Shown here one piece after another: positions 1 through 37,958 of a stretch of 37,958 nt of DNA. The stretch covers positions 1-37,958 of IMG/VR virus record IMGVR_UViG_3300037076_000069; one strand, given 5' to 3'. How positions within the stretch are numbered: position 1 is the stretch's first letter; each line of letters opens with the position of its first letter. The translations under genes and the position numbers were made by a program. This stretch comes from a virus. The notes below the pieces were generated by a model. It saw only the letters and a list, made by a program, of their open reading frames with translations. It did no database searches and had not been told where the DNA came from.

Positions 1-96
1 TCAGCACAGCTAAATTCAGGGTCGCCGAGCTTGAAAAACAGCTAGATAGCTCGCTGCGCACCGTGCGTCTGAACGAGGACGAACTAGCGGATGCAC
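1..96. repeat. Terminal overlap, left copy
   Basis: These 96 bases are repeated exactly at 37863-37958. An open reading frame runs cleanly through the overlap, so the simplest reading is a circular or circularly permuted genome that an assembler cut open. A true short direct terminal repeat, as in T7-like phages, is the alternative. I cannot separate the two without read depth. Confidence 0.95.
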
Positions 97-161
97 GCGA
101 AACACTGGAATCTCTGATGGCGAACGCTGGAGATGTGCCGCGAGCGGAGAAAAAGGACTGA
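1..161 (+). CDS. Hypothetical cassette protein, C-terminal part (gene begins at 37628)
   Basis: C-terminal section of a 131-residue protein whose start is at 37628 on the other side of the junction. This part is rich in charged residues (KFRVAELEKQLDSSLRTVRL) and looks like a short coiled coil. The TGA stop (159-161) lies inside attC site B and is followed four bases later by the next start codon. Function unknown. Confidence 0.75.
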   Translation, partial: STAKFRVAELEKQLDSSLRTVRLNEDELADARETLESLMANAGDVPRAEKKD

Positions 162-245
162 CTCTATGACCACAAAAAAGACACGCAAACCTGCGACGAA
201 ATCGAAGCGGAAATCCCGCTCGTTGGCACTGGGGACTTGTTCGGC
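119..245 (+). other. attC-like recombination site B
   Basis: Inverse core GGCGAAC (119-125), left arm GTGCCGCGAGCGG (135-147), right arm CCGCTCGTTGGCAC (216-229), core GTTCGGC (239-245). The arms pair over about 12 bases with one or two unpaired bases, as in attC hairpins. The inverse core is the exact complement of the core of site A. The central spacer holds the stop of one gene and an SD-like AAGGA plus start of the next. Confidence 0.75.
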
Positions 246-456
246 GATTCCGTTCGTGAACAAGGAGGGCCACGTCATGCGACTGGCCCGCTCGATGACT
301 CTCCGCGAGCTGCTAAAAATGGGCGTTGTGGAAATCCACCTCGCGAAACCAGGAACCCCTCTACGGGAAGGCGAATGGCGTGACGCTGAACCGGACGCCT
401 CTTCGCCGAACTCCGCGTATGAGCCGACGCGCCAGAAAACAACAGACTCAAAATAA
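166..456 (+). CDS. Hypothetical small basic cassette protein
   Basis: 96 residues if started at ATG 166, which has AAGGA about eight bases upstream and sits inside attC site B. An internal ATG at 277 has a stronger signal (AAGGAGG, eight bases away) and would give 59 residues lying wholly within the cassette. The N-terminal extension is very rich in Lys and Arg and is partly encoded by the attC site, so the 277 start may be the ancestral one. The body contains an amphipathic segment (SMTLRELLKMGVVEIHLAKP). The stop lies in the spacer of site C. No family recognised. Confidence 0.6.
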   Translation: MTTKKTRKPATKSKRKSRSLALGTCSAIPFVNKEGHVMRLARSMTLRELLKMGVVEIHLAKPGTPLREGEWRDAEPDASSPNSAYEPTRQKTTDSK

Positions 457-514
457 CATGGAAACTCAAGAAAACGGACAGTCAGGCGCGTTGGCTCTGG
501 ACGCATGGTTAGCC
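405..514 (+). other. attC-like recombination site C
   Basis: Inverse core GCCGAAC (405-411), left arm GAGCCGACGCGCC (421-433), right arm GGCGCGTTGGCTC (485-497; 12 of 13 pair), core GTTAGCC (508-514). The inverse core is the exact complement of the core of site B. The spacer contains TAA, one base, then ATG of the next gene. Confidence 0.8.
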
Positions 515-766
515 GAATTTCTTATGATTAAATATCCAAAATATCGAGTCTCGCAGTGGCTAGATACCAGCGAGGAATCCATGTCGAAGCCAGAGGCCGA
601 CATTGTTTTCGGGGTGCAAACGCAACGCTTCAAAGGCGGGGCGTGGATGCACGTATCGCAAAACGGTAAGGCTCTGTTTTTCAAGACCGACGAAGACGCC
701 ACGAAAGCGTGTGAATCTCTCTTGGCTAACGACCGCTCTTCAGCCACGCCGGAGAAAATGCCATGA
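458..766 (+). CDS. Hypothetical cassette protein
   Basis: 102 residues from ATG 458, or 80 residues from ATG 524, which lies just after the core of site C in the context AATTTCTTATG also seen (with small changes) after cores E and F. Neither start has a clear SD. The shorter version starts IKYPKYRVSQWLD and has a middle section (FKGGAWMHVSQNGKALFFKT) that looks like a small beta-rich domain. The stop overlaps the next start (ATGA, 763-766) inside site D. Function unknown. Confidence 0.6.
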   Translation: METQENGQSGALALDAWLAEFLMIKYPKYRVSQWLDTSEESMSKPEADIVFGVQTQRFKGGAWMHVSQNGKALFFKTDEDATKACESLLANDRSSATPEKMP

Positions 767-817
767 ACAACAAAACAGGCAAAGCCCCGGCGTTGCGCTG
801 TGAGGCAATGGTTAGGC
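724..817 (+). other. attC-like recombination site D
   Basis: Inverse core GGCTAAC (724-730), left arm CAGCCACGCCGG (741-752), right arm CCGGCGTTGCGCTG (787-800) pairing with two extra bases, core GTTAGGC (811-817), which fits the GTTRRRY consensus exactly. The inverse core is the exact complement of the core of site C. Confidence 0.8.
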
Positions 818-1092
818 GAGTGTGGTATGCCCCGACTGCACGACGCCACTTCTTCTCGAAATGGGCGTGCTGCATCGGTGAGGCGCGGGCCAGAATCAAG
901 CGCAAGCATCCGTCAGAGCGGAGTGAAACCGATGACTGTGGACGCTTGACGTACCGGGGCTGGCATTGGACGGAGCTTCCAAACTCAGAAAAACTCTTGA
1001 AGCGATATGCACGGCTTATTTCGCGTCATACGCCTAACGCCGCTGGTGAGCCAATGCCGGTCTCGACGCTGCCGAAGCGGGAGGCGTCATAG
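763..1092 (+). CDS. Hypothetical phage-type cassette protein
   Basis: 109 residues from ATG 763, with GGAG upstream and an ATGA overlap with the previous stop; ATG 808 is an alternative. After a leader encoded by attC D the body has an ordered Trp/Tyr/Arg-rich sequence (VWYAPTARRHFFSKWAC, then YRGWHWTELP) that resembles uncharacterised proteins of many phages; this resemblance is from memory. The last 15 or so residues are read from attC site E, and the TAG stop lies in its spacer. Function unknown. Confidence 0.65.
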   Translation: MNNKTGKAPALRCEAMVRRVWYAPTARRHFFSKWACCIGEARARIKRKHPSERSETDDCGRLTYRGWHWTELPNSEKLLKRYARLISRHTPNAAGEPMPVSTLPKREAS

Positions 1093-1118
1093 CCGTTGGC
1101 TCTAGTGCCTTGTTAGCC
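1032..1118 (+). other. attC-like recombination site E
   Basis: Inverse core GCCTAAC (1032-1038, exact RYYYAAC match and exact complement of core D), left arm GAGCCAATGCC from 1048, right arm GCCGTTGGCTC (1092-1102), core GTTAGCC (1112-1118). Its left half (1035-1060) is identical over 26 bases to that of site F (1263-1288). Confidence 0.82.
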
Positions 1119-1130
1119 AAATTTCTTTTT

Positions 1131-1265
1131 ATGAAAAAACTACTCGAATCAATCGGACGGTGGATAGAACAAGCCGACGCTGGTGACATAACTGGTGTGG
1201 TGTGGACCGCAGCAATCGCAATAGCTCTCCTCGTGATGGCTATCGGTGAAGCATTCAGGGGCTAA
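1131..1265 (+). CDS. Small single-pass membrane protein in its own cassette
   Basis: 44 residues. The first 22 are polar (KKLLESIGRWIEQADAGD), followed by a membrane segment (VVWTAAIAIALLVMAIGEAF) near the C-terminus. ATG lies 12 bases after the core of site E, and the TAA stop is part of the inverse core of site F, the textbook arrangement of an integron cassette. A small toxin, holin or membrane modulator would all fit; the sequence does not decide. Confidence 0.6.
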   Translation: MKKLLESIGRWIEQADAGDITGVVWTAAIAIALLVMAIGEAFRG

Positions 1266-1351
1266 CGCCGCTGGTGAGCCAATGCCGGGCACCACGCGCA
1301 GCAAACAATAACGGACCAATTCCCGGCATTGGCTCTAGTAGCTTGTTATAC
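1260..1351 (+). other. attC-like recombination site F
   Basis: The clearest site. Inverse core GGCTAAC (1260-1266, exact complement of core E), left arm GAGCCAATGCCGGG (1276-1289), right arm CCCGGCATTGGCTC (1322-1335), a perfect 14-base inverted repeat, then core GTTATAC (1345-1351). Confidence 0.85.
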
Positions 1352-1357
1352 TTCTTT

Positions 1358-1711
1358 ATGAAACTTGGAAAAGCAGATCAAAACGAAATCGACACCCTGA
1401 TGAAATGGCTGCAAGCGAAGGAAGGAACCGACGATCCACCGCCGCCGTTCATGCGCGTGGTGTTCGGCTATGAAACGCTCGTTGGCCACTGCTGCGATCC
1501 GAAGGCCGACGTGCTCGAATGGAAGCCGGAGGTGAAACACAAAGACGAAGCGCTTGAAGACATCGCCCGCCAAAAGCAGACGCACGAGATGGATAAGGAG
1601 CTGTACGAGTCGGCAGACTTTGCATGCGGGTACGATGCGTGCATAGCGACGGCCCGCGCCGTGCTCAAAAAGTATAACAAAGGAATATCACTTCCTGCAA
1701 CCCATGAGTGA
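1358..1711 (+). CDS. Hypothetical cassette protein
   Basis: 117 residues from ATG 1358, six bases after the core of site F; an upstream GTG frame reads through the attC site and is unlikely. The sequence is acidic and helical at first (KADQNEIDTLMKWLQAKEG), followed by a charged region with several Cys and His. The end reads through the orphan inverse core at 1672-1678. Function unknown. Confidence 0.65.
   Translation: MKLGKADQNEIDTLMKWLQAKEGTDDPPPPFMRVVFGYETLVGHCCDPKADVLEWKPEVKHKDEALEDIARQKQTHEMDKELYESADFACGYDACIATARAVLKKYNKGISLPATHE
1672..1678 (+). other. Orphan attC inverse core (G)
   Basis: GTATAAC is the exact complement of core F (GTTATAC), as expected for the attC belonging to the cassette of gene 1358-1711. 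I find no matching arms or GTT core in the next 150 bases, so the rest of this site seems lost or decayed. Confidence 0.5.
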
Positions 1712-1716
1712 TTCTT

Positions 1717-1836
1717 ATGTCCTTACCTAATCACATCCCGTTCGGTGCGCGACAAGCGGTTTCAAAACGCTGGAACGCTATCAAGGCCGCAAAGCGCATG
1801 GAGCGTGGTCCCGCGAAATCTGCCGATGAGATTTAG
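1717..1836 (+). CDS. Hypothetical small basic protein
   Basis: 39 residues beginning MSLPNHIPFGARQAVSKRWN, with an Ala/Lys/Arg-rich helix behind it. ATG follows the previous stop by five bases. It fills what would otherwise be a gap before the gene at 1849. Small size limits confidence. Confidence 0.4.
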   Translation: MSLPNHIPFGARQAVSKRWNAIKAAKRMERGPAKSADEI

Positions 1837-1848
1837 ACCATAACCAAC

Positions 1849-2040
1849 ATGATAACCACAATAATACTGACCCTAATAATCTCAACACTCTGCGCGATGT
1901 TCTATATTTGCGCGGGTTTTTCGCGCCGACTGGACGAACTGGAAAACGCACAGATCGACCGCAACTTCTGGGATGCCATGTCAGGAAAACAAACAAACAC
2001 AACCAACTCCACCACCGAAACCAATGACCAAAATACCTAA
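1849..2040 (+). CDS. Small N-terminally anchored membrane protein
   Basis: 63 residues. A hydrophobic segment occupies residues 2-24 (TTIILTLIISTLCAMFYICA), followed by a polar tail rich in Asn and Thr. Probably anchored in the inner membrane with the tail in the cytoplasm or periplasm. Its end overlaps the next gene by 17 bases. Function unknown. Confidence 0.55.
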   Translation: MITTIILTLIISTLCAMFYICAGFSRRLDELENAQIDRNFWDAMSGKQTNTTNSTTETNDQNT

Positions 2041-2218
2041 ATTCTCAGCCAAGCAACTGCGCGATCTGCGCGACAAAGGCGGATTCGGCGTGCACGAACT
2101 TGCCGACGCGTGCGGTGTTTCGCCACGCACCATTGAAAACTGGTGCCAGGGTCGCCCGATCTCGCTAGGATGCCGGTTCATCCTGCGCGATATTGTCGCA
2201 GAAACAAAATCAAAATAG
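2024..2218 (+). CDS. Small HTH DNA-binding protein
   Basis: 64 residues. Residues about 10-45 form a helix-turn-helix of the XRE/MerR-like small type (GVHELADACGVSPRTIENWC), with the recognition helix at SPRTIENW. The ATG at 2024 is preferred to an upstream frame inside the previous gene. It is the last gene before an operator-bearing promoter at 2222, so it may control that promoter; this is inference from position. Confidence 0.65.
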   Translation: MTKIPKFSAKQLRDLRDKGGFGVHELADACGVSPRTIENWCQGRPISLGCRFILRDIVAETKSK

Positions 2219-2221
2219 TGC

Positions 2222-2248
2222 TTGCAAATACGCCGGAGAGCGTATTGC
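2222..2248 (+). promoter_or_regulatory. Promoter with palindromic operator (copy 1)
   Basis: TTGCAA (2222-2227) and TATTGC (2243-2248) are 15 bases apart. The perfect inverted repeat AATACGC-CGGAGA-GCGTATT fills the spacer (2227-2246). The same TACGC-N6-GCGTA palindrome occurs in the same place in two promoters near 36.6-36.8 kb. Transcription would start only about ten bases before the next ATG. Confidence 0.6.
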
Positions 2249-2263
2249 TTGCATCTATCCCCT

Positions 2264-2449
2264 ATGAACACACCATATCCAGACGCACCCGATTACGACC
2301 GCGCCGAATGCGAGCGCGTTAGCGGAAACGATTTGCCTAGCTCCCACCACGAACGCGAGAATCTAAAAGACGACGAAGACAGAAAGCCTGTTGTTCTGTC
2401 TCTGTCATCTGTTTACCTTATTAGAAAATCAATGGGATTAATCAAATGA
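2264..2449 (+). CDS. Hypothetical small acidic protein
   Basis: 61 residues, first gene after operator promoter 1. ATG 2264 has the context TCCCCTATGAA seen at other early genes. The sequence is highly charged (DAPDYDRAECERV, then HHERENLKDDEDRK) with a hydrophobic C-terminal stretch. The stop overlaps the next start (ATGA at 2446). Function unknown. Confidence 0.55.
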   Translation: MNTPYPDAPDYDRAECERVSGNDLPSSHHERENLKDDEDRKPVVLSLSSVYLIRKSMGLIK

Positions 2450-2763
2450 ACGATGAACTTTTTCCAGTTGAATCGGTGCAGATGGATTCGCCGCGCTTGG
2501 CGTGGATAAAAAAATATGGAGTCGTCACCTACCATTCACTTCCTAACGGTGATGACCATTGTTGGTTCGCAGGATTTCAAGAGTGGTGGCCAACGCTAAC
2601 AAATCCAGTCGATTTCTTTTGCAAGGAAACTGGCTGCAATGGCGATCAAAACTTAACCGAGGGCGAAACCGAAGACGAAGCAATCATAAAGCTCGCTCTT
2701 TATAATGAGATTCCGCTTTGGAACGAAGCCGAGTTCGTCAAAAACCTTCCTTACTGCCGATAA
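2446..2763 (+). CDS. Hypothetical early phage protein
   Basis: 105 residues, coupled by ATGA to the gene before. It is rich in aromatic residues (SLPNGDDHCWFAGFQEWWP) and ends with an acidic motif (GETEDEAIIKLALYNEIPLW) of a kind found in many small phage early proteins. No enzyme motif seen. Confidence 0.65.
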   Translation: MNDELFPVESVQMDSPRLAWIKKYGVVTYHSLPNGDDHCWFAGFQEWWPTLTNPVDFFCKETGCNGDQNLTEGETEDEAIIKLALYNEIPLWNEAEFVKNLPYCR

Positions 2764-2770
2764 TTTCCCT

Positions 2771-4060
2771 ATGAAAAACACAACCACAGAACTAGAAATC
2801 GTTTCGCAAGAAGACGCGAAACTCATTGAGTACGCTGGCAAGACCGGCCTTGAGGTATCATCCACGACGCCACTTGTTGAGGCGTTCCGCCCGATATTCA
2901 CCGAGGCACGCTCAGTCCTTTCACAAGCAGTCGGCGTTGCCGAATCTGTGAAGGACGCAACGTGCGTCTCAGAGATTAAAAAGGCGCGGGCGTGCAGGCT
3001 CGCGATTCGTAAGGTCAGGATCTCTGGCGAGGCAATTCGCAAATCACAGAAAGCAACCGCGCTGGCGTACGGCAAGGCCGTTGATGGATTCTATAACATT
3101 CTAGAAGCCGATCTCGCCCCCGTCGAAAAGGCGTTGCTAGACGCAGAAGAAACCGCCGAGCGTGCCGAGACGGCAAGAAAGGACGCACTAGAAGAAGGAC
3201 GCAAAACCGCTCTATCGCCCTACGTCGATGACGCTTCGCTTTATGCCGTGCGTGACATGTCAGAGCCCGCATTTGTTGCGCTATTGGCTGGCGTTAAACT
3301 AGCCAAAGAACAGTCTGAAGCCGCAGCCAAGAAAGCCGAAGCGGATCGTATCGCCAAGGAGCAAGCCGAAGCCGCCGAACGCGCTCGTGTCAAAGCAGAA
3401 AACGAGCGGCTGAAGAAGGAAGCACTTGAACAGGCTAAGGCACAGGAGGAAGAACGTGCTAAGGCTGCACAGGCCGCAGAGAAGGCCCGCCTTGAACGTG
3501 AAGCCATCGAGCTTGCGGCAAGCAAAGAACGGCAAGCTCTTGAAGAAAAGGCCCGTATCGAAGCAGAACGCCAGCGCAAGCTAGCCGCTGAAGCTGAAGC
3601 GAAGGCGAAGGCAGAACGTGAAGCCATCGAGCTGAAGGCGAAAGCCGAGCGCGACGCAGCACTTGCGAAAGCCGCACAGGAAAAGAAAGCAGCCGACGAA
3701 GCACTTGCGAAAGCCGCACAGGAAAAGAAAGCAGCCGACGAAGCACTTGCGAAAGCCGCACAGGAAAAGAAAGCAGCCGACGAAGCGATTCGCAAAGAGC
3801 GCGAGGCACGCGAAAAACTAGAGGCCGAAGCAGCCGCTAAAGCCAAGGTAGAATTTGACGCGCATGAAGCAGCCGAAGCCGCACGCAAAAAAGCCGCACG
3901 TGCGCCAGATCGCGAAAAGGTCAAAGCCTTCGCCGCGTCGGTTCGCTCGCTTGCAATCCCCGTAGTGAAATCGCCAGAAGCGCTTGCGGTAGTCGCAACC
4001 ATTCAACAGCAGATCGAAAAGTTTGCCAAGTGGGCAGACGACAAAGCAGAATCGCTATAA
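2771..4060 (+). CDS. Long Ala/Lys/Glu-rich coiled-coil protein of the recombination module
   Basis: 429 residues from ATG 2771 (context TCCCTATGAA); an in-frame start at 2705 would overlap the previous gene. Residues 1-180 are a helical phage-type domain. Residues about 190-390 are a TolA-like charged coiled coil rich in KAEAER and AKAAQEKK, including three perfect 14-residue repeats. A conserved-looking C-terminal segment (KAFAASVRSLAIPVV) closes the protein. Coiled-coil proteins of this kind are often found just upstream of phage single-strand annealing proteins, and may bind or organise them. The exact role is not known. Confidence 0.8.
   Translation: MKNTTTELEIVSQEDAKLIEYAGKTGLEVSSTTPLVEAFRPIFTEARSVLSQAVGVAESVKDATCVSEIKKARACRLAIRKVRISGEAIRKSQKATALAYGKAVDGFYNILEADLAPVEKALLDAEETAERAETARKDALEEGRKTALSPYVDDASLYAVRDMSEPAFVALLAGVKLAKEQSEAAAKKAEADRIAKEQAEAAERARVKAENERLKKEALEQAKAQEEERAKAAQAAEKARLEREAIELAASKERQALEEKARIEAERQRKLAAEAEAKAKAEREAIELKAKAERDAALAKAAQEKKAADEALAKAAQEKKAADEALAKAAQEKKAADEAIRKEREAREKLEAEAAAKAKVEFDAHEAAEAARKKAARAPDREKVKAFAASVRSLAIPVVKSPEALAVVATIQQQIEKFAKWADDKAESL
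3659..3784 (+). repeat. Three perfect 42-base tandem repeats
   Basis: Each unit encodes ALAKAAQEKKAADE. The three copies are identical at the nucleotide level, which points to recent duplication by slippage or unequal recombination. Unit number probably varies between relatives and changes the length of the coiled coil. Confidence 0.95.
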
Positions 4061-4082
4061 CCAAAACCATTTACTATTCCCT

Positions 4083-4817
4083 ATGAAAACAGATCAAACA
4101 CCGCTCCCGCTTGCCGTTCATGACTCGCAGTTGGCCGCGCCCGTTCCATCGGTCGGCCAGATGCTTCAAACCGTCATCGCGAAAGGCGTGACAAACGAAA
4201 ACGTAGCCATACTCGAAAAGATGATGGACCTTTACGAGCGCATGGAGGACAAAGCCTCTGAAAAGCAGTTTAACGCTGCCTTCTGCGCATTGCAGAGCGA
4301 GCTGCCCGTGATCGTCGCAAGCTCGATTATCCCGAATCGCGGGAAGTATGAAAAGTTCGAGGATGTTATGCGCGTCGTCAGCCCGCTACTCGTGAAGCAT
4401 GGTTTCAGCGTGTCGTTCACCATGGACTTCAAAGAGAATCGCATTCTCGAAACGTGCCACTTGCGCCACGTCGCAGGCCACGCGCAGAGCAACTCGTTCG
4501 CAGTGCGATCCGGCAAGGCCGACAGCGACACGCAAGCCGACTGCAAGGCCGCAACGACCGCCAAGCGCAACGCGCTACTAAACTGCCTCAACATCGTAGT
4601 TCGCCAGGACGCGCTGCAAAACGAGGATGACGCTTCAATCGAAGGCTCTCCTATCTCATGGGATCAGGCCGAATTGCTCCGCGAAATGGTGCGCGACACC
4701 CACAGCGACGAAGCCGCGTTCCTCCGCTTCGCTCAGGCCGACTCTTACGAGGGCATCATGTCGTCGAAATACGAACTGCTTTTCAAGGCGCTCGCAAAGA
4801 AGGCAGGTGCGAAGTGA
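4083..4817 (+). CDS. erf: ERF-family single-strand annealing protein
   Basis: 244 residues from ATG 4083 (context TCCCTATGAA). The stretch QFNAAFCALQSELPVI, then NRGKYEKFEDVMRVVSPLL and KHGFSVSFTM is typical of the ERF superfamily, as is the later DTQADCKAATTAKRNALLNCL. Such proteins anneal complementary single strands during phage recombination and genome circularisation, working with a 5'-3' exonuclease. The YqaJ-type exonuclease starts four bases before this stop (GTGA overlap), giving the usual annealase-exonuclease pair. Confidence 0.93.
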   Translation: MKTDQTPLPLAVHDSQLAAPVPSVGQMLQTVIAKGVTNENVAILEKMMDLYERMEDKASEKQFNAAFCALQSELPVIVASSIIPNRGKYEKFEDVMRVVSPLLVKHGFSVSFTMDFKENRILETCHLRHVAGHAQSNSFAVRSGKADSDTQADCKAATTAKRNALLNCLNIVVRQDALQNEDDASIEGSPISWDQAELLREMVRDTHSDEAAFLRFAQADSYEGIMSSKYELLFKALAKKAGAK

Positions 4818-5440
4818 AAATCCACAACGTAAAACAGGGCTCAAGCGAGTGGTTATTTTTGCGCGCTGGCAAGTTGACATGCAGCGAACTCGACTCACTC
4901 ATTTCGCCAGAGTGGAAAGTGCGTACCGGCCAAGGGCCGGAAACGTACTGCATCGAGAAGGTGACTGAGAAGCTGATCGGCCAGCCGCTCGATCTTGAAC
5001 AGCTTGGTTCATTCGCCATGACGCAAGGCAACTTGCTCGAAGCCGAGGCGATTCCTTGGCTGGCGTTCACGCAGAACATCAAGGTTGACCGCGTTGGGTT
5101 CATCACGACCGATGACGAGTCAATGGGGTGTTCGCCTGACGGACTGATCGGCGAGGATGGCGGGCTAGAGGTGAAATGCCCGCTCGCTCAAACGCACATC
5201 CGCTACCTGCTCGACGGACAAGTTCCGAAGCAGTATCTAGCGCAGGTGCACGGAAGCATGTACGTGACCAGGCGCAAGTGGTGGCTGTTTATGAGCTACT
5301 CGCGCCAGTTCCCGAAGCTGATCGTGCGCGTCGAACGCGACGAATCGATTCAGGCCAAAATCCACGCCGCAGTCGAAGCGTTCAAAGAGTCGTTTACCGA
5401 AAAGCTGAACCGCATAAACGAATTGAAGTCCCGTGAATAA
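4814..5440 (+). CDS. YqaJ-family viral exonuclease
   Basis: 208 residues from GTG 4814; a longer frame from 4658 runs inside erf and is not credible. Motifs of the YqaJ/lambda-exonuclease PD-(D/E)XK family are clear: GSSEWLFLRAGKLTCSEL at the N-terminus (Ser-x-x-Trp then Arg), GCSPDGLIGEDGGLEVKCPL holding the Asp and the Glu-x-Lys of the active site, and a later KQYLAQVHGSMYVT. It would resect DNA ends and hand single strands to the ERF protein. Confidence 0.93.
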   Translation: MKIHNVKQGSSEWLFLRAGKLTCSELDSLISPEWKVRTGQGPETYCIEKVTEKLIGQPLDLEQLGSFAMTQGNLLEAEAIPWLAFTQNIKVDRVGFITTDDESMGCSPDGLIGEDGGLEVKCPLAQTHIRYLLDGQVPKQYLAQVHGSMYVTRRKWWLFMSYSRQFPKLIVRVERDESIQAKIHAAVEAFKESFTEKLNRINELKSRE

Positions 5441-5783
5441 ACCTAATCGCTACGCCATGTTTCCCGCTCTGTGCGTCTCTATGGGGCTTCCGAAGCCCGT
5501 AGCTGAGCATAAGTTTTCACCAACACGCCGATGGTCGCTGGATTTTGCGTGGCCTGAGTACAAATTAGGACTAGAGGTCGATGGCGCTATTTTCTCGCAT
5601 GGCAGGCATTCACGCGGAAGCGGAATCATCGGAGACATGGAGAAATTCAACGCCGCCGCAGTCATGGGTTGGCGCGTAATCAAGTTCACGCCACAACAAA
5701 TAATGACATCCGCTACCATTCTAACGATCCGCCAGTGCCTCTACCCGCTTACTTCCTCCACGACAGATAAGTCCCAACCATAG
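5433..5783 (+). CDS. Small Vsr/DUF559-like endonuclease
   Basis: 116 residues from GTG 5433, overlapping the exonuclease by eight bases. The core FSPTRRWSLDFAWPEYKLGLEVDG with a later WRVIKFTPQQI matches small PD-(D/E)XK nucleases related to Vsr and DUF559; the catalytic Asp and Glu are present. Likely a nickase or junction-processing nuclease of the recombination module. Last rightward gene; its 3' end overlaps the end of the leftward late operon by 35 bases. Confidence 0.8.
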   Translation: MNKPNRYAMFPALCVSMGLPKPVAEHKFSPTRRWSLDFAWPEYKLGLEVDGAIFSHGRHSRGSGIIGDMEKFNAAAVMGWRVIKFTPQQIMTSATILTIRQCLYPLTSSTTDKSQP

Positions 5784-6090
5784 AAACCAAAGCGCCTACC
5801 GTTGCGCCTAGAGCGACAAAAACCGCCTTGCCGCCTAACAGCGCACCGTCTTGCTTGGCCTGATTTATCTTCATCTGCTCAACCGTCTCGCGCATGTCGG
5901 CGCACGATTCTGATTGAGGGCAAACTCCAGACGGCATTCGCGCAATCAGGATGCTAATCTCATCCAGCTTATCGAACGTCCTCGATTGACCGCGATCCAG
6001 CGATTGAAGCCGAAATATAATGGCGTCCCGGCTTATTCCGTGCGAACTGTCTTTTGTGAATGGCGAGTCGCTTTCAACGTTGTGGGGCAT
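5749..6090 (-). CDS. Membrane protein, holin-like
   Basis: 113 residues from ATG 6090 (a longer frame from 6162 overlaps the previous gene). A short coiled-coil section is followed by one C-terminal membrane segment (AVFVALGATVGALVSMVGTYL) and a basic tail. Position at the end of the late operon beside a spanin candidate suggests a lysis role, such as a one-pass holin, but this is inferred from place and topology only. Confidence 0.6.
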   Translation of the reverse strand: MPHNVESDSPFTKDSSHGISRDAIIFRLQSLDRGQSRTFDKLDEISILIARMPSGVCPQSESCADMRETVEQMKINQAKQDGALLGGKAVFVALGATVGALVSMVGTYLSWRK

Positions 6091-6094
6091 GATG

Positions 6095-6754
6095 CTAGAT
6101 GTTAAATTTCTGCTTAATACTGGAAATAGTGGCCTTGTGCGCAGCGTCTTGAGTAGCAGCAAGGGCAGTGTTGAGCTTTACCGCTATGTCGGGATTCGAT
6201 TCCTTGAAGTCCTGCACGCCCTGAATCGTCGCCACGAGCGCACCCTTTGTCTTCTTAAGCAGCCACCACATCACGCCGATGGACGACGGGCAGAAGATTG
6301 CCAGCGCGATCAATCCTAAGACCGGAAGCGAAACGGCAAATCCGAACATATTAAATCCGGTACCTTCGATTTTCTTGCCGTCCACTTTACTTAGCCTTTC
6401 GTTTAGTAAAACCAACTGTCCTTGGTTTTCCTTAAGGCCATCAGCAAGGGACTTGATTGCCTCATTGCTGCCCTTTTCAGGTGTTTTGGCTTCAATCCTA
6501 TGCTCTGGCTCGCCAAGGCTGGCGGATAGCTTCTGGGCAACAGGGACCGACTCAGCCGGGGCCGTAATGGTGCGCGCCACATAGTCAGCCGCTTGCCGTT
6601 CGCCTTCAACTTGGGCTGCTGGCTTGCTGATCGGCGCTGGAACCTTGGACTGGAATATGCGAAGCTGAGGCGTTTTGCACCCGCTAAGCAGAAGCACGCC
6701 GACTACGACGAAGTAAACAGCGGGGATAACAAATCCGCGTGAGTTAGTTTTCAT
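6095..6754 (-). CDS. Lipoprotein with internal membrane segment, spanin candidate
   Basis: 219 residues, start overlapping the tail gene stop (TAATG). The N-terminus has a signal with lipobox LLLSGC (Cys about residue 26). A Pro/Ala-rich and coiled-coil region follows, then a strong membrane segment around residues 137-165 (VLGLIALAIF, GVMWWLL). One protein with an outer-membrane lipid anchor and an inner-membrane segment is the plan of unimolecular spanins, which fuse the two membranes at lysis. Unlike classic ones it has about 55 residues after the membrane segment. A virion or lysis-control lipoprotein is the alternative. Confidence 0.65.
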   Translation of the reverse strand: MKTNSRGFVIPAVYFVVVGVLLLSGCKTPQLRIFQSKVPAPISKPAAQVEGERQAADYVARTITAPAESVPVAQKLSASLGEPEHRIEAKTPEKGSNEAIKSLADGLKENQGQLVLLNERLSKVDGKKIEGTGFNMFGFAVSLPVLGLIALAIFCPSSIGVMWWLLKKTKGALVATIQGVQDFKESNPDIAVKLNTALAATQDAAHKATISSIKQKFNI

Positions 6755-9054
6755 TACGGGTTTAATGTTGTATAGGTAAATACCCCAACTATTACAGGGT
6801 TGGTGTTAGGAAAGTTGGCATGCGTTGCTCCCCCTATTTGAATCTCTCCACTAATTTCGTAAGCGTTAGCGTATAGTTGCGCCCCCTTAGTTAATGATCC
6901 TGTGTTATAAACAAAGCTAAGAGACCCCGCACCTGCATCATTCTGCTGGTTAGATATGACGTAAGGTAAACCGGCAATAGTAGCTGCCCCTGTTCCGCTA
7001 GGAGCATTATTCGTTGTTATCGTAATGAAGCACGTAACGACATTCCCTATCTTCTGGAAGTACCCACCATTTACCGATGTAAACGACGCGGTTCCTCCAA
7101 ACTTAAGGACTGGGCTCCACAGGCCAAACTCCATCATCGCTGTGCATTTCTGAAATAAAGAACTGCCATCGGTCCCCGCGTTTTCACCTGAGTTCTTATG
7201 GGTAAATCCATCAACTATGGGATAGCACAAGCGATTATTTCCACTAAAGACAGCTTCGTAAAGATGATTAAAATCTCCTTGGCTGTAGTAATCAGCCATG
7301 TTGCGGATATAGGTCTGCGACTGTTCGCTCCAAATTATATTCGAGTTAGACGAAACCCTATAGGCGTTTATCTCGTACTGGCTCTGCGCGAAACCTGATC
7401 CAAATGTTTGAAGGAATCTATTATTGATTCCTTCGCAGTATATTCCAGTAAATAGATGGTGCGATAAGTTAGATGAAATAGCTACATCTACAGACTCAAT
7501 AATTATCCCCTGGCCCGTCAAATATCCATAATACGAATATATTCCGCATGTCTTACTATTATTATCTGCAACCGTCCAGTGACTCGATGCTGGCGCTTCT
7601 CCCGCGTCATGCCCGTTTACCGATGGATTATATCTACCACTAGTTCCCACTCCGGTTAGATATACATTGTTAAAATTAAGTCCATTTATATCAGCATACG
7701 TCGAAATTCCTCTGAACGTAAATCCAGCGATGTAAGTATCGTTAATTCCACCGCCCCAACATGCAGATATCCTAATCCCGGTTACAAAATTAGCTATGCG
7801 ACAGTTCTTAATTCTAAGTAGCGGAACACCGGCAAGGTTTAGACCGGAACATAATTTAGTCCCGATGATATGAAGGTTTTCCAGAACTATATGCTCGCAA
7901 AATGCGAGTACCGCGTTAGAACTGTCGTCGCCGTGTGCAAGCACGTTGCTTACCCTAGTCCCGGATGCGTTGTAATTGGCGGTATCTAGCGCATAATCCG
8001 TATAATTGGCCGACGGGTAATCGACAAAAATGGATGAACAGTTGTTTGCTCCGAACTCAGTGAAAAAATTACCAGTACCATCGCCAAAAAGCCTCATCCC
8101 TGGAGCAAGAAGCAGCTTCGACGTAACCCTATACCTTCCCGCTGGAAAATAAACAGCACCCGGAGTCGATCCTAGCTCGGTGGATCTAGTTGTCCCTCTC
8201 CATGTAAATTTGCAAACATCGTATATAGCGGCATTTATCGCCGCCGCGTCATCGGTTACGCCATCGCCCTTTGCTCCGTAGCGCTTTACGTTACAAGCAC
8301 CAGACCAAATTGCTTTTAGCCGCGTTCCATCGGCTGCGACGATAACCGTTCCGCCGTTGTCTGCCGTAGTCGTGTCGGCCTTGTCAACGTAGAACTGGCC
8401 GCCGCCACCGTCGCCATTGACGTAATATCCTAGAAGCTGTATGAGTGCCCCAGTTGTTGACGATGTGTAGACCAATGCCTTCATCGCTGCCACGCTAGAC
8501 GCCTGGGCAAAGAATGAACCAAATGGAACTGTTGCAGGAACTAGATAGGTAGGGGAACCGTTAGAATCAAACGCGAGCACGTTACCTTTACGATCTGAAG
8601 TGAGAATCGAACTGGCCGGATCTCCAACCGGAAAATGAAGTGCGCTTGCGTCGGATAGAGTAAGCTCTTTATCTACGTTCGTAAGTTTATCTAGTGCTTG
8701 CTCAATCATCGGAACAGTTAGCGCACCAGTAGCTAGAAAGCTGGTCTGCTGTGTCTTAGGTGTTGCAAGCGAAACCGTGATATAGTCGCCAACTTGTACG
8801 CCATGCGTGCCCCTGCCCACTATAGTAATAGATCCGGTCAGCATGTTGTTCTGCGTATCATATCCACCGCCAGTAACGGTGAAGTCTGAGTTCCGCGTCA
8901 AAACCGTCGGCGGTGATAACGCCGTAGGACTTGAGCCAGAGTCGGTAACGAGCAAATCAGTCGTGAGCTGAAAAGGGAACGTGACGGCCAGCGTCGCCGG
9001 CAGGCTTGCGATAATGTACGTGCCAACTTGCGCAGATTGATTGCTTAAGCTCAT
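6754..9054 (-). CDS. Tail fibre / tailspike with pectate-lyase fold
   Basis: 766 residues. The N-terminal 150 or so resemble a podovirus virion-attachment region. A pectate-lyase superfamily entry motif (NVKRYGAKGDGVTDDAAAIN, about residues 255-274) starts a right-handed beta-helix with many short Asn/Gly-rich turns to about residue 640. The last 120 residues look like a C-terminal beta domain. Beta-helix tail proteins bind or degrade surface polysaccharide, so this is the likely receptor-recognition protein. Catalytic residues cannot be assigned by eye. Codon choice in the beta-helix is more AT-rich than in neighbours, consistent with exchange of host-range modules. Confidence 0.88.
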   Translation of the reverse strand: MSLSNQSAQVGTYIIASLPATLAVTFPFQLTTDLLVTDSGSSPTALSPPTVLTRNSDFTVTGGGYDTQNNMLTGSITIVGRGTHGVQVGDYITVSLATPKTQQTSFLATGALTVPMIEQALDKLTNVDKELTLSDASALHFPVGDPASSILTSDRKGNVLAFDSNGSPTYLVPATVPFGSFFAQASSVAAMKALVYTSSTTGALIQLLGYYVNGDGGGGQFYVDKADTTTADNGGTVIVAADGTRLKAIWSGACNVKRYGAKGDGVTDDAAAINAAIYDVCKFTWRGTTRSTELGSTPGAVYFPAGRYRVTSKLLLAPGMRLFGDGTGNFFTEFGANNCSSIFVDYPSANYTDYALDTANYNASGTRVSNVLAHGDDSSNAVLAFCEHIVLENLHIIGTKLCSGLNLAGVPLLRIKNCRIANFVTGIRISACWGGGINDTYIAGFTFRGISTYADINGLNFNNVYLTGVGTSGRYNPSVNGHDAGEAPASSHWTVADNNSKTCGIYSYYGYLTGQGIIIESVDVAISSNLSHHLFTGIYCEGINNRFLQTFGSGFAQSQYEINAYRVSSNSNIIWSEQSQTYIRNMADYYSQGDFNHLYEAVFSGNNRLCYPIVDGFTHKNSGENAGTDGSSLFQKCTAMMEFGLWSPVLKFGGTASFTSVNGGYFQKIGNVVTCFITITTNNAPSGTGAATIAGLPYVISNQQNDAGAGSLSFVYNTGSLTKGAQLYANAYEISGEIQIGGATHANFPNTNPVIVGVFTYTTLNP

Positions 9055-9062
9055 TTTGTTCC

Positions 9063-10367
9063 TTATTTGCTTGTTTCAGATTTTACAGATTGTTCAAGGC
9101 TGAAGACGGGCAAGCCGAAGTCGGCCAACTTCTGCATCTCCTCTTTGGCGTCTTCGATTGAGCCTTTCGGTATCTTGATGCCGTAGCCTTCAACCGATTC
9201 GATTGCAGCGTCGAGATGCTCTTGCGCCTCTTCTAGCGTGTTGCCCCATCCGACGATAGCGCCAATCTCGGCCATGTCTTCGTCCTGCGGAACGATGTAG
9301 CGTTTTCCCTCAATCAGCATCGGGTTGAAGAGCTTGATTTGATTGGCAAACTTCTCGTCAAAATCAATCGGCTGCCAGTTCTCTTTAGCCCAGTCAGATT
9401 TCATTATCACCTCGATGCCAAACTTTGCGATTGGCTCAGGATCGACAAGTACGCCGTCAGCGCCGTACCATAGGATGTCAGCATAGTTCGTGTAAAACTC
9501 GCTGCAAAGCTCGCCAGGAGGCGACGGCATCCTACAGGTTGCATCAATCATATACGGCTCTAAATCCTTCGTGATGCGAATCTCATTTGATAACCAACCA
9601 CGATAGCCGTACTTGGCGAAGACGGGGGACATGGCCTCATTCCAACGGCGAACCACCTCGGGGATGCTTCCCCATTTCTTGAACTCACCGCAGTACCCGA
9701 GATCCTTAACCTCGATTCCTAGCAGCGTTTGAGATGGTAGCGCGCCGTCTATAGTGAAAAGGTCCGTTCCGATTTCCACGCAATCGGGTAAATCGTCTTC
9801 GCAAATGAACTCAGCGATGTGCTGGAAAGCGCCGAGATTGTAAGCGATTTCATCAACCTTCACTTCGCTTAAGTCGTAGGACTCGCTTCTAAATGTCTCA
9901 AAGTTACCCCGCCATTTATCAAACTTCACATACTGCTTTTCATTGCTCTTGAGATATTCGCGAAGCGCCTTCACGCCCTTGACTTTCTTCCATCGGTTGA
10001 GTGGCAAGCCGAGATCGGCCATAACCTCCTTGCACGTCTCGCGGTAGATTTCCAGCTCTTCGCCATTGCGTGAGCCCCAGACGCGATAACCTAGTTCCTC
10101 AAGGTGAACTTGCTCAGCCGCAAAATAAATATCCGTGAAGATTATGAGGTCGCACTCTTTCAGGTGCTTGCCAAAAATCGAATCAACGCGCTCAACGCCG
10201 GGGATTCCATAGCCGACTTCGCCAACGTTCACGGTCGGGAAGCTCATTGAGTTCCACGGAATGTAGAGCAACACGCGGCCAAAGTCCCGCGTTAGACGCT
10301 CCGCGATGTGGGCGAATAAGCCGTGAGAAACCACCAGAACTGTCTTATCTTTATAGTCGTTACTCAT
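9063..10367 (-). CDS. ATP-grasp ligase-like enzyme in the virion gene block
   Basis: 434 residues from ATG 10367, which has GAGGAA upstream. The N-terminus (KTVLVVSHGLFAHIAERL) looks like a nucleotide/pre-ATP-grasp fold. A Lys-bearing ATP-grasp strand (KQYVKFDKWRGNFETF) and a late metal-binding-like segment (YMIDATCRMPSPPGE) recall the ATP-grasp superfamily, nearest to phosphoribosylglycinamide synthetase-like proteins. The usual Glu-x-Asn of the metal site is Asp-x-Thr here. It lies between the giant ejection protein and the tail fibre. Substrate unknown; peptide or amino-acid ligation to a virion or cell-wall component is possible, purine synthesis unlikely. Confidence 0.65.
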   Translation of the reverse strand: MSNDYKDKTVLVVSHGLFAHIAERLTRDFGRVLLYIPWNSMSFPTVNVGEVGYGIPGVERVDSIFGKHLKECDLIIFTDIYFAAEQVHLEELGYRVWGSRNGEELEIYRETCKEVMADLGLPLNRWKKVKGVKALREYLKSNEKQYVKFDKWRGNFETFRSESYDLSEVKVDEIAYNLGAFQHIAEFICEDDLPDCVEIGTDLFTIDGALPSQTLLGIEVKDLGYCGEFKKWGSIPEVVRRWNEAMSPVFAKYGYRGWLSNEIRITKDLEPYMIDATCRMPSPPGELCSEFYTNYADILWYGADGVLVDPEPIAKFGIEVIMKSDWAKENWQPIDFDEKFANQIKLFNPMLIEGKRYIVPQDEDMAEIGAIVGWGNTLEEAQEHLDAAIESVEGYGIKIPKGSIEDAKEEMQKLADFGLPVFSLEQSVKSETSK

Positions 10368-10482
10368 CGTCTGATTCCTCGCTTGGTTCGTCGGGCTCGT
10401 CAATGTCGCAATCGGGCAAGAGGCAACCGTGCCGCCCTGTCTCGGCAGGGTCTTCTAGCTCGTCTTCTGTTGGTCTGCTCAT
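10360..10482 (-). CDS. Small acidic protein
   Basis: 40 residues, nearly all Asp/Glu/Pro/Ser (for example EDELEDPAETG and EEPSEESDDE-like segments) with two Cys five apart in CLLPDC. The start overlaps the stop of the giant ejection gene (ATGA) and the end overlaps the ATP-grasp start by eight bases. This tight double coupling supports a real gene. Could be a carrier-like or ligand peptide for the adjacent ATP-grasp enzyme; that is speculation. Confidence 0.5.
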   Translation of the reverse strand: MSRPTEDELEDPAETGRHGCLLPDCDIDEPDEPSEESDDE

Positions 10483-13400
10483 TTTCGGTAGGAGGTGTTT
10501 GGGTCGCGATCCGCTTTTATCTGCGCTTTGGTTAGCGGTACATTTTCGCGCAGTTTGGGAATAGTCATTTCGATTGATTGTCCGAATGTTTTTGGCGCTC
10601 GCTTCTTACTATCCAAATCAATCGCGATATTTTGCACGAGTTGAGGGACTAAAGCTGCAACCTGATCCCAGATTATTCTGTCAGTTTGGCCGTATTGTAC
10701 GGATTTTGACATGCGGCTTATCGGATTTACGATAGGAGCAGATTCAGAAAGTGCTAACACAGCGGCAATCGTTCCTGCTACTACGCCTTTATCCGTCTTA
10801 TCTTTCTTACTTAAATGAGAAGAAGAAACACGCATAAAAGTGGAGCCTAGTTGCGCGGAAATAAGAATGGGAGAAGGCAAAACAAGTTGGTGATCGCCTA
10901 TACGAATACGTCCAAACTTGACGTCTTTTTCGCTTCGTTTTTCAGACGGGTCATAGAGTCCGCCAAAAATACGATCATTTTCGTCTTTAGTGGCGTCGAT
11001 TGCGCCCCAAATAAACATCGCTGTTCCAACCGATCCAACCTTGAGGAGACGTGCAATCGTGTTCGCCTCGGCGTTTGTCAGCTTGTCCACGCCGCGAATG
11101 TTTGCGCGAACATTTTCAACTAGCCCCATGCCTAAGCCAAGCGGGCTTGCCTCTAAAGTTTGCCGAATATGATTCAAAGGAGTTTTAACGATCCCTTTAG
11201 TCACAAAAGACTTTATAAAATTCGACAGAGCATAGCGGTAAATGTCCCATTGCGGGGCGTTCGGATTGTCTTTTTCAAGACGGGCAAGATCGCCGTTAAT
11301 CTTCTTCGATAGCGCGTTTGATTCCTGTAAGGCGGACCGCTGCGCATACTCAAAAGCCTCTTTACGGTGCGCCGCCTGAACCATAGGATCGGTTACATCG
11401 ACTCCGTTGGCTATGTCGTGAGCAAGTAGCTTCTCAAGGCGAAGGTTAAAATCTGCCGTAATCAAAGGAGCCTTTTCAGCCGCATGGAGATTGCCTGTGA
11501 CGTAATCTTCCCAGTGCATTTGCTTGTTGTTATACATCGGGTTTCCAAGCTCTGCCTTCAAGTCACTCTTGCCTGTGGTCAATTGCTTCCACCCTTCCCG
11601 CATACCTTGCGTGACGAGCTTAGAATAAAACTTACCTAGCCCGGTGAACTCTGCGCCTGACTCCATATTCGCCTTTTCAGAAACGGCCCTAAACCCTGGC
11701 GTGCGTCGAATGATTGCACCTAGAGCCTCTTTTGCTGGCATTTCGGCAATGCGGGCAATCGAGAAACCGAACAGCTTCCCCAGAGTATGATAGCCGCTCA
11801 GGACAGCCGCTCGTGTGTAACGAGAGCCCTTATCCATCAATTTCTGAGCTTGTGACTTTTTATCGTCTATCGCTTTTTGGCGATCAATCGCCAAGTCCTG
11901 CTTTAGCCGCTGAATGTCGGAATTGATTTTGTGGCCTTCCTCGTCGAGTGCAACCGGCGCACGTTTTGGCGCGGTTTCATAATCGCCTGTTGCGATACGA
12001 TCTTGCAGTTCGAGTATGCGCGCATTGGCGCGAGCTTTCCAGATGTTTAACCGTTGCTCGTCGGTGAGTTCTTTTTTCCCGAAAATCTCTTCGTGCTGTG
12101 CTTTGAGTTCATCGCGCTGTGCCTCTAGGCGTTTCGCTTCCTCATCCAGTTCAATTGACTTCTTCTCCTTTAGAATCCGCTTACGGGTAGCGATCTCATT
12201 GGACAGGTTTTCAATCTGTTTCGTGAGTCTATCCTTTACGATTTCAAGCGGTGTTTTTGGTTCAGGCTTCGGCTCATGTTCCGCTTTGGGCTGCAATCTA
12301 TCGCGTGCATTTTGCCGCTCTTCTTTGAGCTTAGCTAACTGCTCTTCACGCGCCTTAATCTCTGGCGATGTTGGCTGCTGTTTTTTGCCTTTTGTAAAAG
12401 GAGCGTCATCCTTGAGTTGTTTTTCAATGGCCTCAATCTGTCGGTCCAAAGATTCGATTCTAACCTCTTCCGCTGTCTTTGGCGTATTGGGTTCAGCCTG
12501 ATAGGTGCGCGGTTTATTTTCGTTCATCTTCTGAACGCCTTTAACCTGTGCCGCTAACTTTGCCTCTTCTTCGCTAGGTGTGCGACGTTCTACCCCAGTC
12601 TTTGAAAGTCTATCGCCAGCCTCTAAGTCTTCAAGTTTTGAGACTTGCTGAAGTTGGCCCTTAATATCGCGCAGTTGATCCGAAATCTCGTCATGCGTAA
12701 GCGGCTTAAACTCGCCATATCCAGAAATAGCATCTTGTGCCTCACGGCGGGTTATCTCAGGATTGGCTTTCTTTAGTTCAGCATGAACTGCATCAACAAT
12801 CGCATCACGACCTTTCATGCCTTCCTCGATAAAACTTCTAGCCAATCCACTCGCAACGCTATTTAGCCTAGATTTACCATTCTTTTCAGGATCAGAAGTG
12901 AGCCGATCAATAAAGTTGGAACGAATCGTGTTCTGATATTCCTTACGGCTGGCTTTCCAAATGGCGTCCAGGTGCGGCTTTATTTTCTCGCCAAACTCTT
13001 TGACCATTTCTACCGCGAAATCAGCGCCTTTCGCTAGATAGTCAGCGCCAACCACGGCCATATCAGACAGATTTTCTGTGCTAAGTAGCCCGCTTGTATT
13101 ATCGCCTTCAACTACGCTTTTCGAAATGATTTTCTCTAGGCGTGCTGAAATTCTAGAACGCGCTGTATCTGCTTGCTCTGAAAGATACGCCCTAACCTTC
13201 CCGCTAGGCGGGGCAGATTTACGAGGAGTTCTTGAACTAAGCGCTGAATCAATCGCTTGCTCTGGCGTTTTAACCTCTGAAAGTTTAGCTATGTGGGCGT
13301 CAAGCTCCGCATTTTTTGCTTTCAACTCCTCTATCCTTGCAACGAGCTGCGTCTTCTCTTCTGGCGTGAGTTCAGCGCCGCCTTTGGCTGTGCGCAAAAG

Positions 13401-15839
13401 TCTTTCCTGAGTGATTAGCGTGTAATCCTCTTTAGCCATCGCCTGACGCCATCGGCCCTCACGGCCCCACTCAGAACCGCGCCGATGCACGGCATCCATA
13501 AAATCAAGCAGTTGCTGGCTAAGCTCTCGCTCTTTCTGCGCAGCCTCTTTCTTCATCTCTGGCGTGGCGGTAGGGTCAATTGCTACGTCGGCGGCGTCGG
13601 CCAAGGAATTTTCAATCGCTACCTTATGCCTCAAAAGCAAAGCTGATTGCTCATCGGAAAGGCCAAGATTAGGATTCTCTTTGAGTTGTTTCGCAAGTTT
13701 TGCACCTGCCTCGGGATCGCGAGAAAGTGTTTCACCCGCTTTAGCCCAAGCGGCAGGCATTGCACGCTTTTCGGTTTCGGTAGCATCTGGCATCCCGTAT
13801 CCAGCGCGCTCCATTTCAGCCGTAGCATTCTTTAATCCAGTCTCATACCCAAACATTGAATCCGCCTGCACCTTAGCTGCCATCTCGGGCGTGTTCGTCT
13901 GCGCGACTACTTCGCCAGTTGCTCGATTTGTCGTTGTCCATGTTCCGTCTTCGTTGCGGGTGACATCGTATTGACCATGCGGGAGATCTTCTCCACTCGG
14001 AGCGCCTTCTCTTGATACTTGGAAAGGGTCAACTGTCGTTCCGCGTTCATCGCCTTTGTTTGGCTCGTCTATCTGAATATGCTTCTTTGAGAAACCAGCC
14101 TCTTCGCCAAACACGGTATAGCGATAGGTTAGTTTTTCGACTGCCGCTTTCTGCTCAGCGCCAAAGGTTCGGTTGTCTTGGTTTGCCTCGATAACCTTGA
14201 GCTTTTCAGGAAGTGTCTTTGCGGCTTGCACCTCGGCAATCGTTTCTGGCGTATGGCCCATTGCCTTGAGCCGGTTCGCATCGCTAACGAATGCTTCGCC
14301 AAAAGGCTCGCTCTTAAAATGCGCCATGCCCGTTCCGATCATGCTCATAACGGCTAATTGCATTGCGCCTTCTGGCGTTGCTACGCCTTTGAGGTTTTGC
14401 CAAATCGCATCCTTGGCCACCTTGGGCATCGTCTTGTCAAAGCTGCTCGTGAGCATTTGAATCATATCTGGCGTTTCAGCCATCGCCACACTTGACCCCG
14501 TCAACGTGGTGGCCTCTACAGTGCCATACGCTGCGATTCTAGCCGCTTTCGACTCTAGCCCTGCCATCCACTTATCCATACCGGGGATTCGGCCCGCGAG
14601 GAGCTTCCCATTGACGAACTGAAGCGCCGTGGAAACAGCTGCGCCGCCCGCCGCCATATTCGATGCCTTCTCTGTCGAGATTCCACGATCCTCATACATT
14701 CCTTGAAGTCTGTTTTGCTCTGCACCAAATAGCACGGCTAGACCAGGTCCGCTGAACATCGCTGAAATCTTGGGAATCTCTTGCGCCGTGTTGAGCGCAA
14801 ACCGCCCGACTGCCGACGTAGAAGACATCGGATCAACCTTTCCGCTGAAAAGGCCATTCAACTCGCGGTCAACCTTACGCCCCGTCTTTTGCTGAGTCGA
14901 AGCCCAGTCAGCTTCTTTCTGCTGACGCTCGGCATCGCTTCTAGCATAGGTGAAATTCTCGTGAAGTAAGCCGCTTACACTTCCAGCCAACTCAAACACT
15001 CCGCGCTCTAAACGTAGAGCGCCTTTATCGCTTCCGCTCTTGCTCGTGTCGGCCTTAAGGCCACGCATCGCCATCATGTAAACCTTCTGGCGATCTTCCT
15101 CAGATAAATCAGAAAGCAGTGACTTGGCGTGATCGCGCAGTTGATTAACATCGTATGCGGCGGGCGCTACTTCACGAGTAGATGGTTTCCCAAATCCTTG
15201 CTGAACACCTGGCGATGATCCTTGGCCTTGTTTGAATAATTCTGACACAACCGAAATCGGTTCACTTAGTCTCGCCTGATCTTGCTGAGCAGTCTCGTAA
15301 ATCTTCTTAGCTACTTCGTGATAAACGTCGAGATGGTCCTTGTTGTAACCGGGCGTCATCGGGAGTTTAACGCCGGCTACTTTTGAGTATTCCTCAATCG
15401 GCATTCCTGAGTATGCGTGCTGGTAAATGTCGGCTTGCATCTCGTTCATCATGCCTCGCTCTTCCTTTTCCTTTGTGAGCAGGCCACCAACCTGAGAATA
15501 AAAAGCGCCATCGTCCGGCGTATCCTTGCCCCATGCTTTCTCGGCAAACGACTTTTTGTAGTAGTCATAATTATCGGCAACCTGAGCCGGTGTCAGATTG
15601 GATCGATCCGCTAGGAAATGAAGATTAGCGACATACTTGCGTTCGCTATCGGCATCGGTCGAATCCCTTAACGCCTCTTCCATTCGCGATGCCACGTCCT
15701 TATCCAGAACCGACGCAATCTTGTCGGAACCAGAAAACATCGTTTGCATCTTGTCCTGATCGTAGCGCAGCGGCTTCAGCTCTTTCGGAGCCGGCGCATT
15801 TACTTCAGGCGAACTAATGGCGGTCGTAGGTGCATCCAT
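10479..15839 (-). CDS. Giant internal virion / DNA ejection protein (gp16-like)
   Basis: 1786 residues, the largest gene. It stands in the gp16 position of T7-type phages, between a gp15-like protein and the fibre. The sequence is largely helical: an N-terminal charged region, a mid section with Ala/Gly-rich hydrophobic helices near residues 365-420, long coiled coils around residues 690-790 and 1090-1370, and a C-terminal conserved-looking part (FIWGAIDATKDENDRIFGGLYD, split by charged turns, then IGDHQLVLPSP) of the type called large polyvalent protein. Such proteins are ejected with the DNA and form a channel across the envelope. I see no lysozyme motif like that at the T7 gp16 N-terminus. 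Confidence 0.82.
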   Translation of the reverse strand: MDAPTTAISSPEVNAPAPKELKPLRYDQDKMQTMFSGSDKIASVLDKDVASRMEEALRDSTDADSERKYVANLHFLADRSNLTPAQVADNYDYYKKSFAEKAWGKDTPDDGAFYSQVGGLLTKEKEERGMMNEMQADIYQHAYSGMPIEEYSKVAGVKLPMTPGYNKDHLDVYHEVAKKIYETAQQDQARLSEPISVVSELFKQGQGSSPGVQQGFGKPSTREVAPAAYDVNQLRDHAKSLLSDLSEEDRQKVYMMAMRGLKADTSKSGSDKGALRLERGVFELAGSVSGLLHENFTYARSDAERQQKEADWASTQQKTGRKVDRELNGLFSGKVDPMSSTSAVGRFALNTAQEIPKISAMFSGPGLAVLFGAEQNRLQGMYEDRGISTEKASNMAAGGAAVSTALQFVNGKLLAGRIPGMDKWMAGLESKAARIAAYGTVEATTLTGSSVAMAETPDMIQMLTSSFDKTMPKVAKDAIWQNLKGVATPEGAMQLAVMSMIGTGMAHFKSEPFGEAFVSDANRLKAMGHTPETIAEVQAAKTLPEKLKVIEANQDNRTFGAEQKAAVEKLTYRYTVFGEEAGFSKKHIQIDEPNKGDERGTTVDPFQVSREGAPSGEDLPHGQYDVTRNEDGTWTTTNRATGEVVAQTNTPEMAAKVQADSMFGYETGLKNATAEMERAGYGMPDATETEKRAMPAAWAKAGETLSRDPEAGAKLAKQLKENPNLGLSDEQSALLLRHKVAIENSLADAADVAIDPTATPEMKKEAAQKERELSQQLLDFMDAVHRRGSEWGREGRWRQAMAKEDYTLITQERLLRTAKGGAELTPEEKTQLVARIEELKAKNAELDAHIAKLSEVKTPEQAIDSALSSRTPRKSAPPSGKVRAYLSEQADTARSRISARLEKIISKSVVEGDNTSGLLSTENLSDMAVVGADYLAKGADFAVEMVKEFGEKIKPHLDAIWKASRKEYQNTIRSNFIDRLTSDPEKNGKSRLNSVASGLARSFIEEGMKGRDAIVDAVHAELKKANPEITRREAQDAISGYGEFKPLTHDEISDQLRDIKGQLQQVSKLEDLEAGDRLSKTGVERRTPSEEEAKLAAQVKGVQKMNENKPRTYQAEPNTPKTAEEVRIESLDRQIEAIEKQLKDDAPFTKGKKQQPTSPEIKAREEQLAKLKEERQNARDRLQPKAEHEPKPEPKTPLEIVKDRLTKQIENLSNEIATRKRILKEKKSIELDEEAKRLEAQRDELKAQHEEIFGKKELTDEQRLNIWKARANARILELQDRIATGDYETAPKRAPVALDEEGHKINSDIQRLKQDLAIDRQKAIDDKKSQAQKLMDKGSRYTRAAVLSGYHTLGKLFGFSIARIAEMPAKEALGAIIRRTPGFRAVSEKANMESGAEFTGLGKFYSKLVTQGMREGWKQLTTGKSDLKAELGNPMYNNKQMHWEDYVTGNLHAAEKAPLITADFNLRLEKLLAHDIANGVDVTDPMVQAAHRKEAFEYAQRSALQESNALSKKINGDLARLEKDNPNAPQWDIYRYALSNFIKSFVTKGIVKTPLNHIRQTLEASPLGLGMGLVENVRANIRGVDKLTNAEANTIARLLKVGSVGTAMFIWGAIDATKDENDRIFGGLYDPSEKRSEKDVKFGRIRIGDHQLVLPSPILISAQLGSTFMRVSSSHLSKKDKTDKGVVAGTIAAVLALSESAPIVNPISRMSKSVQYGQTDRIIWDQVAALVPQLVQNIAIDLDSKKRAPKTFGQSIEMTIPKLRENVPLTKAQIKADRDPNTSYRK

Positions 15840-15840
15840 G

Positions 15841-17148
15841 CTATTGCGTGCTGAATTGATCCGTAGTGCCTACAATTGATTTACCACGATTCGTCTTTGT
15901 GCGATTCCAAACGTAATCGTACTGCTCCTTATTCGACGCGCCCGGATTCTGTTGGTGCCATTGCTCAAAGTCGTTTTGAAGTTCTTCGCGAGCGTCATTG
16001 GCTTTTTTCCAAGTTGCACGGTCTGCGGTAGGATCGCCAAATAACTTCTCTGTGTACATGCGATTTATCACCGTATCCCCATGCGATGATCCTTTCATGG
16101 CCTTTTTGTCATCGAGAAGTTTTTGTAACTTATCACGCTTTGAAGCCATGAAGTCAGGAACGGCACGAATAGAAACTTTCAAATCGTTGTATTCCTTTCC
16201 GTCCTTATCCTTCGACGGGTCATAGTCTGAAATATCTCCACGAAGCTCGCCGACGTTGGCGCGTGCGCTATCGTAGTTCGTCTTATCACGATAGGCTTTG
16301 ATCTGCTTTGCACCACGTTCGTTAATTTCGCCAGTAGCTATTTTCTGATCTAGCATAGCATCATTCGGCTGTTCACCCATTAGGCTCATGGCATTGTCGC
16401 CTTGAAACTGATGCATCTTAACACGCGCTTCAGTCAGAAGTCTGTCCCGTTGATCGGGATCAAGTCGAGAGAAGTTCTTAGGCTCCTTCAGGTAATCTAC
16501 GGCTCCGGCTGGATTGCTGGTGATGTAGTTCCTAGCTCCGTACTCATCGACCTTATTCAAAGCTATCTGCAATTCGTTTTTAGCCTGTTGCGGAGCGATT
16601 AGGCGCGAAGATACCTTGCCGTCGATTAAAGCCCGGATTTGTGGCTCTGCGGCCTCAGGATGGCCAGTCTTGGCCGCTTCATTGATTGCCTCGTCAACGC
16701 GAAGGTTAGCCGTGCCTATTGCCTTCTTGTTGGCGATGGTCTTAGTCTCGATTGTGTTCGTCAGTTCCCAGTCCTTGAAATTCTGGTCAAGCTGCTTCTT
16801 GAGAAGCGGGCCTGGGTTGTGCTGATCGTAAACCGATGACTTGAGATTGGTCGCCGTATCCTGCCATTCCTTAACCCAATTCTCTTCGTCGTCGCGCCCC
16901 TTGCGCGAATCCACAAACTCACCCCACTTCTTCTGCATCTGGCGCGAGGCATCGGCAGCAATTCCGTAGTTTTTCGCAGCCTGTAGCTTCTCGCTAAACG
17001 CGCTCACTTGCGCGCCAACCTGCCCGATGGCATCGCCCATAGCCATCTTGGCTTCATTCGCGACGTTGAGCGCCGCAAAGTTCTGCTTAACTCCCATGCT
17101 AGGAGTGTTTACTTGTGCCGTCCCCGGTATAGTTGGTATGTTAGCCAT
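15841..17148 (-). CDS. Internal virion protein, gp15-like
   Basis: 435 residues, mostly helical and polar. The start ANIPTIPGTAQVNTPSMG and the long alpha-helical repeats (NFKDWELTNTIETKTIANKK) match the gp15-like core protein found with podovirus ejection systems. Stop is one base before the ATG of the gp16-like gene, so the two are co-translated. Confidence 0.8.
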   Translation of the reverse strand: MANIPTIPGTAQVNTPSMGVKQNFAALNVANEAKMAMGDAIGQVGAQVSAFSEKLQAAKNYGIAADASRQMQKKWGEFVDSRKGRDDEENWVKEWQDTATNLKSSVYDQHNPGPLLKKQLDQNFKDWELTNTIETKTIANKKAIGTANLRVDEAINEAAKTGHPEAAEPQIRALIDGKVSSRLIAPQQAKNELQIALNKVDEYGARNYITSNPAGAVDYLKEPKNFSRLDPDQRDRLLTEARVKMHQFQGDNAMSLMGEQPNDAMLDQKIATGEINERGAKQIKAYRDKTNYDSARANVGELRGDISDYDPSKDKDGKEYNDLKVSIRAVPDFMASKRDKLQKLLDDKKAMKGSSHGDTVINRMYTEKLFGDPTADRATWKKANDAREELQNDFEQWHQQNPGASNKEQYDYVWNRTKTNRGKSIVGTTDQFSTQ

Positions 17149-17154
17149 TGTGTT

Positions 17155-17682
17155 TTACCAATCTATGTCACTTGTTGCCGGGCCTGCTGCTTTAGATGAA
17201 CTAAAAGCGCCTGACTGATATGCGCCGTATGCCTGACTCGCTAGCTGCGCGCCACCCTTGAGCATGTTGATGTTACTCTGCGTCTGTATCGCGCTCGCTT
17301 GCGCTTGAGCGGCTAGATTCCCGTACTGTCCTTGCTGGCGAATGTTGTTAGCTTCGACGTTCGTGTCGATCCATCGTTGCTGTATGGCCTGCTCCATTTT
17401 ACCGGCTGTCGTGGCCTCAACGTCTAGCGGCGAACCTGACGACAAGACGCCAAATGACGCATAGGTCGCTTGCTGCTTTGAAATGTAAACGGCGTTGTCA
17501 GCACGTTCATTGCGGATGTTCTGCGTCTGGTTTAGCTCAAGCTGTTTCGCCGCTGCCTCGTCAACCGCCTGATTCTGATTGCCTGTCTTTTTAGCTAGCT
17601 GCTTTGCATCACGCGCAGCTTCCGCCGACTGCGCCATGCTGGCTACAGTTAAAGCGATACCTACGATGGCAATAGCGGGCAT
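17155..17682 (-). CDS. Internal virion protein, gp14-like
   Basis: 175 residues. An N-terminal hydrophobic segment (AIAIVGIALTVASMAQSA) precedes Ala/Gln-rich helices (KQLAKKTGNQNQ, LNQTQNIRNERADN) and a Gly/Ala-rich tail, as in T7 gp14-type ejection proteins that enter the outer membrane. Gene order gp13-gp14-gp15-gp16 is kept. Confidence 0.8.
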   Translation of the reverse strand: MPAIAIVGIALTVASMAQSAEAARDAKQLAKKTGNQNQAVDEAAAKQLELNQTQNIRNERADNAVYISKQQATYASFGVLSSGSPLDVEATTAGKMEQAIQQRWIDTNVEANNIRQQGQYGNLAAQAQASAIQTQSNINMLKGGAQLASQAYGAYQSGAFSSSKAAGPATSDIDW

Positions 17683-18092
17683 TAAGTTACTAGTGGTTTA
17701 GCGTACAGTTTATGGAAGCCCTGATCCGAAGTCTGATAACCGATGCTTTTTGCGATTCGCTCCTCGCTTGAGTTAGGCTCAATCCAGCCAATTGTTACTA
17801 CGCAACCGGCATCACGCGCCACATCTTCCAGTGTCGTATAAAGCGCCTTAACAGCCAAAACCAAGTCCTTAGAAAAACACACGCTAGGGTTCGTGCAAAG
17901 CCATTCAAGAACAGCGATTTTACCATGCGAGCAAAGATAAAGGCAAAGACTCGCTATCTGCACCGGACCAGACTCGGCAACAAAGATGCGATCGATGATC
18001 CGCTCGGGAACGTCTTCCGACTTATGCGCTTTCAACCAACGCTCAAGCGTTGGATAAAACTCATTTACGTCATGCTCTTTAATGGTAATCAT
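17682..18092 (-). CDS. GNAT-like protein at the gp13 position
   Basis: 136 residues. The pattern of a degenerate GNAT acetyltransferase is visible: PERIIDRIFVAESGPVQIAS, a central helix, then IAKSIGYQTSDQGFHKLYAK as the typical C-terminal 'position-in-list, Gly-Phe/Tyr' end. T7-like phages carry a GNAT-like gp13 in this position, needed for virion morphogenesis. An acetyl-CoA loop is not obvious, so activity is doubtful. Confidence 0.7.
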   Translation of the reverse strand: MITIKEHDVNEFYPTLERWLKAHKSEDVPERIIDRIFVAESGPVQIASLCLYLCSHGKIAVLEWLCTNPSVCFSKDLVLAVKALYTTLEDVARDAGCVVTIGWIEPNSSEERIAKSIGYQTSDQGFHKLYAKPLVT

Positions 18093-18093
18093 G

Positions 18094-20742
18094 TTATGGT
18101 TTTCCGGCTAAATCGTACTTGACTACGATTGCTAATACCGTCAACGGCAAAGCATCGCTCCCCCTAATGATGTAAACAGGATCGTCGGCATAGGTGGAGA
18201 ACGGCTGAATGCGTTTTTGCCCCGTGAACGGCTGCGGGCCTTGGCCTAACGGCACTAGATTATCCCGGTACTCAATCGGCACGTCGCTTACGCCGTCCGA
18301 CACGTTGCCGCCTAGCGAGTTGAGCAACCTCAAGTAAATGTCAGACGGTGCCTTTTCTAGCGCCATCGTATTTCCTACCCTCGGGTCTGTGTCCAAGCGC
18401 ATCGGCTGGAGTTCGTAGTTGATCGGAAGTCCAACGCGAACGGTATCACCGTACTGTGCTACGGATGATGGCAAATCTAAATATGCCAAATTCGACAACG
18501 GTAACGTTATGTTTCCGTTTATGGTTCCAACATGGTAACGCCCATCTAACGGAGAAGAGAGATTCCAGATTGTTGATCCCGGAGCACCACTCAAAACTGC
18601 ATCACACCCACAATCGACGTAGTAGGCATCCCTGAATGTCGATGCCTCCCAATTAATCGGGTCAATCAACTCAATAGTTCGTCCTGCAATTCCTCTGTTA
18701 ACAACGCACCAAACTTGGTCGTCTTCGATTCCAGCGCCTTGAATTACACAGACGCTCTCAAACTTGTCTCCTTGGTCATCTCCGGTCGTGTGGCGAGCCC
18801 ATCCGAAAACCTCCTGCTCTAAATTATACGTCATCGAAAGCAACATTCCGTCTCGCGTAACAATCCAGACAAGCCCCTGATTTTTAAATCTTGGTTGGTA
18901 ACTAATCTGAGCGATTCCGTAAGTAAAAAGATGCTCACTAAGAGTCGTCATGTCCGATGACATGTACTTGTTCGTGTAGATAGAAAATAGCATCTGCTGA
19001 ATAGAACGCGCCTGTCGTTGCGTGTAGAAAATCGCGTTACCTACGATGTAAGGTTGAACGCCAGGTGCGCTTCCCCACGAGGAAAGTTCTACGGCATTGA
19101 TCGCCTGAGTCGTGATTGCCGAACCTTGGCTAGAACCTGAATTTATGATCCACTCAGCTCCGCTAAATCCGGCGAACAAATCACTCTGCGAAATAAGCCA
19201 CTGGATTGCCCCGCGACTAACTGCCGCCAAGTCGAAAGCAAAAGAGTCAGTCGCTAACGTGCTATCTCCACGATCAAAGTTTTCTATGTCATTTGTGCGA
19301 GTTCCCCAGATGCGTTGCGGTTCATACGCCGAAGCGCCGTAAATAACTCGCTGCTGATAAGTGGTAATCGCCTGCGGGTATCCGCGCACTGCTGACCATG
19401 CTCCCTCAGACCAGTATTTTGTCGCCGTAGTCGAATCAAGTTGCGTTATAATCGTGGCTGTGACCTGTACCGTGCTTACGTATGCGGTTATGGTGAAAAG
19501 TCCTTTTACGATTGAGTCAACAGAGGTAAGCGTAACGTGTGGAGTAGTTGCTCCAGCCGATGGGACTGGGGCGCTCCAGTTCTGCACAACCATACGGTAA
19601 AGCGCCTGCTGGATTGCAGTACCCGGAAACGTCGGGTTGTTATCGCTACGCCCGGTTAGGATTCGGATCGTCTCCCAAGACGTGCCATTATTTATGGACC
19701 GCTGAATAAGTATGTCTGCACTCCACACGCCGAACGTATGAACCTCATACGCGCCAAGCACATTGAGCGTGGAAGAGGTTCCGTTACCAGTAAGAACTTG
19801 GTCGATATATGTGGCGTTTTTCAGGTATGCCATCTGCCAAGTTGAACCAACATGTCCCGCTTGGAATACGTTGTACTGGCCTACGTAAACGCCGTACCTT
19901 ACTACAGGTAGAACATCGAGTGCAAACGTTGAAAGCGACGTGTAATTGACAAGAGCTTTGTAAATAGGACCTGGCGTTGACGGTTCAACGAACATATCCC
20001 CCTCGTGGTAGTATTTACCAGCTACCCAATCAGGAGCTAAGGCCGTAACGGTTACCCCCGCTCCAGATACCGCGCTAGCTGAAAGCGTAATATCGGTCGA
20101 GTTCCTATCTAGTAGCGCAGGAACATTGAAATTTACGGGTGCTATTGTCCAGTATGTATCGGTTACTCGCGTGAGCACGTAGGGCGGAAAACGAGAGCTT
20201 ACCAAGTAGGTTACATCGTTAATCTGGCAAGGCGTGATCGTCCAAACATCAGACTCATAAATTGATGTCGTGTAATTGGTAGATGAGTATGGGCTAGTGA
20301 TCCTAAGCACGTTGTCAAAAGCCCAGTGCGTTGGGTCTGATCCCGGTGATGTAGTTCCTGACGTTGCAAGTATACATCTCCAAATAATACTCGAAACGCT
20401 AACATAGTCATTAACAACGTAAGAACCACCAGAAACCCATGCCGGCGCAACGCTAAGCGTAACGGGCTGCTTATTTGAGTAGAACGTTATGAAGTGATCG
20501 GAGAACGCTAAAACAAACGATGTCGTTGGAGAAAACTGGAATGCGATTTCTCTAACTGGAGTAAGAGGCTGGCCTATGAACCTAAGCCCCGGCCTCCGCG
20601 TTGCACCGCCATTCTTTAGCGGTATCATGTTGTGAAGTAACCGGCAGGAGTGCTTGTACTTTGGATGATCCACCCGCGAGTCCATCTGAGGACTCCACTC
20701 ACCACCTGAAAAACTTACTTGTGAGTCTATGCTTTTACCCAT
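18094..20742 (-). CDS. Tail tubular protein B / nozzle (gp12-like)
   Basis: 882 residues. The N-terminus FSGGEWSPQMDSRVDHPKYK followed by CRLLHNMIPLKNGGATRRPG is the hallmark start of podovirus tail-nozzle proteins; the rest is beta-rich (many Ser/Thr/Val/Tyr strands). It forms the hexameric tail nozzle below the gp11-like adaptor. Directly follows that gene, six bases apart. Confidence 0.88.
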   Translation of the reverse strand: MGKSIDSQVSFSGGEWSPQMDSRVDHPKYKHSCRLLHNMIPLKNGGATRRPGLRFIGQPLTPVREIAFQFSPTTSFVLAFSDHFITFYSNKQPVTLSVAPAWVSGGSYVVNDYVSVSSIIWRCILATSGTTSPGSDPTHWAFDNVLRITSPYSSTNYTTSIYESDVWTITPCQINDVTYLVSSRFPPYVLTRVTDTYWTIAPVNFNVPALLDRNSTDITLSASAVSGAGVTVTALAPDWVAGKYYHEGDMFVEPSTPGPIYKALVNYTSLSTFALDVLPVVRYGVYVGQYNVFQAGHVGSTWQMAYLKNATYIDQVLTGNGTSSTLNVLGAYEVHTFGVWSADILIQRSINNGTSWETIRILTGRSDNNPTFPGTAIQQALYRMVVQNWSAPVPSAGATTPHVTLTSVDSIVKGLFTITAYVSTVQVTATIITQLDSTTATKYWSEGAWSAVRGYPQAITTYQQRVIYGASAYEPQRIWGTRTNDIENFDRGDSTLATDSFAFDLAAVSRGAIQWLISQSDLFAGFSGAEWIINSGSSQGSAITTQAINAVELSSWGSAPGVQPYIVGNAIFYTQRQARSIQQMLFSIYTNKYMSSDMTTLSEHLFTYGIAQISYQPRFKNQGLVWIVTRDGMLLSMTYNLEQEVFGWARHTTGDDQGDKFESVCVIQGAGIEDDQVWCVVNRGIAGRTIELIDPINWEASTFRDAYYVDCGCDAVLSGAPGSTIWNLSSPLDGRYHVGTINGNITLPLSNLAYLDLPSSVAQYGDTVRVGLPINYELQPMRLDTDPRVGNTMALEKAPSDIYLRLLNSLGGNVSDGVSDVPIEYRDNLVPLGQGPQPFTGQKRIQPFSTYADDPVYIIRGSDALPLTVLAIVVKYDLAGKP

Positions 20743-20747
20743 GTGCG

Positions 20748-21572
20748 TCAGCCGTTCGTGGAGTGGTAACGTGACCAGACAAAGCTAGAATCCTGAACCG
20801 GAGAATACCGACGCCATTTGCGCTCGTTTCCATCCTGCGTTCTAGCCTCGCCAAGGGCCCTATTATAGAGAGCGAGTAGTCCAGCCGCCATCGTACCGCC
20901 ATCCTTCCTTAAATCAGTTGCAATCGACGCCCCAAGACGAAGCGATAGAGCGTCAACAAACATCGAGTCATAATGCGTGGCATCCATGTCTAGCGCCACG
21001 TACTTGATGACCGCCTGTGAATCGTTCGTGTAGAGGTTGATTCCTTGGATCTCGTACTCAACCTGCGGGCGGCATTCGTTGTCATTTAGTTCAACAAGGA
21101 GCAGGTAATCGGACGGAAGCGGGAACTGGCTAGCCCAACCAGACGCGAATCCTTGACCGGCACTACAGCCGCAAAATGGGTCTGCATTGTAGGTGTCAGT
21201 CTGGAACCAGTAACCTAGCGTTAGGTCATTTATGAAACTAGCCGATGACGTATTCGCAATTAGACACTGGTAAAGATACCCTGAAAACATCACGTATGCG
21301 TTTACAGAATACGCAGTCAAAGGAGCCCAGTTCGTAGATGTTACCGTAACCGATGGGTTGATCGGCGTCTGGGGAGTTGCAGTCAACACAGTAGCGCGCA
21401 GAAGGCAGGACCACGGGTGCGCCCTGCTCACCTCGGTTAGTACCGACATATAACTAGTGTTACATGCAATCGAACTAGTATTTGTTAAGTCTGTAAGTGA
21501 ACTGATTGCCCGTGCGCCCACCCGGCTTAGTGCTAGGTTGCAAATCTCCAGTTGTCCAAGGCTTGAAGGCAT
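20748..21572 (-). CDS. Tail tubular protein A / adaptor (gp11-like)
   Basis: 274 residues. The start LEICNLALSRVGARAISSL, then a Cys-containing helix and SRAHPWSCLLRATVLT, is the signature of gp11-type head-tail adaptor proteins (Leu-Ser-Arg-x-Gly and Pro-Trp motifs). It forms the dodecameric ring under the portal. Confidence 0.88.
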   Translation of the reverse strand: MPSSLGQLEICNLALSRVGARAISSLTDLTNTSSIACNTSYMSVLTEVSRAHPWSCLLRATVLTATPQTPINPSVTVTSTNWAPLTAYSVNAYVMFSGYLYQCLIANTSSASFINDLTLGYWFQTDTYNADPFCGCSAGQGFASGWASQFPLPSDYLLLVELNDNECRPQVEYEIQGINLYTNDSQAVIKYVALDMDATHYDSMFVDALSLRLGASIATDLRKDGGTMAAGLLALYNRALGEARTQDGNERKWRRYSPVQDSSFVWSRYHSTNG

Positions 21573-21605
21573 AAATTCGAGTTAGCTAAATTTTGTTCTG
21601 AAGTA

Positions 21606-21641
21606 AAGAAAAAGCCGGTAGCACACTGTAATGCTACCGGC
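21606..21641 (-). terminator. Rho-independent terminator
   Basis: On the minus strand GCCGGTAGC (21641-21633) pairs with GCTACCGGC (21622-21614) over nine bases with a ten-base loop, followed by TTTTTCTTT. It lies after the decoration-like gene and before the tail genes, so capsid transcripts are limited and tail genes depend on read-through or another promoter. Confidence 0.85.
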
Positions 21642-21669
21642 TAACCCATGATGTGAAACCTAACCTAAA

Positions 21670-22179
21670 TTACCGGGAAGCATTCAGGCGGATGCGGAAC
21701 ACGATCTTGCCGCCGGTGGTCGGGGTCGTGGTAGTGCCGAGCGTTGCCACGATCCAAGTGCTTTCGTCAGTTACTTCAGCTGGTGCGTTGAGCACCGTGC
21801 CACCAGTGAAAGGCGTCGGGACCGTAGTAGTCGCCGCGTGGATTTCCAAGTTGGCGCTGTACCGAGAGGCATCAGCGGAAACAGTCCCGCCAACAGTGTC
21901 GGTATCGCCAACCGTGAAGTTGAACGCGGTCGTTGCCGCACCGTTATTGGAAACCGTGCTCTGGGGATCGACGATAACGCCCGTTGAGACGCGAGCAATG
22001 TAGAGTTTATCACCAGAAGCCTCCGTACCTTTGATGGTATAGACGGCAGTAATTACCGTGCTATTACCAAGCTCGAAAGGAGCGGAGTTAAACGTGCCCG
22101 GCTGGGTCGTGGGACCGCCGCCAGGGAAGTTCAAACCGTCCTGCTGATTCGTTGCGATATCTGTGTATTGATTAGCCAT
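21670..22179 (-). CDS. Putative capsid decoration / structural protein
   Basis: 169 residues, rich in Thr, Gly, Val and Ala with few charges (TVTGG-like beta strands, NPGTFNSAPFELG-like start). The composition fits a small beta-rich virion surface protein made in bulk with the capsid. It follows the capsid gene apart from an inserted HNH gene, and precedes a strong terminator. Family not identified. Confidence 0.65.
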   Translation of the reverse strand: MANQYTDIATNQQDGLNFPGGGPTTQPGTFNSAPFELGNSTVITAVYTIKGTEASGDKLYIARVSTGVIVDPQSTVSNNGAATTAFNFTVGDTDTVGGTVSADASRYSANLEIHAATTTVPTPFTGGTVLNAPAEVTDESTWIVATLGTTTTPTTGGKIVFRIRLNASR

Positions 22180-22200
22180 TGTTGATTGTCCTTAATTATT

Positions 22201-22662
22201 TTAAATTTTCCATTGTTGATTCTTCCTTATACGATAGATCAAAGCCCTATCCACGCCGAACATAGGAGCAATTTTTGCGTCGCTAAAACCTTCCACTGCA
22301 AGCCTTCTAATTTCCACGACCTTTTGAACATCGAGTTTATTGTTCCTTCGGTTTCGGTTATTTTCTTGGCTAGTAACAAACCGACAGTTTTCAGGCGAGT
22401 AAGGCCCATTTGTGTCAATTCGATCAATTTGCAGTTTGCGGTCGAACCCATTTTGCAAAGCCCACTCAACAAACGAGTCTTGATTCTCAAGCCATCCTTG
22501 ATGGACTTTGATTCCTCTTCCTCCGTATGTATGATAGCATTCGTCATTTGGATTGTAGCATCGTCTGCGGATTTTAGACAACTTATTGAGCAGGAAATAC
22601 CTGTCATTAGTTGCGATATAATTCCGCATGTATTCACTCCAGTATTTTTTGTTTTTAACCAT
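22201..22662 (-). CDS. HNH homing-type endonuclease with HTH tail
   Basis: 153 residues from ATG 22662; an upstream GTG at 22680 would add six. The block RRCYNPNDECYHTYGGRGIK, then DRIDTNGPYSPENCRFVT and QENNRNRRNN is the classic phage HNH homing endonuclease of the AP2/NUMOD-associated type. The end (KLDVQKVVEIRRLAVEGFSD, ALIYRIRKNQQWKI) is a helix-turn-helix DNA-binding tail. It sits freestanding between capsid and decoration genes, the usual place for a homing endonuclease that cuts capsid loci of relatives. Confidence 0.9.
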   Translation of the reverse strand: MVKNKKYWSEYMRNYIATNDRYFLLNKLSKIRRRCYNPNDECYHTYGGRGIKVHQGWLENQDSFVEWALQNGFDRKLQIDRIDTNGPYSPENCRFVTSQENNRNRRNNKLDVQKVVEIRRLAVEGFSDAKIAPMFGVDRALIYRIRKNQQWKI

Positions 22663-22712
22663 GCCCCTATTAGGAGGCACTTGCGACTTAGATCAAGTAT
22701 AAAGTTTGTTCG

Positions 22713-23615
22713 TCACACACTTTCATCACAAGCGATTGAAACAACGCCTTCCTCTTCAAGACGGGTTGCGTCGAGGAGAATAACCGTGCGCACCTGAATG
22801 GCGTGCGACTGGTCAGGCAAGATGTCGATGTGCGTCTTCTGATCTTCGCCAAGGCCCAGCAAGAGGAACTCTTTCTGGTAGGCAAAGCAGGTGCGGACGT
22901 TGGTAACAATCGGGAGGAGCTGAGTGCGGATGAACTTGAAGCCCATGAACTCTTCGACGCGGCCCTTGTACAAGGCGCGAACCTCGTTATAGAGCGTGTT
23001 GTTGACCTGATCGACGTTGGTCAGGAGGTTGTTGAGTTCCTTGGCAGCGTAAACAAATACGCGGTCCATTTCATCAACGTCCTTCGCATCGAGCAGATAT
23101 GAGGCATTGGTCAGCTTCGCGAGCGTGAGACCCGTGTTAGCACCGCCGCCGTAGTTTACGGCGATCTGCTGAGCGGCAGGCAGCGCGGTGGCAGTAGTGC
23201 CACTGGCACCCGTGTAATTTGTGCCGAGAGCGGCATTGATGAGGATCTGATCTTTGAGGCGGTCAACTGCGATGCCGTGGTTCTTGACCGTGATGCCCTG
23301 CGGATCGGGGAGAGTGCCAAGCATGATATGATCATGCTCGTCAATCCAAGTTGTCTTGTCGTAGGGACGCGGGCGAACCCAGCGGCTGAACGACGGAATA
23401 TCGGAAGGCTCAGTTTTCTGCGCACGAGCGGTCTTTTGGCGCATCGCGTAGGACTGCGCGCCAACCTGGTCGTAGCGTTTCTGATTTCCGGGGATGTTCG
23501 TATCGACCTGATAAAGGCCAGCAAGGCGGTGTTTCCGCTGTTGGGCCATGATTTCGCGCCAATTGTCATCAAAGGCGGTCTCGTAATGGGGAGGCAAACT
23601 GAAGATTCCAGGCAT
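22713..23615 (-). CDS. Major capsid protein
   Basis: 300 residues. Position after scaffold, size and sequence (SLPPHYETAFDDNWREIMAQ, then WIDEHDHIMLGTLPDPQG, DEMDRVFVYAAKELNNLL) fit an HK97-fold capsid protein of P22/T7-like distant type. The C-terminal segment (DQSHAIQVRTVILLDATRLE) is typical of the last beta strands. Coat identity rests on context plus resemblance, not a catalytic motif. Confidence 0.82.
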   Translation of the reverse strand: MPGIFSLPPHYETAFDDNWREIMAQQRKHRLAGLYQVDTNIPGNQKRYDQVGAQSYAMRQKTARAQKTEPSDIPSFSRWVRPRPYDKTTWIDEHDHIMLGTLPDPQGITVKNHGIAVDRLKDQILINAALGTNYTGASGTTATALPAAQQIAVNYGGGANTGLTLAKLTNASYLLDAKDVDEMDRVFVYAAKELNNLLTNVDQVNNTLYNEVRALYKGRVEEFMGFKFIRTQLLPIVTNVRTCFAYQKEFLLLGLGEDQKTHIDILPDQSHAIQVRTVILLDATRLEEEGVVSIACDESV

Positions 23616-23790
23616 GTTAGTAAAATTTGTCTAACGTGATCTATCGCGCCTGAGACTCCAGATGTCCGCTATGCGGTTTGGCACTCAGAACAGTAATTCT
23701 GAGGGAGTTACCGGGGCCGATTGCTCGGGGTATCCTAACTTACCTCGTAACGACTAACAGAATTAGTCTTGGCTAAAGTCAAACTAAATT
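23616..23790 (-). promoter_or_regulatory. Capsid gene leader with possible promoter
   Basis: A terminator upstream (24524-24553) implies a new start for capsid mRNA. TTGACT (23782-23777) and TGTTAG (23759-23754), 17 bases apart on the minus strand, are a weak candidate. The leader then folds into several hairpins: a seven-base stem at 23684-23703 (CTCAGAA/TTCTGAG), CCGA-GCAA-TCGG with a GNRA loop near 23720, and CCGC-ATA-GCGG near 23670. A stable 5' end would suit a highly expressed capsid mRNA. Confidence 0.35.
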
Positions 23791-23875
23791 GTTGACACGC
23801 GACGAAACATGATTCTGTTTCGCGAACGTTAGAAGCGTCTAGCAGCGCATAGGAAAACTTTCAGATGTCAGTAAA

Positions 23876-23908
23876 GCTCCGGTGCCTGCTAGCCCGGAGT
23901 TTTTCTTT
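23876..23908 (+). terminator. Plus-strand terminator inside the gene-free region
   Basis: CTCCGG (23877-23882) and CCGGAG (23894-23899) form a GC-rich stem with TTTTTCTTT after it, on the + strand only. No + strand gene exists for thousands of bases, so this hints at + strand non-coding transcription (TTGACA at 23792-23797 lies upstream). It could also be an internal stem of a longer RNA. Confidence 0.5.
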
Positions 23909-24500
23909 GCCCAAGTCGGAACGACGTGAAGAAACGAACGGAGCCTAAACAGCCCGGTGACAGATTCAATACGGTGCCTAGACCGCCACGCGGCAAGGTC
24001 GATGGCATTGTTGAGCGTGATGTGCAACTTTCCGTAGTAATACGGTTAGGCCCGGCCTCGAAAGAGGTGGATGTAATTCCCGTAACTGAGGTACCGGTCG
24101 GTTGGAACCCGACGATGCAAGCAGTCTATTCCGGCAGATTCCGAGGAATGGACCGAAGCTAGTCACGCGCTCAACAATGCCATCACCCACCATCTAGGCT
24201 TAATATTACTTTGCGTGATGCCGCTGTTGAGCTAATCAAAACTATTCCCGGAGTTGTGGGTTCGAGCCCCGCCAAGTTTGTGCGTCTTGTGGTGTAATGG
24301 TAACACGAAGGATCGCCGGGCAAAGTCGAAGAGAAAACGCACAGCTCAACAGCGCTATCACCAGTGAGCCGTGCAGCAGCCTTAATGGAGATTACCGTGG
24401 CGACGACCTGCACAAGTACCGGATACCTCATCTCTCTTGAACAGAGTTGAACGACCTCACGCTCATCATTAGGTTGGTGAGCTTGTGCCCGTATTCCTAC
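23905..24500 (+). ncRNA. Candidate large structured non-coding RNA (GOLLD/ROOL-like class)
   Basis: No credible gene in about 990 bases between the decoration-like gene and the capsid. The + strand folds extensively. Stem A pairs 24001-24017 with 24168-24184 (17 perfect pairs, plus three more past a bulge). Inside it are CCGTA-GTAA-TACGG and CCTC-GAAA-GAGG, both with GNRA loops on the + strand only, GTCGG-TTGGAAC-CCGAC and an ATTCC/GGAAT hairpin. Stem B pairs 24222-24233 with 24343-24354 (12 perfect) and 24215-24219 with 24357-24361; it encloses a tRNA-like element. Further stems follow (GTGCAG/CTGCAC, GCACAAG/CTTGTGC). Large ornate RNAs of several hundred bases with embedded or adjacent tRNAs are known from phages (GOLLD, ROOL). 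I cannot test homology here; ends are approximate. Confidence 0.55.
24247..24320 (+). ncRNA. Permuted tRNA-like element
   Basis: A canonical T-arm (GTGGG-TTCGAGC-CCCGC, 24256-24272) comes first. CAAG (24273-24276) then pairs with CTTG (24286-24289) across a nine-base loop in place of the acceptor end. Next come TG and a canonical D-arm (GTGT-AATGGTA-ACAC, 24292-24306), with residues equivalent to U8, A14, G18, G19 and A21. CCCGG (24247-24251) and CCGGG (24316-24320) close the element where the anticodon stem would be. Order T-arm before D-arm means a circularly permuted tRNA shape joined to the larger RNA through its anticodon stem. No normal anticodon loop is seen, so it is more likely a structural tRNA mimic than a decoding tRNA. 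Confidence 0.55.
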
Positions 24501-24523
24501 ATCTTGCCCAGAGATAAACAAAC

Positions 24524-24553
24524 GAAAAGCCCACCAGCTTGAAGCCAGTGGGC
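24524..24553 (-). terminator. Rho-independent terminator
   Basis: On the minus strand GCCCAC (24553-24548) pairs with GTGGGC (24534-24529), followed by TTTTCGTTTGTTT. It closes the transcript of the small structural gene at 24602 and marks the right edge of the gene-free region. Confidence 0.7.
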
Positions 24554-24601
24554 AGGAGTATATGTTAGCGAATCAGCGTTTGCGCGACGCCGGAAAGTCG
24601 G

Positions 24602-24982
24602 TCAATGCGTGATGGCCGTACTGCGCCCCGTTTCTATCCACGAACTGCCGTTCGACATGAAGAAAACAGTGATGGTCTTGCCGGTCGTGGGATTCACGGT
24701 CGCAGAAACCTTAAAATTCGTGCTTAGCGTTACCGTCACGCCACCAGTGTCCTTGATCATAACTGCGGCCTCTTGCCCAAGAACGCCGCCAGTCGTAGCG
24801 GTAATGGTCGAAGTAGCCGATGTGGAATTTAGGCCATTGATAAATGCGTAGGCATTATTCGCCAAATCCAGCGCCATAGTAGCGGCGTAGGTCGGGGCGT
24901 AGTACACGCGGCCAGGGCCACCGTGAAACTGCGCGATTGCGTTAGCGTTCTGATTGAAAATAGTCGTGGTGGCGGAAGGCAT
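24602..24982 (-). CDS. Putative small structural protein
   Basis: 126 residues, low in charge, rich in Thr, Ala, Gly and Val (TTTIFNQNANAIAQFHGGPG, then repeated TATTGG and TVTLST strands). This looks like a small beta-sandwich decoration or head protein. It lies between groES and the RNA region, flanked by a stem-loop and a terminator. Family not identified. Confidence 0.6.
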   Translation of the reverse strand: MPSATTTIFNQNANAIAQFHGGPGRVYYAPTYAATMALDLANNAYAFINGLNSTSATSTITATTGGVLGQEAAVMIKDTGGVTVTLSTNFKVSATVNPTTGKTITVFFMSNGSSWIETGRSTAITH

Positions 24983-24994
24983 GATTTTGAGGTG

Positions 24995-25037
24995 TTAAAA
25001 TTAAATGATCTAGGTCGGGAGTATCCGCCTAGATCAT
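24995..25037 (-). terminator. Stem-loop, possible partial terminator
   Basis: ATGATCTAGG (25005-25014) and CCTAGATCAT (25028-25037) are a perfect ten-base inverted repeat with a 13-base loop. On the minus strand TTTAATTTT follows. It lies between the groES-like stop and the next start, so it may reduce read-through or protect the downstream mRNA end. Confidence 0.5.
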
Positions 25038-25071
25038 AATGTCAAGTTTGTAAGTAGAAAACGGTATGGAC

Positions 25072-25341
25072 TTACGTAATTATCCCAACTATGTCGCGCT
25101 CTCGTCCATGCCAAACCTCTATCCCATCCATTTGCTGCTTAGTGTCATCCCAGTACTCGCTTAGTAGGACCGTCTTGCCGACAGTCGCCAGCTCAACTTT
25201 CGGCCCAGCGGCCACGACTCGCGCCTTCACGAATACCTGATTGCGAGTCGATTTGGTTGAGTCGGTGATGTAGATTCCGCCTATCTTGTCTTCACGAGCA
25301 ATCGGCGTAACGAAGATAACGTCGCGTAATGGTTTGATCAT
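25072..25341 (-). CDS. GroES-like co-chaperonin
   Basis: 89 residues, close to the usual 95 or so. The start IKPLRDVIFVTPIAREDKIGG and the middle ARVVAAGPKVELATVGKTVLLSEYW follow the chaperonin-10 pattern (N-terminal Lys-Pro-Leu-x-Asp, Val-Val-Ala-x-Gly-Pro, Gly-x-x-Val-Leu). The mobile loop would be near STKSTRNQ. Overlaps the scaffold stop by four bases. Phage co-chaperonins (for example T4 gp31) work with host GroEL to fold the capsid protein; the location between scaffold and capsid genes fits this. Confidence 0.85.
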   Translation of the reverse strand: MIKPLRDVIFVTPIAREDKIGGIYITDSTKSTRNQVFVKARVVAAGPKVELATVGKTVLLSEYWDDTKQQMDGIEVWHGRERDIVGIIT

Positions 25342-26354
25342 CGACGTGTGCCTCCCGCCGCTTGCCGCGTAGCCTGCGCCTTGCGTGCAGACTCAGCCTG
25401 CCATTGGAGCACCTTGGCCTTTACTGCCTTGTTGTTTGGATGCTCGGCATTCCAGTAGGCCGAATTCTCGGGATTCGCCTTGTTATGGATGACGTCTTGA
25501 GCGCGTGCGCCGTCATCGGGACCGCCACCGTTTCCCGACGTTTCGCCGGTCACAAGCCGCGGCTCGCCAAGCGCCACGCCAGCCCGACTAAGCATCAAGA
25601 AGACTTTAGAGTTCTTAAACACCGCATCGTTTTGAGGGTCGATTCCAAACGTGCGAGCGGTACGCTCCGCAAGATCAAGGGCTTTGTCGTACTGTACGCC
25701 GTCTTTCGAGAGCTGTGCTTGGATTTCTTTTTGCTGGGTTGCGTAGAAGTTCTTTTCATATTCTGCCTCTTGCTGCTGTTGGACTTGACTGGTCTGCATG
25801 TTGAGCGCGACGAGTTCTTTCACCATCGCCGGCGGCGTATTGAACTTGTGCATGATGCCAAGCGCAGAATCAAGGTATGCTTGATTCCATTGCTCGGCTG
25901 GCACCGTCTCAGGCCGTACAATGCCATAATCAGCCGCTTTCTCTGGCACGCCGTTAATCTGTCGCATCAGTTCGTTGCGGGCCTTAATCGCATCGGGCGG
26001 GGCATCAGCGGGCAACGCAGCAAGCCCCTTCTTGCCGGCAAGCGTGTTAAGGTTTGCCATCTTGCGCATGATCTCATCGACGTTCTTGGCGTTGGCGAGT
26101 GATGGTGCGAGATGCTTCAGGTCATCGGGCAAACGCTCGTATGCCTTGGCGTCAACCGAGCCATCGTCTTTGATCCAGCTTTTGAACCAAGGTTCGGCGA
26201 CTGCGCTAGTTTGTTGACTTTGACCCGTAGCTGTTGAACTGGTCTGCGTTGAAGTAGAACCCGCCGTAGCAGTCGAACTTTGCGAAGCGCCACCATTTTC
26301 AAGTGCGTCGGTCGATGCTGCGGCGGGAGGAGTAGATGTTGAAATTTCACTCAT
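25338..26354 (-). CDS. Capsid scaffold protein (gp9-like)
   Basis: 338 residues. A low-complexity Ser/Thr/Gln N-terminus (about residues 1-50) leads into a helical, charged body (DDLKHLAPSLANAKNVDEIM, then QQQQEAEYEKNFYATQQKE) and a basic C-terminus (QAESARKAQATRQAAGGTRR). Order portal, scaffold, capsid and the helical charged make-up are those of podovirus assembly proteins. Confidence 0.82.
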   Translation of the reverse strand: MSEISTSTPPAAASTDALENGGASQSSTATAGSTSTQTSSTATGQSQQTSAVAEPWFKSWIKDDGSVDAKAYERLPDDLKHLAPSLANAKNVDEIMRKMANLNTLAGKKGLAALPADAPPDAIKARNELMRQINGVPEKAADYGIVRPETVPAEQWNQAYLDSALGIMHKFNTPPAMVKELVALNMQTSQVQQQQEAEYEKNFYATQQKEIQAQLSKDGVQYDKALDLAERTARTFGIDPQNDAVFKNSKVFLMLSRAGVALGEPRLVTGETSGNGGGPDDGARAQDVIHNKANPENSAYWNAEHPNNKAVKAKVLQWQAESARKAQATRQAAGGTRR

Positions 26355-26357
26355 GGG

Positions 26358-26516
26358 TTATCTTAGTTTCGATGGTATTCCAAACTGGGGTCCTTGCATG
26401 TAAATAGATTCATAGCGTAACACCGTTACGTTAAAAATCTTAACCACTGTAAAAATAGTCGTAACTCCACTTTTACGAGAGTCGATTGATTCGTATTCTT
26501 TAGTTATAGAAATCAT
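26358..26516 (-). CDS. Hypothetical small protein
   Basis: 52 residues beginning MISITKEYESIDSRKSGV, with a hydrophobic middle (TTIFTVVKIFNVTVLRYES). It fills the gap between its neighbours; its TAA is followed by three bases and the scaffold ATG. No SD seen. Small size keeps confidence moderate. Confidence 0.45.
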   Translation of the reverse strand: MISITKEYESIDSRKSGVTTIFTVVKIFNVTVLRYESIYMQGPQFGIPSKLR

Positions 26517-26528
26517 GGGTTTTGTGTG

Positions 26529-27122
26529 TTAGCTTGAATAGTCGCTGAGTTCGTCTCCGGGCTCATTCGCGCCGACAACCTCATAACGGGTGAAGGTGAG
26601 ATGCGTTGAGCGAGTGGCGAGAATGCCGTCCTCTTTCTCGTAAACGTGATCCTCAAGAACTACGAGGTCGTTACTGTCGCGCTTCATTACCTTGTCGATG
26701 CGCCTTCCGTGAACGCGAATAGGCTCGCCGTTCTTATCGAGCGAAACTCCGTAGCGCACGTAAGCCTCTTGCGGACGCCACTTGAAATACCAGTCAACGA
26801 CTACTTTCGTCTTATCGCCTAGCTGCATCGTCGGCTTAGGGCATGTCGGCTCTTTGGGCGAGATTACATCTTCGGGACGGCCCTTGATCGACATGCTCAC
26901 GATCTTGTTGCCGCTTGCTGCCGTTCCTTCGTCGTCAAACTCAATCACTCGGCAAATCTTTGCTGCATGTTTAAGGCGGGCTTCTTCGTCTTGATATTCG
27001 AGGTGCCCCTTCTCTTCGTCATAAAAGGCGCGCTTTACCGGCTTGCCTTTGATATTCTGAATCACTGATCCATCTTCAAGCAGCTCGTAGGAGGGCTTGA
27101 CTGGAGTTTCGTTCGCTGACAT
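26529..27122 (-). CDS. Hypothetical structural-block protein
   Basis: 197 residues, mixed alpha/beta and charged, with segments VDWYFKWRPQEAYVRYGVSL and THLTFTRYEVVGANEPGDEL. It lies between portal and scaffold in the late operon. No family recognised; a head completion or assembly factor is possible by position only. Confidence 0.65.
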   Translation of the reverse strand: MSANETPVKPSYELLEDGSVIQNIKGKPVKRAFYDEEKGHLEYQDEEARLKHAAKICRVIEFDDEGTAASGNKIVSMSIKGRPEDVISPKEPTCPKPTMQLGDKTKVVVDWYFKWRPQEAYVRYGVSLDKNGEPIRVHGRRIDKVMKRDSNDLVVLEDHVYEKEDGILATRSTHLTFTRYEVVGANEPGDELSDYSS

Positions 27123-27127
27123 TTTTA

Positions 27128-27433
27128 CTATTCCTTTATTGTCTTACGTTTCGGTTTCGTATCTGGGCTATCAAGTCCCTTTTTGATTCGTTTCCTAATA
27201 GCGATAAAGAGCGCACGGCCACCGTCCAGTTTGGCGGCAAGGTGAGAGTCAAAGAGCGGGTTAAGCGATCCGCCGAACGCAGGGTTCTCGAATCCGCTGA
27301 ACGCCTCAAGCTCGTCAAAGACAAGCTGTTGATCTACGCTGCGGTGATTAGGCGCACCAAATACCGACAGGAACGCCTTATTTAGCCGCTTAGATTTTCC
27401 GATGTCTTCGGAAACTTCCGGGGTCTCACTCAT
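27128..27433 (-). CDS. Bbp19-like small phage protein
   Basis: 101 residues. The pattern AFLSVFGAPNHRSVDQQLVF, then DELEAFSGF and DGGRALFIAIRKRIKKGL resembles the Bbp19-like family found next to podovirus portal genes (one small helical domain ending in GR-x-x-x-x-x-I). Role unknown, likely in head assembly. Confidence 0.65.
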   Translation of the reverse strand: MSETPEVSEDIGKSKRLNKAFLSVFGAPNHRSVDQQLVFDELEAFSGFENPAFGGSLNPLFDSHLAAKLDGGRALFIAIRKRIKKGLDSPDTKPKRKTIKE

Positions 27434-27477
27434 GATGGTTCCTCAGCTCTGACTATCTTTTTACATCAAGTCAATGA

Positions 27478-29181
27478 TTAACCACCAGCCGCTTGCATGG
27501 CCTGATCCTGCACCTGTTGCGGTGCGCCTCCCAAGTTCTTCGCGGCCTTGCTCATCTGTTCAGCTTGCATCATGGCGTTCTGTTTCTCCTGTTGAGCCTG
27601 ACGCTGAGCGCGGATTTGATCACGTTTCTTGATCGGCATGAGAAGTTTCGAATCAACGCCGTTATTGAGCGCGTACTTGCGAGCGCCTTCGTCTAGGTCG
27701 AAATTATCTAGGATGTCAGGACGCGCCTGAGCAAGCTGCCCAAGCCCTTCCATCGTATTATTGAAACCGGCATTCTGTAGCGCCTTTAGCGCAAGTGAGA
27801 TTCGGCTCGTGATCGATATGGACGGCATCGCAATCGACTGCGTGCCATCTGGGTTTTGCACCATCAAACTTTGCGGAGCCTGACCGAATAAGCCTTTGCG
27901 GTAAAGGATGCCAAAGTCGCGGAGCAACATTGGGTTCAAGAACTCCGTAATGCGGCGATAGAAAACCGGCGTGAACTGCTCTAGCTTCTCGCCGATGCGC
28001 TGCGCAATCTCGTAGGCCGTCATCTTCTTATCGGCTAGCTGCTCCAGCATTGTGAACATGTTCACATAAAAATGCTTGTTGATGGCGTCTTTCAGCTCAT
28101 CCAAGTCTTCCTTAAGGTCGCGTCCATCGCCTTGCGTCAGCCACTCACGCGGAACAACGCCCGCCTTCATGTCATCGGCATTTACCGTTGTCCTACCGCC
28201 AGGGCGCAAATCTGTGTCGCCTTCCATCGTGTCAGGCTCAAGGAATCGCGGATAAGCCTTCAACTCGTGTAGCGCGTGCCCGTACTGCTTCACATAATTC
28301 GCCTGCCTAGCATCGCACAACGCATCAAATGCCGGTGAGTATCCCCAGACGCTACCAGTGCCCCACTCGTCAAACCGGCTCACGAAATAGGGCATCTCAT
28401 CGTAGCCGCTCACCTCGCAGCAATGGCGCGTCTCACGCTCAATGTAGACGCTCGCAATCGGCTTGTTGTCGCCGGTCATGCGTCCTTTGATTCGCTTGCT
28501 ATCCTCACGCGGGAACACGGCATGGATGAACTTGAACTTCTTTTCTTCGCTCTTACCGCTCTCACTCATCTTCTTGAGCTGCTCACTCAACTGATCCTCT
28601 CCAAACCACTGGCGAGCCTGCCGAACGGTCAATTCAAACTCACGCCGCACCGTGTCAACAATACCCTCGTCGTTCTCGGCAATGTCGCAATGCCACGGTT
28701 CAAATTGGCGATAGTTGAGCGCCGTGCGCTTTCCCTCGTCGCAGAACATGATGCCCGTGCCAATTGTTCCGCACTGCATGTAATCAGTCGAAACCTTCGC
28801 GTAGAAATTGCTCTTCTGCTTCTCGCGCATTACGACTTCGGACGCATTCGCTAGCCATTGCCGCGCCGAGTCCAAGTCATCCTCGCGCCCTTCCGCCTTC
28901 AAAAACTCAGGCGGTTCAAACACTGCCCACGGTTCATTCGCAGGCGTCAGCCAGTTAAGCTGCCCAGCCCGCAGAACCTTAGCCGCAAGCACGCCCGTCG
29001 AGTCGTACAGCTTATCACTCCAGCCCGTAGTTCCCTCCGTCTTCTGAGTGTTTACGTTGGAGCGATTCGATAGGAAGTAGTTGGTTATGGATTGCCATGC
29101 GCTATCGAAGCGGGCTTTTCGCTTTGATTCACCAGTCTCGAATGCTTTAATCTGCTCCTCAGCTAATTTGTCGGTACTCAT
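27478..29181 (-). CDS. Portal / head-to-tail connector (gp8-like)
   Basis: 567 residues. Clear portal features: an N-terminal helical part, KLYDSTGVLAAKVLRAGQLN, GTIGTGIMFCDEGKR, RETRHCCEVSGYDEMPYFVS, the ALCDARQANYVKQYGHALHE helix, and MTAYEIAQRIGEKLEQFTPV of the T7-type head-tail connecting protein family. The C-terminus is Gln/Met-rich. The dodecamer forms the DNA entry pore and docks terminase. Confidence 0.92.
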   Translation of the reverse strand: MSTDKLAEEQIKAFETGESKRKARFDSAWQSITNYFLSNRSNVNTQKTEGTTGWSDKLYDSTGVLAAKVLRAGQLNWLTPANEPWAVFEPPEFLKAEGREDDLDSARQWLANASEVVMREKQKSNFYAKVSTDYMQCGTIGTGIMFCDEGKRTALNYRQFEPWHCDIAENDEGIVDTVRREFELTVRQARQWFGEDQLSEQLKKMSESGKSEEKKFKFIHAVFPREDSKRIKGRMTGDNKPIASVYIERETRHCCEVSGYDEMPYFVSRFDEWGTGSVWGYSPAFDALCDARQANYVKQYGHALHELKAYPRFLEPDTMEGDTDLRPGGRTTVNADDMKAGVVPREWLTQGDGRDLKEDLDELKDAINKHFYVNMFTMLEQLADKKMTAYEIAQRIGEKLEQFTPVFYRRITEFLNPMLLRDFGILYRKGLFGQAPQSLMVQNPDGTQSIAMPSISITSRISLALKALQNAGFNNTMEGLGQLAQARPDILDNFDLDEGARKYALNNGVDSKLLMPIKKRDQIRAQRQAQQEKQNAMMQAEQMSKAAKNLGGAPQQVQDQAMQAAGG

Positions 29182-29196
29182 GTAAAATTGGGTCGA

Positions 29197-29562
29197 TTAA
29201 AACGTCTTCCCTTTTGTACCCGATGCCGCAGATCCTGGAGAAAATCCGCCAGTATCCCCAGCGAAGATCGTCTTCTTTATGCTCTTCTTCATGGCTTCCT
29301 GCTGAACTAAGTCCATCTGCGCCCGCAGAACGTCAGCCCCGCTCGCACTTGTCGGCGATGATGTCGGTAACGCAGCAGCTGCCGCGGCAGCGTCATCAGC
29401 CTTTGCATTAGCCGCCGCCTTCTCATCAGTCGTGAAGCCCTTTCCGCTCACATAGTTCTTCAACAGCTGAGCCGGTGCGCTTCCAATCGGACTCGCGAAA
29501 CTATTCGCAATGTCTTTTGGCTTTAGGGATTTCGGTATAAGTCTTGCTCCGCCTACGCTCAT
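29197..29562 (-). CDS. Hypothetical structural-block protein
   Basis: 121 residues with a basic N-terminus, an Ala-rich middle (DDAAAAAAALPTSS) and a helical segment (VLRAQMDLVQQEAMKKSIKK). Small Ala-rich proteins often lie just upstream of portal genes in such phages. Function unknown. Confidence 0.6.
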   Translation of the reverse strand: MSVGGARLIPKSLKPKDIANSFASPIGSAPAQLLKNYVSGKGFTTDEKAAANAKADDAAAAAAALPTSSPTSASGADVLRAQMDLVQQEAMKKSIKKTIFAGDTGGFSPGSAASGTKGKTF

Positions 29563-29566
29563 ATGA

Positions 29567-29986
29567 TTATGCTGTTGCTACAGCGTTAAGGTTGAAAAGA
29601 AATGGCGACATTGTGAACTGCTTCAGTCGATCCGTGCTATAGAATCGAAGCTTGCGACCAGCCGCACCATGCGAACGCTGAAGGCAGATCAACGGCAGAA
29701 ACCACGGCATGAAGTCCCATACATTAGCGAGATTCCCTGCGAGCATTGAGACATACCACGCATCACATTCACCCCAATGGAAAAGGTAATCGCACGCCTT
29801 GATCTGCCATTGTTCAGCAGTGCTAACAACCGGCCTACAGGCTAAGAACACGTCAGGCCGACTAAACACAAATCCGCTTTCGAGATGCTTCTCAACGTAC
29901 CATTCAAACGCCTCAGCCTCTGGCTTTACGCGATATTCCTCGCGCATCCGTTCGTAGGCTGTTGACGCATCACGCACGGCAATCAA
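29567..29986 (-). CDS. Hypothetical protein, start coupled by TTGA overlap
   Basis: 139 residues if begun at TTG 29986, which overlaps the previous stop (TTGA, 29986-29983); GTG 29977 and ATG 29947 are alternatives. The longer open frame to 30145 would lie inside the neighbouring gene. The protein has many Trp and Tyr (AEAFEWYVEKHLESGF, LFHWGECDAWYVSML, VWDFMPWFLPLICL). Function unknown. Confidence 0.55.
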   Translation of the reverse strand: MIAVRDASTAYERMREEYRVKPEAEAFEWYVEKHLESGFVFSRPDVFLACRPVVSTAEQWQIKACDYLFHWGECDAWYVSMLAGNLANVWDFMPWFLPLICLQRSHGAAGRKLRFYSTDRLKQFTMSPFLFNLNAVATA

Positions 29987-30240
29987 TACCCGACTACGAT
30001 CAGCGTTGCGGTCGTTGCGGCCTTGATCTGGCGAGCCTGGATGCGATGGAACACGCCGAGCGCGGGAGACGTGAGAAGAACCGTATTCCCATCCGTATCG
30101 AGAATAGTCAAGTTTCCCGTGCCACCAACGTAAATCCCTCGGCACACACCACCCGCCAAATCAGTGTCATCAGGCGTCACCGCAACAAGTACGGCGTAAG
30201 GTGAGTCTGAACATTGTCGCTTCGATGCGGTAAATGGCAT
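29983..30240 (-). CDS. Small beta-rich phage protein (spike base type)
   Basis: 85 residues. The pattern VTPDDTDLAGGVCRGIYVGG, then ILDTDGNTVLLTSPALGVFH and TTATLIVVGY at the very end is shared by many small phage virion proteins described as spike-base or head-spike components. It overlaps the next gene by four bases. Confidence 0.7.
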   Translation of the reverse strand: MPFTASKRQCSDSPYAVLVAVTPDDTDLAGGVCRGIYVGGTGNLTILDTDGNTVLLTSPALGVFHRIQARQIKAATTATLIVVGY

Positions 30241-30254
30241 AAATTATCCTTTGT

Positions 30255-31166
30255 TTAGTAGATTGTCCAAGTGTTAGCGCCTGTGTTGACTGCCCAGAAA
30301 ATGCGAGATGTCAGCGTGGGAATGACCATTACGTTGGCCAGCGTTGTTCCAGTAGCGCCCGCCATCGTGACAGCTAAACTCGAAGCGTTGCTTACCATAA
30401 ACTCAATGGTGTCACCAACAGCAACTCCGGGAATTGCAGTAGAAAGCGCCGTTCCGGTATCGAGCGTGAAAGTTGCGGCAGTCGTACCGGTTTCCTGGAA
30501 CACTGTTCCGGCAGCCATCTGCGCGCCCGTAAGAGTCAACGTCGCGCCTGAGGTAGTAATCACGCTGCCAAAGTTGTAGCGCACACTCGCACCGAACTTG
30601 GTCTGCCCTGGTACAACAAGACCAACGCCCGTAGCCAGCGTTAAGAACGTGTCAGACAGCGTAGCCCGCAAGTTCGCCAGCAGCGTGCCGCCCGTGAAAA
30701 ACTTTATGGCCTTAGTCGCCGTCGCCGTGATGATCGTTAAATGACCGCCTACGGCCTGCAAATATGAATCATCCGCTCCGCCTGACGTGTAAGCAGCGTC
30801 GTTATATCCCGAAGAGTTTATCCCCATATCGACGTAATTCGTCGAATTAGTACCGTTGTCCGCCGTGCATACATGGTCTGACGATGCGCTCCCCGTCGCA
30901 GCAGAGTTTTGCACGTTAGATTGCACGCTCGCCGCATTGCTCTCAAGCCCTTGGATCGGCACGCCCGACGTAGCAATCGGAACATTGCTGCCGACTAGCA
31001 ACTGCTGATTCGTAGCATCCCAGAAGAAGTGAGCATTATCCTGCGAAATCTGCCCCGCTGAATTTACAAACAGAACGCTCCCAGCCGTGAGCTTCGTGCT
31101 AGTGGAACTAAATCCGTCCACCATCGCGTTAAGAATATCAGGATTAACGTCATAAATCGTTTTCAT
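30255..31166 (-). CDS. Putative head fibre / minor tail structural protein
   Basis: 303 residues, rich in Ser/Thr/Asn/Gly with few charges. The section LTAGSVLFVNSAGQISQDNA, HFFWDATNQQLLVGS is typical of phage fibre-like proteins that carry short 'output tag' repeats. The C-terminal part (residues about 200-303) looks like a beta-sandwich. Placed between terminase and portal, it may be a head fibre or decoration. Confidence 0.65.
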   Translation of the reverse strand: MKTIYDVNPDILNAMVDGFSSTSTKLTAGSVLFVNSAGQISQDNAHFFWDATNQQLLVGSNVPIATSGVPIQGLESNAASVQSNVQNSAATGSASSDHVCTADNGTNSTNYVDMGINSSGYNDAAYTSGGADDSYLQAVGGHLTIITATATKAIKFFTGGTLLANLRATLSDTFLTLATGVGLVVPGQTKFGASVRYNFGSVITTSGATLTLTGAQMAAGTVFQETGTTAATFTLDTGTALSTAIPGVAVGDTIEFMVSNASSLAVTMAGATGTTLANVMVIPTLTSRIFWAVNTGANTWTIY

Positions 31167-31196
31167 GCAAATTAGCCTTAATTAAAGTTTATAGAG

Positions 31197-32597
31197 TTAG
31201 CGAATAACTGCGCGATTTCGATTTGTAAAGTATGAACTACCTACATAGCTGTGCGGATTTGGACCGCGTAGTATAGGGCGTCTTGGCGCGCTATCCCCGC
31301 CACGTGCAAACGGAGTGCCATCGATTAGACCTAGCCGATACGCTTCAGCCATCGTGCGTATCGAGTCGGCACCATGTGAGAATTCGTCGTGTACAGGGTT
31401 GTCATTGATCGCTCCTCCCTGAACCTGCTCCTTGCTGTGGTAGTACTCAAGGCAGTCGAGCCCGCTTGGGAACGTGCGCTCTGCCCTCTGCCAGCCTTTG
31501 CCACAGTTTGTCGCGTGGATATAGCACCGGGGTAGCAACGCTCGCAGCTCGTTGATACCAAGCCACAGATCAGGCGTGCGCGACACCACATTGATGTTGT
31601 TTAGCCCGGCTTCCTTGAGGTACGTTCGATACGTCTTACCGCTAGCGCCTAGCGCATCAGCATCATGCGGCAGATAGTTCATGGCAACGCGCACGCCAAA
31701 CTTGGATTCCCACATGCTTATCTGCGCGACGTAGAAAGATGGCATCTCATGCGAGCGACAGAAATAATCCAACACGCATATGTCGCGACCAATGAACTGC
31801 ACAAGCCATATGCTAGTGAAGTCCGATTGCCCGATGTCCCAAAACGTAAACGCTGGCGAGTCAGGCGAAGCTACAAAGTCGATTATTCGATTCTGCGCTC
31901 GCATGGCGTTGATCTGCGGACCGTAGATTGAATTGTCGATGGCTGCGCTGAAGTCGCACTCATACTCGCGAGCGTAAGATTGGTCGCCCATCGCCCGCCG
32001 CGCCGCTTCCAACTCTTCACGCGAAAAGATTCCGCTTGTACTAGCAGGCAAGAACATCGTGTAGAAATCGGGATCTAGGCGCGCTTTGTCGTAAATTCGG
32101 AAGAACGCGTTACGCCCCTTTGGCGTGCCGATGAACACCGCCCATCCCTGGCGATCCGTCAGCGCCGGATAAATAACATCGTAGTACGCCTGCGCGTCCA
32201 TGTCGGCGAATTCGTCTAGGATCACACCATCAAGGTAGATGCCGCGCAGCGCGTCGTAATTGTCCGCGCCGTAGAGCGTCACCCTCGCACCGTTCGGCAG
32301 GTCAACGCGCAACTCGCTCTCGTTAGCCTTAGCGCCAGGAATAGCCGCTGTGTACCGCTTGAGATAGTCCCACGCCACAGCCTTAGCCTGAACGCGATAA
32401 GGCGCAACGTATGCAAAGCGCGGCTGCTCCCTCTCGCACATGAGCGCCCGCTCAATAAGGTCATTGATGCAGGCAACCGTCTTCCCTCCGCGCCGATGCA
32501 CCACCAAGCAAGCCCACCTCTGGCTTCGCTCATGGAAAGCGTCAAACGCCGCCCGCGCCTCATACCCCGTGTAAACGTCAATCTGCTTTGATGCCAT
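31197..32597 (-). CDS. Terminase large subunit
   Basis: 466 residues. ATPase: Walker A-like HRRGGKTV at residues 34-41, Walker B GVILDEF at 124-130 with the catalytic Glu, and coupling motif GTPKGRN at 157-163. Nuclease: first Asp in FWDIGQSDF near residue 254, second acidic cluster in HDADALG near 311, and the final HGADSIR. It pumps and cuts the genome during packaging with the small subunit encoded just upstream. Confidence 0.96.
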   Translation of the reverse strand: MASKQIDVYTGYEARAAFDAFHERSQRWACLVVHRRGGKTVACINDLIERALMCEREQPRFAYVAPYRVQAKAVAWDYLKRYTAAIPGAKANESELRVDLPNGARVTLYGADNYDALRGIYLDGVILDEFADMDAQAYYDVIYPALTDRQGWAVFIGTPKGRNAFFRIYDKARLDPDFYTMFLPASTSGIFSREELEAARRAMGDQSYAREYECDFSAAIDNSIYGPQINAMRAQNRIIDFVASPDSPAFTFWDIGQSDFTSIWLVQFIGRDICVLDYFCRSHEMPSFYVAQISMWESKFGVRVAMNYLPHDADALGASGKTYRTYLKEAGLNNINVVSRTPDLWLGINELRALLPRCYIHATNCGKGWQRAERTFPSGLDCLEYYHSKEQVQGGAINDNPVHDEFSHGADSIRTMAEAYRLGLIDGTPFARGGDSAPRRPILRGPNPHSYVGSSYFTNRNRAVIR

Positions 32598-32709
32598 ACT
32601 TTACCTTTAGCTCGTTAAGCTTAATTCGCATCAAATCAAGTTCTAGCTTTAGGTCGTTGATGATCATTAGCAGTGCGCGCACGTCCTCATCTGTCTCGGG
32701 GTCAATCAT
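32578..32709 (-). CDS. Tiny coiled-coil protein between terminase genes
   Basis: 43 residues: an acidic start (IDPETDEDVRALLM) and a Leu-rich heptad helix (INDLKLELDLMRIKLNELKV). Start overlaps the small-terminase stop (ATGA) and the end overlaps the large-subunit start by 20 bases. This double coupling and the heptads support a real gene; it may bridge or regulate the terminase. Role is inferred. Confidence 0.6.
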   Translation of the reverse strand: MIDPETDEDVRALLMIINDLKLELDLMRIKLNELKVKYGIKAD

Positions 32710-33161
32710 TGCGGCTTGTCGCTCTTCGGAGCCTTGCCCCGGTGCACCACTATCTGCGTCGTCTGGATCGGCCCGCCGTCCTTGCCGCTCAGCTCCACCG
32801 CCTGCTTGTCGCCGTACCTACGCGGAGCCAGCTTTGCCATCAGCCATTTCTTTGTGTCGACGCGAAGCTTGCAACGAGCAACCCATTCGCCGTCCATCGT
32901 TTCGCTTCCGTCTTCACGTTCTTTCGTGTCGTGCAAGCTGTCCTCTGAAATCTTTACGATGTCATCGGCCCACGACTCTTGCTGTATATCGCGTGCGCGT
33001 GCGTATGCGTAAACTCTCGCCTCGTCCTCATTTAACCACTTGTAAAACCAAGCTCTTGTGAATCCAACGTCGTCGCAAATGTCCGTAAGCAGTTCACCGG
33101 CTGAGATTCGAGAGAGAATATCAGGGAAAACAGCTTCGATGGGTTGGGTTGTCTTGGCCAT
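32706..33161 (-). CDS. Terminase small subunit (Sf6/gp1-like)
   Basis: 151 residues. The N-terminal HTH (DILSRISAGELLTDICDDVG, then FTRAWFYKWLNEDEARVYAY) and the central ARARDIQQESWADDIVKISED plus LRVDTKKWLMAKLAPRRYGD are the typical sequence of Sf6-type small terminases. It recognises the packaging start on DNA. Confidence 0.9.
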   Translation of the reverse strand: MAKTTQPIEAVFPDILSRISAGELLTDICDDVGFTRAWFYKWLNEDEARVYAYARARDIQQESWADDIVKISEDSLHDTKEREDGSETMDGEWVARCKLRVDTKKWLMAKLAPRRYGDKQAVELSGKDGGPIQTTQIVVHRGKAPKSDKPQ

Positions 33162-33344
33162 TGGTATTATCCGATTTTTGCTCCTTTTTAGGCTGAAAAG
33201 TCAAGCTAAATGAAGGACCCTGCCTGAAGTCCACATTGCTTTGCGTAAGATACCGACCGCAAAGGTGAGGAGTTGCGACAGGCATGGGAAAGTTACGTTA
33301 CTGTAATGTGAACGATTACTTGACAGTTTGGGGTGTTGGCCCTT

Positions 33345-33422
33345 TTAGAACCATCGAACGCGAAGCGCCTGAGCTTTTGCGCGCTTTAGAGCGAGTTTTA
33401 GGGACTGTTCGTATGTTTTCAT
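33345..33422 (-). CDS. Possible tiny basic peptide
   Basis: 25 residues (KTYEQSLKLALKRAKAQALR with a Trp-Phe end), coupled by ATGA to the stop of the gene at 33419. Basic amphipathic helix. It could be a real micro-protein or chance; the remaining 183 bases to the small terminase contain no gene I can support. Confidence 0.3.
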   Translation of the reverse strand: MKTYEQSLKLALKRAKAQALRVRWF

Positions 33423-33985
33423 TGGGTTTTCATCTGGTCGATAATATACTTTTGCCCTACAGGATCAATGGTAGCCCACGGCCTGCCGTCGCAGTAAACG
33501 CAATCGGGTCGATTCTCGGCCAGCCACATAAGCCAGCCGGAAGGCTCAGGGATGCCGATTGCTTGCGGTTTACGGCCAATTGAGCTTTGGCCCGTGCCGT
33601 CGTAGCCAATCGGCCGCTCTGCCTTGTTTAGCCACGCGATTACGCGCCGACGTGTTACGAGGACGCCAGGCCGGGTGTTGGCCCATGCCTGGCACTTGCC
33701 GATTTCGCGGCGAACGTCCAGACCTCGGTACGTCGGATCCGCCTCAAGCGAGCAAATCCAATCCTCGTCAGCCATCTCGATCTTGCGCTTTTTCTTCTCG
33801 GCTGGCTGCGCGGGCGTGAAGTCAAACTTGAGCTTTTCATGAATCGAACAAGCTGCATCGACGATTTCAAGTGAAGTTAGCTTGCGGTTCAGCTCGTGCG
33901 CCTTTCGCGTGCATTCGATAACTAGCTCTTCGCGAAATGTAAGCTTTGACGGCGGATCTGGTTGTTCTTCGGTTGGGGTGTGCAT
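33419..33985 (-). CDS. Hypothetical DNA-metabolism protein
   Basis: 188 residues from ATG 33985, two bases after the previous stop (an upstream start at 34054 would overlap it). The middle (DEDWICSLEADPTYRGLDVR, REIGKCQAWANTRPG, TRRRVIAWLNKAERPI) recalls a small domain found at the C-terminus of phage replication or regulatory proteins. The end has a Cys pair (CVYCDG). Function not assigned. Confidence 0.65.
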   Translation of the reverse strand: MHTPTEEQPDPPSKLTFREELVIECTRKAHELNRKLTSLEIVDAACSIHEKLKFDFTPAQPAEKKKRKIEMADEDWICSLEADPTYRGLDVRREIGKCQAWANTRPGVLVTRRRVIAWLNKAERPIGYDGTGQSSIGRKPQAIGIPEPSGWLMWLAENRPDCVYCDGRPWATIDPVGQKYIIDQMKTQ

Positions 33986-33987
33986 GG

Positions 33988-34161
33988 TTATCTCTGGTTT
34001 TCTGGGATTTCTGCCTGTGGATATGTCGTGGTGTCTTGCTGGTATTCGTTCCATGCGGCCTCCATGTCGTCATAGAATTGCTTTAACGCTGATTCCTTAG
34101 CGTCTTTCATGCGTTTCCACGCCGCTTCGGATGCTGTTTGGTATTTCTTGTCTGCGTTCAT
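33988..34161 (-). CDS. Hypothetical small helical protein
   Basis: 57 residues (NADKKYQTASEAAWKRMKDA, then KESALKQFYDDMEAAWNEYQ), one long charged helix. The start is one base after the previous stop (TAA-C-ATG) and the stop two bases before the next ATG, so it is part of a tight operon. Confidence 0.6.
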   Translation of the reverse strand: MNADKKYQTASEAAWKRMKDAKESALKQFYDDMEAAWNEYQQDTTTYPQAEIPENQR

Positions 34162-34162
34162 G

Positions 34163-34561
34163 TTAGTCCGTTACGGTTACGCCGTTAAGCTTTAGCAGAG
34201 CGAAGCACGCTGCTAGTTGAAAAGTTGGGGCGATCCCGATTGCCAGCGGCTGAGTGCAAAACACGTTATATTGCCATTCAAACGTTCGCGGGTTTTTGTC
34301 TTTTGTAATAGTCCACTCTCTGGAGTCTAAAAGCTGAAATACCGCATTGGCGTCATCTACGTAGTTTGGTTTCCATTGATCGCAATACCCATCGCCCTCA
34401 CTTGTAAAATTAGTGACTGATAGAAGTTTTCCGTTATCCGTCCAAACAGGCTGCTTCCCCCAGCCGAAAACAACTTGCTGCTTAAATCCTGCAACGTATT
34501 CAGCAACGGCGGCGTTTATCTCTTCGTCGGAACTATCTCTTTGGCTAATTTTAGGTTTCAT
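34163..34561 (-). CDS. Phage ABA-sandwich-like protein
   Basis: 132 residues. The core FTSEGDGYCDQWKPNYVDDANAVFQLL suggests the phage ABA-sandwich domain, in which an acidic-aromatic stretch ('P-x-Y-x-x-D-x-x-A') precedes a helix; a later strand (EWTITKDKNPRTFEWQYNVF) and an Ala-rich C-terminal helix complete a small alpha/beta fold. Function of this family is unknown. Confidence 0.6.
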   Translation of the reverse strand: MKPKISQRDSSDEEINAAVAEYVAGFKQQVVFGWGKQPVWTDNGKLLSVTNFTSEGDGYCDQWKPNYVDDANAVFQLLDSREWTITKDKNPRTFEWQYNVFCTQPLAIGIAPTFQLAACFALLKLNGVTVTD

Positions 34562-34663
34562 AGTTAATTGGTCGAGGATGCTAGCTCTGCTCTAGCGTGA
34601 GGTTTTTACTACTCTCATGGGCGTTCCCTCCCATCCGGCTTTAACCCGGAATCCCCGTTAAAT

Positions 34664-35011
34664 TTATTGGTTTTCTTTTGCTTCACGAACGGCCCGCATA
34701 ATTTCCCGCTCCTTGGCAATATCTTGATTCTCGTCTATGATTGCACGCTTGGTGAGCAAATCTAAAATCTCGCGTTGCTCGTCATAGCAAATTCCTTCAT
34801 TAACGATCTCGGTAAAATAAGCATTGGCCCACTTCCAAAGCACAGCATTCTCAGACTGAACTGCGTCGAGCGCGGCGCGGGCGTCAACTATGGCTTTCTG
34901 TATCTGTTCAAGTTCTCCATGCAAAAGCTCCTCGTCACCGTGAAGCTGTTTTGAAACCAGTTCGCGTGCATCGTAGAGCATCGCAATGATTTCGTCGTTC
35001 GTATGTTTCAT
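34664..35011 (-). CDS. Hypothetical helical protein
   Basis: 115 residues, fully helical and charged (DEIIAMLYDARELVSKQLHG, ELEQIQKAIVDARAALDAVQ), probably a coiled coil. ATG 35011 has the context CCCTATGAA. A structured leader lies upstream. Function unknown. Confidence 0.6.
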   Translation of the reverse strand: MKHTNDEIIAMLYDARELVSKQLHGDEELLHGELEQIQKAIVDARAALDAVQSENAVLWKWANAYFTEIVNEGICYDEQREILDLLTKRAIIDENQDIAKEREIMRAVREAKENQ

Positions 35012-35260
35012 AGGGTTTTGTTCTAAGGTTTCTGTTTATCTCAATCTGCCCTTCGGGCCGAGCGAGGTTTCTGGGGTTTTACGCCCAGTGTGCTCTGCGT
35101 GAGTTATTCGATTTTGCTCTGCCCTTACGGTCCATCGCTTCGTTCTCTGACCTATCGGGCGTGAAACCTCGCTAACACAACCCGTAGGATTTTTTCAAAA
35201 TCGCATTTCTCAAGGTCGTCCTTTCTGTGGTAACGACTGCCACGTTTAGTTTAAATGGGC
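35012..35260 (-). other. Structured gene-free leader
   Basis: No gene. GCGAGGTTTC (35062-35071) pairs with GAAACCTCGC (35163-35172) and, across a nine-base bulge, ACGCCC (35081-35086) with GGGCGT (35157-35162): a 16-pair long-range stem enclosing about 70 bases. Likely a 5' leader of gene 34664-35011 or a small RNA. Confidence 0.45.
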
Positions 35261-35301
35261 ACTAAAAAACCCGGTCAAGGGGCGAATCCTTGAACCGGGT
35301 T
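35261..35301 (-). terminator. Strong rho-independent terminator
   Basis: On the minus strand AACCCGG (35301-35295) pairs with CCGGGTT (35274-35268) and TCAAGG with CCTTGA, 13 pairs with one bulged base, followed by TTTTTTAG. It ends the regulatory operon 36555-35415. The sequence from 35302 to 35414 has no gene but holds a competing repeat (35348-35358). Confidence 0.85.
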
Positions 35302-35414
35302 TTCGGAGCGGGTGTTACCCCACAGGGAAATTGAACTGTCGTTTTTCGGATTCGCCCCTAAAACGATGCGAAGAGAGATTTATTTTTGCATAGATTGCAA
35401 GACCTTTTTTGCGA

Positions 35415-36062
35415 TTACTCTAAAATAAGCATCTCCTGCTTGGACTGTTTTCTTTTTTCAGCTCTGCGTTTTGCCAGTGCGGCAGTTTCTTTTCTGTGGC
35501 ACTGAAGGCAGAGCGGCCGATAGTTATCCAGCCCGCATTCGCCCCCGCCTTCGATCACTGGAATGATGTGGTCGGCTTCCCACGTGTGGCCATCGTGAGC
35601 GCGTGTTTCTCCGAAGCGCCGCTTCATCTCCTCAGAAATCCAGTGCTCCGACCAAAGATCGATGTCGTAATTGTGAACACGCTCGTTATCGAGCACCCGC
35701 GCAGCAGAGTACCGCTTTTGCGATTCCGTAAAGCCGGAAAAGATTTGCAGCTTACCAGCGTCAAACAAGTCGGTAGCCTCACGACGCGCCAGCCATGAGA
35801 TAACATGCTTATATTCCGACGCCTCTCTAGCCCGTTTCGCCGTATCGACTCCACATATCGCGCAGATGCCTTTGTCGCGTTCTTCCACGAATCGACGCTG
35901 TGTCGCTGGATCATATTTAGCAGCCCAATCAGAATAGCACTTTGCCGAGAACGTCGTGCGGCATCCTTTCGGGACTTCGCGCCCACATCCGCAATAGCAG
36001 AGATTACGCCCGTTCGGGCCTTTGCCTTTCGAGCACCATACACCACGGCGTTTCGTGCTCAT
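35415..36062 (-). CDS. HNH endonuclease
   Basis: 215 residues from ATG 36062, which overlaps the previous stop (ATGA). An N-terminal Cys-rich motif (CYCGCGREVPKGC) is followed by a second Cys pair (CAICGVDTAKR) and a C-terminal HNH: HTWEADHIIPVIEGGGECGL then DNYRPLCLQCHRKE, with the Asp-His, Asn and His in place. HNH proteins of this size act in phage packaging, recombination or host DNA breakdown. The distance from terminase argues for an early role. Confidence 0.85.
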   Translation of the reverse strand: MSTKRRGVWCSKGKGPNGRNLCYCGCGREVPKGCRTTFSAKCYSDWAAKYDPATQRRFVEERDKGICAICGVDTAKRAREASEYKHVISWLARREATDLFDAGKLQIFSGFTESQKRYSAARVLDNERVHNYDIDLWSEHWISEEMKRRFGETRAHDGHTWEADHIIPVIEGGGECGLDNYRPLCLQCHRKETAALAKRRAEKRKQSKQEMLILE

Positions 36063-36343
36063 TGCTTTTTTGCGTCCATCGCACTTTTTACGCAATCTTC
36101 GACGAAAAGCTGATCCTCCGCGAGCCGACGAACGGCCATCTCATGCGCACGGCGAAGAATCTCGACGCTGGCCGCTGTTTCCACGCCGAGCAGCGGCGAT
36201 TTCCGCCGATTCGCCAGGTGATACGATACGGCGGAAGGGGTAAAGCCGATAATGCGCCCAATTTCGCTTTGATTGAGTCCTAGTGCGGCCAGTGCGCGGA
36301 TAGCTGCATCGACGCACGCGGTTATTTTGCCTTTAGGTTTCAT
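36059..36343 (-). CDS. HTH regulator-like protein
   Basis: 94 residues from ATG 36343, which overlaps the upstream stop (ATGA); an in-frame ATG nine bases earlier is possible. Residues about 20-48 are a helix-turn-helix (LNQSEIGRIIGFTPSAVSYH with LANRRKSP after it), the rest helical. It is encoded just downstream of a promoter carrying the TACGC-N6-GCGTA operator, so it is the leading candidate to bind that operator and regulate itself and the early arm. That link is inference. Confidence 0.7.
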   Translation of the reverse strand: MKPKGKITACVDAAIRALAALGLNQSEIGRIIGFTPSAVSYHLANRRKSPLLGVETAASVEILRRAHEMAVRRLAEDQLFVEDCVKSAMDAKKQ

Positions 36344-36555
36344 GTTGGCCATTTCGACAATTCGGTTTGAAGCTCGTCAACTTGCTTTTCGAGTGCGGTA
36401 ACTTCAGCCTGCGCGGATTCGAGCGCGGCGAGGATCGTGCGCAGGTCTGCTATTTCTACGCTGGGGTAAGAAATTCCGCAGTCGGTGCATGTTTCTACGA
36501 TGTCAGAAAGCGTGTTCACGCACGCGTCGATTTGTTCTTTGGTTGGTTGATTCAT
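36340..36555 (-). CDS. Hypothetical small coiled-coil protein
   Basis: 71 residues, first gene of the leftward regulatory operon. A Cys pair (CTDCGISYP) in the middle, then a C-terminal heptad helix (LESAQAEVTALEKQVDELQT). The stop overlaps the HTH gene start. Could be a partner of the HTH protein. Confidence 0.6.
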   Translation of the reverse strand: MNQPTKEQIDACVNTLSDIVETCTDCGISYPSVEIADLRTILAALESAQAEVTALEKQVDELQTELSKWPT

Positions 36556-36591
36556 AGCTCAAGTTTGGTTATCGGCCGGTCATAGACCGGC

Positions 36592-36620
36592 ACCGAATAC
36601 GCTTTGCGGCGTATTGTCAA
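36592..36620 (-). promoter_or_regulatory. Leftward promoter with palindromic operator (copy 2)
   Basis: On the minus strand TTGACA (36620-36615) is followed by the perfect inverted repeat AATACGC-CGCAAA-GCGTATT (36615-36596) and TATTCG (36599-36594) at the -10 position. It drives genes 36555 to 35415. Confidence 0.65.
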
Positions 36621-36629
36621 GCGCAGACA

Positions 36630-36668
36630 CGAAAAAGCCCGGATGTCGCGAGGCGGCAAACCGGGCTT
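36630..36668 (-). terminator. Terminator between divergent promoters
   Basis: AAGCCCGG (36635-36642) pairs with CCGGGCTT (36661-36668), with TTTTTC following on the minus strand. It would stop antisense transcripts entering from the right and insulate the two divergent promoters. Confidence 0.6.
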
Positions 36669-36736
36669 CCCCTTATTTCAAACCCTATGAAACGACGCCA
36701 GCGAAAGCCTTTTTTAAAAATATCGCAAGTTTTTTC

Positions 36737-36764
36737 TTGCAAAGTACGCCGACCAGCGTATTCG
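36737..36764 (+). promoter_or_regulatory. Rightward promoter with palindromic operator (copy 3)
   Basis: TTGCAA (36737-36742), TATTCG (36759-36764), spacing 16. TACGC-CGACCA-GCGTA (36745-36760) fills the spacer. Closely resembles the promoter at 2222. The next ATG is 12 bases after the -10 box, so the mRNA has almost no leader. Confidence 0.65.
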
Positions 36765-36776
36765 TGATTCATCCCT

Positions 36777-37361
36777 ATGAAATCAATACTCATTGATCTG
36801 AATGCTTGCCGCGAATCTATCGCGTGGGTAGAAGAAAAAAAAATCGAAACGCTTCCCGACGCTTGGGCTAAGTGCGAGCGAGGCGACTGGATGCTTTGGC
36901 TGGCTGCAAAGCGCGGCGTAGATCGAAAGAAACTCGTATTCGTGGCCTGCCAATGCGCTCGCACGGCGCTCAAGTACACGAAAGACGAACGTGTTTTGAG
37001 GTGCATCGAAACAGTGGAAGCATGGACACGCGGAGAAGTTTCGATTGAAGACGTGAAAAGTGCTAGAAAAGTCGCTGACGCTGGCGCTGCTTACGCTGCT
37101 AGCGCTGCTTACGCTGCTAGCGCTGCTTACGCTGCTGCTGACGCTGCTTACGCTGCTGCTGCTTACGCTGCTGCTTACGCTGCTTACGCTGCTGCTGACG
37201 CTGCTAGCGCTGCTGACGCTGCTGCTTACGCTGCTTACGCTGCTGCTGCTTACGCTGCTGCTTACGCTGCTGACGCTGCTGACGCTGCTTACTACGCTCG
37301 TATCAAAGCATGGAAAGAATGCGCTGACATCGTTCGCAAACATCTTCCCGAGTGCACATGA
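36777..37361 (+). CDS. Imm-5-like phage protein with Ala-rich repeat
   Basis: 194 residues. The N-terminal 95 (AWAKCERGDWMLWLAAKRGV, KLVFVACQCARTALKY, IETVEAWTRGEVSIEDVKSA) and the C-terminal KECADIVRKHLPE match the family called putative immunity protein Imm-5-like, common in phages. Between them, residues about 100-172 are a helix of Ala-Ala-Tyr/Asp/Ser repeats, all Ala encoded by GCT. Two other frames stay open here only because the repeat lacks stops. First gene of the rightward arm. Real function unknown. Confidence 0.75.
   Translation: MKSILIDLNACRESIAWVEEKKIETLPDAWAKCERGDWMLWLAAKRGVDRKKLVFVACQCARTALKYTKDERVLRCIETVEAWTRGEVSIEDVKSARKVADAGAAYAASAAYAASAAYAAADAAYAAAAYAAAYAAYAAADAASAADAAAYAAYAAAAYAAAYAADAADAAYYARIKAWKECADIVRKHLPECT
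37075..37292 (+). repeat. GCT-rich low-complexity coding repeat
   Basis: Long run built from GCT with interspersed TAC, GAC and AGC codons. This composition is prone to slippage in whole codons, changing helix length while keeping frame. Confidence 0.9.
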
Positions 37362-37573
37362 AACTCGTCGGAAAACAAGCTCAGGATCTAGTAGCTGGCG
37401 ACTCCATCGACTTTTACGGCACCGTCAGCAAGGTGCTCCGCGTCAAGGAACACGCACAGACTTGCGGCCCCGGTTGCCAGTGTTACGAACTGCTCATTCG
37501 CGGTTCGGCCATGCAGTACGTTTACCGTTTTGAAAACGAGCCGGTTAAAGTTTTTGAATCTACGGAAATTTAA
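37358..37573 (+). CDS. Hypothetical small protein before attC A
   Basis: 71 residues from ATG 37358, overlapping the previous stop (ATGA). A small beta-rich fold is likely (DLVAGDSIDFYGTVSKVLRV, then AMQYVYRFENEPVKVF) with a Cys triplet (CGPGCQC). Its TAA stop forms part of the inverse core of attC A, yet no complementary core (GTTAAAT) lies upstream, so it may be the resident gene next to which the cassettes landed. Confidence 0.65.
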   Translation: MKLVGKQAQDLVAGDSIDFYGTVSKVLRVKEHAQTCGPGCQCYELLIRGSAMQYVYRFENEPVKVFESTEI

Positions 37574-37689
37574 CAACCCAGCTCTGCCGCGAGCCGGGAA
37601 CGAATCTAAAACGAAGGAATAAATATTATGAAATCTGAATCTCCAAAAACGGAACGAGCAGGCTCGTTGGCAGTGGCGCATGGTTCGCC
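37568..37689 (+). other. attC-like recombination site A
   Basis: Inverse core ATTTAAC (37568-37574, exact RYYYAAC), left arm CTGCCGCGAGCC (within 37584-37595), right arm GGCTCGTTGGCAG (37661-37673), core GTTCGCC (37683-37689). Core is the exact complement of the inverse core of site B across the window junction. The spacer contains GAAGGA and ATG 37628 of the next gene. Confidence 0.75.
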
Positions 37690-37958
37690 TCTGTTGCTGC
37701 TAGAGGTAGGCGACTACGTAGAGATCTTTCGCGATGGCGTAGATATGTGGCCAACCCGTGGATATATAAGCATGACGAAGGCAAATGGATCGATTCATTT
37801 GCGGAATGCGACGGCGATAGCATGGCCGGACGAAGTGAGATTAATACACAAAGGGGACGCGCTCAGCACAGCTAAATTCAGGGTCGCCGAGCTTGAAAAA
37901 CAGCTAGATAGCTCGCTGCGCACCGTGCGTCTGAACGAGGACGAACTAGCGGATGCAC
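37628..37958 (+). CDS. Hypothetical cassette protein, N-terminal part (continues 1-161)
   Basis: N-terminal section of a 131-residue protein. ATG 37628 has GAAGGA nine bases upstream and lies inside attC A. Residues 14-30 are read from the attC core region; the body begins LLLLEVGDYVEIFRDGVDMW, a small beta-barrel-like start, and the C-terminal third is a charged helix. Function unknown. Confidence 0.7.
   Translation, partial: MKSESPKTERAGSLAVAHGSPLLLLEVGDYVEIFRDGVDMWPTRGYISMTKANGSIHLRNATAIAWPDEVRLIHKGDALSTAKFRVAELEKQLDSSLRTVRLNEDELADA
37863..37958. repeat. Terminal overlap, right copy
   Basis: Exact copy of bases 1-96. Joining the ends gives a unit of 37,862 bases and restores a 131-residue gene (37628 to 161). 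Confidence 0.95.

Follow-up and report, generated by a model that had tools for sequence, protein, structure and literature searches.

The viral record IMGVR_UViG_3300037076_000069 was analysed over its whole length of 37958 bp (hereafter the window). The record covers a complete virus, which a 96-bp terminal repeat closes into a circular unit of 37862 bp, and its phage genes code for an Erf annealing protein, a RecE/YqaJ-type exonuclease, a terminase large subunit (TerL), a head-tail adaptor and tail proteins. Between the early genes, six attC-like sites (A to F) were located with a Python stem/core scanner, all on a single strand, from position 37568 across the circular junction to 1678; no match to these sites was found in Rfam. 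Ahead of them, ORF 36777-37361 contains a long Ala/Tyr/Asp/Ser repeat (37080-37300, GCTGCTTACGCT units), to which a repetitive gene end in the viral locus L003 is related.

All features are given on the plus strand, i.e. in the orientation of the genes. Site A (37568-37689, read from the sequence and with the scanner; its canonical attC lies on the other strand) has the left core ATTTAAC, the right core GTTCGCC and a spacer with AAGGA and an ATG at 37628. This ATG opens the ORF of unit A (131 aa, leader MKSESPKTERAGSLAVAHGS), which runs from 37628 to 37862 and then from 1 to 161, across the circular junction, and stops at TGA 159-161 inside the spacer of site B. Site B (119-245) is bounded by GGCGAAC (crossover AA^C at 124/125) and GTTCGGC, and holds TGA 159, AAGGA and ATG 166, the start of the 96-aa ORF of unit B (166-456), whose leader ends in RSLALGTCS. 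Site C (405-514; GCCGAAC and GTTAGCC) carries TAA 454 and ATG 458 in its spacer, and the ORF of unit C that begins there (458-766, 102 aa) has the leader METQENGQSGALALDAWLA; similar attC leaders occur in loci G012, L195 and L196. In site D (724-817; GGCTAAC and GTTAGGC), GGAG is followed by ATG 763, overlapping TGA 764, and the 109-aa ORF of unit D (763-1092) matches the PHROG domain phrog_21496 from residue 19 on, directly behind the right core of the site. Peptides predicted to span the core in this array include SLALGTCSAIPF and ALALDAWLAEF.

As for the last two sites, no through-running spacer start is present, and units E and F have their own starts behind the right core. Site E (1032-1118; GCCTAAC and GTTAGCC) contains the stop of unit D (TAG 1090), and the 44-aa ORF of unit E (1131-1265) starts 13 nt past the right core and ends with a TAA within the next left core. 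Site F (1260-1351; GGCTAAC and GTTATAC) is followed by the 117-aa ORF of unit F (1358-1711), which crosses the last core of the array into the phage backbone, with its stop at 1709-1711 and the next ATG at 1717. This last core, GTATAAC (1672-1678), is the exact complement of the right core of site F and marks the attI-proximal end of the array.

Each right core and the left core that follows it are perfect 7-nt complements, in all six pairs of the window (GTTCGCC/GGCGAAC, GTTCGGC/GCCGAAC, GTTAGCC/GGCTAAC, GTTAGGC/GCCTAAC, GTTAGCC/GGCTAAC and GTTATAC/GTATAAC); the two cores within one site are often mismatched. Complementary cores bounding each inter-site stretch are the signature of integron cassettes (TTRRRY vs. 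RYYYAA). A CALIN, a cassette array lacking an integrase, consists of at least two close and co-stranded attC with R and L boxes: here, six such sites lie within 1.7 kb, and no integron integrase (TIGR02249) was found in the window record. Since a complete integron has intI and attI in cis, the window, devoid of intI, is not one, and intI was found in its relatives G012, G034 and G021. Neither does the array follow the usual cassette layout, with attC 3' of the gene, as its sites are inverted relative to the genes. The position of attC at the 3' end of the gene is the usual orientation, but it is not required for recombination.

Joining the two flanks of the array (..ATTTAA / CAAAGG..) would predict an empty site on the minus strand with the sequence GTTAAAT; none was found through L002, L003, the TerL relatives or ORF 37358. 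L002, a phage fragment, shares with the window an Erf that is 97-98% identical but an exonuclease that is only 68% identical, which indicates a mosaic early region, and it carries an extra gene (1139-1522) between the two. An attC-like match in L002 was rejected as coincidental coding sequence, and L194 was discarded as a false positive. The TerL and portal proteins of the window, used as queries, had no relatives among the array-bearing records, and these phages are therefore mosaic or diverse.

Starts within the attC spacers

The original prediction placed stop/start pairs in the spacers of sites B, C and D (TGA-CTCT-ATG, TAA-C-ATG and ATGA, respectively), SD-like motifs in A, B and D, and new frames running open through the right arm and core. 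All three points hold: the coordinates of the pairs are correct, AAGGA precedes the starts of A and B and GGAG that of D, and, beyond the right core, the frames of A, B, C and D remain open for 112, 71, 85 and 92 codons. No SD-like motif lies ahead of the start in site C (458); among the backbone genes of the window, five out of 25 have one. The start at 37628 in site A is a fourth spacer start, beyond the pairs in B, C and D. At the latter three sites the downstream start lies a few bases from the upstream stop, and this spacing suggests that translation of neighbouring units may be coupled there. When the spacers of the window were shuffled, sites reaching at least 60 codons numbered 0.76 on average, and the probability of at least four such sites out of six was 0.0008. 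The codon phase at the right core is 2 in A and B, 0 in C and 1 in D. The ATGA overlap was dropped as evidence in its own right because a spacing of -4 is also the commonest one in bacterial attC (15 out of 31), where any TGA following an A or a G yields it.

Arrays of the same kind were searched for with arm-derived patterns in IMG/VR contigs, including relatives reached via Erf, and the layout was found in 44 further viral loci, i.e. a non-redundant set of 45 with the window. For most of these contigs the viral status is the IMG/VR assignment; the TerL family phrog_2 was present in eight out of 32, and TerL is carried by the window and by the circular record G017. Judging solely from the resemblance of the attC family, the hosts are probably Verrucomicrobiota/Opitutaceae. 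Every detected site is spacer-started in L107 (5/5) and in G012 (four scanned sites, with three more read by eye). The ratio of GTTAG to GTTCG cores, considered as a marker of phage vs. bacterial origin, was rejected since it gave no separation.

Over the non-redundant set, the frame of a spacer ATG stays open beyond the right core in 64 out of 100 viral attC, vs. 25.1 expected with shuffled spacers (maximum of 36 in 200 trials); in 37 it continues for 60 codons or more (9.6 expected). Random re-pairing of the attC with the downstream cassettes is a stronger test than spacer shuffling: a spacer ATG whose frame extends 60 codons or more beyond the core is present in 36 out of 99 viral attC, vs. 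19.5 after re-pairing, and none of the 300 trials reached that number. When each cassette cluster is represented once (n = 68), the count remains significantly higher, at 20-22 vs. about 13. Among the leaders, no homologous pairs of a divergence suited to dN/dS were available. The chromosomal arrays of Verrucomicrobiota, which have the same attC family, served as control and were read both in the motif direction, antisense to the bacterial genes, and in the canonical one. No excess was found in either, with 4 vs. 4.5 re-paired in the motif direction and 6 vs. 8.9 in the bacterial genes' own direction (at least 20 codons).

These counts bear on the view that the spacer starts are incidental, the ribosomes using the downstream starts 277, 524 and 808 or others, and that the open frames are due to chance in GC-rich DNA. 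Alternative ATG codons do exist, and shuffled sites have a spacer ATG reading past the core in a quarter of the cases; yet the viral counts at both thresholds are far higher than the shuffled ones, and bacteria show no excess. The similarity of ORF 166-456 to a protein of the phage contig L013 begins at F30, ahead of the alternative start 277; as evidence for the start it is open to some doubt because codon 31 is an in-frame GTG. In unit D, the phrog_21496 match begins right behind the core, so that even the alternative start 808 lies inside site D. Incidental starts are therefore judged unlikely.

Orientation of the sites and boundaries of the unit

In all 11 cases with an integrase gene (eight bacterial and three viral, the latter in G012, G021 and G034), intI lies downstream of the attC motif and is co-directional with it. 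In a classical integron, intI is located at the attI end and diverges from the array; therefore, the canonical attC direction is the reverse of the motif direction assigned here. Relative to the latter, bacterial cassette genes are mostly antisense (41 vs. 9 sense) and viral ones mostly sense (30 vs. 8 antisense), and it follows that the phage genes are opposite to normal cassettes. Sites A and B have an additional base in the L box (TT vs. G), and it is located where an inverted site should have it according to a rule that is established attC biology. The viral integrases, found in three records with this attC family, match TIGR02249, two of them above the curated cut-off; their genes are at 27297-28271 in G012 (L168), 32406-33308 in G034 (L169) and 28474-29355 in G021 (L170). 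G034 has a 127-bp terminal repeat and is circular.

The boundaries of the moving unit can be read in two comparisons. In G012, an identical stretch of 368 bp (100%), comprising an attC and an ORF, occurs twice, from precisely the AAC of the left core to the GCCGAACA of the next; the copied unit is therefore an attC followed by its ORF. Similarly, L020 and L018 have in common an upstream cassette ending in GTCTAAC, after which L018 goes straight to one attC, whereas L020 has an additional attC+ORF unit exactly at GTCTAA^C; this unit ends in GCCGAAC and is followed by an attC of the same family as in L018. In both cases the crossover maps to AA^C as read along the genes, corresponding to G^TT on the canonical strand. 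On recombination of a single folded strand by IntI, the way in which integron cassettes move, the two comparisons bear indirectly. As for the pair L141/L151, in which the next attC is also common up to the right core, it is compatible but ambiguous, and fits the reversed model only if this attC represents an independent copy belonging to a common attC family.

The original prediction had assumed that a start in the attC serves the next cassette, that the crossover falls in different codon phases and that an incoming cassette would not always stay in frame. The mixed phases are correct at the right core (16/16/11 in the viral set), but the right core is not the crossover point. An inverted attC brings its start together with its own ORF, and start, right arm and ORF form one mobile unit; since recombination cannot separate them, the mixed phases are harmless, and the expected loss of frame is not borne out. 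A normally oriented attC at the 3' end of a gene, its start initiating the next cassette and recombination at the right core breaking two frames out of three, would equally accommodate the stop/start pairs, which are real, and the mixed phases. It conflicts with the position of intI (11/11), the direction of the bacterial genes and the left-core crossover seen in the G012 duplication and in L018/L020; moreover, free exchange at the right core would not predict frame matching above random re-pairing. We regard this layout as very improbable.

The same observations weigh against reading the sites as inactive relics of a capture long past that have become ordinary intergenic or coding sequence. 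The lack of intI in the window and the heterogeneous attC lengths (87-127 nt) would suit such decay; nevertheless, the L boxes are intact, as is each of the six core pairs, and the perfect G012 duplication and the L018/L020 difference reflect recent unit-wise movement in such arrays, which makes relics a highly unlikely explanation.

Proposed role of the inverted attC

Taken together, the sequences directly show the array, its stop/start pairs, their recurrence in other loci, the frame matching and the inverted orientation of the sites, and we consider it quite likely that, in this reversed integrase-less cassette array (CALIN) of the 37.9-kb phage, attC is a start-bearing 5' leader. Read in gene orientation, the unit runs from the AA^C of one left core through the left arm, the loop and the right arm and core to the ORF and on to the RYYYAA of the following left core, the loop providing the start codon, often with an SD-like motif ahead. 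The attC would move with its own gene and encode its first 15-25 residues. Most leader ORFs, having no stop of their own, cross the next core and terminate in the next loop beside the next start, so that the hairpin could act as a stop-start hub for termination-reinitiation along the early phage operon. Mobility in the window phage would depend on an IntI supplied by the host or a co-infecting phage, and the benefit would be that any inserted unit could be translated wherever it landed in the operon. Selection of the cassettes for translation in a phage operon had been put forward in the original prediction; the hub pattern, far above chance in many viral arrays, agrees with it, but the part in which a start serves the neighbouring cassette is not supported.

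Concerning the ends of these ORFs, a next site was detected for 27 leader ORFs, and 18 of them run across its left core: 15 stop in the next arm or loop, and three read past the loop, among which unit D of the window, which stops inside the next attC. The other nine terminate sooner, most of them in long intervals. Of the six ORFs in the window, five reach the next core without a stop. As most ORFs end in the next attC, the C-terminal tail of an ORF varies with its neighbour. In 40 out of 56 RNA folds, the start region was less paired than the attC on average, with unpaired values of 0.83, 0.76, 0.85 and 0.63 in the window, and SD-like motifs precede 13 out of 47 spacer starts (6.4 expected), i.e. 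a minority of them.

Not all viral cassettes have this layout. In 18 out of 99, all frames close soon after the core and the cassettes have their own starts behind it, some closing every frame within 12 codons past the core; in L161, the ATG overlaps the stop of the leader (ATGA). In this second cassette class, the leader can act by reinitiation only. Such cases would fit a leader that is a short regulatory ORF, like ORF-11 of attI1, stopping behind the core with reinitiation at the gene's own start and no fusion. Extended to the array as a whole, this explanation is unlikely, because units A-D of the window and over 30 further viral units have a leader that passes without interruption into a long ORF; it probably holds for the second class and not for A-D. 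Many classical-type viral cassettes, closed soon after the core, in L104-L161 have a common 5' stretch such as TTAGGCATAGCGATTAACGACATACAAAAATG, which suggests a common 5' leader.

Known systems and further observations

Integron cassettes are usually promoterless, with attC behind the gene, and their translation depends on position and on attC barriers. A reversed cassette with the start inside attC would solve expression in any operon, and a recombination site based on DNA structure could then double as coding sequence and mRNA leader. Beyond the window, we lean, with some reserve, towards widespread, probably verrucomicrobial, phages having their own cassette class, in which the 5' attC would combine recombination hairpin, ribosome loop, start, leader and preceding stop; some carry intI and could shuffle accessory genes during infection, which would make phages places where cassettes may be assembled and shuffled.

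Phage CALINs, i.e. attC clusters without integrase, are known from TJE1, P12002L and PH101, where they recombine with IntI1 (Qi et al. 2023, PMC9892861). The window array resembles them as a phage-borne attC cluster lacking an integrase; that paper makes no mention of a reversed gene orientation, of start codons in attC or of translation. In Tetrasphaera phage TJE1 (L190), our scanner found a single attC of 60 nt without a spacer start (1016-1075), lying between orf2, which stops at 1046, and orf3, which starts at 1072 and thus at the core. In class 1 integrons, termination-reinitiation occurs via a short ORF in attC or attI1 (ORF-11 coupling; reviewed in PMC8876359). That short ORF belongs to the upstream cassette or to attI and ends before the gene, whereas in the window the start is part of the gene's own attC, in one uninterrupted frame with the gene. 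Treponema integrons have an atypical, reversed intI, transcribed toward attI (PMC3607928). There, as in G012, intI and cassette genes are co-directional, but what is reversed in G012 is the cassette genes, intI keeping the classical position with respect to attC. Finally, the chromosomal integrons of Verrucomicrobiota (Opitutaceae) share the attC right-arm family of sites E and F, yet their genes are in the canonical direction and are not started in attC. A non-exhaustive literature search gave no description of reversed cassettes with attC as a start-bearing 5' leader; phage CALINs and attC-borne short ORFs are known, and the recurrent viral reversed cassettes started in attC appear to be new.

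Two further features of these arrays were observed. On the reverse strand of L004 (near 6453-7124) and in L011 (3413-4222), frames remain open through at least one following attC (287 and 256 aa, respectively), possibly giving fused cassette proteins. CxxC-rich peptides are encoded within attC spacers, namely CTKCKKWSVDDEPCEC on the reverse strand of L020 (some 280-330 nt upstream from the attC at 12563-12674) and CKHRFSRIYCPICKG in L151 (1844-1977), and part of a zinc-binding domain may possibly lie inside the recombination site.

Follow-up and report, generated by a model that had tools for sequence, protein, structure and literature searches.

In the gap that separates the major capsid gene from the preceding gene, we identified what appears to be a large noncoding plus-strand RNA of a phage, in which a near-invariant trunk carries three sockets (X, A and B) that hold mostly unrelated domains in each phage. 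The window, that is, the whole stretch of DNA analysed, is a virus record of 37,958 bases. A large structured RNA on the plus strand is supported by the comparison of three copies, on whose sequences our account of the fold and of its modularity rests. We assign a probability of roughly 45% to the reading that the RNA serves the phage as a scaffold, presenting swappable domains by which host factors are bound or misled.

The terminase, head-tail connector, major capsid, tail and tail-spike genes lie on the minus strand of the window, and the capsid protein is 31-36% identical to the capsid proteins of Pelagibacter phages, e.g., HTVC010P. On the same strand are genes for a tail protein bearing a carbohydrate-binding module 5/12 (20748-21572) and for a tail spike with a pectate-lyase-like domain (6754-9054), and a small gene with a match to the phage co-chaperonin GroES (phrog_3188; 25072-25341, minus strand) lies in the late operon beside the capsid region. 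The gene-free gap spans 986 bases (23616-24601), in agreement with the approximately 990 bases given by the first-pass annotation, which had missed that the gap consists of three units distributed over both strands (the capsid leader, a 5' terminator unit and the large RNA), as well as the sockets with their modules and a permuted tRNA-like domain. We ruled out coding in the gap: none of its open reading frames has a convincing PHROG match, and the longest, of 112 amino acids, contains in-frame stops in both relatives that carry the RNA, L034 and L035. The units and their borders are as follows.

~23640-23760, minus strand: structured leader of the major capsid gene, on the same strand as the gene and separate from the large RNA
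~23790-23908, plus strand: 5' unit of a hairpin and a terminator, with loop-loop complementarity and a compensation in L035
23835-23848, plus strand: hairpin of the 5' unit, with the loop TCTAGCAG
23877-23908, plus strand: terminator CTCCGG-TGCCTGCTAGC-CCGGAG-TTTTTCTTT, its loop complementary to the loop of the upstream hairpin
~23910-24515 (ends approximate), plus strand: the whole large modular RNA, noncoding, with homologues in L034 and L035 and compensating changes
24529-24553, minus strand: terminator of the upstream late gene, at the edge of the island

Relatives were gathered by a capsid protein scan (33 loci) and a capsid-alignment scan (53 loci). The same RNA was found in only two further contigs, L034 (IMGVR 3300012931_000036) and L035 (IMGVR 3300033487_000212), both metagenomic phages, where it occupies the same site as in the window, flanked by the capsid leader on one side and by the preceding gene's terminator on the other. 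The other relatives that were measured have approximately 170-250 bases in the gap, taken up by the capsid leader and often, where this was looked at, by a terminator. A covariance model of the 3' part recovered only the three members from 20 records, the 17 other family records being without the RNA, and gave no match in 36 loci. Four trunk patterns (exact stretches of 16-23 bases, which diverged members may escape) searched against 2.9 million viral contigs returned only L034 and L035 besides chance matches, among them L037-L062 and L116, which were rejected on reading; the nine matches in a scan of 84,980 prokaryote genomes were all attributable to chance. BLAST searches of phages with the RNA and with its domains, and of plasmids with the RNA, gave no match, and scans of viral contigs with patterns for the T-arm/D-arm pair and for module alpha (the domain in socket A of the window) added no member. 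The insertion-like presence of the RNA in three phages, and its absence at the same site in the other sampled relatives, would suit a mobile or self-processing RNA (intron-like or a ribozyme) with variable peripheral domains. We regard this as very unlikely, however, given that the RNA is intergenic rather than inside a gene, that no reverse transcriptase or endonuclease was identified adjacent to it, and that group I, group II and other ribozyme models gave no match in the three copies at E ≤ 10 or E ≤ 5. L035 is a mosaic: its leader is 93% and its 3' part 98% like L034, and its 5' unit is 88% like that of the window over a stretch where the 5' unit of L034 does not align, a pattern that points to recombination inside the RNA island.

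The trunk shows a mean column identity of 93% over 325 columns among the three phages and contains segments of approximately 30-36 bases each that are identical in all copies. The first-pass annotation had placed the RNA at 23905-24500; its strand holds, but its end lies slightly farther, at ~24515. Both of the long stems reported there as having 20 and 17 pairs were found, at 24215-24233/24343-24361 (19 nt, 89%) and at 24001-24017/24168-24184 (17 nt, 100%), and they rank highest among the inverted repeats found within 400 bases in the whole window. From 5' to 3', the large RNA comprises the following elements.

23915-23925, plus strand: 5' hairpin GTCGGAACGAC, with three compensating pairs relative to GCTC...GAGC in L034
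23938-23966, plus strand: trunk segment ACGGAGCCTAAACAGCCCGGTGACAGATT, unchanged across the three copies
23967-23970, plus strand: socket X, empty in the window (4 nt)
23976-23982/24193-24199, plus strand: trunk stem GCCTAGA/TCTAGGC, enclosing the hairpin at 23981-24000 and socket A
24001-24020/24163-24184, plus strand: stem of socket A, an inverted repeat with module alpha inside; G-C changed to G-U in L035
24188-24223, plus strand: trunk linker CACCATCTAGGCTTAATATTACTTTGCGTGATGCCG, identical in all three copies
24215-24233/24343-24361, plus strand: stem of socket B, an inverted repeat with a C-G to U-A compensation
24371-24413, plus strand: helix P4, GTGCAG/CTGCAC, with five two-sided compensating pairs relative to GGAGCA/TGCTCC
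24434-24446, plus strand: hairpin P5, with a T-A to T-G change
24461-24482, plus strand: hairpin P6, with T-G to C-G and A-T to C-G changes
24489-24508, plus strand: 3' trunk segment CCGTATTCCTACATCTTGCC, of which the part CCGTATTCCTACATCTT is identical in all three copies

The hairpin at 23981-24000 shares its first two bases with the trunk stem, so that the inner end of this stem is uncertain.

Compensating changes in homologues, which the first-pass annotation had proposed as a check, were found in the two relatives: across the three copies, compensation by a change in both bases is seen in 13 helix pairs, a change in only one base in 6 and disruption in 1, as counted on helices chosen by hand in three sequences, two of which are close. 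Hand-defined helices were used since neither helix P4 nor the final hairpin of module alpha is placed correctly in the trunk and alpha alignments. All 6 one-sided changes yield G-U pairs on the plus strand, and the same changes are A-C mismatches on the minus strand. The plus-strand GNRA loops claimed earlier were both located, in the hairpins CCGTA-GTAA-TACGG (24032-24045) and CCTC-GAAA-GAGG (within 24055-24068). Two such hairpins occurred by chance in 11 of 500 shuffles of the window sequence and in 4 of 500 for L034, and GNRA hairpins on the minus strand are at chance level. Both loops of module alpha stay GNRA, with one closing pair changed from C-G to A-T (CCTC-GAAA-GAGG vs. CCTA-GCAA-TAGG). 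The z-scores of the minimum free energy were lower on the plus strand than on the minus strand in every copy (−2.8 vs. −2.3 for the window, −8.0 vs. −6.4 for L034, and −5.8 vs. −5.0 for L035); RNAalifold applied to the trunk did not separate the strands (−106.5 for plus vs. −109.6 for minus). The compensations, the G-U pairs, the retained GNRA loops and the T- and D-arms described below, all read on the plus strand, bear out the earlier claim of a structured RNA opposite the late genes. A DNA element, such as a recombination, replication or packaging site with inverted repeats extruded as cruciforms, could account for the long inverted repeats and for the exchange of modules, but the confinement of the G-U changes, the GNRA loops and the T and D loops to one strand is not predicted by DNA pairing, and we find this alternative scarcely credible.

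At three points, the sequences of the three copies diverge and then become alike again. Socket X holds inserts of 175 bases in L034 and 183 bases in L035, each closed by a long stem, the base of which the two inserts have in common, their interiors being different. The inserts of socket A measure 164 (window), 90 (L034) and 145 (L035) bases, and those of socket B 111, 149 and 105 bases, respectively. An all-vs-all comparison of the eight domain instances yielded a single homologous whole-domain pair, namely the domain in socket A of the window and that in socket B of L034 (79-81% over approximately 150 bases); as judged from its sequence, one domain is hence found in different sockets. Each domain has two ends that carry on the stem of its socket, and on this ground we rejected the possibility of an assembly chimaera. 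Socket A of the window carries the arms TTGAGC...GCTCAA, which are otherwise typical of socket B, suggesting that the domain moved together with short homologous arms. Within the window, the arms of socket A are similar to those of socket B (24001-24020 and 24215-24233; 24163-24184 and 24343-24361), which would allow the alternative pairing of A's 5' arm with B's 3' arm; this likeness could reflect a conformational switch or be a trace of domain transfer.

Only one of the eight domain instances, that in socket B of the window, resembles a known RNA.

24253-24306, plus strand: permuted tRNA-like (Y RNA-like) domain, matched by the Rfam model YrlA (RF02553)
24256-24272, plus strand: T-arm GTGGG-TTCGAGC-CCCGC
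24273-24289, plus strand: short acceptor-like hairpin
24292-24306, plus strand: D-arm GTGT-AATGGTA-ACAC

The domain is flanked by CCCGG (within 24245-24253) and CCGGG (within 24315-24321). With the T-arm preceding the D-arm, the arms of the tRNA elbow are circularly permuted, as they are in bacterial Y RNAs (YrlA). The match covers positions 28-81 of the 114 positions of the model, with 22.7 bits compared to a whole-model gathering cut-off of 69 (E = 0.038 for 1 kb, and E = 0.0062 for 161 bases). The T-arm/D-arm arrangement occurred by chance twice in 4.55 Mb of shuffled window sequence, and had no other occurrence in approximately 2 Mb strand-bases of the fetched loci. The domain shares with YrlA the permuted T-arm, the acceptor-like hairpin and the D-arm upon a long stem, and differs from it in being only one module among several within a far larger RNA, in a phage without Ro60/Rsr: a Ro60/Rsr (TROVE) gene was found in none of five phage records, with a match in a control genome, although the host could supply one. 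The domain might instead be the remnant of a tRNA gene, or two adjacent tRNA fragments, with no function as a mimic, inasmuch as the sequences of both arms are tRNA-like in detail and a single copy of the domain is known. We consider this improbable because the domain is framed exactly by socket B, which holds other domains in L034 and L035, because the order of its arms and its loops agree with the tRNA-like domain of YrlA, and because ARAGORN detected no tRNA in the window.

Large phage RNAs with ornate folds have precedents. Searches of Rfam, both at gathering and with permissive E-values, returned no family that spans the whole RNA. The first-pass annotation had suggested either a member of GOLLD or ROOL or a new class, along with a search using the two Rfam models. 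Neither model matched at gathering or at E ≤ 10 over 23600-24600, and no tRNA genes were found in the window or in 14 related loci, which argues against membership and leaves a new class as the better branch. GOLLD has a conserved 3' part and a less conserved, variable 5' part, sometimes with tRNAs in the linker, and forms a 14-mer cage, and ROOL is a large ornate RNA of phages and prophages with unknown function (PMC12286853). The RNA described here and GOLLD are both large ornate phage RNAs with conserved and variable regions, but the variable portions of the present RNA are separate domains distributed over three sockets, with one domain present in two different sockets, and a permuted tRNA mimic takes the place of the tRNA genes that are frequently, if not universally, found in the vicinity of GOLLD. 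Likewise, it resembles ROOL in size and ornate fold, and differs in the lack of both a model match and a tRNA island. The similarity to GOLLD and ROOL in size, phage location and fold would fit a homo-oligomeric cage or particle with the variable domains facing in or out; given the absence of a match to either model and of adjoining tRNA genes, we think this unlikely. As far as our search of the open-licence literature shows, discrete sockets and the occurrence of one domain in two sockets are undescribed.

Under the scaffold reading that we prefer, the phage would specify a noncoding plus-strand RNA of approximately 600-740 nt, with a near-invariant trunk and three helical sockets, each holding an exchangeable folded domain, the two ends of which would prolong the socket stem. 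The RNA would be transcribed during infection, starting behind the terminator unit (23877-23908) or by read-through, and the trunk would serve as a scaffold for mimics of cellular RNAs, domains by which RNA-binding proteins of the host would be captured or blocked. The tRNA-like domain, in particular, could be a decoy for tRNA-handling or tRNA-cutting enzymes; the tRNA-like domain of YrlA has been proposed to be a competitive inhibitor of anticodon nuclease (PMC7790460). Domains would be exchanged by recombination via the conserved socket arms, as could be expected if hosts change what needs countering, and a constant trunk with turnover of domains fits a scaffold of decoys that is re-equipped by recombination. 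Phage RNA mimics that block defence are exemplified by Racrs, solitary units imitating CRISPR repeats (PMC10651486), to which the likeness lies only in the proposed principle that a host protein is occupied by a phage mimic of a cellular RNA. We tentatively suggest that this is a new kind of viral RNA, a chassis with sockets and swappable effector domains (such as the tRNA mimic) directed against or toward host factors. No function is known for GOLLD or ROOL, and the division into constant trunk and variable domains seen here provides a direct handle: the differences between phages should point to the bound partner. If the display idea is true, phages re-equip a scaffold RNA as they do tail fibres, the tRNA-like domain is the first testable target, and the RNA is a natural case of modular RNA design.

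In the 5' unit, the loop of the terminator is complementary to that of the upstream hairpin over 7 nt in the window (p = 0.03) and over 8 nt in L034 (p = 0.009), where the complementarity is kept though the sequence is unrelated to that of the window; in L035, an A-T pair between the loops is replaced by G-C. The counterparts of the unit lie at ~5790-5695 (minus strand) in L034 and at ~5905-5795 (minus strand) in L035. A kissing loop between the two loops is possible on these sequence grounds, and the terminator and hairpin preceding the large RNA may be a kissing-loop attenuator or a small RNA. At the position of the terminator at 24529-24553, L034 and L035 have hairpins of other sequence with the same T-run. 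Given that the terminators at 23877-23908 (plus strand) and 24529-24553 (minus strand) block transcription from outside, the plus-strand transcript would read through the first or start right after it; no promoter for the large RNA was recognised.

The location of the large RNA on the strand opposite the capsid leader and immediately upstream of it, together with the terminator unit and its possible kissing loop, could also indicate a cis-acting antisense or attenuator RNA, a plus-strand transcript against the late operon that controls the major capsid gene. However, the large RNA and the leader have no bases in common, the leader is kept in relatives without the RNA, and such control leaves the exchangeable domains and the tRNA mimic unexplained; we judge it distinctly unlikely. 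The leader gave no Rfam match at gathering. It precedes the capsid gene in L002-L008, L034, L035, L077, L101, L104, L106 and L108, and its GGACA.CCG segments and a covarying hairpin are kept across the phage family. All four pairs of this GNRA hairpin changed on both sides across relatives (CCGA-GCAA-TCGG in the window vs. CGGC-GCAA-GCCG in L034 and L035), and the leader RNA probably acts in cis to regulate the capsid gene.

Follow-up and report, generated by a model that had tools for sequence, protein, structure and literature searches.

The locus analysed here raises the question of what a tRNA elbow, with its two halves in permuted order, is doing in a gap beside the capsid gene of a phage. 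The window, i.e., the whole stretch of DNA that was analysed, is a virus record of 37,958 bp (IMGVR_UViG_3300037076_000069), whose gene content, with a head-tail connector, a major capsid protein (PF19821), tail tubular proteins and a terminase, is that of a T7-type phage. By capsid protein, its nearest named relatives, at about 35% identity, are for the most part Pelagibacter phages of the HTVC010P kind. The structural genes lie on the - strand, and a small GroES/Cpn10-like gene (25072-25341, -; PF00166, E 2e-7) is found among the head genes. The elbow sits in a non-coding gap with the capsid gene (22713-23615, -) on one side and a gene at 24602-24982 (-) on the other, and reads on the + strand, opposite to both neighbours.

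Anatomy of the permuted elbow

The elbow module spans 24247-24320 (+) and runs from a T-arm through a closed acceptor-like hairpin to a D-arm, with all elbow residues kept. Its parts were read from the sequence and from the match (24256-24306) to R1, a 54-position covariance model of 27 elements from other phages that leaves the window out:

24247..24251 (+): 5' strand CCCGG of the closing helix, at the anticodon-stem position of a permuted tRNA (sequence)
24252..24255 (+): AGUU, equivalent of the variable region, with U24255 as position 48 (sequence)
24256..24272 (+): T-arm GUGGG-UUCGAGC-CCCGC, 5 bp, loop UUCGAGC (R1 match)
24273..24289 (+): acceptor-like hairpin CAAG-UUUGUGCGU-CUUG, with the closed 9-nt loop UUUGUGCGU and without a CCA end (sequence and R1)
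24290..24306 (+): U8-G9 (UG, 24290-24291), then the D-arm GUGU-AAUGGUA-ACAC (24292-24306) (R1)
24307..24315 (+): linker GAAGGAUCG from the D-stem to the closing helix (sequence)
24316..24320 (+): 3' strand CCGGG of the closing helix (sequence)

In tRNA numbering, U24290 is U8, A24296 is A14, A24297 is A15, G24299-G24300 are G18-G19, A24302 is A21, U24255 is Y48 and U24261-A24265 form the T-loop stretch U54-A58; the elbow partners U8/A14/A21, A15/U48, G18/U55, G19/C56 and U54/A58 are all there. The first-pass annotation had described both the order, with the T-arm ahead of the D-arm and all the elements named, and the retention of the conserved residues. The order is borne out by direct reading and by an R1 score of 45.0 bits (E=7.3e-12), the residues by the presence of every tRNA partner, and we agree that a D-loop/T-loop contact is likely.

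The runner-up R1 match in the window has 6 bits. A structural descriptor of the permuted order, scanned over both strands, matches the window exactly once, with 0.02 matches expected per random sequence of identical dinucleotide content. The covariation count for the R1 elements is partly circular, most of them having been picked with a pairing filter; the R1 score of the window is free of this circularity because the window lies outside the model. By free energy alone, a folding programme favours another structure for the region (-33.6 vs. -22.2 kcal/mol for the drawn model without its pseudoknot), and the same programme finds all three arms in just 18 of 38 comparable candidate elements. We consider the module itself well supported, and infer its function from the comparisons below.

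A T-arm followed by a D-arm is also typical of tandem tRNAs, and the module might be the junction or relic of two such genes whose outer halves were lost: the 19-nt spacing just fits abutting genes, and the tandem tRNAs of T4 reach up to 33 bits under R1. However, the module scores well above these, and its spacer is a perfect 4-bp hairpin with the joints of a tRNA, stacked gaplessly on the T-stem (0 nt) and set 2 nt (positions 8 and 9) from the D-stem. Moreover, a GC-only helix of 5 bp closes it on the outside, CCA is missing and the window contains no tRNA by ARAGORN, making such a relic very improbable.

The 9-nt loop of the hairpin contains a strand with a 7-nt complement downstream, and a pseudoknot is proposed from this complementarity:

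24279..24285 (+): loop strand UGUGCGU of the proposed 7-bp pseudoknot
24337..24343 (+): partner strand ACGCACA

About 1.4% of random 9-nt loops would find a 7-nt complement in the domain by chance. The first-pass annotation suggested looking for RNase P or CCA-end processing at the UUUGUGCGU loop; pairing with 24337-24343 is more likely. Genes for permuted tRNAs and tmRNA likewise have the 3' half before the 5' half, and in some algae and archaea such tRNA genes are processed to functional tRNAs. These acquire a normal acceptor end, whereas the module has a closed hairpin of 4 bp whose loop is complementary to a downstream strand. Reading of 24247-24320 reveals no CCA, 7-bp acceptor, anticodon arm or discriminator, and a permuted tRNA gene is hardly conceivable here.

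Different modules on shared stems of a large insert

What is unusual is the setting: the elbow module caps one stem of an insert of about 780 nt lodged between a structural-gene terminator and the leader of the capsid gene. The insert and its surroundings comprise:

about 23748..24528 (+): whole insert, a predicted structured RNA, not present between the same two genes in most relatives of the major capsid protein
23877..23908 (+): terminator-like hairpin CUCCGG/CCGGAG, then UUUUUCUUU (sequence)
23933..23968 (+): core segment, identical in the window and L033 (36/36)
23970..24015 (+): core segment, 95% identity to L033 and L035
24001..24184 (+): stem 1, bearing module A (about 150 nt)
24170..24232 (+): core linker from stem 1 to stem 2, 95-97% identical
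24215..24232 (+): 5' strand of stem 2, GUGAUGCCGCUGUUGAGC, which bears the tRNA-like module (one compensatory change, C-G to U-A)
24344..24361 (+): 3' strand of stem 2, GCUCAACAGCGCUAUCAC
24340..24531 (+): 3' core segment, 77-78% identity to L033 and L035
24529..24553 (-): intrinsic terminator of the upstream structural gene, bordering the insert

Where capsid relatives lack the insert, the gap at this locus is short. A conserved structured leader (about 23650-23747, -), 36-45 nt upstream of the major capsid gene, is also seen in L001:5859-5947, L003, L006, L007, L033 and many relatives, and is a candidate cis-regulatory RNA or promoter region. Profile searches find this leader kept upstream of the capsid gene with or without the insert, and we therefore place the start of the insert at about 23748. 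The stretch 23652-23747 had been considered as a 5' domain of the insert and was rejected, as it lies upstream of the capsid gene in insert-less relatives too and belongs to the leader.

BLASTN of the gap against the capsid relatives recovered homologues of the insert from two contigs only, L033 and L035, where they occupy the same locus. The broader search, with five sequence patterns in viral contigs, one in genome contigs and BLASTN against phages, returned just L033/L036 (one contig) and L035; the patterns are short and exact, and diverged members would escape them. L037-L039 were rejected as members, their matches being chance 17-mers within other sequence. A coding role was also rejected: the three ORFs in the insert have no Pfam match, and the module swaps disrupt them.

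Across the window, L033 and L035 the core segments are 77-97% identical, and the sequence between them is wholly different. In the window, module A sits on stem 1 and the tRNA-like module on stem 2; L033 has module B on stem 1 and module A on stem 2, and in L035 these stems bear modules C and D, respectively. The core helices show compensatory changes, which represent few independent events, L033 and L035 being close kin. Module A, found at 24001-24184 on stem 1 of the window and at L033:5105-5289 on stem 2, is a domain that has shifted position within the same element. A third site is empty in the window and occupied by hairpins of about 170 nt in L033 and L035, between GACAGATT and ACGGTGCC; these hairpins have a common base (AUGAAGGCUCUA/UAGAGCCUUCAU) and unrelated tops.

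The tRNA-like module occurs in neither L033 nor L035, i.e., in one of the three known copies of the insert. The first-pass annotation held that homologues losing the elbow residues, or keeping one arm and not the other, would speak against it; the residues are indeed missing from both homologues, but the two arms are gone together, by replacement of the whole module and not by decay of single residues. The tRNA mimic is a plug-in part and not a permuted tRNA gene, because it has no CCA and no anticodon and its loop can pair with the downstream ACGCACA, and because the two other known copies of the insert keep the core and carry other modules on their stems.

The insert would be transcribed as a single RNA. 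No promoter was recognised on either strand, so that the assignment of transcription to the + strand rests on the orientation of the module. The hairpin and U-run at 23877-23908 (+) recur in L035, and L033 has a hairpin and U-run of different sequence in the same place. This hairpin may serve as an insulator of the RNA or as the end of a separate one; as it lies inside the insert, the stretch as a whole may not be transcribed in one piece.

The insert could tentatively, at somewhat under even odds, be seen as a new class of large modular phage RNA, resembling a multi-bait decoy, with a conserved core presenting interchangeable mimic domains on fixed stems, one of them a Y-RNA-type elbow, and with domains switching stems by recombination. 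Like GOLLD and ROOL, it would be a large structured phage RNA with variable parts, and the linkers of GOLLD can hold tRNAs (PMC12286853). Unlike them, it does not lie beside tRNAs and bears a permuted mimic in place of a tRNA. Membership in either family was rejected, as the Rfam models of GOLLD and ROOL find no match in the insert even at E 10.

The Y RNA precedent and permuted elbows in other phages

When all of Rfam was searched against 1.3 kb of the locus, the best match was YrlA (RF02553) at 24253-24306, in an alignment spanning the T-arm, hairpin and D-arm of the module; its 22.7 bits miss the gathering cut-off of 69 bits, and the single-family search of the record gives E=3.4e-4. The fold of YrlA seen by crystallography (PDB 6CU1) can be superposed on that of tRNA in circularly permuted form (PMC11472068). 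YrlA is modified by DusA and TruB, its tRNA-like domain binds PNPase and its basal stem binds Rsr (PMC8394870), and it has been proposed as a possible competitive inhibitor of an anticodon nuclease (PMC7790460). A passage of PMC12282133 cites a report of Y RNAs from mycobacteriophages. The permuted order is thus not new but that of the tRNA-mimic module of YrlA, with a precedent also in phages, and the first-pass statement that no standard phage example is known has to be given up. T4 RNA C and RNA D were considered as such an example and rejected, as neither has a permuted elbow by the descriptor.

The module possesses the permuted tRNA-like domain of YrlA, a bacterial Y RNA: both have the order T-arm, closed acceptor-like hairpin, D-arm, the elbow residues and a helix that closes where the anticodon stem would stand. 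However, YrlA exists as a free RNA, 90-150 nt long, and binds Rsr/Ro60 through its basal stem, whereas the module of the window forms one arm of a far larger element, has a longer end loop with a proposed pseudoknot, and lies in a record without a Ro60 gene. Positions 1-27 and 82-114 of the YrlA model, i.e., the flanks, are unmatched by the module, and the Ro-binding parts are missing; in place of a Ro60/Rsr-binding stem formed from the RNA ends, the module ends on an internal stem. With a cut-off of E 1, neither the window record nor L033 or L035, all of which may be fragments, gives a match to TROVE/Ro60.

To survey permuted elbows more widely, we scanned viral contigs with a pattern for a T-arm closely followed by a D-arm, with no hairpin requirement. 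Among the matches listed, most are tandem tRNAs, and a clear set has a varying hairpin around the constant loop GUUGGUC. Many other phage contigs, and also Salmonella phage FelixO1, have the permuted elbow in their tRNA arrays, and a wider scan of the loci retrieved yields two classes, with and without a CAGCAA motif.

Elements of the CAGCAA class (L051:2317-2490, L052, L053, L060, L061, L078, L098, L110, L133, L150 and L163:671-842 of FelixO1) adjoin tRNAs and are laid out, over about 120 nt, as closing helix, CAGCAA, anticodon-like hairpin, T-arm, closed hairpin and D-arm, with a covarying loop pseudoknot. The motif, between the closing helix and the T-arm, is invariant in alignment A4, whose members were partly picked by it. 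With scores below the Rfam thresholds (18 bits for YrlA), the class is possibly an undescribed phage RNA family; the FelixO1 element, at 24586-24682, lies in a stretch without any annotated feature in the RefSeq record. TROVE/Ro60 was found in none of the 12 CAGCAA-class records tested. A GOLLD RNA (L110:3326-3789, 215.7 bits) shares a tRNA array with one element of this class, and L051:2347-2394, around CAGCAAUU, resembles the Dictyostelium Class I RNA (RF01414, E 0.52), probably by chance.

The CAGCAA class resembles the window module in its permuted elbow and, in many members, in the D-arm GUGUAAUGGUA. Many members have a pseudoknot between the acceptor loop and a strand lying outside the closing helix: the end loop complements the strand 5' of that helix (GACCA/UGGUC, AUACCA/UGGUAU, UUGCCG/CGGCAA), and the complementarity summed over 26 elements exceeds that of all of 2000 shuffles. 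We count this as a parallel for the loop pseudoknot proposed in the window, where the 7-nt complement, in a single sequence, sits 3' of the module and not 5'. In contrast to the window module, these elements are free-standing beside tRNAs and have the CAGCAA motif, which reading of the window finds nowhere within 24233-24343.

The class without CAGCAA comprises three records (L134, L142 and L156), all of which encode TROVE/Ro60. Y-RNA-like elbows occur in large phage records that encode Ro60 as well (L134, L142:8391-8443, L156:2668-2720; TROVE loci L165-L167), with three different copies in L134. These records lend something to the idea that the window module is a true phage Y RNA acting with a Ro60 partner as in RYPER or as a Ro gate, as do its match to the tRNA-like half of YrlA, the perhaps incomplete record and the possibility of a host Ro60. 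Set against this are the TROVE domain missing from the window record, L033 and L035, the unmatched YrlA flanks and a score far under the gathering cut-off, and we regard a phage Y RNA of this kind as improbable.

A putative docking arm for elbow-recognising proteins

The tRNA elbow is recognised by TruB, Dus enzymes, RNase P and several tRNA-attacking enzymes, which makes the docking or titration of such a protein the most likely role of the mimic. We accordingly propose, with a probability of roughly 65%, that the stretch 24247-24320 is a tRNA mimic of the YrlA type, borne on stem 2 of a modular non-coding phage RNA of about 780 nt (+), and that the mimic docks or titrates an elbow-recognising protein. 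In this model, the insert RNA would be made from the + strand between the structural-gene terminator and the capsid-gene leader, its core would serve as a scaffold whose stems carry exchangeable modules, and the elbow mimic, its acceptor end turned into a closed hairpin, would be mounted on stem 2. There it would dock or titrate a protein such as a tRNA-modifying enzyme, PNPase or a tRNA-attacking nuclease. The complementarity of the hairpin loop to 24337-24343 suggests an anchoring of the mimic, by its end, to the scaffold; such a pseudoknot would fix the module in place and leave it no free acceptor end.

The main alternative is a purely architectural elbow, in which the D-loop/T-loop contact would help to fold the large RNA with no tRNA-binding partner involved. 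Several large RNAs use contacts of the T-loop/D-loop type as structural joints, and the module closes on stem 2, with an end loop that can pair into the same domain. L033 and L035 nevertheless manage without the module, indicating that it is not needed for the shared core, and we hold a solely architectural role to be unlikely. The module is best read as an exchangeable arm that would dock, or act as a decoy for, a protein binding the tRNA elbow.

The tRNA mimic of the Y RNAs appears outside the Ro60 system, as a portable part in larger phage RNA elements and in tRNA arrays. Should the modular view hold, one could ask directly what each module binds by comparing which ones are borne by the same stems in related phages, and so approach the question of why large structured RNAs of the GOLLD and ROOL kind are retained by phages.
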